The notes under the pieces: generated by a model
Told to the model about the DNA's origin: nothing
Database searches by the model: none
What the model saw: the letters and a program-made list of their open reading frames with translations, nothing else
Translations under genes and position numbers: made by a program
Part shown: piece by piece, positions 1 to 64,000 of the stretch
Layout: each line of letters opens with the position of its first letter
Numbering within the stretch: position 1 is the first letter of the stretch
Source of the DNA: Chloropicon primus
Taxonomy: Eukaryota; Chlorophyta; Chloropicophyceae; Chloropicales; Chloropicaceae
NCBI GenBank assembly: GCA_023205875.1
Contig: CP060766.1
Span: 372,001 to 436,000, forward strand
Direction: 5' to 3'
Length of the DNA: 64,000 nucleotides

Positions 1-2622
1 AAATGCGGCCAGAGGGCGAGAGTTCACAGCTTCACGCTGGGTGTTCGGGGAAACCTGACCAAGTCCTGCTTCGCGGTCTGGAGGGAGCTCAGAGAAAGGA
101 TGGCTTTCTCCAAGCTAGTCGCGCAGGAAAAGTGCAGGCAGGGCCGGTGGAGGATCAAGCTCAAGCTCTTCTCTCGCTGGAGGATCCAGGTTCTGTCGTG
201 CTCCAGAAACCTGTTGATCAGAAAACTCGAGACGTTCGAGGAGGGACTTGCGGAGGTCGTCGCCCCCCGGGCGGCCTCGCCCATCAAGGCCTCGAGGCGG
301 GCCCAAGCCCAAGCCGCCAGGCTCACGGAGACATCCTTTGGCCGGAACGCCAAAGTGTCGAGCCTTGTGGATTCTCACCAGTGGCACCGCTTCAACAAGG
401 GCTGCCTGATTCGCAGAGCGAGCCATGCCGCGGTCTTCGTGGGCAAGTCAGGCATCGCGCAGACCAGCGGCAAGTACTTGATCTTCGGGGGGCACGATCT
501 GGACACCAGGCAAAACGTTTTCACGATTGTGAGCGTGAATGTGCACTTGGGGGAGGGTGGCGAGCTGAGGTTCCAAGCTGATGTGGATTTCGAAGCGGAC
601 ACCTCCATCGATGGCCCCTGCCCGAGGAGCGACCACTGCATGTGCGAACTGGATTCCAGCAGCGTCATCGTCTTTGGTGGCTTCGACGGGACCAAAGAGC
701 TGGGGGACGTGTACCAGGTCCGATGGTCGAATGAAGACTTTCCCGAGATCCACTGCAGGAGGCTCGTGTCTCACCTGGAGTCCCCCTTGAGGAGATCCCA
801 CCACACGGTCTGCAGGCACGTCAGCAAGGCGGGGAACTCGGTGAAGTTCATCCTCTTCGGGGGCTACAGCAAGAAGAACGGCGGACTGATGAACGATTTG
901 TGGTCTTTCGACCACAAGGACAACTCCTGGACGGAGCTGGACGCCACCGGGGAAGCGCCTTGCCCAAGGCGGGACCACTGCTCGGTGATCATCAACAGCT
1001 CCGAGATGCTCGTGTTCGGGGGGTTTAACGGTTCAGAGAACGTTAACGACTGCCACACCCTGAACTTGCAGACCATGAGGTGGTCCAAGGTGGTCTTCGA
1101 GGGCGAGGTCCCCGGGCCGAGGAGGCAGCACACGGTCGTCCAAGTCGACAAGGACAACGTCGTGGTGTGCGGGGGGTTCGATGGCTCGAGGGTTCTCCAA
1201 GACATTTACGTCCTGAACGTGGGCACCCTGCAGAGCCATCCGATGGGCGCCTTGTTCGAGGGCGGAAGATGCCTCCACTCCTGCGCGTCTCTCGGTGGCA
1301 GCCTCCTGCTTTTCGGCGGCGTGACCAATGCCGGAGAGGCCGAGAACGACCTCCTGCTTCTCGAGCATCTTGGCAGCAGCAGCACCGCTCACCTTCGGAG
1401 CAGGGTGAAGTCCCTGGAGAGCCGAGTGGCGGAGCTGGAAAGGGATCTTGACTCAGAGGTCGCGCACAAGAACGAGATCGTGGTCCACCAGGCGAGAGAG
1501 AAGACGAGAAACAATTTCCTTGAGAATTCTCTCAAAGCTTCCATCCAGCAGCAGAAGGAGGGGCTTCAGTCCTACCGATTGATGAAGGACAAGCTCGCGG
1601 CGAACAGAAAGGAGGAACAGATCCTCCGGCAATCCTGCAAGGACCTGAAACGCCTGCTGGACGAGAAGAGGAGAGAACTGGTCAGCACGAGGAAGGTTGC
1701 ATCCTCCTCCGAGAAGACTTTGAAGAGGCACTACGAGGAGAAAGTCGCGGAGACGAACCACCTTCTGCAACAGATTGCGGAGGCCCAAATCAGGCTGAAC
1801 TCTCAAGACTCGGTTCGAGAGGAGCAGTCCTCCGCTCTCCAAAGGATGTCAAAGGCTCTCGCTTCAGCATCCGAGCAGCTTTTGATCCGGCAGAGGGAGA
1901 AGGAGCTGGTGGAGTTCGAGCTCTCTGACGCCAAAGGCCACGTGGCCCACTTGGAGAAAACATCTTTGAAGCTCGAGCAAGACATCCAGCAGGAGGTCGC
2001 AAGGGCAGCTGAGCTCGAGAAGCAGTCCAAGTCTTCGGAGGCCAGGAAGGAAGAATTGGAGGTGGAGCTGGACGGCCTGAGGCTGCAGGAGCGAATGCGG
2101 CAGGAACTGGAGAGAGCGAAGCGGCCCAAGGATGCCGCCGTGCAATGCTCGCCAACGGAGGGCGGCGGCGTCACCCTTGCCGATGCCGCCGTCCAGAGCG
2201 AGACCTTCGATGCGTTGCGAAGAGCGATAGAGGATGGGCTCAGGGAGGAGGAGCGGGCCACGAGGGAGGCCCAGCTGAAGCGTCAGAGGGAAAACGAGGA
2301 GATCGAGAGGGACATCAAGGGGGACGTGGAGCGCTTGGTCGAGGAAATGTACAAGCTTGGCGTTCAGAACAAATCGTTGGAGGACAAGCTGGAGTTCAGC
2401 GAGGGGAGGAACGAGAACCTGCTGAGGTCGGTGTCCACCCTCGAGGACGAGAACAAGCATCTGGAAGCGAGCTTGAGAGCTCGGGACAACTTGCAGAGGG
2501 AGCAGAACGATTTCATTAAGGCCCTGCAGGAGGCGGCAGAGGAGGAGATCGGCAAGCTGAAGGATGAAATCTGCCGGCTACGAAGCGACAGGTACAAGCA
2601 AGACTTGGAATTAAATACATGA
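1..2622 (+). CDS. Kelch-repeat / coiled-coil protein, 5' part missing
   Basis: The reading frame is open from base 1, and the first ATG (base 100) is preceded by 33 in-frame codons that look coding, so the gene starts before the window. The stop is TGA at 2620-2622. The extreme N-terminal part has F-x-x-W-R spaced motifs (CFAVWREL, LFSRWRIQ) resembling Sfi1-type centrin-binding repeats. Next come about six kelch blades (roughly nt 440-1360) with repeated GGFDG/GGFNG and paired-aromatic motifs. The rest (nt 1390-2610) is almost continuous charged heptad coiled coil. Kelch plus long coiled coil suggests a cytoskeletal scaffold, but no orthologue is recognised. It converges on the PDCD5 gene, with 57 bp between the two stop codons. 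Confidence 0.85.
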   Translation, partial: KCGQRARVHSFTLGVRGNLTKSCFAVWRELRERMAFSKLVAQEKCRQGRWRIKLKLFSRWRIQVLSCSRNLLIRKLETFEEGLAEVVAPRAASPIKASRRAQAQAARLTETSFGRNAKVSSLVDSHQWHRFNKGCLIRRASHAAVFVGKSGIAQTSGKYLIFGGHDLDTRQNVFTIVSVNVHLGEGGELRFQADVDFEADTSIDGPCPRSDHCMCELDSSSVIVFGGFDGTKELGDVYQVRWSNEDFPEIHCRRLVSHLESPLRRSHHTVCRHVSKAGNSVKFILFGGYSKKNGGLMNDLWSFDHKDNSWTELDATGEAPCPRRDHCSVIINSSEMLVFGGFNGSENVNDCHTLNLQTMRWSKVVFEGEVPGPRRQHTVVQVDKDNVVVCGGFDGSRVLQDIYVLNVGTLQSHPMGALFEGGRCLHSCASLGGSLLLFGGVTNAGEAENDLLLLEHLGSSSTAHLRSRVKSLESRVAELERDLDSEVAHKNEIVVHQAREKTRNNFLENSLKASIQQQKEGLQSYRLMKDKLAANRKEEQILRQSCKDLKRLLDEKRRELVSTRKVASSSEKTLKRHYEEKVAETNHLLQQIAEAQIRLNSQDSVREEQSSALQRMSKALASASEQLLIRQREKELVEFELSDAKGHVAHLEKTSLKLEQDIQQEVARAAELEKQSKSSEARKEELEVELDGLRLQERMRQELERAKRPKDAAVQCSPTEGGGVTLADAAVQSETFDALRRAIEDGLREEERATREAQLKRQRENEEIERDIKGDVERLVEEMYKLGVQNKSLEDKLEFSEGRNENLLRSVSTLEDENKHLEASLRARDNLQREQNDFIKALQEAAEEEIGKLKDEICRLRSDRYKQDLELNT

Positions 2623-2679
2623 AAAGTAACGAAAGTCAAAAACGCTTATGCATCATAGTTCTTTAGCGCCTGGTCCTGC

Positions 2680-3213
2680 TCACCAGTCATCGTCGTCGAG
2701 CGCGCTGGTTCTTCTTATGATCTTGACGCTCGTTTTCTTCTGTGTCTGCTCGTTCACTTGAGTCAGGAGCGTGATGAGCCTGTCCTCCGTGACCTTCTCT
2801 CCAATCGCACCCCTCTGAGCCGCCGCAAGGAGCATGTTCTCGATCCCCATGGCCTTCTCGGGTTTCACCAGCCTCACTCGATTCAGCCTCTCCCTCGCGT
2901 CAGGCGTGAGAATGCGAACCAACATTTCTTGCCTCTGCTCCTCCGCAGCCTGCCTCTGCTCCGCTTGCTGCTGCGCTTGCTCCATGTTCTGGGGCATCCC
3001 TCCTGCACCGCCTGAGCCAGAACCAGAACCAAAACATTGTTGATGACGGTTGAATGATGATGATGATGATGATGGTTAGTTCCACGACGATCAGGACTTC
3101 TCATCAAAGATGGAGCGCACGAAAGTCTCGAAGTGTCACTCACCTCCCTGCTGCGCCATAATCTCCTGCATGCGCCTCTGCCTGATCGCCTGAAGTTCCG
3201 GATCGTCGGCCAT
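2680..3213 (-). CDS. PDCD5: PDCD5 / TFAR19 family protein
   Basis: Two exons on the minus strand, 3213..3144 and 3011..2680, give 133 residues, the usual size of the family. Exon 1 encodes MADDPELQAIRQRRMQEIMA, the classic PDCD5 N-terminus. Exon 2 carries the three-helix core with LVKPEKAMGIENMLL and ends in an acidic DDDDW tail. The donor is GTGAGTG and the acceptor CTCAG. A join at the alternative AG a few bases downstream would also be in frame, so two or three Gly/Ala residues are uncertain. PDCD5 proteins bind DNA and the CCT chaperonin and are conserved from archaea to animals. The 132-nt intron carries a CAT trinucleotide run. Confidence 0.95.
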
Positions 3214-3479
3214 CGTCCCTAATTCCCTTCCGTTGCCTTCGGTTCTCCTCCTTCCACTCGATCCCTTTGAAAGACAAACAGGCAAACAAACAGGCAAACA
3301 ATTTCAGTCAGAACGTCATTCCTTTCAAGTGAGAGCTCATTCGAAAGATCGTGACACGACGCTTCCGTCGATATCTTCCCCTTCCCCTCGAGCCCTCCCC
3401 TTCCTCCCTCACTTTGCTTTCAAAAGACGCACCTTCGTCGAGCTCCTCCTCTCTCTCTCTCTCGTTTGAACTGAAAGCC

Positions 3480-3514
<35 letters not shown>

Positions 3515-3888
3515 TGGGCGGAGTGGAGCGCAAAGGTGGGCGGATTGTGCCAAGGGGAGGGGAGAAGGACGAGTTTTGTCTAGAGATCGGGAAAGATTGT
3601 CTCACGCTCTTTCGAATGGTTACTTGGTTGCCTGTGTTTCTCTTGATTTCGTGACGGAAACGAGTTGTCATTGCATGGAGAGGCCAGGAGGCAGGAGGGA
3701 GAGAGAGGGAGTTGTTGCCAACGGGAGGTGAGGTCGTAGAGGAAGAGGGCGTGGGGAAGGGTCAAGGTGGACCACATTGGTTTGATGTACCACGGATTCG
3801 ACGGCGATGTTCTCGTAGTCGTTCTGGTTCCGTAACTCTTCACGACAAAGGATTTGGCGTGGCATTGAAGGAGGAGAGAGGAGACACA
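3214..3888. promoter_or_regulatory. Divergent promoter region between PDCD5 and the WD40-like gene
   Basis: These 675 bp between two outward-facing genes show no supported coding sequence. They hold a minus-oriented copy of the CTCTTTCGAAAGAG-type element (3315-3370) facing PDCD5. A weaker plus-oriented copy near 3590-3630 faces the WD40-like gene. A GA dinucleotide run lies at 3483-3511. The two element copies point outwards, each toward its own gene. Confidence 0.6.
3315..3370 (-). promoter_or_regulatory. Palindromic promoter-linked element, copy for PDCD5
   Basis: Read on the minus strand it has GAAGCGTCGTGTCACG, then TCTTTCGAATGAGC, then TCACTTGAAAGGAA. This is the same block order as the strong copies at 10.2, 34.6 and 36.5 kb. 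It ends about 100 bp upstream of the PDCD5 ATG and has the same orientation as that gene. Confidence 0.6.
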
Positions 3889-5104
3889 ATGGCGGGACTC
3901 GACCACTTCACGAGGCGAAGTTTGGTCGAGACGGATTCGAGCTCAGGTGTTGAACGGGTTCTGAGTGGTTCTGCTGGGTCGTATTGGGCGGCCTCGAGGT
4001 GCGCTTTGAGTAAACAAGGGAAAACAGAAGCCGGGAGGGCATACTTCGCAGTGGGGAATGGTGTGTACGGCTTGCTCTTGGAGCAAAGTGGGCGAGAAGT
4101 GAAGGGGGACAAATTCGTGGTGGGTAAAGAGGACGTCGTACTTCCCTTCCAGGCACCTCAGCCCGTCAAGGTTTCCCCTTTGACGGCATTTGCACACAGA
4201 TTTGAGGTGCAGAGCGTGACCTGCTGGGGCGGCGAGGGCGAGAGCGAAACCGAGTTTGTCGCTTCCGTGGACAGCGCGGGTTGCCTGTGCGTGTGCGAAT
4301 TTCGCCAAGAGGGAGGTCGGGCAAGTGGAACAGGGGGGGCATCAGCTGGAGCGACCTTGTGCCCGGAGAGGTCATATCAAGCGAAGCCGACTTCGGCCAC
4401 CACGATGGAAGTGGGATGGTCAGGTAAGTGGCCAAAACAAGAAGCACGAAGTTGAGGAGCCCTGACGTGTTTTTTTGCATCTTCTGGTGTCCTTAGGCGT
4501 CTCGCTAGGAATGAAGCAGCCCACGAAAGCTGTAGTCGCAAGGCATTTTGCGAAGGACCTGACCTTGTTCGACGGTGATTTGCTTATCAGGAGCGTGAAC
4601 ACACTGCAGAATCCAACGGCGATTGAGCTTCTGGGGGAGGAAGGCGTCTATGCCGTTGCAGAGAGAAGCAAAATAGGTATTTACGACTTTCGAGCGGGGG
4701 AGAGGCAAGGGATGATGCACTGCCTGCCCGTGAACGGTGGAATCGTAACTTGCTTGGCGATCGGCGGCTCCTTGGTGGCTTCGGGAATCGGCAGGACTGC
4801 GGCCATATGGGATGTCAGAAAGTGGAGAACAAACAAGGGGCGGACAGAGCTGGCTCGCGTCCGTGGCCTGAGGTCCGAGTGCTGCGGCGCGAGGTTCCTG
4901 GAAGCAAAGCAGCAGCAGCTTTGCATCACGGGCATCAACGGGGAGGTCAAGGTGACCGATGGCGAGGGGAAGAAGGACACGTTCAACCTGAAGGGAGACT
5001 CTCGTTGGATCGGCGTGGGATCGACGGGAGGCACCTTTGCAGGTCTGACGGCTTCCGGAGGCCTTTATTCCTTCTCAGTCTCGCAAGACGCGCTGTTCGC
5101 TTGA
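3889..5104 (+). CDS. WD40-like beta-propeller protein
   Basis: Exons 3889..4423 and 4497..5104 join in frame (73-nt intron, GTAAGT...CTTAG) and encode 380 residues from MAGLDHF. The C-terminal half has degenerate WD-type blades: GIYDF near residue 235, AAIWDVRKW near 285, and later hydrophobic/glycine turns (ITGINGEV, FAGLTASGGLYSF). The N-terminal half is less regular, with a Gly/Ala-rich stretch near residues 145-155. No catalytic motif is visible. It could be a nuclear-pore or WDR73-type adaptor, but I cannot assign an orthologue. It converges on the ankyrin gene at 5.2-6.0 kb. Confidence 0.8.
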
Positions 5105-5235
5105 ATTCAGAGATTAAATGGAAATACACCCATAGAACAATTATTATTTTTCCCTGGCGCCAGAACGAGGCAGGCTCGTCGTCGTCGATTCAGCCCGATG
5201 CCGTGTGCAGCCCAGCTCTCACGACACTTTAGGCC

Positions 5236-6018
5236 TTAATCCAATCCAGAGACCAAAGGTGGCACGTAATCCCTGTTCTTCGCGACTTGGGTGGCGTCCG
5301 GGTTCTGCAGGAGGTAAAGAATATCGTCAAAGTGGTTCTTCTGCGCCAGCTCGAAGCAGTTGACCCCGTCAAAGTTCTTGACGTTTGGATTGGCTCCGTA
5401 AGCCAGCAGCAGCTTGACCACATCGCTATGCCTGTGCTTCACAGCCTGGTGCAAGCAAGTCGACCCAGTAGTATTCGTCTGAACTCTGGAGCTGGCTCCG
5501 TTGTCGAGGAGGTACTTGACCGCGTCGTAGCAGCCATATCGCGCTGCCTCGATCAGAGGAGTCCTTCCAACGTTGTCCTTCGCATCGATAGTGGGCCTCT
5601 TGGTCTTGAACAGCTTCTCGGTGAACGTGGGTTGGTCCTGCAAGGGGGGGAGGGAAACAGCAACACACACAAGCAAGAGCAAGAGCAAGAGAGAGAGAGA
5701 GAGGGAGAGGGAGGCACACACACACACACACACACGCACGCACGCACGCACGCACGCGCACGCAAAGAACAAAGTCAGGTCCAGGACTCTCGAGCAAACC
5801 CACACAGGACACCTAAGGGTGCCTCTGAACTCCCTCCTCCTTGCACTCCCCAGGGACCAGAACAAGGGTCAAGACCAAGGCCTGTCTAGGTCCCAAAACC
5901 TGGAAACTTGTTGAGAGGTGGAAGCAGCTGGGCAACTTACATAGAGGACGCTCCTCATTTTCGACACGTTGTTGTCTCTGGCCGCTTGGTGAAGGACAGT
6001 TGTCTGCGGTGGCGCCAT
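5236..6018 (-). CDS. Small ankyrin-repeat protein
   Basis: Two exons, 6018..5941 and 5637..5236, join in phase 0 to give 159 residues starting MAPPQTTVLHQAARDNNVSK. The protein is almost entirely ankyrin repeats, visible as GRTPLIEAARYGCYDAVKYLL, then GSTCLHQAVKHRHSDVVKLLL, then a third repeat with FDGVNCFELAQKNHFDDILYL. Without other domains it is probably a protein-interaction adaptor of unknown partner. The 303-nt intron is filled with GA, CA and GCAC microsatellites. Donor GTAAGT and acceptor TTGCAG are canonical. Confidence 0.88.
5690..5765. repeat. Compound microsatellite inside the ankyrin-gene intron
   Basis: A GA run, then CA dinucleotides, then GCAC tetranucleotides lie back to back in the intron at 5638-5940. 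On the transcribed strand this gives a CT/TG-rich tract upstream of the acceptor. Confidence 0.9.
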
Positions 6019-6667
6019 CTTGGGACTCCAATCCAATTGGTTCTCTCAAGCCAGTCCTGGTTGCCTAGGTTCTCTGACCTCCATTGAGAGAGAGAAAAAG
6101 GGGAAAGAGGCAGAAAGAAGAGGGGAGAGAGAGGGGAGATGGAACAAAACTAGAATCGAAGAAGTATGCCATGAGTTGAGCACTGCACTACATGGTGGTC
6201 TCAGACCATTGGACACAACCAACAAAAAAACAGAGCAAAACCTTATAGGAAGTCGAAGAACGAGACGAGATGCGATATCCCATGGAAAAGTACCGTCTTA
6301 TAACGATTATGTACACTATTGTAACATCTTTTACACTATAGTATAGTAAGGAAATGTCTGGAAATATCCGCGCTGCTTGAAGGGGAAAATTGACAGAGAA
6401 CCAGGGACAGAAGGCCAAGGCCAAGGTTGGCGAACTTTGTGCGGTGCATCGCGACTTTTGAGGCGTCCCCTTGGTCTCCTGACGTTCTCCCTGTCGAGGA
6501 TTATCCCTCACTTGAGTCCCTTGATCGTCCTTCTCGTCCTCCTCGTTGTCCAAGGCCAACCACAAGGGAAGGTGACTGGTGTTGGCCCAGAGGGAGGAGA
6601 CTGGGACTAGTTTTTAGCCTCTGTGAGCTGAGGAGGGAACCCGGCACGTCTCAAGGGCACACGAAGG
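6019..6667. other. Intergenic region upstream of the GT29 gene
   Basis: 649 bp between the start of the minus-strand ankyrin gene and the plus-strand GT29 gene. The middle (about 6180-6370) is AT-richer, with TATA-like TATAGTATAG near 6340. There are short GA-rich stretches. No convincing open frame, RNA or element copy is seen. Confidence 0.5.
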
Positions 6668-7984
6668 ATGGCGACCAGGAGGGCAGGAAAGATCGATACT
6701 GCTGCCGGATTTGTGGAGAAGGACATCGAGAGCCTCAAAGATGTGAACGACAAGAGCAAACCTTCGACGAGACGGTTGAGGTATACTCACGTTCTCCTGC
6801 TTGTTGCCCTTTTGGTCATGTCCCTGGACGCTTACCTGCAATTCCACGAGAGGAGCGAGGGCAAGATCCTTCCCGTGAGCGCACAGCCTGCCCCGGATAA
6901 TGCTGGAATGGGGCCTGAGCCCGTTGCTGCACCACAAGTGCCAGAGGAGTCACCGAGTGCTCAGGGGTCGTCTCACTCAGCAGCAGGCAAGGGGTACCCA
7001 AGGGGGAGGGGTGACCGAACGGGGTCTCGCAAGCAAGGGGCTAGCCGAAGGGGTGGGACTGGGATCGACCGTGCGGGTCAGGTGCAGGTGAACGGCACCG
7101 CTCCGGCTGACCAAGCGGGAAGCCAGGAGGATATCAATAAAGTGGCGGAGGCTCTCCTCGCGGAGCTGAGGTTCACGCCGACCTTCTGCAGTCACCAGGA
7201 GCAGAACATCAGCTCGAAGATCTTCATGACGCGAAGCAGCGTAGACCACGCGAACAACGTGAACTTCGACAAGCCGGGGGACCAGGGGCACGGCCACGTC
7301 GTCTTGGATCCAAACTTTGCCAAGCTCTTGCCTCGCGCCAACTTCCTCTTGAAGCAAGGCAAGGGCGTGTGCCACAAGACTTGTGCCATTGTCGGCAACT
7401 CGGGCACGATGGCGCACAAGACGCAGGGCGAGGAAATCGATTCCCACGAGGCCGTGTTGCGGATCAACTACGCTCCTACTCGAAGGTTTGAGAAGAACGT
7501 CGGGAGCAAGACGACGTACGATTTTTCCAACAGGGAGAACGCCAAGCGCATGCTTCGTCCCCGCATGCGGTTCAGGCAGCCCAAAACCAAGATCATCTTC
7601 TTTGAGGGCTCGTCTCCCGTCAACCGTCGGACCATCTTTGGCCCCCTGCTGAAGAGGCACCCGGAGCAAGAGATCGATTTCCTTCACCCGCAGTTCGTGA
7701 ACAACGCGCAGAGCCTGTGGTTCAAGATCAAGAAGGAGATGGAAGTGCGCAAAGGTGTGCAGTACCACAACAAGCCGATGAGCGGGATCTACGCCGTGCT
7801 GTTCATGCTGCAAATTTGCGAAAGCGTGGACATGTACGGCTTCGAGGCTTACACCAAGCCGTCAAGGAACTCGCCTTACCACTACTTTGATGCAGTAAAG
7901 GGCGTCACCAGCGTTCACTCGTTTGACTTTGCGATTGACGTGTTCAAGGCGATTGGAAACGTGCTGCAGCTTTCTCTGAAGTGA
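6668..7984 (+). CDS. GT29 (sialyltransferase-like) Golgi glycosyltransferase
   Basis: One exon, 438 residues, ATG at 6668. It is a type II membrane protein: a basic cytosolic tail, a membrane anchor at about residues 40-58 (HVLLLVALLVMSLDAYL), then a Gly/Arg-rich stem. The catalytic domain has the sialyl-motif L starting CAIVGNSGTM (about 239) with VLRIN. Motif S is KPMSGIYAVLFML...CESVDMYGF (about 368-391), and HSFDF is near 417. The usual H-x4-E of motif VS is not clear. GT29 members in plants and algae are not proven sialyltransferases, so transfer of sialic acid or KDO-like sugars is inference only. It converges on the DnaJ gene. Confidence 0.9.
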   Translation: MATRRAGKIDTAAGFVEKDIESLKDVNDKSKPSTRRLRYTHVLLLVALLVMSLDAYLQFHERSEGKILPVSAQPAPDNAGMGPEPVAAPQVPEESPSAQGSSHSAAGKGYPRGRGDRTGSRKQGASRRGGTGIDRAGQVQVNGTAPADQAGSQEDINKVAEALLAELRFTPTFCSHQEQNISSKIFMTRSSVDHANNVNFDKPGDQGHGHVVLDPNFAKLLPRANFLLKQGKGVCHKTCAIVGNSGTMAHKTQGEEIDSHEAVLRINYAPTRRFEKNVGSKTTYDFSNRENAKRMLRPRMRFRQPKTKIIFFEGSSPVNRRTIFGPLLKRHPEQEIDFLHPQFVNNAQSLWFKIKKEMEVRKGVQYHNKPMSGIYAVLFMLQICESVDMYGFEAYTKPSRNSPYHYFDAVKGVTSVHSFDFAIDVFKAIGNVLQLSLK

Positions 7985-8110
7985 AGAGAGCGACTTCCAA
8001 GAAAAAAGGATCCAACTTTTCGTGTACTATTATTATTAAAGAAGAAATAATTTGTTGGTGTTGATTGTACAATACAGAATTTTTTGTCCAGCTCCTTTCC
8101 ATCCGATGAT

Positions 8111-9724
8111 TCACCCGTACTGAAAGTGAAAGTGCTGGCGCCCTCCTCCCCCCTGGAAAGGGTTTTGATGAAAATGAAACTGCTGGCCTCCGCCAAAACC
8201 ACCACCGTGCTGGAAGCCAAAGTTGCTCCTCGCCCTCGCATTCGGGTCGTTCGGGTCCTCCCCCAAGTCGTACAGCTGCTTCTTCTCCGGGTCCGTGAGC
8301 ACCTCGTAAGCCTCGGCGACGTCCTGGAACATCTTCTCCGCCTCCTCCCTGTTCGTAGGATTCTTGTCCGGGTGCCACTTCCTCGCCAACTTCTTGTAGG
8401 CCTTCTTGATGTCAGCCTCCTCGGCCTCCTTGGGCACCTCGAGGATCTTGTAATAGTTCTTCCGCGACGCCATCTTTCTCATCTTCTGCACCTGCTGGAT
8501 GATGGAGTGAGCCTTTTGGTTGTTTTGCTGTATGTTCAAGATGCGCCTCGCCTCGTTCTCCGCTTCGTCGAGCTGGTCCAGCCTCAGGTAACTTTCAGCC
8601 CTCGCCGCCAGCAAGGCCACGTCGTCCTCCCCAATCATGCTCAGTCCCTTCGAGCACCACTCCACTGCGCTCGACCACTTCTCCACCTGGTGGTACGAGG
8701 TGCACAGAATCCGGATCGTGGAAGTCTCGATCTCCCTGTTGTTCAGGTCCTCGAGCTCGGCAAGCTTTTTGTACTCTGCCAGAGACTGTCTCAGCTTATT
8801 CTCCTGTGCCAGCTTGTCTGCCTTTGCCTTCAATTTGCCGACCTTCTTCACCAGCTTGTACAAGTCTCCCGCTTCCTTGTCCTCCGGAAAGGTTCTGAAA
8901 ATCTGAGCGATGGTCTGCTTGCAAGCGTCGAGCATTCCCTCCTGGTAGTGAGCGTCCGCCCGCATCATCAGGGACTCCTTGTGCGATCGCCTGTACTTGA
9001 GGACCTCGTTCGTGTACCTTATCACCTCCGGCCAGTCCCTCTGCATCTGATTCACTCTGGCTTGCATGACTTGGGCCTTGGTGCAGAAAGCCGTGTCCCT
9101 GAAGATGTTGTCAAAGTACTGCTTGGACATCTCCACGGAGTTCTCGTCCAGCTTCTGCCCTTTGACCTCAAAGAGCTTGTCCAGAGCCACCAGGTTTAGT
9201 CTTAGTGTCTCCAGGAGGTCTCTCTCTTTCAGCGCCGTCTTGTGATTCTCCTTGAGCTGCAACACCGCTTCGACGTCTTCCCTCGCCTCCTCCAGCTCGC
9301 ACAAGGACCGCCGGAGTTGGGCCCGCTTCAGCAAAGCCTGCTTCGACTTGGCGCTCGCGCTTATCGCGGCGTCCAAGTTACGCATCGCCTCGTCAACTTT
9401 CTTCGCCTTCACGTACGCCGCGGAACGCTTGATCAGGGCCATCTCGCTCCTCGGTGCTTCCTTCAAGATAGCCTTGTACACAGCAATAGCCTCGCCGTAC
9501 GCCTTCCGAACCAGGAGGGCGTCCCCCTTCTTAAACATATCTCCCAGGTCCAGCTTCCCGTCCCCTTCTCCGTCCGGGACCGCCTCGCCTGATCCAGCAC
9601 CTTGACCCTCCGCATCCCCTTGACCGCACTGCTCCACTTCCTCTTGACACCAACACGGCCCCGCCCTCGCACTCACCAGCACGAGGAAAGCCACCACGAG
9701 AGCCACTGACCTGCATCGAAGCAT
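8111..9724 (-). CDS. ER TPR-DnaJ co-chaperone, DNAJC3/P58IPK-like
   Basis: A single exon encodes 537 residues. A signal peptide ([21 protein letters not shown]) is followed by about nine TPR motifs over residues 55-410. A C-terminal J domain (about 420-490) carries [20 protein letters not shown] with the HPD triad, and QLYDLGED. The end is Gly/Phe-rich. Domain order and length match the ER-luminal P58IPK/DNAJC3 family, which delivers unfolded substrates to BiP. No KDEL-type retention signal is visible at the C-terminus. The start is the first ATG and gives the signal peptide directly. Confidence 0.95.
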
Positions 9725-10233
9725 GATGATGATGATGATGATGGAATTAAATCCGAACGAACGAACGAACGAACGAATGAATGGACGAAGGAGGCCAACG
9801 AATCGGAATGGAGCCTCGTCGTATCACCCCCCTGCTCCACCTCTGTCCTCCCTCGAAGCCAAGCCTTTGCTGAGCATCAACAACAACAACAGCAACAACA
9901 ACAACGTGATGGGCAAAAGTCAATCCTTCATTCCTTTTTCATTCCATCCTCTAGACGTAACCATTTCTCACGAGGTTGGTCTCATTCGAAAGAGAAGGAG
10001 ATGAATATTGTTGTGACGATGTTCTCGTCCCCTTCCGTTCCCCTCCTCTCACTCCCTCGCCGCTGTTCCAACGCACTCACCTCTCTTCGCCCCGATCGAG
10101 CCCTTCAGCCCACCATTTACGAACTCAAATTGGAAGACAGATCGGGCGAACGAGAGAGAGAGAGAGAGAGGAGAAGGAAGCGGCAGAGGAGGACCGTGTA
10201 AGGGACTAGAACGGGACGAGGACGGAACATTAA

Positions 10234-10299
10234 GAAGCGTCTGGTCTTGATCTTTCGAAAGAGCCGTCGCTCGAAGGAAACGGTGCTCTGGTGAGGATT
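10234..10299 (+). promoter_or_regulatory. Palindromic promoter-linked element, CDC16 copy 1
   Basis: The blocks in order are GAAGCGTCTGGTCTTGA, TCTTTCGAAAGAGCCGTCGC, TCGAAGGAAACG and CTGGTGAGGATT. The second copy follows 181 bp downstream. Confidence 0.75.
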
Positions 10300-10414
10300 G
10301 GAGGAAGAGAAACGTGAGAGAGGTCAAGGCAGACAGAGAGGGGGATCACCGAGGAGAGGAGGCGACGAGGAGGACGCGAGTTGGCGCTGGAGGTCCAGAT
10401 AGTGGCAGACTAAA

Positions 10415-10500
10415 GGAAGCGTGTCGTCTTGATCTTTCGAAAGAGCCATCGCTCGAAGGAAACGACCCGGTGGTGAGGATTTGAGGAGCGCGAAGACGAG
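10415..10500 (+). promoter_or_regulatory. Palindromic promoter-linked element, CDC16 copy 2
   Basis: Same block order as the preceding copy, with GGAAGCGTGTCGTCTTGA, TCTTTCGAAAGAGCCATCGC and GGTGGTGAGGATTTGAGGAG, continuing into CGCGAAGACGAGAGA. It ends about 255 bp before the CDC16 ATG, in the gene's orientation. Confidence 0.75.
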
Positions 10501-10754
10501 AGAGGCTAGAGAGGCCCAGAGAGGCAGAGAGGCAGAGAGAGAGAAAGCGTGAGGGACGGAGGAGAGGGTTGCAGTCGGAAGGATCTGTCTCTTCCTCTTT
10601 CCTCATTCGTTCGACTCCTCGCTGAACGGATTCATCGCCAAATCAAAATCCAAGCGACAGGGACAGAGAGGCAAAGGGATCCCTTTGACGAGAGCAACAT
10701 CAACATCATCGTCGTCGTCGTCGTCGTCATCGTCGTCGTCTCGTCGTTGTTGTG

Positions 10755-12515
10755 ATGGATTCCTCGGAGGAGGAGGTTGAGCTCGAGGCCCTTCGTGGCC
10801 TCGTTCAGGATTGCGTGGAGAAGCATTGTTACAGGAGCGCCACGTTCTTCGGTGACAAGGTCTGCCTCATGAGCGGAGGGGAGAACAGGGACGTGTATCA
10901 GTTGTGCCAGACGTATTATTACTCTGGCCAACACAGCCGTGCGCTGCACCGGTTGACGAAGCACCGGAAGGAGCTCGAGAAGGCGAGGGCGGAGCGAGGC
11001 ACTGCTGCGAATGGGAGCGGAGTTGTCGAGGAGGAGTGGAAGGCGTTCGCGTACTTGACGGCGCTTTGCTTGGCTGAGTGCAAGGAGTGGGAGAGGTGTC
11101 TCCAAGTCCTTGAGGAGGACCAGGAGAAGGGGGAGGGCAAGAGGGAGGCCGGCGGGGGGAGTGACGTGTCGAGGCGTGGCGTGGCGGTCTCGCTCTTCTC
11201 CAAGCGCATGGAGACCGGCGAGGAGGAGGACGGAGACGCGGCGCGGCGAGGAAGCTCGGGGGAGGGAAGGGGCCGCGCCAAGAGAGGGCCGTGGAAGACC
11301 AAGCTGGAGCTGGAGAGCGCCATGTGCGTCCTGAGGGCCAAGTGCTACGAGAGCATGGACAACAGGGAGAAGGCGAAGCGCTTTTACATCATGGCCCTGG
11401 AGCAGTCGGATCCCTTCTGCTACGAAGCGTTCGAGGCTCTGATCGGCAACCACATGCTGAGCTCGGAGGAGGAGTCTTCGCTGTTTTCCAACCTGGACAG
11501 TGAGGTCCGGGGCCACCAGTGGCTCAAGCTCTTGTACGAGTGCAAGGGGAAGAAGTACGGGAAAGTGGAGCAAATTCAAGAGAAACTGAACGTTCTTGGG
11601 GACGAGGGAGGAGTCGGCGAGAGTCTGGACGTCCTGACTTGCAAATCAGAGTTCCTTTACCACTGCTGCGAGTACCAGCAGTGCTACGAGGTGACCTCCC
11701 GGGTTGTGGCGGAGGACAGCTACTTCCTGGACTGCCTACCGGTTCACGTAGCTTGCGCCGTGGCGCTGGGGAGGAAGAACGACCTGTTCTTGTTGGGGCA
11801 CAAATTGGTTGAAGAGATGCCGGAGAGGGCGGTGGCGTGGTTTGCGGTGGGGGCGTACTACTACTGCATAAAGGCCTGGGACTCGGCGGAGAGGTACTTC
11901 CAGAAGGCGACAGGCATCGAGAAGGACTTTGCCCCTGCGTGGATTGGGTACGGCCACACCTTGGCCGCCAAAGAGGAGCACGACCAAGCGATGGCTGCGT
12001 ACCGGACTGCGAGCAGGCTGTTCCAGGGGCTCCACGAGCCCCTTCTCTGTCTCGGCATGGAGTTCGCCAAGACGAACAACTTGGGCATGGCGAACGACTT
12101 CTTTCAGAAGGCCTTGAAGATCGCGGCGGAGGACCCCCTCGTGCTGAACGAGCTGGGGGTCCTGGCCTACCAGCGGGGGGAGTACTCCCTCGCGGTCAAG
12201 AACTTCAAGGGGGCCTTGGACCTGGCCGGGGTCGACCCTTGGAGCAACAAGGAGTGGGAGCCGACCATCAACAACCTCGGCCACGCCCTGAGGAAGGCCG
12301 GAAGGTACGAGGAGGCCCTGGAGCACTTCAAGAGAGCCAGCGGACTCAAGGGGCAGGCGTCGACCTACAGCTCCATGGCGTTCACCCACCAGCTGATGGG
12401 CCACACCGATAAAGCGATCGAGCTGTACCACAAGGCCTTGGGGATCCAAGACTGCGCGTTCTCAAGCGACATGCTCTTGATCTGCCTCAAGGAGGTTGCC
12501 TTTGTCAGTCTGTAA
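10755..12515 (+). CDS. CDC16: Anaphase-promoting complex subunit CDC16/APC6
   Basis: A single exon of 586 residues from ATG at 10755. The N-terminal part (LRGLVQDCVEKHCYRSATFF) fits the dimerising TPRs of APC6. A Gly/Glu-rich insert lies near residues 125-180. The C-terminal half has strong consecutive TPRs: WFAVGAYYYCIKAWDSAERYF, FAPAWIGYGHTLAAKEEHDQA, ALKIAAEDPLVLNELGVLAY, TINNLGHALRKAGRYEEALEHF. APC6 is a core TPR scaffold of the cyclosome, the ubiquitin ligase that degrades securin and mitotic cyclins. Length and TPR order agree with the family. Confidence 0.95.
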   Translation: MDSSEEEVELEALRGLVQDCVEKHCYRSATFFGDKVCLMSGGENRDVYQLCQTYYYSGQHSRALHRLTKHRKELEKARAERGTAANGSGVVEEEWKAFAYLTALCLAECKEWERCLQVLEEDQEKGEGKREAGGGSDVSRRGVAVSLFSKRMETGEEEDGDAARRGSSGEGRGRAKRGPWKTKLELESAMCVLRAKCYESMDNREKAKRFYIMALEQSDPFCYEAFEALIGNHMLSSEEESSLFSNLDSEVRGHQWLKLLYECKGKKYGKVEQIQEKLNVLGDEGGVGESLDVLTCKSEFLYHCCEYQQCYEVTSRVVAEDSYFLDCLPVHVACAVALGRKNDLFLLGHKLVEEMPERAVAWFAVGAYYYCIKAWDSAERYFQKATGIEKDFAPAWIGYGHTLAAKEEHDQAMAAYRTASRLFQGLHEPLLCLGMEFAKTNNLGMANDFFQKALKIAAEDPLVLNELGVLAYQRGEYSLAVKNFKGALDLAGVDPWSNKEWEPTINNLGHALRKAGRYEEALEHFKRASGLKGQASTYSSMAFTHQLMGHTDKAIELYHKALGIQDCAFSSDMLLICLKEVAFVSL

Positions 12516-13166
12516 TTTATGCTATTGCCTTTCTGAAAAGAAATAAAAAGAAAAAACATCAAACAACTTTGGCGGTCGTCGCCTTGGGGTGCCATGGACC
12601 CACAAGCACCGAGAGAAAGAGACAGAGAGAGCAAAGATCCATTGGTGCCTGGTGTTACGTGTTGTCTCATTGGGATAGGAACCAACACAAGCAGACACGG
12701 AGAAAGAGAAAGAGAAAGAGACAGAGGCACAGGGTCATCGGTGGCTTGCAAAGTGGATTGGATTGGATTGGTTTGGTTTGGTTTGGATGGTGAGGTTGTG
12801 ATGCTCCTCCGCTCGTGGTGCTGCGATGGGCTTAGACTTTTTTTTTTTCAATTTCCGTTACATCTCTCTAGCCGAAAGCCTTATCCATAAATAGGATCCC
12901 TCCTCGACGTCACTCGATCGAGAGGACGAGAAGGGCGCGTGTTTCGGAAGGGTTTTTGATCGTCAGCGAGGACAGAGACGGTCGTGGAAGCGGCATAGAA
13001 CGAAAGTTCATCTCAAGATCTTTCGATTGGTACCCATCTTGAGTGGTTTGCGTTCCGAGAAGGCACTGTGGTCTCGGCATTCGTTCGCGAGGTGCAGTGA
13101 CGGAGGCAGCGAGAGGGTAGGAAGGAGAGGAAGGTGGGCGCGAGGTGAGCGTGAGGGGTGTGCAGG
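12516..13166. promoter_or_regulatory. Region upstream of SUFB
   Basis: 651 bp between two same-strand genes. It has a GGTTT/GGATT short tandem run near 12755-12790, a poly-T tract (12838-12849) and a TATA-like CCATAAATAGGAT at about 12884. Near 13015-13055 is a weak element copy (AAGATCTTTCGATTGG) with an inverted CTCAAGAT/ATCTTGAG pair. No coding frame is supported. Confidence 0.5.
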
Positions 13167-14978
13167 ATGAAGGCGAAGGTCGTTACGAGGGGTGGATTGG
13201 GTCTGGGAAAGGGGAGGAAGCCGGCGGCTTGCGCCGCGAAGGCGTCGTGCTCGTACGAGGAGGCGGCCTCAAGCTTGAGGAGGTGCATCGTCGCGAGGAG
13301 CGCCAGCACCTTGGCCAAGGGGGAAGACGGTTGGGTTCTTGGCGGCGGAGGGAGGAGGGAGCGAGGCGCGTTGACCAGGGTCGGGTGCTCCGTCGAGGGC
13401 GTGGAGGAAGTCGACGCCGTCGAGCTCGAGAAGAAGGAGATAAAGGATATTCTGGCGAAACCCTACAAGTTTGGCTTCGTCTCTGACATCGAGTCGGAAG
13501 CCATCCCAAAGGGCCTCTCGGAGGAGACGGTCCGCATGATCAGCAAGAAGAAGAATGTGAGTGTGTCTCCCCCCCTTTCTTTTTGTTTTCCTTTGCTGAC
13601 AGGCAAGCGCTTTGTTCTTTCTTTCGACGGCGACGGGGTGTGGTGTGTGGCGTGCCACGACGGGTAAAAGGAGCCCGAGTGGATGCTGGAGTTCAGGCTG
13701 AAAGCGTACAGAAAGTGGCTGACGATGGAGGAGCCCGACTGGAGCGACAACAGGTACCCCAAGATAGATTTCCAGGACATCGTGTACTACTCGGAGCCAA
13801 AGCAGAAGGAGAAGAAGCAGAGCCTCGATGAGGTGGACCCTGAGCTTCTGAGGACGTTCGACAAGCTCGGAATCCCTTTGGGAGAGCAGAAGAGGCTTGC
13901 GAACGTGGCAGTGGACGCGGTGTTCGACTCGGTCTCGATCGCGACCACGTTCAGGGAGGACCTGCTCAAGGCCGGCGTCATCTTCTGTTCCATCAGCGAA
14001 GCCGTGCACGAGTACCCGGACCTGGTGAAGAAATACATGGGGAGCGTGGTCTCCGAGGGTGACAACTACTACACCGCGCTCAACTCTGCCGTCTTCAGTG
14101 ACGGCAGCTTCTGCTACATCCCGAAGGGGGTGAAGAGCCCCATGGAGCTCTCGACGTACTTCAGGATCAACGCGAGCGACACCGGGCAGTTCGAAAGGAC
14201 TCTGATCGTTGCGGAGGAAGGGTCCTACGTTTCGTATCTCGAGGGTTGCACAGCGCCAAGCTACGACACCAACCAGCTTCACGCGGCAGTGGTGGAGCTC
14301 TACTGCGCAAAGGACGCGGAGATCAAGTACTCCACCGTGCAGAATTGGTACGCCGGGGACGAGACTGGAAAGGGAGGCATCTACAACTTTGTGACCAAGA
14401 GAGGACTGTGCGCCGGGGAGAATGCGAAGATATCTTGGACTCAGGTGGAGACGGGGTCAGCGATCACCTGGAAGTACCCAAGCGTTGTGCTCAAGGGGGA
14501 CAACTCCGTGGGCGAGTTTTACTCGGTCGCGCTCACCAACAACTACCAGCAGGCGGACACGGGGACCAAGATGATCCATTTGGGCAAGAACACCCGGAGT
14601 AGAATCGTTTCCAAGGGCATCAGCGCTGGCAAGAGCCAGAATTGTTACAGAGGCCTGGTTCAGATGGGTGGGAACGCCGAGAATGCGAGGAACTACTCGC
14701 AGTGCGACAGCATGCTCATCGGGGACACGGCGCACGCTAACACTTACCCTTACATTGAGGTGAAGGAGCCCTCTAGCCGTGTGGAGCACGAGGCCAGCAC
14801 CAGCAAGATCTCAGAGGACCAGCTGTTTTACTTCCAGCAGAGGGGAATCGACGCCGAGGAGGCCGTTGGGATGATCATTAGTGGCTTTTGCCGGGAGGTC
14901 TTCCAGGAGCTGCCGATGGAGTTTGCGGCGGAGGTGAACCAGCTCATGAGCTTGAAGCTAGAAGGAAGCGTTGGGTGA
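13167..14978 (+). CDS. SUFB: Plastid Fe-S cluster scaffold subunit SufB
   Basis: Exons 13167..13556 and 13671..14978 join in phase 0 (114-nt intron, GTGAGT...AAAAG) to give 565 residues. A basic, Ala/Gly/Arg-rich N-terminus of about 80 residues looks like a plastid transit peptide. The mature part begins with [20 protein letters not shown], and the join restores the conserved [17 protein letters not shown]. Downstream landmarks are [28 protein letters not shown]-like [34 protein letters not shown] and the beta-helix end with [13 protein letters not shown]. SufB works with SufC and SufD to assemble Fe-S clusters in the plastid. In some other algae it is plastid-encoded (ycf24), so this copy represents transfer to the nucleus. 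Confidence 0.97.
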
Positions 14979-15037
14979 AGGCATTTGGAAAAAATTTAAT
15001 TGCTTTGTAAGAACGTTCTTCTTAGTTGGTATGAATT

Positions 15038-16579
15038 TCACTGGAGCAGCTCCTTGAACGGGTCCTCCTTCGCGGGAGGTGCCTGGGGTGCGGTGCTGCT
15101 CCTCATGGGGTTGCCGTGGGATTGCATCGTAGTCGCCGGTGCCGCGGAGAAAAGGAAAGGATCCAGGGCGTTTGCGCCAGTCGGAAGTGGATTCACTTGC
15201 TGAGGCACGGCACCGCTCAGACCTCCCGCCGACACAGAGCCCGTCATCGTGGGTGCGGGCTGAGAAGAGATCGAGGCCTGGGCGAAGAGATCAGAGATTT
15301 GCTGGGTCTTCCCGCCCACGGGACTCTCAAAGGTAGCCCACCCGGCGCTGTTGCTCGCCACACTCATCTCTGCGGCGTTGAAGGACGCCCATTCCCCCGC
15401 CCCGCTCGCATTCGGTGCGGGGTTTGGGTCAGAGAGACTCATCAGGCCGGCGTCGCCCAACGTCGCATTCTGTGGCGGGGCGGACAGAGTTGAGGCGGGC
15501 TTGAAGCCGCTCAGCGATAGCTTTATCTTTGGATTAACCTTTGTCTCTGAAAGGAACTTCGCTTTCCCCTTCTGCTGCGTCCCGGAAGACGTCTTTCGTT
15601 GCGCAGGAGCCGCGTCGCCCTTCACGGGCGTGAGACCGCTGGGCTTGACCCCCGCCTCGGCCGCCGCTCCCCCCTCTGCCATGTTCGATGACATGTCCCC
15701 CAGCCCCAAAAAGTCCGCGCTTGGGCTGTCCTCGATCTTGGAAGGCGTCACCTTCTGCGGCTGGCTCTCCTCTGGCATCCTTACCGGCGTGGGAACCGTG
15801 AAACTCGGCTTTGTTCTGACCCGAGTCGCCCCGCTCCTCAGCGTCCGCTGCTTGCCCCACCCCGCCCTGTTCTCGCTCTCGTAAAGGCTTTGCGGGCTGG
15901 TGGATCTTCCGTGACCCCCAAGCTTGCTCTTGCTCTTCCGAGCGACCTCTCGCTCCTCCATCAGCCTTTCGGGATCCTTCAGCAGCGCCATGATGTCCCC
16001 TGCTCGCTTCCTCACGTTGATGCCGTGATCCTTCATCGTGTGCTCCTCCACAAACTCAAAGTTTGTCAAGTCAGAGAAGATGTCCATGGACTCGTCGTCA
16101 GTCAGCTCGACAACGACTTGCTCCGGGCCATTCTTGATGATGTACTCGAGGACCAGGAGCGACTTGTAGGCCCAGCGCCACTGCTTTGGCTTCTTCCACG
16201 CTGCCGTGATGCGATCCACGAGGACGCCCATCACCTCCCTGAAGTTCTCTTCGCTCCGGGCGGACTCGGACGCAATCTTGGCCATTACCTTCCCGTGCCT
16301 GCGGAGCACACCAACGCACGCAATCATTCTTCGAGTGTCAGGACACAAACACAAGCACAACAAGCACAAGCAACAAAGGCTTCCTTCCTGGTGAAGAGCA
16401 GCAAAAAAAAAAAAAGGTACTTACGGTCCCCAAGGCTCAGAGTTCGTGGCCTCCTCCACCAACACTTCGAGGTCCGTCATGTCCAGAGCAACCTGCTTGA
16501 CGCGCTGCTGCACGGACCGGATGGCACCACCATAGTCCCCCTCTTTCACCTTCTCCAGCGCCTTCGCAAACCCTTTCAT
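15038..16579 (-). CDS. Epsin-like ENTH-domain clathrin adaptor
   Basis: Exons 16579..16425 and 16298..15038 (126-nt intron) encode 471 residues. The ENTH domain covers about residues 5-150. The splice reconstitutes the hallmark EATNSEPWGPHGKVMAKIA, followed by WAYKSLLVLEYIIKNGPEQVV and GINVRKRAGDIMALL. The long C-terminus is low-complexity, with DFLGLGDM, ALDPFLF and a terminal KEDPFKELLQ, which are DPF-type AP-2/clathrin-binding motifs. ENTH epsins bind phosphoinositides and help form clathrin vesicles at the plasma membrane or trans-Golgi. The donor is GTAAGTACC beside a poly-A/T tract. Confidence 0.93.
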
Positions 16580-17049
16580 CCTTCTCCCTTTGTCGAGGAA
16601 AAAAAAAAAAGAAAAAGGAAAGAGGTTTCGATTCTTCTTGAGGAAGAACGCGAAGCTTCCTTTCGATCCTCCGCGGTCCCTCGCCCTCCCGCCGTCCTTT
16701 CACTCACCTATCTCCTCCCTCTGCCTCGATCGAAACCCGGAAAACAGAAAACAACAAGCAGCAGGAGGCCATCGTCCAATCCGTCCTGCGCCAGACGTTA
16801 CGGGCGTTACGAAAGAGGACGGGAGCGCGCGGGAGGAGGTAGAGGAAGAGAGAGAGAGAGACGGGGGACCGAACAGAGGGAAGCGTCTTCTCTTGCTCTT
16901 TCGAACGAGCCGTCGCTCGAAAGGAACGGCGCTCTGGTGAGGATCTGACGACACGAAGACGGGGGGTTGGGGCGAGGGGGTAGCGAGCGGCGGCGGCAAG
17001 GGGCTTTGTCCAAGGCGTCGTCATTGTGTGTTTGGACGACGAGGAGAGG
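16580..17049. promoter_or_regulatory. Divergent promoter region between epsin and bZIP genes
   Basis: 470 bp. The epsin side has A-rich and GAAGC-like sequence without a clear element copy. The bZIP side holds a long, well-preserved element copy (16790-16962), oriented toward the bZIP gene. Confidence 0.6.
16790..16962 (+). promoter_or_regulatory. Palindromic promoter-linked element, long copy at the bZIP gene
   Basis: It includes an upstream GAGGACGGGAGCGCGCG block and a GA-rich spacer. Then come GGGAAGCGTCTTCTCTTG, CTCTTTCGAACGAGCCGTCG, CTCGAAAGGAACGG and GGTGAGGATCTGACGACACG. It ends about 90 bp before the bZIP ATG. Confidence 0.75.
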
Positions 17050-17866
17050 ATGAAGAGCAGCAGCAAAGAGATTCAAAGGATGAACCAGTCCGCGGTGAGG
17101 GAAGACTTTATCCCGCCGGTTGACGTGGACATGAGTCAAGGGGGGGTGCACGCGTTCTGCTCCGAAGGGATGCAAATAGCTCAGCTGCCGATTACCCCCT
17201 GCTTTGGCTCGCCTTCTGGCATGCCGGTGCCGTCGGGGGTGACAAAGCCCTCATCCAACGGGCTCGCGTCCGGGCAGGACAGTGGCATGGTTGTGAGAAG
17301 GTTTCCTTCTTGCGATGGCGATGGGCTGGAGTGCAGCCACGAGCACGAGGAGTACGTGGAGGGGGGTGTCAAGATCACCAAGTGCACGCACACGCACGTT
17401 CACTCCGCCAGGCAAGCCAATCAGAAGGCCGTGCAGAAGTACAGGCAAAAGAAAAAGCTTGAGCTTGAGAACTTGAAGAAGGAGGTAAGTGAGTGGGGGC
17501 GTGAGGCGAGGCGAGCGCTTGGTTGGAGGCACTGCGTGCTCTTACCTAAAACCCCTCTCCCCCTCTCGAGAGGGAGGACGCTTCTGGTGAGGATTTGGGA
17601 TGTGGTCTCTGACACACGCGCTTTGCTTGCTTTGCTTGCTTTGTTTGTTGTTTGTTCGGTAGAATCTCCAGCTGAAGGGGAGGGTGGCCGAGTTAGAGCA
17701 AGCCATGGAAAAGAAGCTCGAAGGGGAAGACCTCTTGATATGCCTCAGGAGGGAGGACAAGGAGCAACTGGAAGCCATGCGAGCTTTGCTGAAAAGCATT
17801 CATATCATGACCGCACCACTCGACGAGAAGTCGGAGAAGAAAGAGGCGTCGAGCAGCAAACCGTGA
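17050..17866 (+). CDS. Group F-type bZIP transcription factor with Cys/His zinc-sensor-like motif
   Basis: Exons 17050..17484 and 17663..17866 join in phase 0 (178-nt intron) and give 212 residues. The intron falls inside the bZIP, between LENLKKE and NLQLKGRVAELEQ. The basic region ANQKAVQKYRQKKK (about residues 123-136) keeps the N-x7-R spacing and the KYR signature of plant F-bZIPs. Immediately before it is a Cys/His cluster, CSHEH at residues 95-99 and CTHTHVH at 112-118. This corresponds in place and composition to the zinc-sensor motif of Arabidopsis bZIP19/23, which represses activity when zinc is sufficient. A role in zinc-deficiency response is inferred from that family. Confidence 0.88.
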
Positions 17867-18010
17867 AGGCGTTGCTGCACACATGATGGGGCAGGGGCGT
17901 GGAGGCATCAATCAAAGCAACAACAACAACGAATGGGGTGCCTACACTACACGGTACTTTACATTTGTTTGCTGGCTGTTTATAAGAAATTACAATACTA
18001 TCTCGTTTGG

Positions 18011-19771
18011 TCAATGGTTTTCCGACTTGAGGCAGACGTCTCGCGCCGTCGAGGTTTCCTCTTCAGAGTCTTCTTCAAGAATTTGGTGCGAGGTCCTGCT
18101 CGTCATCTCTCCACCGAATATTGGTTTCATCACCTCGTCGTCGAAAACGTCCCACTTCTTCATGAGCCAGCTCTTCCTTCGCACGTGCGACGCGTTCGCC
18201 GCCGAAGGCGATCTCGGGGGCGTGCTCGGCGGCTCGCTCTCGTACCCCGACGGGAACCTCACCAAAGACAGCCCGAGCCCCCCGTCCTCCTCCACGACCC
18301 CTGATGCGTTTCTCACCAAGATCATCCTCTTGGCGTCCAGAAACTGGATGAGAGGCTTCGTTGCAGCTCCCAGCGCGATCACCGAGAAGATCACCAGCGC
18401 CATGACTGCTGCTATGACGGTCGAGGCCTCCTTGTCCGCCTTTATGGGGTCGGGCGCAAAGGCATAGAGGCAAAGGGCCACGCTCACTGCACCCCGGAGC
18501 GTCCCGGCCCAAACGATGATGCACATGTCGTAAAAGTTGAGCCGGGAGAGCTGCCCCGCTTTCTGCACTTGCATCAAGCCAGGCAACAGGTTCGCCAGGT
18601 AGCACATTGGGAAGACAAAGACGATCCTGGCCAGCAGGATCGCCAGCAGGAGCACCACGACCAGAGCTATCACCTGGGACTTGTTGACATTGTTCCAGTT
18701 GCCCTTGTACAGCGAATCCAGGCCGACGAGGATGTATATCACCACCTCCGCCAGAAGGCTCAGCGCGTGAAACAGGTTGGTGCAGGTGACCTTGGCCTCG
18801 TCATCTAGGTTGTGCTGCGTGTAGTGAGACATCACGAGCCCAGTGACGAAGAGTGTCATTATGCCAGAAAGGCCCAGCAGCTCGGAGCTGAAGTACGCGA
18901 GGTACGCGAGCAAGCCGAGAAGAATGACTTGGTGGGTGGCGGTCAAGTTCGCGAGAAAGTCCAAGTGAATGCCCCTCATCGATGCGCTCCTCTGGAGCCA
19001 AGTAGGCGTTGCCTCGTCGTCCAGACGCTCCCGGTACGAGTTGCTGACCGCTCTCAGCCTCATCAGCAGAGCGGAGAAGAGCCCCACTGAGATCCCAACA
19101 AGGGACGAGAGCGTGAACGTGACGAAGAAGGAGAAGAAGATGTGATACACGGTACTGGAGAGCGCGTCATCCATCTTCACCTGCTTGTACGCCGACTTAA
19201 TGCTCCTCAGAAGCACGATGCTCGAGGCATCGTTCACCACACCCTCCCCGAAAACCAAAGAGTGGAGCAAAGGGGTCCTCTTCTGGCTCAGCACTTGGAG
19301 CACGGCGACGCTATCCGTCGCCGCCATGATGGCCCCAAGTTTCAGACACGTCCTGGTGCTGAAGACGCTCAACACAGAGATCATCACCGAGATCACGGCG
19401 AAGCTCAAGATTGTTCCCAGCAGGCCAAAGCTCAGTATCCCGCCCATCTGCTTGAAGAACCTCTGCTTGTGCATGGAGAAGCCTTGCTGAAAGATGATGG
19501 GAGGCAGCAGGATGTCGAGGAACACTTCACTGTCGAACATGATCTTCAGGCTCCTGAATTCCTTCTTGCCAAAAACGCTGACGAGGAGGAAACCGACGCC
19601 TCCGACGAGGCCCACGAGCGTCGCGAAGCTTCCTTCCGTCAAGAACCATAACCTTCTCGTAGCACAGTCACTCCCTATGAAGCAGATGAGGAGCAAAAGG
19701 ATGAGAACCAAAAAGTATATCTGATTCGACTCGAGCTCGAGCTCTGTCGGAACCTCCGGTCCTCCCTCCAT
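18011..19771 (-). CDS. NHX/NHE-type Na+(K+)/H+ antiporter
   Basis: A single exon; the ATG at 19771 gives 586 residues (MEGGPEVPTE). The frame is open further upstream, but those residues are low-complexity. About 12 membrane helices are visible. Residues 84-92 hold the amiloride-type motif VFLDILLPPI. The ion-exchange core has MAATDSVAVLQ (about 146) and FGEGVVNDASSIVL (about 170), with RGAVSVALCLY further on. The C-terminal tail of about 100 residues is hydrophilic and Ser/Glu-rich. This is a CPA1 exchanger for vacuolar, endosomal or plasma-membrane pH and Na+ homeostasis. The membrane it serves is not clear from the sequence. Confidence 0.93.
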   Translation of the reverse strand: MEGGPEVPTELELESNQIYFLVLILLLLICFIGSDCATRRLWFLTEGSFATLVGLVGGVGFLLVSVFGKKEFRSLKIMFDSEVFLDILLPPIIFQQGFSMHKQRFFKQMGGILSFGLLGTILSFAVISVMISVLSVFSTRTCLKLGAIMAATDSVAVLQVLSQKRTPLLHSLVFGEGVVNDASSIVLLRSIKSAYKQVKMDDALSSTVYHIFFSFFVTFTLSSLVGISVGLFSALLMRLRAVSNSYRERLDDEATPTWLQRSASMRGIHLDFLANLTATHQVILLGLLAYLAYFSSELLGLSGIMTLFVTGLVMSHYTQHNLDDEAKVTCTNLFHALSLLAEVVIYILVGLDSLYKGNWNNVNKSQVIALVVVLLLAILLARIVFVFPMCYLANLLPGLMQVQKAGQLSRLNFYDMCIIVWAGTLRGAVSVALCLYAFAPDPIKADKEASTVIAAVMALVIFSVIALGAATKPLIQFLDAKRMILVRNASGVVEEDGGLGLSLVRFPSGYESEPPSTPPRSPSAANASHVRRKSWLMKKWDVFDDEVMKPIFGGEMTSRTSHQILEEDSEEETSTARDVCLKSENH

Positions 19772-20304
19772 CCCCTCCGCCTCGCCCTCCGCCTCCACTG
19801 GACCAACGAAGAGACAGAAGAGACAGAAGAGACAGAAGCGTCGTTTCGTTTTCTGACAACAGCACGTGATCTCGGAGATCTTGTTCCGTGATCGTGATCG
19901 TGGGAGTGGATGAGGAGGGAGGAGGTGATGGTGATGATGATGATGATGATGGGGAGGGAGGATTGGGAGGAGGGCTTTGTGTCTTGCATGGTGCCTTCCA
20001 CTGGATCTTGCTCCTTGTACTTCCACCTCCTCCTTCCAAAGAGAAGAGTCCTCTGATGGATGGAGGAGGGAGTGAGGGGATGGTGATGATGGTGAGGGGA
20101 AAGGGAGGCGGTTCGTTATTCGACGATTCGTCCCCTTCCTCTTTTCAAACACTCGCCCGGGGAGTGAGGAGGCCTCACTTGAGAAGGATGGCGTGGAGGA
20201 TAGGAGGAGGAGGAGAGGCAAGGATGGGATGGTGGGAGGGACAGCACTCACTTCAGTGATAGAGTTACCGTGTTTTCTACAAAGGGGTTCTTAAAGATGA
20301 AGTA
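19772..20304. other. Intergenic region upstream of the NHX gene
   Basis: 533 bp rich in GAT/GGA trinucleotides, with two CTTCCAAAGAG/CTTTTCAAACACTCG segments (about 20030 and 20140). These resemble the degenerate plus-strand element subtype at 48.2 and 58.7 kb, although both flanking genes are on the minus strand. No coding frame is supported. Confidence 0.45.
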
Positions 20305-23300
20305 CTAGAGACCGATGCCACCCTTGTCCGAGTTCATCGACATGGCGGCAAGCCTTGGGTCATTCCTGAGCTTGCTGTCGAGGGCGTAGTACTTCTGCAA
20401 GGCTTGCTCCTCGTGCTTCTTGAGTCTCTGCTCGAGAATGTGAATCCTGAACATGGACTCCTCACAGGCCTTCTCGTACTCCTCCTCTTCCTCTTGCGAC
20501 ATCTGGTCCCTGTCTCTCTGGAAGTTGGCCTGCCTCTTTGCCAACGCAGCAGTCTCCTCGTCATGCCTGGCTTGGATGATGTTGGCCCGCTCAATGAGCC
20601 TGTCCTTGAGGGCCTTCAGGCACTTGTCTCTCACAGCGAAGCACTCCGTCCTCGTCAGGTGCTTGACGTTGATCGTCGAAGGCAAGAAGGCGCTCAAGAA
20701 GTCGTGCTCCACCTGCTCCTCCTCTTGCTTCTCTTCGTCACTCTCCTCCTTCTTGATACGGGTGACATCGTAATATGGTACAGTGAGGATGATGTTCTGC
20801 TCCTCCTTCATCCGGGAGTCCAAGATCGAGCGGATCTCCCTCTCCACGTCACGGATGGCCTGACTGCACTCCCTCTCGGCCAGGAGAAGGCGCTGGTACT
20901 CCTCAAGAAGGGCGCTGCCGGTGGGCTTCTCCTTCAACGTGTCCACCTCCGTGATGTGCGTGAGCCCCTCCTTGGTGTAAAGGCGGGAGCTCGCAGTGAT
21001 GCGGTCCTCGCCAAAGTGGAAGTTCAAGCGAATCTGGTCCGCTGCAACGAAGTACGTCCGCTTGTACACGTCGTCCCCGACAGGAATGTCGGCTCTCCTG
21101 GAGAACTTCTCTGTCATCTTCAGGAAAGGAAGCGCCGCCGTCTCGACCTTTTGGTCTGCCTTCTCCTGGTCCTGGTTGAACATGGCAATGTCATCCTCTT
21201 CAAGGGCCTCGAGCTCGGCGTCGTCATAAGTGACCGACCTGTAGATCAAGTGGTCGTCCCTCTCCTTGAAGAATTCCGAGATCTTCTTGTTGATGACCTC
21301 CTCCCTCTTGAGAAGGCCGTCCAGTCGGGCGCCGTGATGAAACTCGAACAGCCTGTACTCCCCCTTCTTCGTGACCATCTTCTTCAGCCCGAAGGATGAC
21401 CCCTCATCGAAGAGCTCGATGACCGTCTCCTCCAGGGAAAGGGTGACCCTCTGCCGGAGCTTGTCCTTGCGACGAGTGAAGTACTCCCTCGTCTCTTCGA
21501 TCTTCTCGTAATCCTCGTCCTGGAAGATCACAAGCCTTTCGATCATGCCGTCCCACCTCGCCGTATCCCCGAACATCGCGAAAACTTCGTGGATGCACTT
21601 GTAGTACTTCCTCTCCTTGCTGCCTTTCGGACACCTCAAGTCAAAGATGTCTTGAGGAATCTGGATGGCGCTGCACCAGCTCCTCGGCATGTCTATGTTG
21701 AACTTGTTCATGTAATTTTCCTCTGCCTCCTCTTCCTTGGTCTCCCTCGGTGTCGCAGATGGCGCCTCGCTGCTGCCAAACTGTCGAAGGCCGCTCGGAG
21801 TAATGCCGTCCTTGACCGTCCTTGGGGTCGGGCCAGTCGAATAGATCGTGTCCGCAGCCTCGCTCTCTTCCTGCTCGTCGACCCCAACCTCCTGGCTCAG
21901 CATGCTCTCCCACTGCTTCTCGTTCGTGAGGTTGAAGGTCATGGGCGCGACAGGAATCGGAGTACCCGTCTCCGTCAGCTGCATGTTTGCCCAGAAGTTG
22001 TGGTTGTTCCAAATGAACTCCACTCCCTGGTAAGGACTCTCCGCGACCTTGTAGACCGTTCCCGTGGACGGCTCCACGAAGACGTGCGAAGGGATGTCCC
22101 TCTGAGGTGCCATCACGAGCACCCAACAGTGCAAGTGCTTCGAAGCGCTCGAGTAAGGGGTCACTTGCTCGTAGTGAGGCTTCTTCTGCTTCTCCTCTTC
22201 ACCCTTGTCGAAGTTGATCGCCTTTTTTGCCTTCATCTCCTTCTCGTAATTGCTCTGCAAGTGTTTCGACTTCTTGATCACGTACTTTGGGGAGTCCACC
22301 ACGTTGGCCTTCTTGTCCTTCCCCGTTTTCTCCTTCCCAACTATTGCTACAGTTTGCTTCCTATGCAGGTAGGGGCAAACGGTCCTCGTCTGATTGTTCT
22401 CGGTGACCCACTCGGGTGCGTAACCGCAGACGCAGTACGCGTCGTACCCGGCGCCGATCAGCAGGGAGGTCAGCAAGATGCTCATGTCAAAGCAATCTCC
22501 GCTCTGCCACTTGATGATGGTCTGCGAGGAAGGAATGTACAAGGGAAACCTCGTCCTGTCCTTGAGCGTCTCGTACTTGATGAAGTTGGAAACGAACTGG
22601 GCACAGCCTTCCAGGTCGTAAAGGTCGGTGTGGTTCAGCTGCGTCGGCCTGACAGTCGTGCAGATGAACTTTTGGACTCCACACTCGTTGAGCGGGAGGA
22701 GCAGCAGCTGGTGCCTGTGCGGGTACAACTCCGTGAACGTCTTGTCGAAGTCCTTGGCGTAATTAATGATCTTGTCCTCCTTGTTTGTCGTGGACGTGTA
22801 CGTCGCAGGCATGGTGTCCAAATTGGAGAGCACGTGCTTGATGTTCTTCTCCTTGATGTTGATGTTCCTGAAAGTCTCCAGCCCGCTCTCCATGGGCTGC
22901 AGCTGCTCGAACTCCACTGTCCGGAGAATATCCCAGTACGCGTGGACGTCCTTCTGCGACGACCTCGGCCTGTCGTCCTCCTTGGCACCGATCTGCAGCG
23001 CACAGATTCTGTTTCCAGAGATGAAAGGAGCCATGTAGGCGTTGGACTCCATCACCGAGTCCAGGATCTTCCACTCTCCCCTCAGGCTCCTCAACGTGTC
23101 GGCCACCGTCTCCCCTTCCTTGATGCTGTACTCGAACGAGTACAGGCCGTCCACGAGCCCGCCCATCTCGTGGGTGCCTCCCACGAGGTACAGCTTGGTC
23201 TCGTACTCGACCATGATCTGCCCGTAGGACGGCGAAGGCATGACGGGAGTGACGAGCTTGCTCGCCTCGTACCACGTGTAACTGTTCAGATCCAGGTAGA

Positions 23301-24777
23301 ACAAGTCGTCCAGCACAAAGTTGTTGCGTCCTCCCCTCACCCACAGGAGTTCGTGCTCCTCCACTTCCCCGTCCACGACAATATCGATGGGAGAGGTGCA
23401 GATGCCGCAAGCTTGCCTTGGCGAAGGCGCGGCACCCACCGTCGGGAGCTGCTGCCAGGTGTAGGTCGCCAAATCCAGCGAGTGGAGGTCGTTGTACCTC
23501 ATGCCGTTCCCGTGACCGCCAAAGACGATCATGGTCTGGCCGTCCGGGGAGAGGGTGCACGAGGCGTACTCCCTCGGGGCCGGCATCGTGCCCTCGCACA
23601 GCGGGTTGTACCACGTGAGGGAATCCAAGTCGAGAATGAAGATCGAGTTCGTTCTCTTCCTGTCCGCGGTCACACCGCCGAAGATGATCAGCCTGGCGGA
23701 ATCCGGGTGGTACACCGCCGAGTGGCCGTCCCTCGGCTCGGGAACCTTTCCGGACGTCTTGAGGACCCTCCACTTGAGGAACATCTCGTCGATGTACAGA
23801 ATCTCATTCGTTTTCGCGGACTTGCTTTGGACGAAACCTCCGAACACGAGGAACTTGTTCCCGATGGCCGTGATGGTGTGCCCGGTCCTAAACTCGCAAA
23901 GCTTGCTGGACGCCGGGTAGCGGATCTGCTCGCTGATCACCGAGTCCACTTCAGTCACCTCGCCGTCCTCGGGTGCGTCCTGCAAGATCTTGTACTGCTG
24001 GAAGGCGCCCACCCACAAGCCCACCGGCTTGAGCCTCTCCCTCTCCTCCTGCTTCACCCTCTCGAGCTCGTCCCTCAAGAACTCTGTGAACTTGGAAAGC
24101 CCCTCCTCGCTCATGCTCTTGAAGGGCTCCTTCAGGTTGTTGTACCTCGTCTCGAAGTGGTTCAGGTTGGGCAAGAAGCCAAGCTCGTATGGGATGTCCG
24201 TGAGCGAGTTGGCGTTCACGTCCAAGTAGGCCAGCTTCTCCAGGCTCGCGATGGACTTTGGCAGGTTGGCCAGCCTGTTGTTCGACAAGTCGATCCTCTG
24301 CAGCTCTGTCATCGCCCCAATATTCTCAGAGATGTCCTCAATCGAGTTGTTCTCGGCTTTGAGTATCTGCAAGTTCGTCAAGGTCGCCAAGTTGTCACCG
24401 ATAGTCGTGACCTTGTTTCCAGAGATATCAAGCTCCTCCAGGGACTGCAGCGCTGATATCCCATCAGGTATCTCCTGCAGCAAGTTTCCAGTGAACTCAA
24501 GCTTCTTCAGGCTCGGCAAGGAGCTCAGCACGGAGGGAAGCAGCGCAAACTTGTTGAAGCTTAACCGAACCACTTTCAGGTTCGTCAGCTCTCCCAGTTC
24601 CTTGGGCAGCTCCGTCAGCAGGTTTCCTCTCAAGTCTATCTCGCTCAGGTTCGGTATGGTGGACTTGATCTGATGGATGGAAGCGGCGGAGATTTCAGCT
24701 ATCTTGAGGTAGGACAAGTTCAGCTTCCCTCCCTTCTTTGCTTCCGCTATCCTGGATTTCAACCTCTCTGGATCCAT
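20305..24777 (-). CDS. DRC7: Dynein regulatory complex subunit DRC7 with N-terminal LRR and kelch domains
   Basis: A single exon of 1490 residues. Residues about 15-220 are leucine-rich repeats (LTNLKVVRLSFNKF, LQSLEELDISGNKV). Residues about 285-570 are kelch blades (FLVFGGFVQ, LIIFGGVTAD, MIVFGGHGNGM). Residues about 640-960 are the DRC7/CCDC135 transglutaminase-like domain with LLLLPLNECGVQKFICTT, QSGDCFDMSILLTSLLIGAG (Cys near 760), LHCWVLVMAP (His near 884) and FVEPSTG. The remainder is the charged, coiled-coil DRC7 C-terminus. DRC7 belongs to the nexin-dynein regulatory complex that joins axonemal doublets. Human DRC7 is much shorter and lacks LRR and kelch. The third triad position reads Glu (FVEP) where human has Asp. 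Confidence 0.93.
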   Translation of the reverse strand: MDPERLKSRIAEAKKGGKLNLSYLKIAEISAASIHQIKSTIPNLSEIDLRGNLLTELPKELGELTNLKVVRLSFNKFALLPSVLSSLPSLKKLEFTGNLLQEIPDGISALQSLEELDISGNKVTTIGDNLATLTNLQILKAENNSIEDISENIGAMTELQRIDLSNNRLANLPKSIASLEKLAYLDVNANSLTDIPYELGFLPNLNHFETRYNNLKEPFKSMSEEGLSKFTEFLRDELERVKQEERERLKPVGLWVGAFQQYKILQDAPEDGEVTEVDSVISEQIRYPASSKLCEFRTGHTITAIGNKFLVFGGFVQSKSAKTNEILYIDEMFLKWRVLKTSGKVPEPRDGHSAVYHPDSARLIIFGGVTADRKRTNSIFILDLDSLTWYNPLCEGTMPAPREYASCTLSPDGQTMIVFGGHGNGMRYNDLHSLDLATYTWQQLPTVGAAPSPRQACGICTSPIDIVVDGEVEEHELLWVRGGRNNFVLDDLFYLDLNSYTWYEASKLVTPVMPSPSYGQIMVEYETKLYLVGGTHEMGGLVDGLYSFEYSIKEGETVADTLRSLRGEWKILDSVMESNAYMAPFISGNRICALQIGAKEDDRPRSSQKDVHAYWDILRTVEFEQLQPMESGLETFRNINIKEKNIKHVLSNLDTMPATYTSTTNKEDKIINYAKDFDKTFTELYPHRHQLLLLPLNECGVQKFICTTVRPTQLNHTDLYDLEGCAQFVSNFIKYETLKDRTRFPLYIPSSQTIIKWQSGDCFDMSILLTSLLIGAGYDAYCVCGYAPEWVTENNQTRTVCPYLHRKQTVAIVGKEKTGKDKKANVVDSPKYVIKKSKHLQSNYEKEMKAKKAINFDKGEEEKQKKPHYEQVTPYSSASKHLHCWVLVMAPQRDIPSHVFVEPSTGTVYKVAESPYQGVEFIWNNHNFWANMQLTETGTPIPVAPMTFNLTNEKQWESMLSQEVGVDEQEESEAADTIYSTGPTPRTVKDGITPSGLRQFGSSEAPSATPRETKEEEAEENYMNKFNIDMPRSWCSAIQIPQDIFDLRCPKGSKERKYYKCIHEVFAMFGDTARWDGMIERLVIFQDEDYEKIEETREYFTRRKDKLRQRVTLSLEETVIELFDEGSSFGLKKMVTKKGEYRLFEFHHGARLDGLLKREEVINKKISEFFKERDDHLIYRSVTYDDAELEALEEDDIAMFNQDQEKADQKVETAALPFLKMTEKFSRRADIPVGDDVYKRTYFVAADQIRLNFHFGEDRITASSRLYTKEGLTHITEVDTLKEKPTGSALLEEYQRLLLAERECSQAIRDVEREIRSILDSRMKEEQNIILTVPYYDVTRIKKEESDEEKQEEEQVEHDFLSAFLPSTINVKHLTRTECFAVRDKCLKALKDRLIERANIIQARHDEETAALAKRQANFQRDRDQMSQEEEEEYEKACEESMFRIHILEQRLKKHEEQALQKYYALDSKLRNDPRLAAMSMNSDKGGIGL

Positions 24778-25597
24778 CTTGCCACAGCAACAACTCTTCT
24801 ACACAAACACAAACACAAACACAAGAGAGACCACCACTGGGTCCCTTACAATTGTTTGTCCTTGGATGCAAGCCAAACCAATGCTCCGTCCTGCTTCCTC
24901 TCCCTCTGTTGTGCCGCTCTCTTCCTACAACAATACTATACTCTAGACACACACACACACACACAACCGGTTGGAGACCACAAGCAGCAAACCTTGGACT
25001 TTGGGCCTACAGTGGTGTGGTCCCACAAAGCAAAGCAATTGGGATACAATGGAGGCAATGGAGGCAATGGAGGCAACAAGAGATCCTCCTCCTCTGTCTC
25101 TCCCTGTCTCTCTGTCTCTCTGTGTGTGTGTGTCTCTTCGCTCTTCTCCGTCCAAGCCGCGCCCCTCCAACGGCCTTCTCCTCAAGTCAAACCTAATTCC
25201 TTTGTACATCGAGAGACATTAATTTTCCTGACGATGGGAATTCCGTTGTTACGTGAGAGACGTTTGGTCCCATGTGTGTGTACCACTCTCGGTGTGATGT
25301 CATAGACGGAATTATGTCGTGCGTCCCACGAGAAAGGGGAGGGAGAGGGAGAGAGAGATACTGTGTGGGGAGCGAAGGGAGTAAGAGGGAAAGAGGTAAT
25401 GTTTGAGGCAATTGGGGGGCAGAGAGAGAGGGGAGGACTGTGGGGACGGAAGCAGGTCGAAGCATTGTCTCGTTCTCTTTCCGCAGACCCCTCGGTCGAA
25501 GGAAACGGCGTAGTGATGAGGATTTTGAGTCTTACTGACATAGCTCCTTTCGTTTCATGGATGGGTGACAACTGACAGAGAGAGAGAGACAGAGACA
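24778..25597. promoter_or_regulatory. Shared divergent region between DRC7 and the axonemal thioredoxin
   Basis: 820 bp between two head-to-head putative flagellar genes. It contains AC dinucleotide runs (24808-24825, 24946-24964), a GGAGGCAAT triplicate near 25050-25077 and TCTCTG repeats near 25100-25130. A plus-oriented element copy (25447-25530) sits next to the thioredoxin gene. No coding frame is supported. Confidence 0.55.
25447..25530 (+). promoter_or_regulatory. Palindromic promoter-linked element at the thioredoxin gene
   Basis: The blocks are CATTGTCTCGTTCTCTTTCC, then CCCTCGGTCGAAGGAAACGG, then GTGATGAGGATTTTGAG. The palindrome itself is degenerate. It ends about 65 bp before the ATG, in the same orientation. 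Confidence 0.65.
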
Positions 25598-26057
25598 ATG
25601 CCTGCCGGTGCATCCGATAGCTACTTTGTGGAGGTGGAGGACTCCGAGGCTCTGGACGAGAAGCTGTGCGAGAAGGGAATCAAAGGTAAGGAAGAACCAA
25701 CCTGCAAAAGAGGATAGATATGCCTTGGAAGATTAGAGAAAGCTAACTTTTCTCTCATCATCTCTTCCTCTCACTCTCACTCTCTTCCTCTCACTCTCAC
25801 TCTCTTCCCCCTGTTCTTCTTCTTTGCCGTCCTTGCAGTCATCGAGGTTTACAGCGATTGGTGCGGGCCATGCAAGAGCATCGTAGAAATGCTGGACCAG
25901 GAGAGGAAGGAGACGGATGACCCCGTCTCCCTTCAGTTTCTGAGAGTGAGTCGACCTCCTTCCTCCCTCCCTTGAGGCCCACCTCGAGCCTTGACCTTTG
26001 CATCCATCGCATCGCATCGCATCGCATCGCAATGGATTGACTCCCTGGATTGAATTG

Positions 26058-26104
<47 letters not shown>

Positions 26105-26342
26105 GTGCAAAGCTTCCTCTGTGGAGGACTTCAAGGAAAGCGACAACAGGTCTCAGCCCCTCTTCTTCGTGTACAACAATGGCACCCAGGTGGCCCAGAT
26201 TGAGGGTCCGGACGGCCCAGCATTCATCAAGGCCATCAAGGACAACTTCCCGCAGCCAGACGCCTCGGTCCAAGACTTAGAGGACAACCCAAAGTTCGTA
26301 GCGCGAAGGGAGAGGTTGAAGACCCAAGCGAAGGAGACGTAG
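25598..26342 (+). CDS. Axonemal thioredoxin (outer-arm dynein LC14/LC16 / NME8-9 type)
   Basis: Three exons, 25598..25685, 25839..25945 and 26106..26342, encode 143 residues. A thioredoxin fold is evident: VIEVYSDWCGPCKSIVEML with the redox pair Cys38/Cys41, then SQPLFFVYNNGTQVAQIEG with the cis-Pro context. The spacing with an extra segment after the active site (KETDDPVSLQFLRCKASS) and the PLFFVYNNG end resemble the thioredoxins of outer-arm dynein (Chlamydomonas LC14/LC16, animal NME8/9). They differ from metabolic thioredoxins. Lying head-to-head with DRC7 supports a flagellar role. The second intron ends in a pure CT run (26061-26102) directly before TGCAG. Confidence 0.85.
26061..26102 (+). 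repeat. CT microsatellite serving as polypyrimidine tract
   Basis: About 20 CT units directly precede the 3' splice site TGCAG of the second thioredoxin intron. Confidence 0.95.
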
Positions 26343-26558
26343 GCGGCAAGGCATGATGAATGGAAGCGCCAAGGTGATACTTGATACTTGTGTAAGAGGA
26401 AACAATTGTTTACAGTTGGTTTATATTGGCTTGAATTTCATGGAGGGGCTCTCGAAAGAGTCCAACCCTTTCTATGGTATACGCAGTTTGGCAAGAACGA
26501 AACAAAGAGAGAGAGAGAGAGAGAGCGTGCGTGTGCGTGCGCGGAGCACTCTGCTCGT

Positions 26559-28274
26559 TCACTCCGCAAAACCTGGAATGCCGTTCATCTTGAAGGCGTC
26601 CTTCGGCAGGTCTCTCTTGGGAACGCCCACCCCGGGGACCTGACAGTACTTGACCCTGTCCTCCTCGCTCACGGGGCCCCCGCAAGCGATGTACTCCAGT
26701 ATGAGGTCTATGGACACCATCATCATGACCTGCCCGATGACTTTGCCGGGGTGGGGTATCTTCAGCTTCTCCAGGGCGCTCCAGAACTGCATGGCGCCCG
26801 GGATGTAGGAGTAGAAGCTGTAGGGGTCGGAGCCAAGGTACGGCCTCCACGTCGTCGTCATCAGCGCCGCGCTCCTGGCGAAGCCGTGGATGGAAGCCGC
26901 CCTCGCGCACCTCCTCCTGCCGTACTCGTTCAAGGCCTGCTGGATGCACCCGTCCCCCTCCTCCATGTTGCACCTGGAGAGGACGTCGGCGAGGACGTAG
27001 CCGTCCTCAATCGCTTGGCACCCCCCTTGGCCCATGTTCGGCTGCATGGAGTGCGCCGAATCGCCCAGGAGGGCGACCTTGCCCTTGACCCAGTTGAAGA
27101 CGGGCCTCCTGTCGTAGATGTCCCTCTGTTCGATGTCCTCCTCCAGGGTCGCCTCGAACCTGGCCCTCACGTCCGCCGACCAGTCCTTGAAGAGCTCGAG
27201 CAGGTTTCCCCTGACGTCCCCGGACTCGTCCTTGATGCCAGGCTCCTGGGCCTTGAAGGCGTACCACTGCGTCTTTCCCTCCCCGACATCGCTGGCGACA
27301 AAGTACTGGCCGTTGCCCAGGTACACCTGGTACCCGATCTTCTCCACGTCCTCGAGCTCAAAGTCGCAGGTCGCGGTGTAGCAGGTGTACCCCGAGTAAG
27401 TGGCCTCGTCGTTCCCCCTGGTTCTCACTTGCTTCCTCACCGTTGAGTTGATGCCGTCGGCCGCCACGATCACGTCGCCGATGGTCTTCGACCCGTCGTC
27501 GAACCTCACCTCGACGAACGCCTTGCCCGTCGGCGAGTCCTCCGCGGAAACCTCCTCGTAACTCTCGACCCTCTTCCCCAGGGTCATGCTCTCGGGCTTC
27601 ACCGCCCCCTTGAGGATGTCAAGAAGCACGTAACGGTTGAGCACCAGGGTGAGGGGCAGCCCCTTCTTCAGAGCCGGCTTCCTCGTGTCGAACCTGAGGT
27701 ACCACTCCCCCGTCTTGCCGTCCAGCAAGCCGTTGATCCTGTCTCCGGTGATCGTCCCCAGGTCCATGATCTGCCTCGCGACGCTCATGTCAATCGCCTC
27801 CAGGGACTCCAGCGCGTTGCACTGCAACTGGATCGGCCCCCCAAACGGCTTGTACTCCTTCACCTTCTCGTACAGGGTGAAGGGGATGCCCTTGGACTGG
27901 AGGGCCAGGGCCGCGCACAGGCCACCTATCCCCCCTCCCGCGATAATGACGCGGGGCTTGCCAGAGTCCGAGTCCGAGTCCAAGCAGGAGGAGGAGGACG
28001 TGTCCGCCGCGGGAGGTGCGCCATCAAGCACCGCACGAGCTGCTTGATGAGGAGGTCTGGGTCGGCCAACAACCCTCTTCCTCCTCCTCCAAGAAGAAGA
28101 AGAAGAAGAAGAAGAAGAAGCGTCGTGAGAATGAGGGATTCTCATCACGCTGCTCGTCGTCGTCGAAACCAACACGCGCCTTTCGGATGCCACCGAAGCC
28201 ATTCTCATTCTCATTCTCGTGGTGGAGGATGGCAAGCGACGTGTCATCCCTCGTTTCGTGGAAGAGCCCAACAT
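26559..28274 (-). CDS. ZEP: Zeaxanthin epoxidase
   Basis: A single exon; the ATG at 28274 gives 571 residues. The frame stays open to 28421, but those extra codons translate a promoter-linked element, so 28274 is preferred. The N-terminus is Ser/Arg-rich (plastid transit). The FAD Rossmann motif VIIAGGGIGGL is at about 109-119. Plant ZEP landmarks follow: GPIQLQCNALESLEAID, ITGDRINGLLDGKTGEWY, EATYSGYTCYT, GNGQYFVASDVGEGKTQWYA and GDSAHSMQPNMGQGGCQAIE (about 404). The enzyme converts zeaxanthin to antheraxanthin and violaxanthin in the xanthophyll cycle. The C-terminal FHA domain of land-plant ZEP is absent; the protein ends soon after the catalytic domain. Confidence 0.93.
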   Translation of the reverse strand: MLGSSTKRGMTRRLPSSTTRMRMRMASVASERRVLVSTTTSSVMRIPHSHDASSSSSSSSSWRRRKRVVGRPRPPHQAARAVLDGAPPAADTSSSSCLDSDSDSGKPRVIIAGGGIGGLCAALALQSKGIPFTLYEKVKEYKPFGGPIQLQCNALESLEAIDMSVARQIMDLGTITGDRINGLLDGKTGEWYLRFDTRKPALKKGLPLTLVLNRYVLLDILKGAVKPESMTLGKRVESYEEVSAEDSPTGKAFVEVRFDDGSKTIGDVIVAADGINSTVRKQVRTRGNDEATYSGYTCYTATCDFELEDVEKIGYQVYLGNGQYFVASDVGEGKTQWYAFKAQEPGIKDESGDVRGNLLELFKDWSADVRARFEATLEEDIEQRDIYDRRPVFNWVKGKVALLGDSAHSMQPNMGQGGCQAIEDGYVLADVLSRCNMEEGDGCIQQALNEYGRRRCARAASIHGFARSAALMTTTWRPYLGSDPYSFYSYIPGAMQFWSALEKLKIPHPGKVIGQVMMMVSIDLILEYIACGGPVSEEDRVKYCQVPGVGVPKRDLPKDAFKMNGIPGFAE

Positions 28275-28667
28275 CTTTCCTTCCTCTTTGCTTCCTTGCT
28301 TCTCCACGAGCGAAATCCTTCGAGTGACGGCTCTTTCGAAAGAGCAAGAAGAGACGCTTCGATTGGCGCCACCCTCCTCAACCCTTGTGCGCGTTATCGA
28401 GGCGCCAAGCGTCCAAAACACTCGTGTTGCCGTCCAAAGGAGAGGAGAGCCACTCGTTCGCTAAGATCTTTTTGATGAGATCCTCTGGATCAGATAAAGA
28501 GAAAGGGCGCGGATCGATCGATCGATCGGTGGGGACGATAGGCACGTAGTAAGCGATCGTTGGCGAGGAGAGGGTTGCGATCGGTGCGAACGCGACGGCG
28601 ATCGATAGGACTCGTCACGCTCTTTCCGTTGGTGTGACCATTGCCAAGGTTTCGTTCACGAGCGACG
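28275..28667. promoter_or_regulatory. Divergent promoter region between ZEP and the histone deacetylase gene
   Basis: 393 bp. A minus-oriented element copy (28306-28362) faces ZEP, and a weak plus-oriented one (28605-28640) faces the deacetylase. An ATCG tetranucleotide run lies near 28513-28528. The AAGAAG run near 28090-28120 lies within the ZEP coding sequence, not in this region. Confidence 0.6.
28306..28362 (-). promoter_or_regulatory. Palindromic promoter-linked element, ZEP copy
   Basis: On the minus strand it reads CGAAGCGTCTCTTCTTG, then CTCTTTCGAAAGAGCCGTCA, then CTCGAAGGATTTCG. The palindromic core is perfect. It ends about 30 bp before the chosen ZEP ATG. Confidence 0.75.
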
Positions 28668-29910
28668 ATGAGGTTGGGTCGATGGAGGAAGGTTTGCTCC
28701 GCTGCCTTGAGGAGGAGCGATGCCCGGGCCGTCGAGGCATCGAGGACGAGGGACCTTCACACAGGTAATCCCCTGTACCGCTTTCTATTCCCTTTCCTTT
28801 CTTTCTCGACTACGAAAACGAAAATGAAAACAAAAGGCTTCTCTGTCTCTCTCTCTCTGGTGTTGTTGTTGTTGTTGATGATGTTGGTCTGACTCTCCTC
28901 CTCTTCCTCCTTCTCCTCCTCCTCCTGCTGCTATTGCTGCTGCCGTGGTCACAGGGGGCGCGATGAAGGTGTTCACGTCCGACTGGGCGCACGAGAAGCT
29001 CCCGGCCGGCCACAAGTTTCCGATGGACAAGTACAGGCTGGTAAGGGAGGAGCTAGAGACTGACCTTACGCTGAGGGGCAAGGTGTCGGTGGTGAGGGCG
29101 CCACTGATCACACAGGAGGAGCTGGAGGTGGTCCACTGCAAGGGGTACGTCGAGCGGGTCCTCCGTGGGAATCTGACCGCCAAGGAGAACCGGAGGATAG
29201 GGTTCCCGTGGACCAAGGAGTCGGTTACGAGGTACAGGGCGAGTGCGGGGGGGACCCTGGCTGCCTTGCATGCCGTGATGGGGGTCGAGGGGTCGATGGT
29301 TGCGGCTCACGCCGCGGGGGGGACGCATCACGCCTTCAGGGACGCTGGGGAGGGCTTCTGCGTGTTCAACGACATCGCCCTTGCCGCCGTCACCGCCGAG
29401 ACGATGTACCCGGAAGCGGCGCTTCCCATCCTCGTCATCGATCTGGACGTCCACCAGGGCAACGGCACCGCGGATATATTCCAATCCAAGAGCTCCGTGT
29501 TCACGTTCTCGATCCACGGGGCGAACAACTACCCTTGGAAGACGAGGAGGAAAAGCGACCTCGATGTCGAGGTCCCGGACGACACGACCGACGCCGAGTA
29601 CCTCGACGTCTTGGCCCGGTCGCTCGAGGACGTCTTCCTCAGGGTGAAGCCGAGGCTGGTGATCTACCAGGCCGGCGTCGATGGCTTGAGGGAGGACTCC
29701 TTGGGCAGGCTCGCCCTCACGAGGCAGGGCTTGATCAGGAGGAACAACTTGGTGTACGACATGTGCATCCGCGACGGTTGCAAGCTCGTCATCACGATGG
29801 GTGGGGGCTACAGCAGGCCCATCGACGCCACCGTGGACGCCTCCGTGGACATCTTTCGCGTCGCGGCCCTGAAGTACTGCGCGAGGAGTAGTAGCAGTAG
29901 CAGTAGGTAG
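28668..29910 (+). CDS. Class IV-like (HDAC11/HDA2) histone deacetylase family protein with targeting leader
   Basis: Exons 28668..28764 and 28955..29910 (190-nt intron) give 350 residues. Exon 1 encodes only an Arg/Ala/Ser leader (MRLGRWRKVCSAALRRSDAR), typical of an organellar presequence and lacking acidic residues at the start. The catalytic domain has AAGGTHHAFRDAGEGFCVFN (tandem His), VIDLDVHQGNGTADIF, YQAGVDGLREDSLGRL and a GGGYSRP end, so the Zn2+ ligands and catalytic His pair are present. The D-x-EYL/GLIRRNNLVYDMC segment is closest to class IV enzymes. The substrate in an organelle, if it goes there, would be a non-histone protein or a polyamine-like compound (inference). It ends in a Ser run. 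Confidence 0.87.
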
Positions 29911-30027
29911 TGCTTGAGAGGGATTGTGCCATCGTTGCTTACATGATGATGATGATGGTGATGGTGATGGTGATGTAGTGTTACAGGTTATAAATAGAGA
30001 TGTTTGTGCTCGAACGCTTTGGCATCC

Positions 30028-30776
30028 TCACCCCAGGCCGACCAGCTCGAGCACCCCGTTGAAGTCCCCGTTGGCGATCTTCAGGATGCTCTCGAAGCCG
30101 CTGATATCCGGAAGCCCGATCGGGAGCTCGAAATCGAAGCGGAGAGGTCCGATGGGGATGGTAATTTGCCATTGGTACACGAAGGACTGCCTCAAACGAG
30201 GCTTGCCGCAACTGAGAGTGAAGAGCTGGGACCCGGTAGGGGTGTCCCCGTAGACCTTGACATAGAGCGCGCACGACGCGGAGAAGGAGTAGCGCTTGTA
30301 GAACCTCAGCATTTTGATCGGTCTGTAAGTCGGGGCCTGGTACTCGGTGGGGATGAACTTCCCGAGCCACCCCATGATGGCGCTGCCGGCGGCGCCGGGA
30401 CGTCCCAAGGATGCGAGCACACGCTTCATCTCAGGGCTGGCGTCCTCCATCTCTATGGGGACGTCCACGTTCCTGGAGAAGAAGACCTGCTCGAGGTCGT
30501 GTGCCGTCTCGTTCAGGTGGGCAAAATCAGACGAGGACGAGGAGAGCTCTGTTCGTCGAGTTAGGCGTGGATCAGAACGAATGAATCGATGGCGGACTTA
30601 CCCCTGAACATCTCGGCGTTCGCGTTCTGCAGCTCGGACTCGAATTCGTCGAGGGCCTGGGCCAGGTTCGCCCGGACGCCTGCCTCCACATGGAGGCCCT
30701 CCAGGACCCCACCCGCGCTCGCCAGGGAGACGAGCAGGGCGGCCGTGAGGCAGAACAAGGATCTCCTGGTGTGCAT
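30028..30776 (-). CDS. Secreted or lumenal protein of unknown function
   Basis: Exons 30776..30602 and 30548..30028 (53-nt intron, the shortest here) give 231 residues. A clear signal sequence MHTRRSLFCLTAALLVSLASA is followed by a helical segment (LEGLHVEAGVRANLAQALDE). A C-terminal domain of about 130 residues is rich in aromatic beta-type strands (YRPIKMLRFYKRYSFSASC, QSFVYQWQITIPIGPLRFDF). Two Cys residues in the mature part could pair. I do not recognise the family. It is divergent from another secreted-protein gene at 31.3 kb, and 118 bp separate its stop from the upstream deacetylase stop. Confidence 0.75.
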
Positions 30777-31290
30777 TGTATTGTCGTCGCCGTCAACACT
30801 CGTAGCGTGTCGTTCCGGTCGGTCTGGTCGCCGCTCACCCCCCTGACGATCAGCAGACTGCAGACTGCTTGGCGCCTCGAGGCCATCGACACAGTTCCTC
30901 GATATGTCACTCGTCGGCGACGGCGGCGACACGACCTAGATTCTACCGCAGACGTCACACATTTCTGAAACGTAAAAGCTGAACTCCATGAGGCGAAAGA
31001 TTTACGTAGAACGTCACGCGACGAACATCTGCCTTGGTTTGACGATACGTCTCTTTCCGAAGAGGGGAACGAAACGAGGGGAACGAAAAAGCGTTACGCT
31101 CGAGAGGGAGAACGAACGGTCGCGACGATTACGAGGACCGACTCCCTCGACGACGACGGGGGTGAGTGAGTGAGGGCGACCGGCCAGAAGAACGCCATCG
31201 GTGTCGTACGAACGTCTCCGGACAAGGGCATCGAAGAGACAGAGACAGAGGTAGAGGCAGAGCGCGCGCGAGAGAGAGCGGACGCCCGCG
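30777..31290. promoter_or_regulatory. Divergent promoter region between two secreted-protein genes
   Basis: 514 bp with no supported coding sequence. A partial element copy at 31045-31085 (CGTCTCTTTCCGAAGAGGGG, then AACGAAACGAGG) is oriented toward the P-domain gene. An AGAGAC/GAGCGCGCG run lies just before its ATG. Confidence 0.5.
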
Positions 31291-32643
31291 ATGATGAGGT
31301 CCACGAAGATGATGGCGATTGTCGCCGTCGCGGCGTGCGTGGTGACGTCCCCCGCGCTCGCGCAAGTCGATTTGGGACTCGATGACTGTTCGTGCGAGGG
31401 TCCGGACTGCAACTACCCCGTGTACTGCCCGCAATACACCCAGCACCTGGCCGAGAACATCGCGGCCGAGGTGGACCACGCCAGGCAGGTCGAGGCCCCC
31501 GCCCCGGTGGCTCCCCCACCAGTGGCACCCACACCCGCTGGCGGGCTCCTCGGTCGATTCTTTGGTGGCCGCACCGAGCAGCAGCAGCACTCCACCGCCG
31601 CTAACACCGACACCGCCGCGGCCCTCGGCCCCAGGATCTACATGTCCGACGAGGAGATGATCGTGTGCAAGTCGTACGAGCCCTCCGGAGGCGTCAGCGC
31701 CTTCAGCCCGACCCAGTCCTCCATCCGCATTCCGGACGAGATGGACTTGGTTTCCATGACCGTGGACCTGAACGTGACCCACGAGAGGATCGGCGCCCTC
31801 AAGGTCGAGCTCGAGGCCAAGAGCGGCAAGAGGAAGCCCAGGAAGGCCATCCTGAAGCCTAGGGGCTGGGGGGGAAGCGGGCAGAACATGCTCTCCACCA
31901 CCTTTGACGACGAGTCGGACGTGAACTTCCCCAAGGCCCAGGGAGCCCCATTCTCCGAGTCTTACAGGCCAAAGGGCAAGCTGAGGAGGTTCATCAGGGG
32001 AAAGGGCTACAAGGCCGCCAAGGGAGGCACCAAGGGGATGTGGACCCTGAGGGTCACGGACGTCGGCAGGAACCCGGACACCAGGACCGCGGTCATCAAC
32101 AACTGGAGGGTGAACATGTGCGGCAAGGTCGACATGAACAGGGAGAAGACCCCAATGCTGTCCCAGGACATCCTCGAGGCCGCCGAGCGCAGGGCCGAGG
32201 CCACCGAGGAGCAGATGCCCGTCCAGATCGCCTGCCCAGGGGCCACCCTGACCGCCGACGGCCAGTGCCCGCTCAACGCCGTGGACGTCGTCCAGTCCCT
32301 CCTCGACGGGACTTACAACTCCACGTACGGGATCGTCGGGTGGAACGGCGAGGAGTCCGGCGACGAGATCGCCGCCGCCCAGGGCATCCTCGTCCCGGAG
32401 ATCGACGGCCTCCCAAGGAGCCCCCTCAGGACTGCTTACGATGACTACGTCGACCGCTTCAACGCCTGGGCGGACACCCTGCCAAAGCTCAGCGAGTACT
32501 TGACCTCCCTGCCAAGCGGCGTGTGGGAGCTCATGATCGGGTACGTCTACTTCAACTGGCTCATCGGTACCCTCGAGTGCGTCCACGCCGGCGACTGCGG
32601 GAAGGTAGTGAACAACATTCCAGAGACCTTGGTCATCGGATAG
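31291..32643 (+). CDS. Secreted protein with a proprotein-convertase P domain but no protease
   Basis: A single exon of 450 residues. A signal peptide (MMRSTKMMAIVAVAACVVTS, likely cut after ALA) is followed by a short Cys-rich segment (DDCSCEGPDCNYPVYCPQY) and a Pro/Ala linker. Residues about 118-280 fit a P/Homo B beta-sandwich: SSIRIPDEMDLVSMTVDLNV, RIGALKVELEAKSG, MWTLRVTDVG and AVINNWRVNMC. The C-terminal 170 residues match no family I know. P domains normally follow subtilisin/kexin catalytic domains; none is present here. Strongly C-ending codons suggest high expression. A cell-wall or extracellular-matrix role is a guess. Confidence 0.8.
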   Translation: MMRSTKMMAIVAVAACVVTSPALAQVDLGLDDCSCEGPDCNYPVYCPQYTQHLAENIAAEVDHARQVEAPAPVAPPPVAPTPAGGLLGRFFGGRTEQQQHSTAANTDTAAALGPRIYMSDEEMIVCKSYEPSGGVSAFSPTQSSIRIPDEMDLVSMTVDLNVTHERIGALKVELEAKSGKRKPRKAILKPRGWGGSGQNMLSTTFDDESDVNFPKAQGAPFSESYRPKGKLRRFIRGKGYKAAKGGTKGMWTLRVTDVGRNPDTRTAVINNWRVNMCGKVDMNREKTPMLSQDILEAAERRAEATEEQMPVQIACPGATLTADGQCPLNAVDVVQSLLDGTYNSTYGIVGWNGEESGDEIAAAQGILVPEIDGLPRSPLRTAYDDYVDRFNAWADTLPKLSEYLTSLPSGVWELMIGYVYFNWLIGTLECVHAGDCGKVVNNIPETLVIG

Positions 32644-32920
32644 ACGGTGTGGACTCTTTATGATATTAAAAAGAGATTCACCACCACCACCAAAAGTAAA
32701 AGCTAATTTATTTGTCTGAAATTGATGATTTCGTTCCATTTTTCCCAAACGGCTTGTCACTGATGAAGCAGAAGAGAAGACTTGATGAAGCAGAAGACTT
32801 GACTTTGACTTGCTTTCCTTCCAGAGGGGAGTTGTCGGGAGAGGGAGAATTCAAAATGGGATCGCTTCGCTACTACAAGTTTGGCTCAATCAACTGTTGT
32901 TTGTTGTTCTGTTTGTTTGT

Positions 32921-33958
32921 TTACTGCTTCTGGAAAAGGGAGCCAAAGCCGTCCTTCTTGAAGGACTTGCCGGACTCGATGGAAGTGAAGGTGTTGAGCG
33001 CATTGTCCTCCTTTCCGAGGGCCTTGAGGGCCATGTACGCCGCCTTCTGGCCGGAAATGAACATGGCTCCAAAGGTTGGCCCCATCCTAGGGCAACCGTC
33101 GACCTCGGCGACCTCCATTCCCGTGATGATCATGCCGGGGAAGACCTCCCTGGTGTTGGCCACGACGGCGTCCTCGGCCTTGTTCATGTCGAGGGCGGCC
33201 ATTCCGGGGACCTTCTTCACGAGTCCGAGCTCCTCGAGCCTCTTCACGCCCGTGGCGCCGAAGGGGCCGTCGTGGCCGCACGCGGAGACAACGACCTTGG
33301 CCTCCAAGACGTTTGGATCCATGCAGGACTGGGTGTCGTGGCCAAAAAGGGTGACGGTCGACCAGTTCGTCACGACGCCGGCGACCCTGTTCTCCTTGAC
33401 GATGAGGTCCTCGACGCAGGTGGCGTTGAAAAGCTTCACGTTTGGAGCCTCGAGGACCTTGCTCATGATGGTGGAGGTGTACTGAGCGGCGTGCTTGAGG
33501 ACGACGTAGTTCTCGTAATCCTCGAACTCGAGGCCGAGCTCGGTGAGGAAGTGGTGGGCAGGCTTCCTGATCACCATGGAGGAGAAGAGCTGGCCGCCCA
33601 GCCAGGCCCCGCCTCCCGGAGCGACGCTCTGCTCGATGAGGGCGACGCTCACGTCGGGGTGCTTGGAGAGCTCGTACGCGCAAGCGAGCCCCGCGCTCCC
33701 GCTTCCCATGATGATCACGTCAGCGTCCGCGTACTTGTAGAGGTCCTGGAAGTACCTCGTGGACATCTCCCTGCTCACCTCCCTCTCGCGGATCGGCTTG
33801 AAGGTGTACCCGTCGAAGGGCCCGGCGTCGGCTCCGGCCCTCGTCCTCACCGACGCGGCCCGGCGGGCGGAGGCCCTGGAAGTCCTGGCAGGGACGCTAC
33901 TCCCCTTCGCGGAGACCCTCGTCGCGGAGACCCTCGTCCTCGATGCGGTTGCCATCAT
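32921..33958 (-). CDS. THI4: Thiamine thiazole synthase THI4
   Basis: A single coding exon of 345 residues. A Ser/Arg/Ala-rich plastid transit peptide of about 45 residues ([20 protein letters not shown]) precedes [20 protein letters not shown]. The dinucleotide-binding motif is [17 protein letters not shown]. The sulfur-donor cysteine of the suicide-type eukaryotic enzyme is present in [10 protein letters not shown] (near residue 212), followed by [16 protein letters not shown] and [15 protein letters not shown]. The protein makes the thiazole half of thiamine from NAD, glycine and its own Cys sulfur, and is used once. C-ending codon bias fits a protein needed in bulk. It is followed by a 5' leader with likely introns. 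Confidence 0.97.
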
Positions 33959-34440
33959 CCTGATAATATCGATTGAATGCGGTTTCGTTCGCTTGCTGAA
34001 CGAAGGAAGGAGGGAAGGAAGGAGGGAAAGCAGCCGCCAGCAGGAGAGAGACAGAGAGAGGTCAGAGCGCGATCGATCGAGCGAGCGATGGTGCGGGCGA
34101 TGACTTACCGTGCTCCTTTCGGGTTCAGTCGTCGATCGAGGACGGAGGAAGGAGACACAACAAAACGTCAGTGTGTGTGAGGGAGGTGTGTGAGGGGGTT
34201 CGTTGAGCGGGCGACAACAATCCTGCGGGCCGCAAGAGGAAGAAAAGAAAAAAAGAGAAAAAAAAGAGAAGAGAGAGTTGCGGCGATTCCGTCCGGAGGG
34301 CAAGTCCCCAACCGCAGCCGCCCGGCTCCAAACTCACCTCGCTCGTGTTCTTCGTGATCGCAATGAGTTGTGGTGTGCGCCGACAAAAGTGCTAGGGTTT
34401 GTGTGGGGGGGCAAAAAAAAAGATAAAAGCGAGCGTTAAC
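33959..34440 (-). promoter_or_regulatory. THI4 5' leader with two probable UTR introns
   Basis: On the minus strand, a donor GAG|GTGAGTT at 34337 pairs with an acceptor CCCGCAG ending at 34223. A second donor ACG|GTAAGT at 34108 pairs with CGTTCAG ending at 33996, or with TATCAG just before the ATG. Both introns have long CT/T tracts before their acceptors. Because some algal THI genes carry TPP riboswitches in introns, I looked for the aptamer landmarks (CTGAGA and GCGTAGGGA-like) and did not find them. Confidence 0.55.
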
Positions 34441-34615
34441 TTTTTCTTTTTCGTGTAACGGCTGGCTAAGAAAATATCTTTTGAGGATTTGAGGATTTGA
34501 GGAGCACGAAACGAGAGAGAAGGCAGAGAGATCGAGGAGGAGATCACCGAGGAGGGGAGGAGGCGATGAGGGCGGGAGTTTGTGCCGGAGGTTTCTCTCG
34601 AGTGATACGCGGATA

Positions 34616-34700
34616 GGAGCAGCGTCTCGTGCTCTTTCGAAAGAGGCGTCGCGCGAAAGAAACGACCCAGTGGTGAGGATCTGGGGACACGAAACGAGAG
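34616..34700 (+). promoter_or_regulatory. Palindromic promoter-linked element, ankyrin-gene copy 1
   Basis: Reads AGCGTCTCGTG, CTCTTTCGAAAGAGGCGTCG, CGCGAAAGAAACGACCCAG, TGGTGAGGATCTGGGGACAC. The core palindrome is intact. Confidence 0.75.
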
Positions 34701-34804
34701 AGAGAGGGGCAGAAAGAGATCGAGGAGGAGATCACCGAGGAGGGGAGGCGACGACGAGGGCTGGAGTTTGTGCCGGAGGTTTCTCTCGAGTGATAGACGA
34801 GCGG

Positions 34805-34880
34805 AAGGAGTGTCTTTTCCTCATTAGAACGAGCCCTCGCGCGCGACAAGAAGGACCCGGTGGTCGGGATCGTCTGAGGA
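34805..34880 (+). promoter_or_regulatory. Palindromic promoter-linked element, ankyrin-gene copy 2 (diverged)
   Basis: Reads AAGGAGTGTCTTTTCCTC, ATTAGAACGAGCCCTCGC, AAGGACCCGGTGGTCGGGAT. The first half of the palindrome is degraded, but the downstream blocks keep order and spacing. Confidence 0.6.
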
Positions 34881-34894
34881 GCACGGACGTGAAG

Positions 34895-36304
34895 ATGGCG
34901 GTGACGAGGGGAGCGAGCAAGAGGCAGAGGATTGAGCCCAAACACGCGCTGGAGGTGTTGCCAGGTAGTGCATGGCGCATCATTGGCAAGCATGTGGCCG
35001 ACTTCGACCGGGTCGCTTTTGGGTTTACCTGCAAGACGTTCCTCGAGGCGGTGACAATGGCGACGGCGAACCCTGATCTGAAGAAGAAGGTTGCTCTGAA
35101 GACGGACCTGAGAGGACATCGGTTGTTCGAGGAGATGCCTCGCTTCAGTTTGAATTGGTTCCAGTGGGTGTTTCAGTCGTTCGAAAGGAGGAAGGGAGCA
35201 CCGGGACTATGGCATGGACCTGGCAGGTACTACGACCACTTCTATGACTCTCACCTGATGTACCTCGCCGCTTTCCAGGGCAGCAAGAAGGCGATGGAGT
35301 GGTTGGTGAGCCAAGGGATACCTTTGAAGATCAAGGGCAAGTATTTTAGAAGCGTTAATAATGAAGTGGTAGCAGTTTTAGGCGCTGCTGCCGGAGGTCA
35401 TATTGCGATGCTCGAATGGTTGAGGAGCAAGGGTTGCGAGTTTGATGAGTCGACTTGTTCTGGCGCAGCTAAAGGAGGTCACCTTGACGTTCTGAAGTGG
35501 CTCCGAAGCCAGGACCCGCCTTGTGATTGGGACCAGGAGACTTGTAGAAAGGCAGCTCGAAGAGGTCACCTTGATGTTCTGCAGTGGGCTCGAAGCCAGG
35601 ACCCGCCTTGTGATTGGAACTGGAGGACTTGTAAATGGGCAGCTCGAGGAGGTCACCTTGACGTTCTGAAGTGGCTCCGAAGCCAGGATCCGCCTTGCCC
35701 TTGGGACCAGCAGACTTGTGCTGATGCAGCTCTAGGAGGTCACCTTGATGTCCTGCAGTGGGCTCGAAGCCAGGATCCGCCTTGTGATTGGGACAAGTTG
35801 ACTTGTGAAGGTGCAGCTCGAGGAGGTCGCCTTGATGTTCTGCAGTGGGCTCGGAGCCAGGACCCGCCTTGCCCTTGGGGCTCGGATACTTGTGCTGATG
35901 CAGCTGTAGGAGGTCACCTTGATGTCCTGCAGTGGGCTCGAAGCCAGGATCCGCCTTGTGATTGGGACAAGTTGACTTGTGAAGGTGCAGCTCGAGGAGG
36001 TCGCCTTCATGTTCTGCAGTGGCTTCGGAGCCAGGACCCGCCTTGTGATTGGAACGAGTGGACTTGTGCTGGTGCAGCTGGAGGAGGTCAGCTTGGTGTT
36101 CTGCAGTGGCTCCGAAGTCAGGATCCGCCTTGCCCTTGGGACCAGGAGACTTGTTCTAAGGCAGCTCGAAGAGGTCACCTTCTCATTCTCCAGTGGGCTC
36201 GAAGCCAGGACCCGCCTTGCCCTTGGGACCCAATTGAATGCATGGTGTGGGCGGACAGCAGGAAAGACCAGCACGTCATCGAATGGATCAATGCCAATTC
36301 GTAA
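34895..36304 (+). CDS. Ankyrin-like array protein with 29-residue HLDVLQW repeats
   Basis: A single exon; the ATG at 34895 gives 469 residues (MAVTRGASKRQRIEPKHALE). Residues about 20-60 look like an F-box-type helical start (LEVLPGSAWRIIGKHVADFD, FGFTCKTFLEAV). From about residue 165 come ten tandem repeats, mostly 29 residues (87 bp), of the form HLDVLQWARSQDPPC-x-W-x4-TC-x2-AA-x-GG. The type is common in large paralogous families of some picoalgae. Repeats 5 and 7 are almost identical at the DNA level, showing recent duplication of a two-repeat block. The function is probably substrate or partner binding; the partner is unknown. Confidence 0.88.
   Translation: MAVTRGASKRQRIEPKHALEVLPGSAWRIIGKHVADFDRVAFGFTCKTFLEAVTMATANPDLKKKVALKTDLRGHRLFEEMPRFSLNWFQWVFQSFERRKGAPGLWHGPGRYYDHFYDSHLMYLAAFQGSKKAMEWLVSQGIPLKIKGKYFRSVNNEVVAVLGAAAGGHIAMLEWLRSKGCEFDESTCSGAAKGGHLDVLKWLRSQDPPCDWDQETCRKAARRGHLDVLQWARSQDPPCDWNWRTCKWAARGGHLDVLKWLRSQDPPCPWDQQTCADAALGGHLDVLQWARSQDPPCDWDKLTCEGAARGGRLDVLQWARSQDPPCPWGSDTCADAAVGGHLDVLQWARSQDPPCDWDKLTCEGAARGGRLHVLQWLRSQDPPCDWNEWTCAGAAGGGQLGVLQWLRSQDPPCPWDQETCSKAARRGHLLILQWARSQDPPCPWDPIECMVWADSRKDQHVIEWINANS
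35741..36088 (+). repeat. 174-bp higher-order duplication within the ankyrin-like array
   Basis: The segment beginning CACCTTGATGTCCTGCAGTG at 35741 recurs at 35915, exactly two 87-bp units later, with near identity for about 100 bp before the copies diverge. Confidence 0.85.
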
Positions 36305-36406
36305 CCAAGAACAATGTCTCACGACGAACCTGTCATCGACCTTCGCTTTCCTTCCTGGTTCCTCCTCCTTCCTCTTTCTCCTCTCCTCTCTTTGTTTTTT
36401 CTCTTC

Positions 36407-36612
36407 CGGTGGATTTTCTCCCTTCCGCTAAACCATCATAACGGCCCGAGGCCACGAGGGGCCGAACGAGGACGGGAGCACGCGTCGGAGGAAAAGAGAT
36501 AGAGAAGAGGAGGACAGGAAAGAAGGAAGCGTCGTCTCGTGCTCTTTCGAACGAGCTCTCGCGCGAAAGAAACGACCCAGTGGTGAGGATCTGGCGACAC
36601 GAAACGCGAAAA
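36407..36612 (+). promoter_or_regulatory. Long promoter-linked element (plus copy of an inverted pair)
   Basis: It begins GGTGGATTTTCTCCCTTCCG, then AACCATCATAACGG, CGAACGAGGACGGGAGCACG, GAAGGAAGCGTCGTCTCGTG, CTCTTTCGAACGAGC and GTGGTGAGGATCTGGCGACA. The same series of blocks occurs on the minus strand at 40640-40860. Confidence 0.75.
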
Positions 36613-36619
36613 AGAGAGG

Positions 36620-36777
36620 ACAGACACACACACAGTGAAAGAGAAAGAGAGAGAGATCAACCGATTGCGATGCGCATCGAAAGAGAGAGATGCAGTTGGA
36701 TCCGCCAATGTCCCACCCTCCCTCCCCTTTCCCCTCCTCCACATCATCAAGTCCTCCGCATCCATCACCTCCAGCTG
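36620..36777 (+). repeat. Exact 158-bp direct repeat, copy 1
   Basis: By eye it is identical to 37899-38056 (offset 1279 bp) from the ACAGACACACAC start to the CACCTCCAGCTG end. Single mismatches bound it on both sides. It is GA-rich, then CT/CCT-rich, and has no long open frame on the plus strand. Confidence 0.92.
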
Positions 36778-36827
36778 GCAGGTGAGCTGGGGCCCCAGAG
36801 AGAATCTCGCACTAGAATCTCTTGACG

Positions 36828-37529
36828 ATGGCGATGGCGGCAAGGACGGTGGCTGTTCTCGGTGCCTCGGGAGGCGTGGGGTCTGCCGTGGTGAAGAAGG
36901 CTCTCGCGAATGGGTTCAAAGTTCGTGCTCTCGCTCGAAGCAAATCCAAGGCCATGGCAGCTTTAGGTGACGAGGCTTTTGGTCAGTTGGACGCATTCAT
37001 AGAGGGAGACGTTTCTGATGCCTCTGCACTCGCTGCTCTTCTTAAGGATGGAGGGGATGAGCATCCGGTGGTGATGTCATGCCTCGGGACGCCCAAGGGA
37101 ATGGCACCCTGCGTGGAGAGCGGAACGCGCTTCCTGATGGATGCCATGGCGCTACGAGGATGGAAGCGGTTGGTGATGATCTCCTCCATTGGGGTGGGCG
37201 ACTCCCTGGAGCAGGGGCGAGGGATGGCGCCTATTTTCATCCGATGCATTGTGCCATGCTTCTTGAGCAAAGTGTTTGGGGATCTGGAGCGGGCGGAGGA
37301 GCTCTGCTGGACGGAGCGTGGTGGCGTGAAGTGCGTCGCGGTCCGCCCGCCCGCCCTTACCGACAAGCCGGGGCGGGGCAACTTCACGCTGGCGTCGGCT
37401 TCCGACCCGCGCCCCTCCAAGACGGCCAAGATACCGCGCGAGGACGTCGCTGCGGCGATGGTGCAGCTCGCCGATCCCACTGCGTTCGGGCAGTGGGCCG
37501 GGAAGGGGGTCACCGTGGTGGTGCCGTGA
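36828..37529 (+). CDS. NmrA/atypical SDR Rossmann-fold protein
   Basis: A single exon of 233 residues from ATG at 36828; the next ATG, two codons on, is also possible. The N-terminus has the nucleotide-binding GASGGVGSAVVKKAL, with KVRALARS as second strand, typical of atypical (SDR_a5/NmrA/BLVRB-like) proteins. LVMISSIGVGD marks the active-site strand, but the Tyr-x3-Lys catalytic pair is not evident. An RPPALTDKPGRGNF loop and a short C-terminal lobe follow. It probably binds NAD(P)H and acts as a redox sensor, reductase or assembly factor; the substrate is unknown. No transit peptide is obvious. Confidence 0.85.
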   Translation: MAMAARTVAVLGASGGVGSAVVKKALANGFKVRALARSKSKAMAALGDEAFGQLDAFIEGDVSDASALAALLKDGGDEHPVVMSCLGTPKGMAPCVESGTRFLMDAMALRGWKRLVMISSIGVGDSLEQGRGMAPIFIRCIVPCFLSKVFGDLERAEELCWTERGGVKCVAVRPPALTDKPGRGNFTLASASDPRPSKTAKIPREDVAAAMVQLADPTAFGQWAGKGVTVVVP

Positions 37530-38326
37530 GAGTGTTCGAGTCTGTAATACACCTGGCGACGAGGCGCCATCTCTATCGAGGGAGGGCTCGACCAAGAGTG
37601 GAAGGAGGGGAAGACGCGGCGGCTCTACTTGCCTGGCCATCGCTCCCCCTCCCCCCCGTCCACCTTGAACATCATCATCACCTTGATCATCACCTCGCAA
37701 TCCAAACTCTGAAGCTCTCTTGTACAATTGGGTCAATCTCAACGTGTGAGGGATCCATCGAAAGAGCAAGAGGCAATGGCCCCGTCAGTGACCCTCCTCC
37801 CTCCCCTTTCTCCTCCTCCACATCGTCTCCACCAGCCGTCATCAGTGATCAGTGTTGACTCATCACCTCCCTTCCCGAGACTGGCTGGTGACTGACACAC
37901 AGACACACACACAGTGAAAGAGAAAGAGAGAGAGATCAACCGATTGCGATGCGCATCGAAAGAGAGAGATGCAGTTGGATCCGCCAATGTCCCACCCTCC
38001 CTCCCCTTTCCCCTCCTCCACATCATCAAGTCCTCCGCATCCATCACCTCCAGCTGCTCCAATCCTCTGCTGCTCTGTTCTCCTGCAAGAAGAAGGAAAA
38101 TTGTGGATTGGCGGACGGCGCAGTAGTGAAGCGGAAAGGTGAGTTTTGCGACGCATGTTTGGGGCGAGAGGGGGTGAAGCGAGAAAGGAGGGTTGGACAG
38201 GTCGATGCATCATCTCTTTCTCTTTCGTTTGATACCTTCCTCGAAAGGTATGACGCTCTGGTAACGCTGCTGCGGGACCTGACACCTTTGGTCTCCTCAG
38301 GTCTCCTCTCAAGGGATTGGTTCAGG
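37530..38326. promoter_or_regulatory. Region upstream of the CCCH zinc-finger gene, with a 5' UTR intron
   Basis: It contains the second copy of the exact 158-bp repeat (37899-38056). A more diverged, CCTCC-rich copy of its 3' half lies at about 37788-37850. A probable 5' UTR intron runs from CGGAAAG|GTGAGTTT near 38141 to GTCTCCTCAG at 38300. A weak minus-oriented element core (TCGAAAGAGCAAGAG) lies at 37757. No coding frame is supported. Confidence 0.55.
37899..38056 (+). repeat. Exact 158-bp direct repeat, copy 2
   Basis: The partner of 36620-36777. It lies about 270 bp upstream of the CCCH gene's ATG and probably within its 5' UTR, just ahead of the UTR intron. Confidence 0.92.
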
Positions 38327-39258
38327 ATGTTTCAGCCTCCAATGGGAGGAGGCGAAGTGCCGATGGACGGAAGCGGCGGGTTCCAGAACGGAAGGCAAGG
38401 GAATATTGCTCGACCTGGGATGAACAACTTCAAGACGAGGCTGTGCAGCATGTAAGTGACGACCTCGAGGAGGAGGAGGAGGAGGCGGCATCATCATCAT
38501 CGTTGTCTCCATCACGATCAAAATCAACTTGAAGCCTTTCTGACTGGAATGCATGCATCTCTCTTCCCCTTCCGCTTGTTCTCCTGATCGCGGCCCTCGG
38601 TCGAAACAGGTTCTCTTCCACGGGAGCTTGCCCGTATGGTGACCACTGCTCGTTCGCGCACGGCGAAGGGGAACTGAATAGGTCATCCATGCAGAACTCC
38701 ACGTTCCAGAGGAGGACGAGGCCGTGCAACAAGTTCAACACGCCCCAGGGGTGTCCCTATGGCGAGAACTGCAACTTCATTCATGATGTGAACGCATCAC
38801 CATTTGCTCTGCTGCCGGGGCCCGGAGGTTCGGGAGGGGAAGCACAGGTGTGCAAACCTGTCAAGCCGCCGCAGCAGATGCCTTTGAACTACAAGACGAG
38901 GCTCTGCGTGAGGTTTGAGTCCGGGGCGTGTCCATTTGGGGAGAAGTGTCACTTTGCTCACGGCAAGGGGGAGCTTCGGGACGCCAAGGCGAACAGAGCC
39001 ATGCACGGGGACCAGGAAAGGCAACTGGGGATGGGCCAGGAGGCGGGAGGGATGCAACTGAACCCGCCGAACTCGATGGTGACGTTCTTGTTCACGAGGA
39101 GGTCGCTGGAACCCAAACCCATCGAGCTCAAGGCACCCCCAGTGGACGTTGACTCCAATCTGGCGAAGCTCAGGGAAGCCAACAAGAAGGGGGCTCGGGA
39201 GGATTGGCTGCAGCAGGGGGGGTCTGACGTTTACGGAGACAAGGTGATCGTCTCCTGA
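38327..39258 (+). CDS. Triple CCCH zinc-finger RNA-binding protein
   Basis: Exons 38327..38451 and 38610..39258 (158-nt intron) encode 257 residues. The splice runs through the first finger and restores it: C40-x8-C49-x5-C55-x3-H59. Finger two is C81-x8-C90-x5-C96-x3-H100. Finger three is C141-x7-C149-x5-C155-x3-H159, the TTP/plant TZF-like spacing. Each is preceded by a TRLC/TRPC basic lead-in (KTRLC, RTRPC, KTRLC), typical of fingers that bind AU-rich or U-rich single-stranded RNA. The C-terminus is helical and charged. It probably acts in mRNA processing or decay. The frame is open upstream, but that part is UTR and an intron. Confidence 0.88.
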
Positions 39259-39307
39259 TACAACAAAAAAATGAATCGATCGATTGTGTAACATATTAAC
39301 TTTCTCC

Positions 39308-40597
39308 TCAAGCGTGGCACCGAATCCGTGGGATGCCACACTCCTCGCTCACCTGGTTCAAGTTATCGATCAGGGAGTCGTGGAGCCTGATCCCTTCCCT
39401 TTCTTGCTCCTTCCTGGCATTGAGCTCGGGTTCTCCGGGGACCATGACTTGCGGCAGGCCGTCCGCGCTGGGCAGCCCGTGCATCTGATCGATGAAGTCG
39501 TCCATCCTCGACGGGAAACCTGGCATGAAGACCCCGGGGTCTATCGCGATGAAGGCCTGCCCGAGATTGGCGCCCCCGTCGTCCTTCTCGTTCGCCCCGC
39601 CCTCCCTGGATAGCAGAGGGCTCTGCCACGTCCTGATCTTCCTCCCAAAGCTCGCGTCGCCGAGGACCCCGCCCAAAACTTCCACGAGCATCGCCAGACC
39701 GTAGCCCTTGTACCCGCTGTTCTCCTCCAGACCCCCCAAGGGCATCAGGCCGCCCTTCCCCGTTGTGCTCGACTCTACCGCCGCCTTGGCGTCGTCCGTC
39801 GGCAAGCCGTCCGTTCCCACGCTCCACCCCAGAGGCAACTTCTCGCCCTTCCTGTTGGAGACCTCAACCTTCCCCAAAGCCACCGCGCTGGTCGCCATGT
39901 CCAGCACAAATGGATCTCTGGAGTCCGTTGGAGCCGCAAGAGCTATCGGGTTCGTACCCAGCGCTGGATTCTTCGCCCTTGTTGGGACCACGATCGGACT
40001 GTGGCGCAGAGGACAGGAGAAAAGGTCAGTCACAAGTTGTTCTCACGGGAGTCCAATCGATCCAAACCTCGCGAGCGCGTCGTACCTCGTGTTCGTCCAG
40101 CTCATCCCTATCATCCCGTGAGGAAGAGCCATCATCGCGTAGTGCCCAGCAATGCCATAATGGTTGCTGTTGTTAGCAACTACCCATCCGATCCCATGCT
40201 CCTTGGCCTTGTCGATAGCAACCTTCATACTGTACTCACCACAGACAGCACCAAGACAGTTTCTCCCATCGACCACAGCCGTCGGCCCCTTCTCCTTCAT
40301 GACAATCGGCTCAGCCTCTACATCGACCGTCCCAGTCTTGCACTCGTCCACATACATCTTCAATCGATTGATGCCGTGACTGTAGACCGCTCTCAGATCT
40401 GCTTCCACCAGAACCCGAGCCACAGCAACCGCGTGGTCCTTCTTCGCTCCAGAACTCACGAGTGCTTGTTCACAGAACCGGTGGAGGTCGCCGTGGAGCA
40501 CACGCTTGTATTCCGTCGCAGGGAAGGACGAAGGAAACATGCACGACGACGAAGAAGAGAAGCATCGCTTGCTCCAACCAAGGAGAAGGCCTCTCAT
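39308..40597 (-). CDS. Ldh2/malate-lactate (ureidoglycolate) dehydrogenase family protein
   Basis: Exons 40597..40086 and 39998..39308 (87-nt intron) encode 400 residues. The splice creates the conserved GMSWTNTSPIVVPTRAKNP. Family landmarks include DLRAVYSHGINRLKMYVD, NSNHYGIAGHYA (catalytic His), GTNPIALAAP and YKGYGLAMLVEVL. The N-terminus MRGLLLGWSKRCFSSSSSC looks like a mitochondrial or plastid presequence. Members of this family (not the classic LDH/MDH fold) reduce 2-oxoacids with NAD(P)H, for example malate, lactate, sulfolactate or ureidoglycolate. The sequence does not fix the substrate. The frame is open upstream through an element copy, so the ATG at 40597 is preferred. Confidence 0.92.
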
Positions 40598-41130
40598 GAC
40601 AAACCAAACCAAACCAACCAACCAACGAAATGAATGAGAATTCTTTCTCGCCACTGCACCGTTTCTTTCGAGCGACGGCTCTTTCGAAAGAGCAAGAGAC
40701 AACGCTTCCTTCTATCTTGTCCTACGCGTCACTCTCTATTTCCCCGACGCGCTCTCCCGCCCTCTTCGTCTCCCCCCCCCTCTCTCTCTTTTCCTCCTCG
40801 TTCGCCCTCGTGCTCGCCCGTTATGATGGTTCAGCGGAAGGGAGAAATCCACCCAAACAGAGAGAGAGAGAGAGACAGAGGAGGAGGATCATAATCATAG
40901 TGACGGCGGTTGATGGATGAGGGAGCCAAGGGAGGATGATAGTGGCAGGTTGTCACCAACGTATCCGTATGCACCTCTTCCTGCTTTCCAAAGAGGCTCT
41001 CTCACTTGATGTGGAAGGGGGCAAGGAAGGGGATTGATAGTGCTGATCGGATCGATCCTCGACCCATCGATGCTATACTGCCTCGAGGATGATATGGGTA
41101 CGGTGCTGATGGTTCAAAACAAGTGCTTTT
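40598..41130. promoter_or_regulatory. Region between the Ldh2-type gene start and the FAD hydroxylase 3' end
   Basis: 533 bp. It carries the minus-oriented long element copy (40640-40860), a GA run near 40861-40876 and otherwise unremarkable sequence. No coding frame is supported. Confidence 0.55.
40640..40860 (-). promoter_or_regulatory. Long promoter-linked element (minus copy of an inverted pair)
   Basis: On the minus strand: GGTGGATTTCTCCCTTCCGC, AACCATCATAACGG, AGGGCGAACGAGGA, GAAGGAAGCGTTGTCTCTTG, CTCTTTCGAAAGAGCCGTCG, CTCGAAAGAAACGG and GCAGTGGCGAG. The core is at 40655-40712, about 60 bp before the Ldh2-type ATG. Confidence 0.78.
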
Positions 41131-42887
41131 TTAAGGCTTAAAGAGCCTCTCCAGGTACTCTGAGAGCCTTGACTTCATTCCCAGGGCCTCCATGTAGCCG
41201 ATGTACTTGTCAGGACGGACGAGTAGCATGCCGTCGGTTATACCGCCGAACTTTCTCTTGAAGTCAGCAGGGTCTGCGATGGCAAGGGATTCAATGCCAG
41301 GCGGTCCCCGGCAGTCTTGGTGACAAGACAGAAGAAACGATTTGAGGCCCGCTCCTTCCTTCAGCACCTCGAGTTGTTTCAGGACGACTTCTGAGCAAAG
41401 CTCTTCGGCGGCGGCAGTCGAGCTTGCGAGGAAGAGCACGGTAAAGTGCGGACCTCTGACGAGGTCCAGGGTGGTGGTGCCCTTTTCCAATTTGAGGAAA
41501 GGCAGCCTGTCCCCGGCTTGAAGTGGCCAACTGCCGAAGAACTTCCTGGGGAGGACGGAAAGAGCCAGCGGCCCGCTCCTGTAAGAGATCCACAGCTGTG
41601 CCACGAGCTGTGGGATTCTCCTTTCCACCTCCGGCAGCAGAAACTTCCTCCCAAGGGCAGAGAACATGACCGAGCGTAACATTCGGAACATCACGCTAGA
41701 GCCCGCGACAGCGGAGAAGGCCGTGTCGGTCGTCCTGATGAGAGTTCGGCCAATTGGCTGTCTCTCGAGGGAAAAGGATTTGATGAGCGCAGCACTCGCC
41801 TTGCTTTGGCATGCGAGCCAAAGCTTCCAGCCCAAGTTGTACGAGTCCTGGAGGCCGGTGTTCATTCCTTGGCCGCCAGCTGGCGAGTGAATGTGAGCAG
41901 CGTCGCCCACAAGAAACACTCGCTCGAGGTCCCCGAACTGATCGACGACTCTGCAGAAAGCGAGCGAGCGAATGTCAGCACAAAAGTCACGAGAGGACCG
42001 GAACCCATGGCTGCTTACCTCGAGTGGATTCTGAAGGGGCTGATCCAGCGCGGGTTTTTCACAGCTAGTTTGGTGGGAAGAAGATCGCAAACTTTTTGAA
42101 CCTCCTCCATCGTCGCTTCCTTCCCCATCCTTTCCTCCGACCGGGTCATGACGATTCGATAGCCGCCCCATTTGTAGGGAAAGGCCACGAACAAGGTGCC
42201 GTCAAGGAAAGACAGCATGTCTCCAGGCTCAAGGTACCTCCCTCCGCTCTCTGCTGCATCGGCCTTCTCGATCTCGCAATCGCACAGCAGAAACTCCTCT
42301 TCAAACTTCTTCCCGTCAAAGGCGAGCCCGAGCGTCTTTCTCACGACGGAGTGAGCGCCCTCCGCACCCACCAAAAAGCGGGTCTTGACGGAGAAGGCCT
42401 CGCCGCCCCTCTCGCAGTGGCAAAGAATGTGGTCCTCTCCCCCGCTCGAGGCGGCGCGGGTCACCTTCTCAAACCCAACAAGTTTCGTCGAGTACTCGAC
42501 CAAGCCCTTCCTTCCGTAACGCTCGAGCGAATCGATGAGCATGTTCTCGTTCTGGAACTGCGGGAAGATGAGCATTCCTGGGAGCGGGCTCTGGTCTGGT
42601 ATCTGCCTCAGAGCCATCTGCACTTCCTGGCCTCGTCCCCACACCACGCGGGTGCCTTTCAGGACGAGGCCTTCTTCGATGGCCCTTTCGCTCAGGCCGA
42701 GGTCGTCGTAGATCTCCAGCGTCTTAATCTGGACGGCCATCGCCTTGGTGTGAACCGACGGACCCTCCGCCGCATCGATCACGCGAAGCTTCAGACCCCC
42801 TCGCCTTCTCGCCAAGTCATTCGCCAGCAGGAGGCCGCATGGCCCAGCCCCTGCAATCAGCACGTCCACCAGGGGGCTTGACTCCAT
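41131..42887 (-). CDS. FAD-dependent aromatic-ring hydroxylase (PHBH/PheA type)
   Basis: Exons 42887..42019 and 41950..41131 (68-nt intron, GTAAGC...TGCAG) encode 562 residues. The N-terminus has the FAD motif DVLIAGAGPCGLLLANDLA and AMAVQIKTLEIYDDLG. The conserved GDAAHIHSPAGGQGMNTGLQ and DSYNLGWKLWL follow the splice. The C-terminal 150 residues (GPHFTVLFLASS, MLLVRPDKYIGYM) match the thioredoxin-like lobe of phenol/pentachlorophenol hydroxylases. The reaction is NAD(P)H-dependent hydroxylation of a phenolic ring; the substrate is unknown. No transit peptide is evident. Confidence 0.92.
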
Positions 42888-43210
42888 CGTTTCCACTCGC
42901 TCGCTCCCTAATGCTAATCCTAAGCACACACACACACACGCACGCACAGAGAGAGAGAGAGAGAGATGAGGGGAGGGGACCGCTTTGCTTTGCACCGTCT
43001 CGCGCTCGCAGTCCGCAAAATGTCACACACACACGGCCTCGCTCGCCTCGCCTCGCTTCCGTTCGTTCGTTCTCTTCGCTCCAATCCAGGTCACGATGCG
43101 AGACACCTTATCCCAAGGACAATGAATTACAACGTCGTCGTTAATGTTACTGGTTGGCTTCTCCCTCTTTCTCTTTCTCTTTCTCTCTCCGTGTGTGTGC
43201 ATGTGTGTGC
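42888..43210. other. Intergenic region with simple repeats
   Basis: 323 bp with CA (42925-42942), GA (42948-42965) and TTTCTC (43158-43186) microsatellites and GTTC/CGCCT short repeats. No element copy or gene is recognised. Confidence 0.6.
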
Positions 43211-44578
43211 CTAGGTGATGACAAGCCTGCTGGACAGGCTCTTCAGTCCCTTCTTCTTCGAACCCGGGTACACGTCTCTCTTCCCCGCGAGAACTTGCTG
43301 GTTGATGAAGTGGTTCAGTTGCACCTTCTCCAGCTTCTGCAAGTTCATGAGCTCGGCCATGACGTTCCTGAACCTCTGGTCCTTCCTCTCCGCTTCGTTT
43401 GCCCTGGCAATGTTCAGCTCGTGCTTCCCCCTTCCCGCCCTCTGCAGCAGGGCGTCCATCTCCTTCTGCTGGGTCGTCCTGAGCTGCTGCTCCTTGAGAG
43501 CCACCTCGGCGTCAAAGGTCGCTTGGGTCGCCGCGAGCTCGTTGGCCTCCATCTTGTCCACGATGATCTTCAACTTCATCGCCTTCTCGTACAAGCCTTG
43601 CCTTCCCAGCTGCTCCTGGATCTTCCTCTGATTCAGGAGCTCCTTGCTGTATTGTGGCCTACTGGGCCTCCTGGCATCCTGCTCGTCCTTGAACCCCTTG
43701 AGGAACTCGTTGTGCTCCTGCTTTAACAGAGCGACCTGCGTCTGCACGTTCTCCTCGTACTTTGCGATCCTCTCGTCCCAAATGCTGTTAAACTGCTCCA
43801 TCTCCAAGTTAAAAGCCTTCTCGGCTTCCTCCTTCTCCCTTCCCTGCCTCTCGCCGATCTGCTTCAGCCGCTTCTCCTCCTCCTGGTACTTGAGCTGAGT
43901 CAACCGCTTGGACGTCTGCTGGGCTTCCAGGTACTTCTGTTCGTTCTCGCACTTCTTCTTGTGCTCCTCCAGAGCTCTGATGAACGAAAGCACGGCCTCG
44001 TCCTCCGTGATGTGGCCGTTCTCCAGGTAGCTGCGCCGGCTGTGCGCCTTCTTCGAGGTGGAGGCCTGGTAGTCCGGGTCGACTTCCTGCAGCACGAGGG
44101 AAAGGATCCCCTTGAGGTCCAAGAAGGTGCACTTGTCTGTGTTTGGCAAGATGTTCTCCAAGACCTGCTCCAGGTTCTTGGGCATCTCCAGCCCAATCTC
44201 AACCAGGATCGCTTGGATCTTGTCCTTCTGAACGACTCCGCCATCCGCGTGCTTGGCGAAAGTCTCCTCGAGCTTGTCCTCTGGACCCCTCTCGCCAGTC
44301 ACCTTGGCCGGGACTGACTTGATTCCCGCATTGCTAGGCTTCACAGGGCTTGGGGAGGCCTCTTCCGCTTGCGCTGGTGGCGGCGCCCCCTCCCCCCCCT
44401 CCTCCTCCTCCTCAGCAGCAGCAGCTTCGGGAGCTTGCGCCTCGGGCTCCGGCGCTGGGGCCTCCTCCTTCACTTCCTCCTCCGCCTCCTGCGCGGCCGG
44501 GGTCTCCTCCTCCTTCACTTCCTCCTCCTCGTCCTCAAACTCCTCTCCGTACTCCTCCTCGTTCTCGTTCTCACTCAT
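43211..44578 (-). CDS. Acidic coiled-coil protein with EF-hand-like pair
   Basis: A single exon of 455 residues from ATG at 44578 (MSENENEEEYGEE). Residues 1-95 are a Glu/Pro/Ala-rich acidic tail. Residues about 110-180 resemble a degenerate EF-hand pair (LEETFAKHADGGVVQKDKIQ, LPNTDKCTFLDLKGILSLVL), with poorly conserved calcium ligands. Residues about 200-425 are highly charged helix/coiled coil with QQTSKRLTQLKYQEEEKRLK. The conserved-looking end is FRNVMAELMNLQKLEKVQLN. No orthologue is recognised. The form fits microtubule- or axoneme-associated proteins, which would suit other genes in the window, but that is inference. Confidence 0.78.
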   Translation of the reverse strand: MSENENEEEYGEEFEDEEEEVKEEETPAAQEAEEEVKEEAPAPEPEAQAPEAAAAEEEEEGGEGAPPPAQAEEASPSPVKPSNAGIKSVPAKVTGERGPEDKLEETFAKHADGGVVQKDKIQAILVEIGLEMPKNLEQVLENILPNTDKCTFLDLKGILSLVLQEVDPDYQASTSKKAHSRRSYLENGHITEDEAVLSFIRALEEHKKKCENEQKYLEAQQTSKRLTQLKYQEEEKRLKQIGERQGREKEEAEKAFNLEMEQFNSIWDERIAKYEENVQTQVALLKQEHNEFLKGFKDEQDARRPSRPQYSKELLNQRKIQEQLGRQGLYEKAMKLKIIVDKMEANELAATQATFDAEVALKEQQLRTTQQKEMDALLQRAGRGKHELNIARANEAERKDQRFRNVMAELMNLQKLEKVQLNHFINQQVLAGKRDVYPGSKKKGLKSLSSRLVIT

Positions 44579-44879
44579 CTTCCTTCCTCGCTCCCCTTGA
44601 CACAAAGCTTGTCTTCACTCGTACCCCAAACCAACCCACAGCCAGTGGCCCTCCAGTGAACACCCAACAAGCACTCCCGCTAGAGCAACGCAAGCTCTGA
44701 CAAACCGATGGGTGCTTCTCCTCTGGACAAGGGACGCCAAGCTCTCCTCTAGTCCCTCCAAGCCACCGCGGGTACTCCTGGTGCACAAGGTCTCTGGACT
44801 CCTCTGCTCAGCACAAACTCTGCAAAACAGGCACCACACAAAGACCACCAGCCTTCTGGTACTCAAGACTCAAGACTCA

Positions 44880-45180
44880 GCACACCAAGCCCAAGATACG
44901 CAGTCTACCACAACAGTGGCAAAAAAAATGCTGCAGGCAATGCAATGCTGCAGGCCCTCCGTTCCAGCCCTCTCGTTGCTGACCCAGCTCCACCCTCTGA
45001 CCAATGTCCTCAGCAAACACAGACCAGCGGGGTCCTGCCTCGAACTACTGACCAGTGCACAGACCGAGACAAGTCCAAGATAGCCCGCCAGGCAGTCTAC
45101 CACTTTCTAAAGCTCCAGGCAGGCAATGTGGACCCACGTTCCAGCTCTCTTTCCGACCGTGTTCCCTCCTGTTCAGCCCC
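44880..45180 (-). repeat. Diverged tandem duplication, period about 184-192 bp
   Basis: GCAGTCTACCAC occurs at about 44900 and 45092. CAAGCCCAAGATA near 44886 matches CAAGTCCAAGATA near 45070. The CAGCATTGCATTGCC/CACATTGCC segments match in the same order. It lies upstream of the coiled-coil gene. Confidence 0.65.
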
Positions 45181-46219
45181 TTGATGGTCCTAATTGACCT
45201 CAAGCAAAGGTAATGAGGATGAAACCCCTCCGCTTCACCCTCTGGCCATCGTCTCTGGCCAGGGGAACGGAAATGTTGCCCCGTAACAAGGATTCAGCAC
45301 TACGGAAAAGTCAAAAGGTTCAAGAATCGAAAAAATTCTGACTTTCTCCCCTTGGGACGGAAAGGTTCGGCGCAAGAAGCGTTTAGCACAGTGGAAATGT
45401 TAATCGTGAAAGAAGTGTACAAAGTACTGTGGTACCCTCGTACTTGGCCAAGATGGCATTAGCACGGGGGTTTGTGCGCGGGTTTGAGTGTACACGGGAT
45501 CTCTTGAACGGTCAAGGGGCACACCAACTTGCACATCGAGGAGGAGGAGGAGGAGCACATTGTGGAGGTGGCGGGATGATGGGAGAGCGATGGGAGGGCA
45601 AGGGAAGCGGGCCGAGGGAACAGTCTTCTCACGATCTTTCCGTAGTTGCCTCACTTGACGAAAATGCTTCGATTCTCGTTGAAAAATCCGATCCAGAGGT
45701 TGCGTGGTGGTGCTGGACCGAACCTAACGCCCAGTGATGCAATCCATTGATGCGATCCATTGCTCTAGGCCCGTGATGGATGGACGCCTCGAGGCCTTGT
45801 GCTCCACCCCGTGGCACCAGCACCCTTCCACCTCCCTCTCTCCACAGCAGGGGGTCCTCCGTCCTTCCGTCCACCGAGGCAGGCAAGCCATCATCCTGAA
45901 CGTTTGCGGAGCACTGAGAGCGTTTCACTGAGCATGCGAGCATGCAATCGAAAGCCCGAGAGGTGAACTATCGCTCAGTATTCCTTCCGTGTCCTCTTTC
46001 CATCCCCATCCACCCCTTGATCCTCTCCAGTCCAGTCCACCTGTCTCCACTTCAACACTTCATTCGGGAGGAGCAAACAGAAAACTGCTTCGACGACGAC
46101 GACGAGGACGAGGAGGTTGGTTCGGGCTTGAGGAGGAAGGTATTCACCAGTCGCACGAGGACGAGGGGGAGGCATCCTCGTGGCGGCTCCATCCCTCACC
46201 CCTTGTGCTCCTTCAGGAG

Positions 46220-46220
<1 letters not shown>

Positions 46221-46253
<33 letters not shown>

Positions 46254-46275
46254 GAGAGAGAGAGAGAGAGAGAGG
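46221..46275. repeat. AC/GA compound microsatellite near the ARL5 start
   Basis: About 16 AC units are followed by about 11 AG units, about 90 bp upstream of the ARL5 ATG. Confidence 0.95.
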
Positions 46276-46366
46276 GGAGGAGGAGGTGGAAGATTCTTTC
46301 CCATAGTTTGTTTTCGTTTTGCTAGACATCGCATGCCGCTAAGGCATCGGCATCAACATCGTTTTG

Positions 46367-46918
46367 ATGGGTCAGGTGGTGTCTGCTTTTTATTCTTGGT
46401 TCAACACGGAGAAGGAGTACAAGGTCTTGCTCATTGGATTGGATAATGCTGGAAAGACAACCACATTGTATCAACTTCATTTGGGACAAGCGATTGAGAC
46501 GCAGCCCACCATCGGTAGCAACGTGGAGACGGTGAAGCACAAGAATGTTCACTTCGAGGTGTGGGATCTCGGCGGCCAAGCGACGCTCCGGCCGTCCTGG
46601 GTGACGTACTACAAGGCAACGGATGCTTTGGTGATGGTGGTGGACAGCACCGACAGGGCGAGGATAAACTCTGTCAAGGAAGAGCTTTGGAGGGTGATAC
46701 AGAGCGATGACTTGAAGGGTGCATTCGTCCTGGTGTTTGCCAACAAGCAGGATCTCAAGGACTGCATGACTGCGGCGGACATAAGCACGAGTTTGAAGCT
46801 GCATGATATCAAAGACCACGACTGGCACATCCAAGCTTGCAGTGCGAAGAAAGGGACGGGCCTCAAGGAGGGGTTCGATTGGATGGTCCAAAGGGTCCGC
46901 CAGTCTCAGAACAAGTGA
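46367..46918 (+). CDS. ARL5: ARF-like small GTPase ARL5
   Basis: A single exon of 183 residues. Gly2 (MGQVVSAFYSWF) is available for myristoylation. The P-loop is LLIGLDNAGKTT (about 21-32). PTIGSNVETV is the ARL5-type switch I, WDLGGQATLRPSW is switch II with the catalytic Gln, FANKQDLKDCMT is the NKxD motif, and HIQACSAKKGTGL is G5. The SNVE and the KDHDWHIQAC segment identify ARL5 rather than ARF1. In other eukaryotes ARL5 recruits the GARP tether to the trans-Golgi for endosome-to-Golgi return. It is complete and of usual size. Confidence 0.95.
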   Translation: MGQVVSAFYSWFNTEKEYKVLLIGLDNAGKTTTLYQLHLGQAIETQPTIGSNVETVKHKNVHFEVWDLGGQATLRPSWVTYYKATDALVMVVDSTDRARINSVKEELWRVIQSDDLKGAFVLVFANKQDLKDCMTAADISTSLKLHDIKDHDWHIQACSAKKGTGLKEGFDWMVQRVRQSQNK

Positions 46919-47179
46919 GCCGCGTGGTTTCTCTTTTGGGGTAAACTTTGTGTGGGAAATAATTACTTCATTATAGTTGTTTTTTTTGGTTGTTGGTCTT
47001 CATAGTACACAAAAACTGTTTCGAGGGGACGGAGCCCCCTGCCTTGTTTCTTGATCGCCAGTCTCGTTCCTGCTCCTCCCGCCGCCGTCATCGTCACCCG
47101 TCGTCCAACAAGCCTTCTCCCTCGAAAGGAAGTGGAACGGGATCACCCTCTCTGTCTCTCTGTCTCTCTCTTCGCGTGC

Positions 47180-47974
47180 CTAGTCCAAGTAAAAGAGCGT
47201 CACCATCTTCTTGTTCTCTTTCGCCTGGGCGCACGTCTCCAAGAGCAGCTTACTGTCGTGGAAGGCAAAGCAGATGATCTGCTGAACCCTAGAAATAATA
47301 TCGTCGTTGCAAATGCTGGAAGCCTCGAAGAGGGTCAAGTCGTCGTTGTCCGGCATCTCCACGAGCTTGGCCCCAGTCTCCTGAACCTGTTTCAGAAGCT
47401 CCTGGGACTCAGACGGCTGCTTGTCCAGAGACTGGGGAAGGACAACCGTCAACAAGTCCGGCCTCTCCGCTCTCAGTGCACCTCTGATAACCGCTGCGTT
47501 CGTTCCTGTGGCACCGGAGGTGAATATGTGGTTGTCCGTGAGCACCATGGCGTAGCTCAGGATCTCAATCAGCTGCTGGTGCAAGAAACCCATGTTCCTC
47601 GTCCCAAAAAATCCAATGTTCTTCGGTCCGTTCTGCTGGATCGCAATGAGCTCTTGGAGGTACTCGATATCCGACGGCGGTTTCGGTGCCACCTCAAGCA
47701 CCTGCGGAGCATTTCCCGTCCCCTTCACGATGGATTCCGCGGAGGACGGGAGATCGTCAGGCCCGAGACCTGCGAAACACATTCCAACCATCTCTCTCCT
47801 CTTTGTCAACTTCTTCCACGACTCGCAACGCCATGGAGATGCCAAACAGGAACCTGAACGACAAGAAGGATGAGATCTTTCCGAGCTTTGCGTTCTTCCG
47901 CTGTGCAACTGGAGTGGCGCCGGCTTGCGTACGACCCCTCCTTGCGAAATCCTCGTGGTCCACGCACCCGTCAT
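47180..47974 (-). CDS. DprA/Smf-like Rossmann-fold protein, plastid type
   Basis: A single exon; the ATG at 47974 gives 264 residues with a 60-70 residue Ser/Arg-rich leader (MTGAWTTRISQGGVVRKPAP) that fits a plastid transit peptide. The frame is open upstream only through a GA repeat. The conserved domain includes IGFFGTRNMGFLHQQLIEIL, IFTSGATGTNAAVIRGALRA and LLTVVLPQSLDKQ. The end, FAFHDSKLLLETC then KMVTLFYLD, is close to the plant/cyanobacterial 'DNA recombination-mediator protein A' family. The fold is that of DprA/LOG nucleotide-binding proteins. The molecular role in plastids is not established, and I would not assign recombination activity. Confidence 0.85.
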   Translation of the reverse strand: MTGAWTTRISQGGVVRKPAPLQLHSGRTQSSERSHPSCRSGSCLASPWRCESWKKLTKRREMVGMCFAGLGPDDLPSSAESIVKGTGNAPQVLEVAPKPPSDIEYLQELIAIQQNGPKNIGFFGTRNMGFLHQQLIEILSYAMVLTDNHIFTSGATGTNAAVIRGALRAERPDLLTVVLPQSLDKQPSESQELLKQVQETGAKLVEMPDNDDLTLFEASSICNDDIISRVQQIICFAFHDSKLLLETCAQAKENKKMVTLFYLD

Positions 47975-48508
47975 GGTCCTCCCCTTCCCTTGTCCTGCGA
48001 CGACCGTCGCTCTCTCTCTCTCTCTCTCCCTCCCTCTCTCTCTCTCTTCCTCTTCTCTCTCTCTCTCTCTCTCTTTCTCCTCGGCTGTTCTGGGGGCCAA
48101 AGGTCATTGATGATCAGGAGGCCAAGGGATGATGATGATGATGATGATGAGGGGGTGATGATGGCGAGGGAGGAGGGGAATGGGGGGAGGTCGAAGGACA
48201 GTGGCTTCGCATTCTTCTCGCTCTTTCCAAAGAACCCTCGCTTGATGGGGTAACTGGGAAAGAAGGTCATTGATGATCAGGCCAAAAAAAAGGGACGAGG
48301 ATGGAGGAGGGGGACAGAGGTGGTGGTGGTGGTGGTGGTGGTGGATCAGGGGGGGGTAGGGAAGAGATGGCACCGTGAGCTCTTTGATCTGCTCACGGAG
48401 CCCTCAATTGAGAAGATTGGTGGCGGGGATCCAAAGATAATGCTAGATGCACGTCTGGTGTAGTGGTACAATCGATAATAATTTTACATTCAAAGCGAGG
48501 TTTCCTCC
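47975..48508. other. Region between the DprA-like gene start and the formin 3' end
   Basis: 534 bp. It holds a CT microsatellite (48008-48080), GATGAT (48130-48150) and GGT (48319-48344) runs, and two ATTGATGATCAGG copies (48106 and 48268). A plus-oriented element copy (48203-48255) faces no known plus-strand gene. From 48446 a tRNA D-arm-like TGGTGTAGTGGT occurs without a recognisable anticodon or T arm. Confidence 0.5.
48203..48255 (+). promoter_or_regulatory. Orphan promoter-linked element copy
   Basis: Reads GGCTTCGCATTCTTCTCG, CTCTTTCCAAAGAACCCTCG, CTTGATGGGGTAACTGGG. The core is a variant palindrome. No plus-strand coding gene follows before the formin 3' end. Confidence 0.55.
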
Positions 48509-51500
48509 TCAAACTTCCGCTGTGCCATTGGTGCTCGGCAGGTCCTGCCCCGCCGGGGCCTTGCTGCCCTGGACCTGCGAAGGTTCTTCGCTCCCCTGTT
48601 CCTCAGGGGGCTTCTCCCACCGCTCGTAGCGAACCGGCTCGTCGTGAATCGGGCAGTTGTACCCCGTTCTCTTGTACTCGGCTGGCTTGTAGGAGACGCC
48701 CCCGCTCCCCATGGCCGCAATCGATTTCGATTTCGCTCTCTTCTGCCTCCACACTTCCTTCTCCTTCTCCTCCTTCATCTGCTTCGTGATCGTGTTGTGC
48801 ACGTCCTTGTACGCCAGGGTCACCGAGGCGATGATGTCCCAGAACTCGGACTCGTTCTGGAGGGCTGCTGGATTCTCCCCGAAGTAGGACACCATGTCAG
48901 AAAAGCTCTTCTTGCATTTCTCCACCGCTTCGAGGAGGTCATTCTTCACCACGGTGGACTCCTCCACGAAGGTGGTCATCACGTCATAGTAAGCGTCGGC
49001 GACGATCTCGACGGCCACGCGGTCGACGCTCCCCCCCCCCTCCGGGTTCACGTTGAACTCCACCTTCACGGTCTCCACGGGCGAGTCCAGCTCGTACTTG
49101 GCGTCCATGAGATTCGATTCTATGGTCTCCAGGTGGCTCGCCACGTCCTGCAGGGAGGTCTTGATCTCCTTGCTGATCACGTGCGGAACCTCGTCAGCAA
49201 GTGATTTGGAATCCGGCCTGGCCTTCAAGATCATCTTCACGATGTAGTGCAACAAGTTGGAGTTGGAGTTATCCGTCGACCGGATGTCCTTGAGCTTGGA
49301 AAGTGCGCTCATGCGGTACCCCAAGGCGCTGCCAAGCCTCGTGCTGTGGTTCATGTAGTTGCCCAGCACCAGGGTGGACCTCAGAAGCAGGAGGAAAGTT
49401 CTTGACATTTTGATCTCGTGGACGGCCATGGTGTGGGCCTGCACGATGTTCTTGAGGTCCTCCAGCTGATCAATCAAAGTGAATTTGAGCAAGAAGGTCT
49501 TCATCCTCGAATCGATGTTCGGGATCTCGAGCAGCTTGAGGCAGAACTTCTCAGCATCGCTCAGCTTGGAGGAATTGCCCGCCGCGTGCAAGCTCAGAAG
49601 CACCTTCTTCTCGTCATCTGTCGGGATGCACTTGATGATGGCTTCGACGTTCTCCGAGGACATGAAGATATCGCCGTCGAGCCTGATGATTCCCCGGATG
49701 ATGGTGTCCTGCGGCACGTTGAACTTGGCAAGACTGATGCCCACCGCCGTCGCCCTCTTCATGTCCATCGCCATGACCGTCTTCTTTGCCTCCTTTGTTC
49801 TGTTCAGGTTGATCTTCTTCCTCACTGCCATGCTGAACGAGCTTTCGAAGGTGCTCGTCAGCTCGAGCGTCTTTCGCAAGTCATCGAGCGCCTTTTTCTT
49901 CTGCGTCGGGTTTTTGGAAGAATCCCAGAACGTCTGCTTGGCCCTCGTGTCCGGCAGCTTCGTCCAGTGAAAGGCCTTCATCTTCTTCCCTGGCTTTGGG
50001 CCTGGGTCCACCAGGGCCCCAGCCCTTCCAGGCATCGGCGGAGGAGGGGGCGCACCTGGCCTGCCAGGCATTCCTGGAGGCGGGGGCGGCGGCGGAGGCC
50101 CCCCACGGCCCCCCGGGGGAGGGGGAGGAGGGGGCGCCCCGGAAGGCACAGGCTTCTTCTTCGGCGTCGGCGCCAGGCAACGAGAAAGGCTGTCCTTGAA
50201 GATGTCTATCGTGTGAGACAGGTAGTTGTCCTCATCGTCCGAGAACTCTGCGATCGCGTTCAGCAATCCGCACTCTAGCATCTTTTCCAACCAAGCCTTC
50301 CTCAGATCAGTGCTGTCGACCTTGCTGGAGTCCGCTTGGCTTCCTTCTGCCATCGGCGACGTCAGGACAATGTTTATGAAGGTCATGATGTGACTCTTGA
50401 GGTCTATGTCAGCATCCGTGATCTTCAAGAGGTTCACGAGTGACAGAGTGATGAGGGGAAGCTCCAAGCTCTTTCCCGGCGCCTCCTGCTCGGGCGTGAA
50501 CTCGGCGAACTTTGCGTGAAGCTTGGGCGTGCACATGCCGTTGGTGTTCACCTCAATGCTATCGCTCACGTTAAGCATCGCTTTCATGACCTTGTTGAAC
50601 GCCTCGTTGCTGTACAGGCACAGGGCAGTCGCAATCTCGAAAATGAGCTTGGATGCGTCCGGGAAGACTGGGCTCAGGGCCCTCAACAGTCTTGAGATGC
50701 TGTCCTGGTTCGCGATGAGGCCGTCCATGCACACGTGGTTGTTCGTCAGCCCCCTCGTGCAGTTCATCACCTCGTGCCACGCCTCCGTATTGCACCTGTC
50801 GTTCGATGGGTTGAACTTCAAGACATCCTCCTTTCCTGACGGCTTGGAATGGAACTCAAACCCGTTGGGAGAGCCAAGCAAGTCGCTCCTGTCCATGATT
50901 CCCTCCTCCGTGTGCACCTTCCCTTCCAAGCTCTTGATGGCGCAGAGGAAGATCTTCGTGACAAGTGGGATGCCTTGCAGGGAGACGAAGAGCCGAAGCC
51001 ACGCGGCGGAGTTGTAATTCAGTCCATCCCTCAGCCCCCGAAGCAGGAACACGTTGAAGGGCTTCCCGTGCAGCTCACAGATGAGCCCCTCCGGGGACAC
51101 GAAGTCGCCCTTCTTGCTGGGCGACTGCGGCCTTGGCGTCTGCCAAGCCGCCCAATCCGGCTCGATCTTGGTCAGCTCCAGGAGGAGGAGCGACTTGGCC
51201 GCCAAGGAGGTGCTTGGGTTGCAGTTGCTGCTCGCCATTTGAGGCGGCGTCCCGGAAGGGAGTGGCGTCACCGGGGTGCCACTGGCGCTGGGCGTTGGCG
51301 GCCCACCACTCCTAGGAGTCGACGATGCGTCGCTCTGCTTGGCGATTTCCAGCCAACCGAGGAGAGAGCTCAGCTGCAGCTCCGTAAATGCCTTCGGGTG
51401 CTTTGTGATGAAGTCCAGCGCCCTGGCGTACTGCTCCTCGAGGGACTGCAGAGGCAAATCGGCCGTGTAGTTCAGCCGTAGGAGCTGCAATGGCGTCACC

Positions 51501-51715
51501 GGGGTCACGGACCCGTCCATCGCGTTGCTGTTCCTGCTCTTCCTCTGGGGAGACATCGTTTGCCTGCTCCCCGCACTCGGCGGGTACCCGTTCCCGGAGC
51601 CCTGCTCCGGCGTCTTCAGCACGACCCTGTCCGGCAGCTGTTGCTGGGGCGTCGCCGCTCCAAAGAGAGCCCCGAACACGCTCCCCGTTCGCGTTTTCCT
51701 TCTGTTCGCACTCAT
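48509..51715 (-). CDS. Formin (GBD/FH3-like + FH1 + FH2)
   Basis: A single exon of 1068 residues. Residues about 85-510 look like the armadillo-type GBD/FH3 region of Diaphanous-related formins (LLLLELTKIEPDWAAWQT, HEVMNCTRGLTNNHVCMDGL, IALTSP-like NIVLTSPMAEG). Residues about 520-570 are FH1 polyproline with Gly (PPPPPPGGRGG). FH2 follows, with KMKAFHWTKLP (about 578), DLKNIVQAHTMAVHEI and the hallmark LVLGNYMNHSTRLGSALGYR (about 785). Formins nucleate and elongate actin filaments using profilin-actin bound at FH1. A classical C-terminal DAD is not obvious; the tail is Gln/Glu/Pro-rich. A GBD/FH3-bearing formin differs from the class I and II formins of land plants. Confidence 0.92.
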   Translation of the reverse strand: MSANRRKTRTGSVFGALFGAATPQQQLPDRVVLKTPEQGSGNGYPPSAGSRQTMSPQRKSRNSNAMDGSVTPVTPLQLLRLNYTADLPLQSLEEQYARALDFITKHPKAFTELQLSSLLGWLEIAKQSDASSTPRSGGPPTPSASGTPVTPLPSGTPPQMASSNCNPSTSLAAKSLLLLELTKIEPDWAAWQTPRPQSPSKKGDFVSPEGLICELHGKPFNVFLLRGLRDGLNYNSAAWLRLFVSLQGIPLVTKIFLCAIKSLEGKVHTEEGIMDRSDLLGSPNGFEFHSKPSGKEDVLKFNPSNDRCNTEAWHEVMNCTRGLTNNHVCMDGLIANQDSISRLLRALSPVFPDASKLIFEIATALCLYSNEAFNKVMKAMLNVSDSIEVNTNGMCTPKLHAKFAEFTPEQEAPGKSLELPLITLSLVNLLKITDADIDLKSHIMTFINIVLTSPMAEGSQADSSKVDSTDLRKAWLEKMLECGLLNAIAEFSDDEDNYLSHTIDIFKDSLSRCLAPTPKKKPVPSGAPPPPPPPGGRGGPPPPPPPPGMPGRPGAPPPPPMPGRAGALVDPGPKPGKKMKAFHWTKLPDTRAKQTFWDSSKNPTQKKKALDDLRKTLELTSTFESSFSMAVRKKINLNRTKEAKKTVMAMDMKRATAVGISLAKFNVPQDTIIRGIIRLDGDIFMSSENVEAIIKCIPTDDEKKVLLSLHAAGNSSKLSDAEKFCLKLLEIPNIDSRMKTFLLKFTLIDQLEDLKNIVQAHTMAVHEIKMSRTFLLLLRSTLVLGNYMNHSTRLGSALGYRMSALSKLKDIRSTDNSNSNLLHYIVKMILKARPDSKSLADEVPHVISKEIKTSLQDVASHLETIESNLMDAKYELDSPVETVKVEFNVNPEGGGSVDRVAVEIVADAYYDVMTTFVEESTVVKNDLLEAVEKCKKSFSDMVSYFGENPAALQNESEFWDIIASVTLAYKDVHNTITKQMKEEKEKEVWRQKRAKSKSIAAMGSGGVSYKPAEYKRTGYNCPIHDEPVRYERWEKPPEEQGSEEPSQVQGSKAPAGQDLPSTNGTAEV

Positions 51716-52799
51716 GATATTGCACCAACGTCACAACAACAAGTCGTGTTGCCTCTAGGTGGCGTTCTCTCTCTCTGTCTCTTCTTCACACAGGCCTCAG
51801 GCCAGAGGACACCACAAGCGCGCGAGGTCCGTCCCTACCGCCTCGTGCCCTCCCTGTCCCTCCGAGCCAATCCTGCCATTGCGAAAAGCGGCCTCTCCTT
51901 CCGGCCTCAAGAGGTTTCAACACCGAGCGTCCTCGTGTGGCCGCCTTGCTAGGCTCTCTCTGCCACCGTCCTCTTCTCGCCCAAGCGAAGAAGGGTACCC
52001 GTCGAGAGCCCAAGAGACAAGTTACCAGCAAGTGGCGCGTCTTCCTGTCCAATGCACGGCCTTGCTTGACTCGGGACGGTCTCTTTGCTCGACGGTCTCT
52101 CTCTCTCTCCTTCCCTGAGCTCTTGGTTTTGCCTCTCCCACACGAAGGAGACCTTTGCACGAAAGCCAAGAGAGGTCTCTGGTCTGTGAACACAGACAGA
52201 AACTTGGTCAAAGCTTCGGTACCAATGGAAAGCCCGAGAGATGAGGTATCGAGTGACGGTATCCTTTGTCGTACCCCGGTCCTGGGTCTAGAACCGGCGC
52301 CTTGAGTGACCTGCTGATGGCTGCTGATGCTGGGATCGACCCCGATGGCGATGCTGCTGCTTGCTTGGACAAAAATCAAAGATTGCATCTTGGAGAGACA
52401 GAGACGTGAGACAGACACAGAGAGAGACGTGAACTTGACAGGTGGGAAGGGAAAGGGAGGCATTCCCTTAAGCAAACCCCAAGACAAGACCACCAACGAA
52501 GCGAAGGATCTCCCTCGCCCTCGCCCTCTCTCTCTCTCTCGTCAGTTCAGTGAAATGAACGTCTCCTGATGAACGAATGAGGATAAATAACGTCTTGTGA
52601 AGAAAGAGCTCTTCGGCGGAAGGAAGAGCCCACGAAGAGAATACAAGGCGAGGAGAGCCCTGGGATCGGTGAGCAGATTAAGCGAAGAGCTTGGCGACCT
52701 TCATCGACGCCCGGACGAACACATTCAACGTAGAAGTTAGTTCACTGGTGCCTTAGACGCTCCAGCATCGCAACCATTGGAAACCGCAACACCACCACC
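51716..52799. promoter_or_regulatory. Divergent region between formin and malate dehydrogenase
   Basis: 1084 bp without a supported gene. The proximal 600 bp are pyrimidine-rich and likely include the formin leader. Near 52600-52640 a weak element-like stretch (AAAGAGCTCTTCGGCGGAAG) precedes the MDH gene. No clear core palindrome is present. Confidence 0.45.
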
Positions 52800-53994
52800 A
52801 TGGGGAAGGGAGGAGAACCTGTGAGAGTTCTGGTCACCGTAAGTCATTCATTCCCCAACAACGTGGCATCACCATCACCATCACCATCACCATCACCTTC
52901 ACCATCACCATCACCATCGTCATCGTGATGTGAATCTTCATCGTTTCCTGACGATTGCCTCCCTCCTTTGATGTTCTTGTCCTCCGCTTGTTCAACATAT
53001 CCATCAATCTTATCCTCATGTTTTCTTTTTGATGCAGGGAGCCGCCGGTCAGATTGGATACGCGCTTGCTCCGATGATCGCCAGAGGTCTGATGCTCGGA
53101 CCGGACCAGCCTGTGATCCTTCACTTGCTTGAGATACCTCCTGCCGCCACGGCGCTCGAGGGCGTCTGCATGGAGCTGACCGATGCCGCGTTCCCCTTGT
53201 TGCAGGGTGTGGTGGCCACCACGGATCCAGCCGTGGCCTGCAAGGATGTGGACATCGCTTGCTTCATCGGTGGGTTCCCGAGGAAGGCTGGGATGGAGAG
53301 GAAGGATGTGATGAGCAAGAATGTGAACATCTACAAGTCGATCGCGAGCGGCATCGAGGCCCACGCCAAGCCGACCGTGAAGTGCGTCGTCGTCGCCAAC
53401 CCCGCGAACACGAACGCATACATCTTGAAGAAGTACGCGCCGAAGATGGACAAGAAGTCGATCACTTGCCTGACCAGGTTGGACCACAACAGGATGGTGG
53501 GCCAGATCGCTGAGAGGTGCAAGGTTCCGAACGCCAAGGTGGACGGGGTTATCGTTTGGGGCAACCACTCGAGCACCCAGTATCCTGACGTGAACCACGG
53601 CACCGTGGGAAGCAAGACGATCAGGGAGGCCATCAACGACGACGCTTACCTGAACGGAGAGTTCATGACCACGGTCCAGAAGAGGGGGGCGGCCATCATC
53701 GCGGCAAGGAAGCTGAGCAGCGCCTTGAGCGCGGCCTCCTCCGTCTGCGACCACGTCAGGAACTGGGTCGTCGGCATGGAGGGCAGGAAGTACGTGAGCA
53801 TGGGAGTGGTGAGCGACGGGTCCTATGGCATCACCGAGGGCCTCGTCTACAGCTTCCCCTGCGTCTGCAAGGGCGGGGAGTGGTCCATCGTCCAGGGCCT
53901 CGAGATCGACCCCAGGTCCAAGGACCTCATGGAGGCCACCCACAAGGAGCTCCTGGAGGAGAAGGATCTCGCCCTCTCCTGCTTGGAGGAATGA
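52800..53994 (+). CDS. MDH: Cytosolic-type NAD malate dehydrogenase
   Basis: Exons 52800..52838 and 53038..53994 (199-nt intron) encode 331 residues. The short exon 1 gives [13 protein letters not shown], and exon 2 opens with the NAD motif [12 protein letters not shown]. Landmarks include [15 protein letters not shown] (Arg substrate loop), [29 protein letters not shown] and the catalytic [12 protein letters not shown]. There is no transit peptide, and the PRKAG loop is that of the cytosolic eukaryotic enzyme. It interconverts malate and oxaloacetate for the malate valve and shuttles. The intron begins with a (CAT)n/(CCATCA)n repeat of about 55 bp. Very C-biased codons indicate high expression. 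Confidence 0.96.
52866..52925. repeat. ATCACC hexanucleotide repeat in the MDH intron
   Basis: About nine imperfect CATCAC/CATCAT units lie directly after the 5' splice site of the first MDH intron. Confidence 0.92.
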
Positions 53995-54654
53995 AGCGGC
54001 GGCGGCATCAACCACGGAACCAAACAGCAGCAAGAAGGGCAAGACCAATTCTTAAACCGATTCTTTAATTACGACGACGATCCCCCCCCTTTGATTGCGA
54101 TGATCGGTTCGGTTGTTGTCCAACTCTCTCTCTCTCTCAAAGACGCCATGTCATGCTCCATCTCCAAAAGCAAGCATCTTGACGGCCGGGCGTTACGAAG
54201 AGAGCCGGCCGGAGCGTTACGAACCGGAAGGCAGCAAAGAGGTGAGTTGAGGGAACGGGGGCCTTGTGTGAAGACCGAAGGAGGCGGGAGCGGTGAAGAT
54301 AAACTTCGTGACACCTACGTATGACACGCACCGTGATTTGAAACTTCGTAATTGGGTAATTCTGAGCTCCCCCACCCCCTGAGGGTCTTCGAGGCACCAA
54401 GCCTCCTCCGTGTCGAAAGAAAGAAAGGAAGCGTTTTCTTTCTTGTGCGGCACGCGTCGCGTGCTTGGACTTGAGCTGGAGCGGGTCCACTGACGGTTTG
54501 CTTCATGCGCAGGTCAGCGAGAGAGGGAGAGAGAGAGAGAGAGAGAGGTTTCTCCTTCCTTCCTTCTTCTTCCTCCTCGCAAGAAAAGAAGAAGAAGAAG
54601 CTTTCTCTTTGTGTTTTTCTTTCTCGCAGGTGGTCAAACACGAAGGCTCTTAAC
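53995..54654. promoter_or_regulatory. Region upstream of the CNBD channel gene
   Basis: 660 bp. An AT-rich MDH 3' flank is followed by TTACGAA repeats (about 54190-54220), a GA run (54523-54547) and a partial element-like GGAAGCGTTTTCTTTCTTG at 54427. A likely intron runs from CGCAG|GTCAGC (54513) to CTCGCAG (54629). If used, it could add a start codon at 54505. Confidence 0.5.
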
Positions 54655-56775
54655 ATGGAGCACGATCCGGAGGCGCGTTCGAACGAGACCTCGTGGCTCA
54701 GCCGGATCCCTTCCTGCTTCAGGCGCGAGCGGAAGGAGAAGAGGTACGACAGCCTCCCGAGCATGGACGACGAGATGCACGGCACGGAGGTAGTGCAAGA
54801 CAGGTGGAAGAGCGTTCTGATTCCCCTGATGTGGCGGTACAAGAAGACCAAGCTCAGCAAGCACGCGATTCTCCAAATGGAGCTCCAGGCCATCGGCGTG
54901 GCGGGCACGGAGGAGCGCGACAAGGGCCTCATCCACCCTTCGTCGAGGACGGCCCAGGTCTGGCGGGGCATCATGGCCCTCACGGTCCTCTGCTGCTTGC
55001 TGGAAGTTCCATTCATTTGCGCCTTTACGCCCCTCGACGACGACGGGATCATCTCTCGCCCGGAGGAGTACTTTCACCTGTTCTACAGGCTGGTCGTCGA
55101 CCTCATCTTCGTCGCCGACATCTTCGTCAACTTCAAAATCGGGTACCACAAGCTCGGGGCGGTGGTGATGAACCAGGACCTCATCGAGAGGCACTACCTG
55201 AGGCACGGCTTCGTGAGGGACGTGGTCGCGGCTTTGCCGATCTTGGTGCTGCCTCTCACGGTCGTCTTCAGCATCATGTGCTCGCACGGCGCCTGCCCGC
55301 CCACTTGGGTGAGGTACTACATGCGGTGGTTCCGCCTCCTTCAGCTCGTCAAGGTTGGGGCCGCCATGGAGCAGCTGCAGCTTGTCCTGGAGGTGCTCTC
55401 CGATGCGACGAGCACCCTCCTCACCGGCGTGGTCCGACTGCTCCTGTTCTTCATCATCCTGACGCACTGGTTCACGTGCATCTGGTTCTGGGTCCAGGTC
55501 AACCCCCTCAACTTCAACGTCGAGAAGGATGGCCACGAGATGTACCAGCTGACCCTGGCGGACTCGTGGGTCGCGAACGCGTCTCCGGGGGATCCCGCGA
55601 TCTCCATTTGCGTGCAGAGCTTCATGGACGGCCATATCACGATGGCGGAGACGATCATTTTGTACATCAATTGCTACTACTGGGCCAGCAGTGCGAACGA
55701 TGCGTACACCACCCAGAACACTTCGGAGAAATTCATCGCGATCCTTGCCCAGATCCTGATAGAAAACGGGTTCATGGCTTACATCCTCGCCACCCTGATC
55801 TCGTCCATCGAGGAGCACTCGAGGTCGACGAAGAAGCACACCATCTACAGGTCCAAGATCGACGCCGTCAATGACTTCATGAAGCACGAGGGCTTCCCGG
55901 GAGGCATCATCGACAACGTCCGAGAGTACTACAAGTACGTTTGGCTGCCGCAGCAGATCGACTTTACTGAAGCGAACCTTCACGACGAGCTGCCGCACTA
56001 CTTGAGGACAGAGGTCATGTCAATCATCACCAGGAAGGTGTTGCTGACGTCCGACTTTATGACCAAGTTCTTCTCGAACAACGCGGGCGACGGAGCGATG
56101 GGGGGGTCTTCGGCTGACCCAAGGTCCAAGACCGCCTGGATCAAGCAGATCTCAGAGATGCTCGTCCCCAAGTTCTTCATCGCCCAGCAATACGTCATGA
56201 GGCAGGGGGACATTGGCACGGAGCTCTACATAGTCAAACAGGGCAAGATCGCCGTGGAGATCGACAAGGACGACGGCTCCAAGTTGGTGGTGGCGGAGCT
56301 TGGCCCAGGGAGCGTGATCGGCGACGTCGCTCTCTTGGGCCTGAACACAACCAGGACTGCGAGCATTCGCACCATCACGAATTGCATCATCTTCGAGCTG
56401 ACGCAGGAGGACATGCAAAAGGTTTGGGACAAAGATCCAACGCTTAAGGTGTACATGCTGGCGGTGGCAAAGGAGCACTTGGAAAGGAGGAAAGGGAAAC
56501 CCAAGGAAAAGGAAGACCCGCCGGGAGACGACAGGGGGGGCGGGGGCACTTCAGGCGGGGGCAGCTTTCCAAGCACCTCCGGGCAGGATTCTGCTCCCGT
56601 GAACAAATGGAAATTTGCAAGGACACAGTCTTTGAAAAGGAAAGGTTCGCCAGCGCAGCCAATTTTGAGGACGGAGAGCGAGGAGGTTCAGGCAAGGGAA
56701 ATCAAGGCCCTGGAGGATGACCACCCGAATCTCCAAAAGGTGTTAGAACCAAGCCCGCCTAAGAACTCCTCGTGA
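54655..56775 (+). CDS. Six-helix cation channel with cyclic-nucleotide-binding domain
   Basis: 706 residues from ATG at 54655. Splicing of 54513-54629 would add an in-frame MRRWSNTKALN from an ATG at 54505. The first membrane helix is near 105-125 (GIMALTVLCCLLEVPFICAF), with YRLVVDLIFVADIFVNFKIG as S2/S3. An Arg-poor S4 (WVRYYMRWFRLLQLVKVG) and two later helices follow. The pore segment reads INCYYWASSANDAYTTQN and lacks the TVGYG-type K+ filter. The CNBD spans about 505-600, with YVMRQGDIGTELYIVKQGKI and GDVALLGLNTTRTAS; the usual G-E of the phosphate cassette is G-D. The C-terminal tail is Gly/Ser-rich. It probably conducts Na+/K+/Ca2+ under nucleotide control. Confidence 0.88.
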   Translation: MEHDPEARSNETSWLSRIPSCFRRERKEKRYDSLPSMDDEMHGTEVVQDRWKSVLIPLMWRYKKTKLSKHAILQMELQAIGVAGTEERDKGLIHPSSRTAQVWRGIMALTVLCCLLEVPFICAFTPLDDDGIISRPEEYFHLFYRLVVDLIFVADIFVNFKIGYHKLGAVVMNQDLIERHYLRHGFVRDVVAALPILVLPLTVVFSIMCSHGACPPTWVRYYMRWFRLLQLVKVGAAMEQLQLVLEVLSDATSTLLTGVVRLLLFFIILTHWFTCIWFWVQVNPLNFNVEKDGHEMYQLTLADSWVANASPGDPAISICVQSFMDGHITMAETIILYINCYYWASSANDAYTTQNTSEKFIAILAQILIENGFMAYILATLISSIEEHSRSTKKHTIYRSKIDAVNDFMKHEGFPGGIIDNVREYYKYVWLPQQIDFTEANLHDELPHYLRTEVMSIITRKVLLTSDFMTKFFSNNAGDGAMGGSSADPRSKTAWIKQISEMLVPKFFIAQQYVMRQGDIGTELYIVKQGKIAVEIDKDDGSKLVVAELGPGSVIGDVALLGLNTTRTASIRTITNCIIFELTQEDMQKVWDKDPTLKVYMLAVAKEHLERRKGKPKEKEDPPGDDRGGGGTSGGGSFPSTSGQDSAPVNKWKFARTQSLKRKGSPAQPILRTESEEVQAREIKALEDDHPNLQKVLEPSPPKNSS

Positions 56776-56883
56776 ACTTTTTGTGATGTATATATATATA
56801 TGAATGTGTATAAATAGAATAGGCTTGGGTTGTCGTGCCCCCCGCCCCCCCCCCCGACAAAAACACTTGTGTTCGTGTTATAC

Positions 56884-58332
56884 TCAATTGGAGAGGACGT
56901 TCATAAGGTGCTTGGTCACGGACAGGGACTGCTCGTCCGCTGGCCTCGCCTGGATGTAGTTGTGAGGAATTTTGTTCGCGCCGATGTCCAGCTTCACATC
57001 CACTCTCTTCCAGCTCAGCTTCTGCAAGCTTTCGATCATGATGTCCTGGAGTCTTGTGTGGCTCGTGATGTCGATGGTCACCTTGCGCTTCAGCTTGTTC
57101 TCCCGTTGGCTCTGGCTCTTGGAGTTGGTCTCCTCCACGATGCCCTTCTTGTTGACCCCCAGCAGGTGGGCGGGCATCTCCGACACCTTCCTGATCGAAG
57201 CGTTGGGCCAGCTCACCATGTGGTCCCCCTGCACGTTGGAGTAAAGCGTGCGGGACTTGAAAGCCGCCAAGGCCTTCCCGAACGGAATAAGCTTCTTCCT
57301 CCTCTCCATCGTGGTGCTGTCAGCCGGGAAGTACTTGTTGTAGTGGTAGTCGATGATCTCCTCGCTCAAGCCGTTCACTGCCAGCTGAAACACCACCGGG
57401 AGGCCGTCCATGTTGGGGTCCATGGCGTCTTTCATGAAGAGCTGCCGCCCCGTCCTCCTGTACAGGAGCGCCGCGCCGGGGGCGGCCGCGACGTTGGTGA
57501 TCAAGCCGATCCCCGCGCCAATGATCGGAATTCCAGTCAAGTACCGCAGAAACGGGACCTCGTTCTCGCTGGAGCTGGAAGCGTCGCAGCCCAGGTGGGG
57601 CGAGACGATGGTGGCAAAGTGCCTGGGCCTCAAGCCGTACATGGTCCCCGTCTCCTGGCAGTACAGCACGCCCAAGGCATACCTCGAGATGAGCCCCCCG
57701 AGCGAATGCCCCACCACGGACAACGTCTTCAGGCTCGGCTGCTCCCTCACGATGTCCTTGATCTCCTCGGCCAGCCGACCGCCGCAGGTATCGATGCCAT
57801 CGAACGTCTTCAAGAAGCTGTTCGCCTGGCTCACGTGGACCAGCATCCCGTCCCTCGGGGCGCCGATGCCCCCGACCGCCCCTCCACCCCCGCCCTTCGA
57901 CGTGAAGAACTTCTGGAACTCCAACCTGATCGCCGTCCAGTCGAAAGGCGTCCCTCCGAGGCCATGCACCAGGACGCACAGGTGCGTGGGCCCGTCCCCG
58001 TCGACGCCCTCGGGCTCCACACCCCTCACCTCCTTTGCCGGAAACTGCGTCACCCTCCGCTTCGCCTTCCTGCCTCTTCTTCTAGATCCCTTCTCCACTC
58101 CTCCTGCCGCGATGGACGTCGTTGTCATCAGCCCCTGAAGCGTTTCGAACAAGTTACTCGTCCCTTTCTTGATGGTTTCCAGCGGACCTCCCGCCGTCTC
58201 TTGCCTCGCGGGACAAGTGTTTGCCCTCCGCACCACGCGGCGACCGACCACGCTCTCCCACCTCGGAGACTCTCTGCTTCTGCTCTCTCCAACCTCTTTG
58301 CCCTCCTGCGTCCTGCGTCCTGCTCCAGCCAT
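56884..58332 (-). CDS. DUF676/ROG1-type serine lipase
   Basis: A single exon of 482 residues from ATG at 58332 (MAGAGRRTQEGKEVGESRSR); the open frame continues upstream but is low-complexity. An alpha/beta-hydrolase core starts with LCVLVHGLGGTPFDWTAI (oxyanion region). It has the nucleophile elbow VVGHSLGGLISRYALG (Ser near 206) and TIVSPHLGC. Acid and His candidates follow in the C-terminal lobe (YSNVQGDHMVSWPNASIR). Family members cleave lipid esters in yeast and plants; the substrate here is unknown. The basic N-terminus could be a targeting peptide, but this is unclear. The 3' end converges on the CNBD channel gene. Confidence 0.9.
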   Translation of the reverse strand: MAGAGRRTQEGKEVGESRSRESPRWESVVGRRVVRRANTCPARQETAGGPLETIKKGTSNLFETLQGLMTTTSIAAGGVEKGSRRRGRKAKRRVTQFPAKEVRGVEPEGVDGDGPTHLCVLVHGLGGTPFDWTAIRLEFQKFFTSKGGGGGAVGGIGAPRDGMLVHVSQANSFLKTFDGIDTCGGRLAEEIKDIVREQPSLKTLSVVGHSLGGLISRYALGVLYCQETGTMYGLRPRHFATIVSPHLGCDASSSSENEVPFLRYLTGIPIIGAGIGLITNVAAAPGAALLYRRTGRQLFMKDAMDPNMDGLPVVFQLAVNGLSEEIIDYHYNKYFPADSTTMERRKKLIPFGKALAAFKSRTLYSNVQGDHMVSWPNASIRKVSEMPAHLLGVNKKGIVEETNSKSQSQRENKLKRKVTIDITSHTRLQDIMIESLQKLSWKRVDVKLDIGANKIPHNYIQARPADEQSLSVTKHLMNVLSN

Positions 58333-58655
58333 CCTCGCTCTCGCTCTCGCTCTCGACAAAGCAGAAGACGAAGACGAAGACGCTCGGCGAAGGCAAGAAG
58401 CGACGGAAGCAAAGGGGTCAGACCTCAGCGCGACCTCGAAGCGCCCCGTCGTCGTCGTCGTCGTCCTCAGTGCGATGATGATGCTCGTCGTCGATGCGAT
58501 GCGCTTCTCCTCGCCTCGCCCGAGAGATGGCACGTGGAGGATCAGCATCGGGCGATCGAACTGAGAGGTGATGGTGATGGATGGAGGAGGGGAGAGAAGG
58601 TGGGAGGAGGAGGAGGGAAGGGGCGGGGATGGTGGAAGTTTGACCTTGGAGGACA

Positions 58656-58710
58656 CTGAAGACGCTGTCTCTTACCTCCTCCTCTTTCCAAAGAGCCATC
58701 ACTTGTTGCA
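58656..58710 (+). promoter_or_regulatory. Palindromic promoter-linked element, variant copy
   Basis: Reads GAAGACGCTGTCTCTTACC, CCTCTTTCCAAAGAGCCATC, ACTTGTTGCAACAAGG, GGTGAGGGGTG. The core palindrome has CC/GG in place of CG. It lies 1.1 kb from the kinase ATG and 0.3 kb from the lipase ATG. Confidence 0.6.
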
Positions 58711-59119
58711 ACAAGGAGGTGAGGGGTGACAATCGAAGAGAGAGCACTATTGAGAGCACCAATGCGGACCTAAACAACAGAGTAAGACAAAGAGACAATG
58801 AGAGAGAGAGAGAGAGAGAAAGAAAGAGAGAAAGAAAGAAAGAGAGTGGTCATGCGATGCGAAGAGCAAGATCCTTTCTCGACCAAGGTTCTTCTCTCTT
58901 TCGTTTTCGTTTTCGTTTTCGTTCACCTCCTTGAAATTTCACCTCCTTGAAATTTCACCTTTCCTTTCCGTTGGTTTCAAAAATCTTTGACAATTAACCA
59001 GCAGACTAAAGTCCACCTTTGCAGTGGGCAAGCCAAGGGACAACCACATCACCAGGGACAACACAACAACCCCGCAAGCTTGCAACTTGACCACTGCATC
59101 CCATTGTCAACCCCGCTTG

Positions 59120-59370
59120 CTTGCTTCCTGGCTTCACACATACATACATACACACACACACTCTCTCCTCTTGCTTTTGGTGTCCCTGACACGGTTTCAG
59201 GGAGAGTTTTTGTGTTGTGTGGCAAGAGTCAAGTCATACGGGGTGAGAACAACCGAGGACGGCAGTCACAAGCAAGGATCATTGCCACATAAAGCTTGGC
59301 TTGTTTCCTGGCTTCACACACACACACGCTCTCCTCTTGCTTTGGTGCCCTTTGACACGGTTTCAGCCTT
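59120..59370 (+). repeat. Tandem duplication in the kinase 5' flank, period about 166-180 bp
   Basis: TTGCTTCCTGGCTTCACACA (59121) recurs as TTGTTTCCTGGCTTCACACA (59301). CTCTCCTCTTGCTTTTGGTG and GACACGGTTTCAG follow in both copies. Confidence 0.8.
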
Positions 59371-59806
59371 TGGAGATATTGTTTGAGTCCATTGGATATA
59401 CATTTTGAGAGAGCCCAACTCGTTGGGACTCCAAGGCGTTCCACGGGGCACACTATCCAGGAAGAGGGCCGACAGGTTGGCCGAAGGCTTGCTTGTATCG
59501 TTGGACACCACCCCTTGGAAAGGTTAGACCACCCGTTTAGAGGTTTGTGTAGTTGTGAGCCAGCAGGACTCAAACAGGTCAGCAGGCTTGGGTTTGGTCG
59601 TCTGCTGTTCCAGGCCGAAGCAGGACTTTGCATTGCTGCGTGTTGAGACGCTTGTGAACACCATGTGTGCCTGAAGGGAGTGGACCAGAGAGACGAGAAG
59701 CCTGGAGGAGATATATTTGAGAAGCAGAGCCAAAGGGAGGAGGTGTGAGGTGTGTGCAAGGCTGAGAGGTTTGTGTGTGTGCGTCAAGTGAGGGGTCTTG
59801 GCAAGG

Positions 59807-61579
59807 ATGAACAAGTACGAGATCATGGGAGTCGTTGGCGAGGGCGCCTACGGCGTGGTGCTCAAGTGCAGGAACAAGGAAACGCAGGAGATCGTTGCGA
59901 TAAAGAAGTTCAAGGAAGGGGATGACGACGAGAGCGTGAGGAAGACGACCCTGCGGGAGGTCAAGATGCTTCGGAACTTGAGGCAGGAGAACATCGTTTT
60001 CCTGAAGGAAGCCTTCAGGCGGAAGACCAAGCTGTTCTTAGTCTTCGAGTACATGGAAAAGAATCTTCTCGAGGTGCTGGAAGACAACCCGAGGGGCTTG
60101 CACCCTGAGCAAGTCAGGGGCTACATCTACCAGCTCGTCAAGGCGGTTCACTTTTGCCACCAGAACTCGGTGGTCCACCGAGACATCAAGCCGGAGAACT
60201 TGCTGGTGAATCCAGCGAGTACGAAGAACAGAAAGAAGACGGGGCAGCTCAAGCTCTGTGACTTTGGCTTTGCCAGGACGATGGCTTCCAAGGACCTGAC
60301 CGACTACGTGTCCACCCGCTGGTACAGGGCGCCGGAGCTCCTGATAGGGTCAACCAGCTACGGCAAGGGCGTGGACCAGTGGGCGATTGGGTGCATCATG
60401 GGCGAGCTTATCGACGGGCAGCCGCTCTTTCCGGGAGAGAGCGACATCGATCAGCTGTACATCATACAGAAGGTGATCGGTTGCATCACGCGCGAGCAGC
60501 AGAAGGACTTTGCCATGAACCCAAGGTACTCGGGGCTCAAGTTTCCGGAGATAAGCAACCCCCAAGGCCTCAGGAAACGTTACGGGAACAAGATTGACGA
60601 GGACAGCTTGGACTTCATGACCAAGCTGTTGAAGATGAACCCGGACGAGAGGCTGACGGGGGAGCAGTGCTTGCAGCACCCTTACTTTTCCAAGATGATT
60701 CCAGTGGACAGGGGGATGGCCTTGCAGGCCAAGACAGAGAACGTTCTGCAGGCGCCAAAGGCACCCCAAGCGGTCAAGGCGATGGCCGCAGGCGGAGGGT
60801 GCCAGGCCAGCAAGAAGGACGTGGGAGGCGGCGCCCACAGCAGCGAGAACCTCAAGGAGGAGATCATCTCGAGCAGGATCAAGTCCAAGGGCTTGCCCCA
60901 TCACTACTCGAAGAAGCCTCTGAAGAAGTCGATGCTGAGCACGGAGAAACAAAACATAGGAATGTACACTACTAGAAGGCACAAGCACGGGTACGACAAG
61001 CCCAAGCTGAAAGAGTACAGCATGTACCAGCTGAAGGACTTGAATGGGGACGACAGCCTGAGCCACCTCAGGAGCAACCAGCACTCGTCCCACATCCCGA
61101 GCGGGTTTGCCGGAGCGAAGAAGCTGCACACCGGGTTAAGCCACGGCACGCACGCCAGGAAGTCTCCCATCCCGCCGCTGGCCCTGCACAACCAGAACAC
61201 GAATGCTGGGGGCTCGAGGAGCTCCCTGGGGATGTACGCCTCGACATCCATGCACAACGCCACGATGCACGGAGGAGCCAACACAAGCACCAACTTTGGG
61301 GGTGTGGAGACGGCTCACTTGAATCCGAACTCCATCGCCATCAGCAAGCAGCTTAGGGGCAACAGGGAGAAGGACTACTTCATGTTCAACGAGGGCTCAA
61401 GCATGTTCCACACGACGAGTTACGGCATCAAGAACAAGTACGGCTCGGGGCACGACACGTACCACATGCCCAGCATGCCCACCTTGGACACCAAAAGGTC
61501 CTCGCAGTCGTCCCAATCGAGCTCCAAGTCCTTCCACCACCAGGTGAAGGACCCTTTCTTGGAGATCAGGCCGAGGTGA
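59807..61579 (+). CDS. CDKL5/LF5-type protein kinase
   Basis: A single exon of 590 residues from ATG at 59807. The kinase domain (about 1-290) begins [20 protein letters not shown], has [12 protein letters not shown], and [12 protein letters not shown] as catalytic loop. It continues with LCDFGFAR, the activation loop [16 protein letters not shown] (T-D-Y where most CDKLs have T-E-Y) and [20 protein letters not shown]. These are closest to animal CDKL5 and the Chlamydomonas long-flagella kinase LF5. The C-terminal half is disordered, rich in His, Ser, Asn and Gly. Family members restrain cilium or flagellum length. It has the full set of catalytic residues (Lys, HRD, DFG), so it should be active. 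Confidence 0.92.
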
Positions 61580-61787
61580 ACGCCGCGCGCGTTACCCCCT
61601 CCCCGCCGCCCCCCCCCCCGGACGATGATAGCGCTTTTTCTAATTCGAATTCGAAAGTATATTGAAACAAAGTTATATTTGAAGCTCTTTCCTCCCCCCT
61701 CCCAAACACCACGCCAGCAAGAGAGATCTTCTCTATCTTGGGAACAGGGGAGGAAACGAAACGAATGATGTTGGTTCCCCTCACACG

Positions 61788-63551
61788 TCACATCGACCAT
61801 CGCACTCCGTACTTGGAAGCCAGGTAGTGGGCGCCAACCGGGCCTCGACTGCCGTAAGGGTAAAGCTCCGGCGGCAGCTCCCCGTTGTCGATCTTGTGGA
61901 GGGCCGGCGTAAAGATCTCCCAAGCGGCCTTGAGCTCGTCACTCCTAATAAAGAGCCGCTTGTCCCCGTTCACGGCGTCAAGAATGAGCCTCTCGTAGGC
62001 GTCCGGGAACTCGAACTCCTTGTACCCCTCGGAGTACTGCAAGTTGAGCTTGGTCCTGTTGAGGTCCATTCCCAGGCCCGGAACCTTGTTGCTGATCTTG
62101 AGGGTGATGGCCTCCTCGGGCTGAATGCGGATCACGAGCTCGTTGTTCCCCAGGGATTTGTCCCCGTACAGCGCGCCCGGGATGCTCTTGAACTGCATCC
62201 TGATCTCCGCCTCCCTCTTGTCCAGGGCCTTGCCGGCCTTCATGAGGAAGGGGACGCCCTCCCACCTCGGGTTGTCGATGAAGAGGGCCGCGGCGGCGTA
62301 CGTCGGGACGATGGAGCCCTCCGGCACCGTGTCGTCGTCCAAGTAGCCCGGGTACTCGGCACTGCTCGTCGTCCTGCTGGTGTACTGCCCCACCACCACG
62401 TCGTCCAAGTCGAGCGTCCTCATGGACCTCAGGACCTTGACCTTCTCGTTCCTGATGTCCTCAGCGTCCAAACTCACCGGCGGCTCCATGGCGAAGAGCG
62501 CCAGAACCTGGAGCAGGTGGTTCTGCATGATGTCCCTGATGATGCCGTACTGGTCGAAGTAGCCCCCCCTTCCCTCCGTCCCGAAATTCTCGCTGAAGAT
62601 GATCTGAACGTTCTCCACGTACTGCCTGTTCCACAGGGGCTCGAAGACCAAGTTGGCGAAGCGCAGGACGATGAGGTTCTCCACCAGCTCCTTCCCCAGG
62701 TAGTGGTCGATCCTGTACACCTGCTCCTCGGTCAGGTGCTTGGCCAGCCCCTCGTTCAGGGCCGCGGAGGTCTCCGAGTCCCGGCCGAAAGGCTTCTCCA
62801 CGATCACCCTCGTCCAGCCCTTGGCCGCGGACGCCTTCTTCGAGGTGCACTCCGCAGCCGGAAGGAACACACTCGGTGGGATTGACATGTAGAAGATCCG
62901 GTTGGCGTCCGCGTTCCAATCCGCGGGACAATCCATCAAGTACCTCTCCTCCTGAACCAAGAGTTTTTGGTTCAACCTCTCGAACCCTTCCTCACTGTCG
63001 TATCCACCCTGGCAGTAGAAACACTTTTGCAGGAACTCTTCCATCTTTCCAGCGCAGCTCTCTCTCTCATCCACACGGCACGTCAGCCTCGCTTCCAGAG
63101 AGCTGCGGAACTCCTCGTCACTCAACTCGGAACGCGCGTATCCCATGATCACGAAGTTGTCTGTCGGAAGCTGGTTCTGGTAATACAATGCAAACAAGGC
63201 CGGGATGACTTTCCTCTTGGCTAAGTCTCCGCTCGCTCCAAGAACAACGAAAGACAAGAAATCCTTGTTGTCATCCTTCACTCGGGAAGCGTTACCGGAC
63301 GTTACGGTCGCCGCACCTGTCTCCTTCCTCACGATACGGGGCATCCTCTCCGTCGCAGCACGACAACCTACCACGGAGGAGGAAGAGGATGAGGTTCGTG
63401 TTTGGAATGGGAATGAGAATGAGGATGAGGATGAGGAAGAGACTCTTCCTCTTGTGAGGTAGCGAAGATGTCGATGTCTCACAGGTCTTCTTCTTCCGAC
63501 GGTACGGGGAGGCGACGTGGTCTCCGTCCTCATGATCGCGGTCGATCGCAT
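61788..63551 (-). CDS. G6PD: Plastid glucose-6-phosphate 1-dehydrogenase
   Basis: A single exon of 587 residues. About 75 N-terminal residues rich in Arg and Ser form a plastid transit peptide. The NADP motif is [19 protein letters not shown] (about 103-121). The redox-regulatory pair of plant plastid isoforms is present as [11 protein letters not shown] (Cys158 and Cys166). The active site is [10 protein letters not shown] (about 278), and GQYTSRTTS and [15 protein letters not shown] lie further on. The enzyme starts the oxidative pentose phosphate pathway. The Cys pair implies inactivation by thioredoxin in the light, as in plant P1/P2 isoforms. The Met at residue 7 is an alternative start. 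Confidence 0.96.
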
Positions 63552-64000
63552 CGCTGCCCTGTTGAAGAAGGCGCGTTCCCCTTCGAGCGCATCGATTGGG
63601 ACGTCCTCCCTTTATTGGAACATTTCAGAGTAATGCAACGTGGAGTTTTCAACATTCGTACAAGTATACTCGCACAAGATCGCACAAGATCGACGTTAGA
63701 TAAACTGAAATATTCTTTTTGGACAAAATATTCGTTACTTGAACGGAGAAAATCTTGGACACTCCTCACGCGTCTTTACACTCGTCTGTTGAGTTAAGGA
63801 AAAAAGGGAAAAAGCGGAAGGCGAGCTGTTCGTTTGGGAACGGGCCGAGTTTATCCTTGCTCTGGTGGGAACGTCGGCGCGTCAGTGGAGTGTTAAGGAG
63901 GATATAACGAATCTAAGTCTCGAGAGCTTTCGTTTGACACCTCGATTGTCCGATTTGGTGCCGAATTGCCTCGCGAAGAGCATCCCATCCATCCATCCTG
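63552..64000. other. Upstream flank of the G6PDH gene, to the window end
   Basis: 449 bp, somewhat AT-richer than the coding parts (about 63600-63760), presumably the G6PDH promoter. A GTATACTCGCACAAGATCGC stretch contains a short duplicated CGCACAAGATCG unit (63670-63692). No gene or promoter-linked element copy is recognised. Confidence 0.5.

What the first reader, a model, noticed from the sequence alone, without database searches (positions are those of the whole stretch)
10234..10500. Promoter-linked palindromic element family tied to gene starts
A block series (GAAGCGTCKTCTCKTG, then CTCTTTCGAAAGAG, then CCRTCGCTCGAAGGAAACG, then GTGGTGAGGATYTG) recurs upstream of many unrelated genes. 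Good copies lie at 3315-, 10234+, 10415+, 16881+, 25463+, 28306-, 34616+, 36528+ and 40655-. Weaker ones lie near 3590+, 9965-, 28605+, 31045+, 34805+, 45625+, 48203+ and 58656+. Nearly all point in the direction of the following gene, within about 30-700 bp of its ATG. In divergent regions the two copies point outwards. This is too regular for a random transposon and looks like a transcription-start or core-promoter element, or a mobile sequence adopted as one. The near-perfect 14-bp palindrome suggests a dimeric DNA-binding protein.
Basis: seen in the sequence. Interest (0 to 1): 0.85.

Follow-up and report, generated by a model that had tools for sequence, protein, structure and literature searches.

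The report
Gene-start DNA element spaced 182 bp
In the tiny marine green alga Chloropicon primus, a roughly 65-base DNA element recurs a couple of thousand times or more, in front of about a third of the genes sampled and pointing at them, and neighbouring copies tend to sit about 182 bases apart, close to the spacing of nucleosomes, so it is probably a new kind of promoter element.

Summary
The window is from Chloropicon primus RCC138. All 62 are intergenic by my gene models, none between convergent genes, and 52 of 56 point at the next gene. A relaxed core pattern has 2,072 matches genome-wide against 53 reversed. 40 of 115 genes carry it. Conservation runs from -16 to about +50 around TCTTTC, behind a purine-rich tract. 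The palindrome is not a general constraint. New: same-strand copies peak sharply at 182 bp, also in 12 of 16 sampled pairs whose flanks are no more alike than those of unrelated promoters; divergent copies peak near 240-270 bp. Chlamydomonas bulk chromatin repeats every 178 bp (PMC3225300, passage). Best reading: a long core-promoter-like element used at nucleosome-repeat spacing and spread by copying. Initiation and nucleosomes were not measured. My searches found no published description.

The parts
3300..3365 (-). element copy (61.7 bits), 136 bp from the predicted ATG of a dsDNA_bind (PDCD5-type) gene
3591..3656 (+). element copy (34.0 bits), divergent partner of the previous one; 282 bp from ATG
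9945..10010 (-). element copy (45.4 bits), 270 bp from ATG of a TPR+DnaJ gene
10234..10299 (+). element copy (78.0 bits), distal copy of a tandem pair; 505 bp from ATG of a TPR-repeat gene
10416..10481 (+). element copy (73.6 bits), exactly 182 bp downstream of the previous copy; 323 bp from ATG
16880..16945 (+). element copy (81.9 bits), 184 bp from ATG
25459..25524 (+). element copy (62.9 bits), 123 bp from ATG
28295..28360 (-). element copy (62.6 bits), 130 bp from ATG of a FAD-binding gene
34616..34681 (+). element copy (70.0 bits), distal copy of a tandem pair (188 bp); 263 bp from ATG of an ankyrin gene
34804..34869 (+). element copy (27.8 bits), proximal copy of the pair; 75 bp from ATG
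36526..36591 (+). element copy (75.5 bits), 286 bp from ATG of a NAD(P)-binding gene
37717..37782 (-). element copy (35.4 bits) pointing against the next gene (exception)
40643..40708 (-). element copy (71.7 bits), 152 bp from ATG of an Ldh_2-family gene
45618..45683 (+). element copy (34.1 bits), 733 bp from the predicted ATG of an Arf-family gene
45907..45972 (-). weak element copy (22.8 bits), 1378 bp from ATG
48205..48270 (+). weak element copy (28.0 bits) pointing against the next gene (exception); similar downstream sequence appears in rows at C3:244672 and C18:26175
58666..58731 (+). weak element copy (20.2 bits), 1125 bp from ATG
10150..10233 (+). example of the purine-rich tract that precedes the elements (about -100 to -20 on average)

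Best explanation
The element is a long, directional promoter element of protein-coding (RNA polymerase II) genes in Chloropicon primus. It defines one promoter class (about a third of genes) and most likely positions transcription initiation at or near its TCTTTC block. Counting the first base of the palindrome as 0, it is read from -16 to about +50 as one rigid footprint (GAA at -16 to -14, TCTC at -7 to -4, TCTTTC at +1 to +6, GR at +11, YTYR.TYGA at +16 to +24, ATTGGC or a related block near +29), behind a purine-rich tract that may help keep nucleosomes off. A promoter can carry one copy or a series; successive same-strand copies lie about one nucleosome repeat apart (182 bp) and divergent copies about 240-270 bp apart, as expected if each copy sits in an accessible gap of a regularly spaced nucleosome array. 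Copies spread by local tandem duplication and by occasional copying between promoters. Shown: the sequence family, its position, direction and spacing, its sub-types and the relatedness of copies. Inferred: initiation at the element, the nucleosome basis of the 182 bp, the copying route, the binding proteins.
For: Position and direction: 62 of 62 intergenic, 0 in convergent gaps, 52 of 56 facing the next gene; held-out test with the nine seeds: 31 hits, 0 in the reversed control, 30 intergenic, 25 of 26 facing the gene. Unrelated genes: dsDNA_bind, DnaJ/TPR, SufBD, FAD-binding, ankyrin, NAD(P)-binding, CCCH, Ldh_2. Number: 653 against 1 and 2,072 against 53 for reversed patterns. Rigid anatomy: 49 of the 51 copies at 30 bits or more were aligned and needed no gap in 66 columns (the scan itself is ungapped). 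Spacing, genome-wide same-strand pairs: 145-174 bp 110 (control 9), 175-204 bp 402 (7), 205-234 bp 51 (7); peak bin 180-184, median 182 in the 100 of 402 rows listed. Of 16 tandem pairs in fetched loci (arrays L029/L030 set aside) 15 are 176-188 bp and one 230 bp; in 12, all 176-185 or 188 bp, neither flank is more alike than flanks of unrelated promoters, and in 4 one flank beats all of them. Divergent pairs: gaps 213-242 42 (7), 243-272 189 (8), 273-302 79 (8); convergent at 243-272 only 33 (2). Chlamydomonas bulk nucleosome repeat is 178 bp (PMC3225300, passage); periodic 6mA marks internucleosomal DNA near gene starts in Micromonas and other species (PMC12695648, passages).
Against: No RNA 5' ends or nucleosome maps were available. 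Depletion of upstream ATGs, which would mark the 5' UTR, was inconclusive. CG and AA/TT show no 182-bp period over the sampled DNA; a CG dip at +60 to +120 and again at +240 to +300 after the elements is not independent of the tandem copies. Single copies show only a weak phase to the ATG (Rayleigh p about 0.06, n=32), and the position 182 bp away from 45 unpartnered copies holds no more weak matches than other positions (1 of 44 and 1 of 42 above 5 bits). Chlamydomonas values of 156 and 160 bp at two loci are also quoted. Young arrays show that duplication itself makes units of about 150-190 bp, so the spacing could come from how duplications happen and not from function. 4 of 56 copies with a downstream gene point away from it.
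Confidence: 0.62

Rival explanations
1. A mobile element (MITE- or SINE-like, or introner-like) that inserts next to gene starts; direction and position reflect insertion preference and selection.
For: Copies in different promoters align in register; a left edge at -16/-17 recurs among other left edges (-8 to -122), right edges range from about +25 to +112, up to 98% identity over 50 bp. Pairwise identity is over-dispersed: among 37 type A copies from loci not chosen by motif, 17 of 656 pairs reach 80%, against at most 1 in 500 column shuffles. Other small algae carry introners that prefer nucleosome linkers (PMC9860276, passages).
Against: No consistent right end and no unit beyond the motif shared by all copies; information fades gradually. 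None of the 62 copies is in predicted coding sequence, introns or convergent 3' regions (one held-out hit of 31 falls in a gene span). No matches in viral contigs to two core patterns. Target-site duplications were not tested because the ends are not defined.
Confidence: 0.2
2. A binding site for one sequence-specific regulator (a large regulon), upstream of separately defined transcription starts.
For: Strong local motif; a discrete subset of genes (40 of 115); GAA and TTC half-sites fixed about a dyad at -5.
Against: The footprint is about 65 bp with rigid spacing and strict direction; the carriers named are unrelated; some two thousand copies or more; dyad and palindrome show no co-variation.
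Confidence: 0.15
3. A 5'-UTR RNA element or a first exon with a splice donor (GTGAGG near +42).
For: GTGAGG is a donor type in this genome (5 of 44 confident predicted introns) and occurs in many type A copies.
Against: Type B copies lack it; no folding signal (mean z 0.07, n=72) and no pair co-variation; the 182-bp tandem spacing is not explained.
Confidence: 0.03

Closest known systems
Composite Pol II core promoters with an initiator and fixed downstream elements (Inr/MTE/DPE, TCT initiator of animals; recalled)
   Same: Directional, fixed spacing, close upstream of coding starts, pyrimidine-rich TCTTTC centre as in initiators.
   Different: Much longer conserved footprint (about 65 bp), two or more sub-types, copies in tandem at 182 bp; no initiation data here.
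Tandem rDNA spacer promoters (recalled)
   Same: Promoter copies duplicated in series upstream of one transcription unit.
   Different: Here on dispersed protein-coding genes, with one spacing shared across the genome.
Introner elements of Micromonas and other algae (PMC9860276, passages)
   Same: Dispersed short repeats in compact algal genomes, tied to nucleosome spacing.
   Different: Introners lie in genes as introns; this lies between genes, before starts, and shares no complete unit.
Nucleosome-phased 6mA/5mC at algal gene starts (PMC12695648, passages)
   Same: A nucleosome-scale period near transcription starts in green algae.
   Different: That is a chemical mark; this is a DNA sequence family. 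Chloropicon is not mentioned in that text.

Membership tests
Pol II core promoter element | Located just upstream of coding starts, directional | tested here: met
   52 of 56 face the next gene; 62 of 62 intergenic; none in 41 convergent gaps; gene models are predictions
Pol II core promoter element | Fixed internal spacing of sub-elements | tested here: met
   49 copies (of 51 at 30 bits or more) align over 66 columns without gaps; copies with indels would be missed by the ungapped scan
Pol II core promoter element | Transcription starts at a fixed position in it | not testable with these tools
   no 5'-end RNA data; ATG depletion inconclusive
Pol II core promoter element | Required for transcription | not testable with these tools
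   needs a reporter or a deletion
Universal core promoter of the species | Present at most genes | tested here: not met
   40 of 115 genes at 10 bits or more; bimodal scores; no comparable motif among 76 promoters without it
MITE or other terminal-repeat transposon | Defined ends shared by all copies | tested here: not met
   a left edge near -17 recurs but others occur; right edge varies; information fades
MITE or other terminal-repeat transposon | Target-site duplication | not tested
   ends not defined
MITE or other terminal-repeat transposon | Spread independent of gene direction | tested here: not met
   strict direction and 5' position
Palindromic site of a dimeric DNA-binding protein | Both arms conserved symmetrically | tested here: not met
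   left arm near-invariant, right arm variable; 72.3% of cells paired against 71.3% shuffled
Structured RNA or 5'-UTR element | Stable fold with compensatory changes | tested here: not met
   mean z 0.07; no co-variation; no Rfam match in the window at gathering score
Nucleosome-phased promoter array | Spacing equals the nucleosome repeat of the organism | tested here: inconclusive
   182 bp against 178 bp in Chlamydomonas bulk chromatin, 156 and 160 bp at two loci; not measured in Chloropicon; no 182-bp composition period

The most novel reading that the evidence does not exclude
Chloropicon uses a promoter code quantised by chromatin: a 65-bp initiation element that is read only in nucleosome gaps, so that promoters grow and shrink in whole nucleosome repeats (one to about seven copies, some 182 bp apart) through tandem duplication and copying between genes, giving serial alternative start sites whose spacing is written in the genome and makes nucleosome phasing visible in bare sequence.
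Probability: 0.35. Interest if true: 0.85.

Novelty: new variant of a known kind. Interest (0 to 1): 0.7.

Why it matters
Core promoters of green algae outside Chlamydomonas are little known (my impression, not searched in full), and how nucleosome spacing and start-site choice are tied together is an old question. A rigid 65-bp element at about a third of the sampled genes of a 17.6-Mb genome, repeated at a sharp 182 bp even where the flanks are no more alike than those of unrelated promoters, would be a sequence-encoded link between the two. It can be tested with existing RNA-seq and one MNase or nanopore-methylation run, and it would give ready promoter parts for this picoalga.

Tried and rejected
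Upstream-ATG depletion to place the transcription start: inconclusive; ATG is below expectation on both sides of the element (19 against 42.5 downstream, 10 against 47.4 upstream, 24 genes). CG and AA/TT autocorrelation and phase profiles for a 182-bp nucleosome signature: no clear period apart from a CG dip that tandem copies share. Decayed partners 182 bp from single copies: no excess. Phase of single copies to the ATG: suggestive only (p about 0.06). RNA hairpin: rejected. Dyad about -5 (GAAAG..CTTTC, seen in L031 and in many listed divergent rows): half-sites fixed in composition but no co-variation. A motif in the promoters that lack the element: nothing comparable. Viral contigs: two core patterns, 0 matches each. 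Rfam over the window: 0 at gathering score; around 48000-48600 only sub-threshold matches. A less specific pair search (CTTTCSR) had too much chance background (608 against control 272; 279 against 172) and was replaced. A first relatedness test included loci fetched by an exact 21-mer of the element; I repeated it without them. A first flank test used simple base shuffles and lost the 230-bp pair of L027 through merging of overlapping hits; I repeated it against flanks of other loci with that pair kept. Literature: genome papers PMC6731263 (outline, abstract, passages) and PMC12301720 (passages) hold no occurrence of 'promoter', nor PMC12301720 of 'upstream', 'palindrom' or 'UTR'; searches listed nothing that describes such an element, judged from titles and starts of abstracts except for the passages named.

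Full report
WHERE. The genome holding the window has 17,584,162 bp in 20 contigs, the longest 1,855,637 and the shortest 417,210 bp. These are exactly the figures printed for Chloropicon primus RCC138 in PMC12301720 (passages; the organism name rests on this match). It is a compact, intron-poor marine green alga (GC 57.44%, 0.494 genes per kb, average intron 152 bp).

THE OBSERVATION. The four blocks occur far above chance in the window. It converged on 62 copies; one shuffled version of the same sequence had none at 5 bits or more. Because a profile can feed on itself I checked two ways: all 62 stay at 8 bits or more when left out of their own profile, and the profile of the nine seeds alone, never shown the other loci, finds 31 copies there at 5 bits or more, with none in the reversed sequences; with all window hits as training it is 43 against 5. 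Genome-wide, one strict core pattern has 653 matches against 1 for the same pattern read backwards, and a relaxed one 2,072 against 53. The density in the sample would scale to about 4,000 copies (62/264 kb x 17.58 Mb, inference).

POSITION. I wrote a small gene finder (codon-periodic Markov model, introns, both strands). It predicts 130 genes in 264 kb, 0.49 per kb as published, with a median intron of 114 bp over its confident introns. All 62 copies are intergenic, although predicted gene spans cover 74% of the DNA. None is in the 41 gaps between convergent genes; 34 are in the 34 divergent gaps, 16 in the 34 tandem gaps and 12 beyond the outermost gene of a locus. Of 56 copies with a downstream gene, 52 point at it, 44 of these at 60-380 bp from the ATG and 8 at 422-1378 bp. 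None comes nearer than 60 bp. At the laxer held-out cut, 1 of 31 and 1 of 43 hits fall in a predicted gene span. Forty of 115 genes with at least 90 bp upstream have a copy at 10 bits or more and the scores are bimodal. The other promoters show no comparable motif. I named window genes by Pfam from the largest exon of 30 of the 32 predicted genes (5 of the 30 had no family). Carriers include dsDNA_bind (PDCD5-type), DnaJ/TPR, TPR, SufBD, FAD-binding, ankyrin, NAD(P)-binding, CCCH and Ldh_2 genes; non-carriers include sialyltransferase, ENTH, Na/H exchanger, Thi4, formin, lactate/malate dehydrogenase and G6PD genes. I see no functional theme.

ANATOMY. Upstream, about -100 to -20 is purine-rich (69-79% purine) (58 copies). 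The copies form at least two types: A (GAAGCG..CTCTTTCGAAAGAGCC..CGCTCGAA..) and B (GAAAG..TCTCACGATCTTTCGATTGATACC..). The palindrome is a property of type A. Across 49 copies its arms pair no better than shuffled arms (72.3% against 71.3%) and the right arm is far less conserved, so a symmetric dimer site is not the common denominator. There is no RNA-folding signal.

SPACING, THE NEW POINT. In the sample, tandem copies on one strand are 176, 182, 182, 182, 182, 183, 188, 188 and 230 bp apart. A gapped pattern for two cores on the same strand, run over the whole genome, gives 110 matches at 145-174 bp (control 9), 402 at 175-204 bp (control 7) and 51 at 205-234 bp (control 7). From the places listed (100 of 402, 100 of 110, 51 of 51; the listed 402-rows are the first in contig order, C1 to C8), scaled to the totals, the peak is the 180-184 bin; the median of the listed 175-204 rows is 182. 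Some pairs are counted on both strands because the type A core is palindromic. Divergent pairs peak at a gap of 243-272 (189 matches against 42 and 79 in the windows on either side; controls 7-8); convergent pairs at that gap number 33 (control 2), several of them the same palindromic pairs seen again. Of the 100 divergent rows listed, 78 are distinct pairs, spread evenly over that window, so the divergent distance is looser than the tandem one. In five of the eight tandem-paired genes of the sample the proximal copy is 70-77 bp from the ATG.

WHY 182? Two readings compete. (a) Function: 182 bp is close to the nucleosome repeat of a green alga (178 bp in Chlamydomonas bulk chromatin; the same passage quotes 156 and 160 bp at two loci; PMC3225300). 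In 16 tandem pairs from fetched loci (young arrays L029 and L030 set aside; L001, L006 and L031 had been fetched because of motif matches) 15 are 176-188 bp apart and one 230. In 12 of the 15, neither flank is more alike than the same flanks of copies at other loci; in the other 3, and in the 230-bp pair, one flank beats all of those nulls. Old pairs have thus kept their spacing while the flanks drifted, which suggests constraint. (b) Origin: there are young arrays with nearly identical units, for example six profile copies at about 170 bp on C16 (L029), seven at about 150-162 bp on C18 (L030) and four at 167 bp on C14; the genes behind them were not modelled. Duplication itself therefore makes units of nucleosome size. 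Both may be true. Against a general nucleosome signature, CG and AA/TT show no 182-bp period over the sampled DNA, single copies are only weakly phased to the ATG (p about 0.06, n=32) and show no excess of decayed partners.

SPREAD. Different promoters share long in-register matches: 98% over 50 bp between L001 and window 40692 (L001 was itself fetched by an exact 21-mer), 93.5% over 62 bp between L024 and window 40692, 85% over 111 bp between L001 and L024. A left edge at -16/-17 recurs, among others; right edges vary. With the 21-mer loci and an ankyrin-promoter cluster left out, 17 of 656 type A pairs reach 80% identity, against at most 1 in 500 column shuffles; type B shows no such excess (0 pairs at 80%). 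Type A copies are therefore related by descent, through gene conversion, template switching or transposition; the data do not say which.

INTERPRETATION. I conclude, at about 0.62, that this is a long core-promoter-like element marking one class of Pol II promoters, with initiation probably inside it, and with serial copies placed one nucleosome repeat apart. Sequence, position, direction, spacing and type A relatedness are shown; initiation, nucleosomes and proteins are inferred. A mobile element with insertion preference (0.2) and an upstream regulator site (0.15) are the main rivals.

NOVELTY. The two C. primus genome papers, searched for the word, do not mention promoters, and the library searches named in Tried and rejected listed nothing like it; that is not proof of absence, since most subscription papers are not held. 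I file it as a new variant of a known kind (composite core promoter), with the nucleosome-quantised promoter series as the bolder reading (0.35).

Noticed in passing
window 36620-36777 and 37899-38056: A perfect 158-bp repeat (100% identity), downstream of the element at 36526 and upstream of the one at 38204.
   Followed up: no
L029:1839-2860 (C16): Young tandem array of about 170-bp units, each with one core (six profile hits plus a diverged one); the gene behind it was not modelled.
   Followed up: partly
L030:1480-2430 (C18); also listed rows on C19: Array of seven units of about 150-162 bp with a third core variant (CTTTCCAAGGAGCCCTCACTTG); similar CTTTCCAAAGAGCCCTCACTTG pairs recur in the rows listed for C18 and C19.
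   Followed up: no
C1:1854986-1855388, C2:1768462-1768666, C3:306-510, C3:1502989-1503193, C4:867-1269: A roughly 198-bp repeat (CTTTCCGTGGTGC...) close to contig ends, probably a subtelomeric satellite; it matched the loose pair pattern by chance of sequence and is not the element.
   Followed up: no
window 48205-48270 +; C3:244672-244862; C18:26175-26347: A sub-family with unusually long downstream similarity (GATGGGGTAACYGGGAAAGAAGGTCAT...); in the window it points against the next gene, so it may drive a non-coding RNA. Rfam gave only sub-threshold matches there.
   Followed up: partly
L031:1420-1700 (C8): Divergent elements whose upstream halves form a head-to-head inverted repeat (GAAAG..CTTTC about a dyad at -5), perhaps two-way initiation.
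   Followed up: partly
window 34895-36304 and L021:7314-8870: Two genes whose tandem promoters (188-bp spacing) and coding starts match (86% over 578 bp); the window gene is an ankyrin gene, the other was not scanned. Looks like promoter series copied together with a gene family.
   Followed up: no
window 20305-24777 -: A 1,491-codon gene with LRR, Kelch and DRC7 (dynein regulatory complex) domains, a flagellar type of protein (label recalled), in a tiny alga.
   Followed up: no
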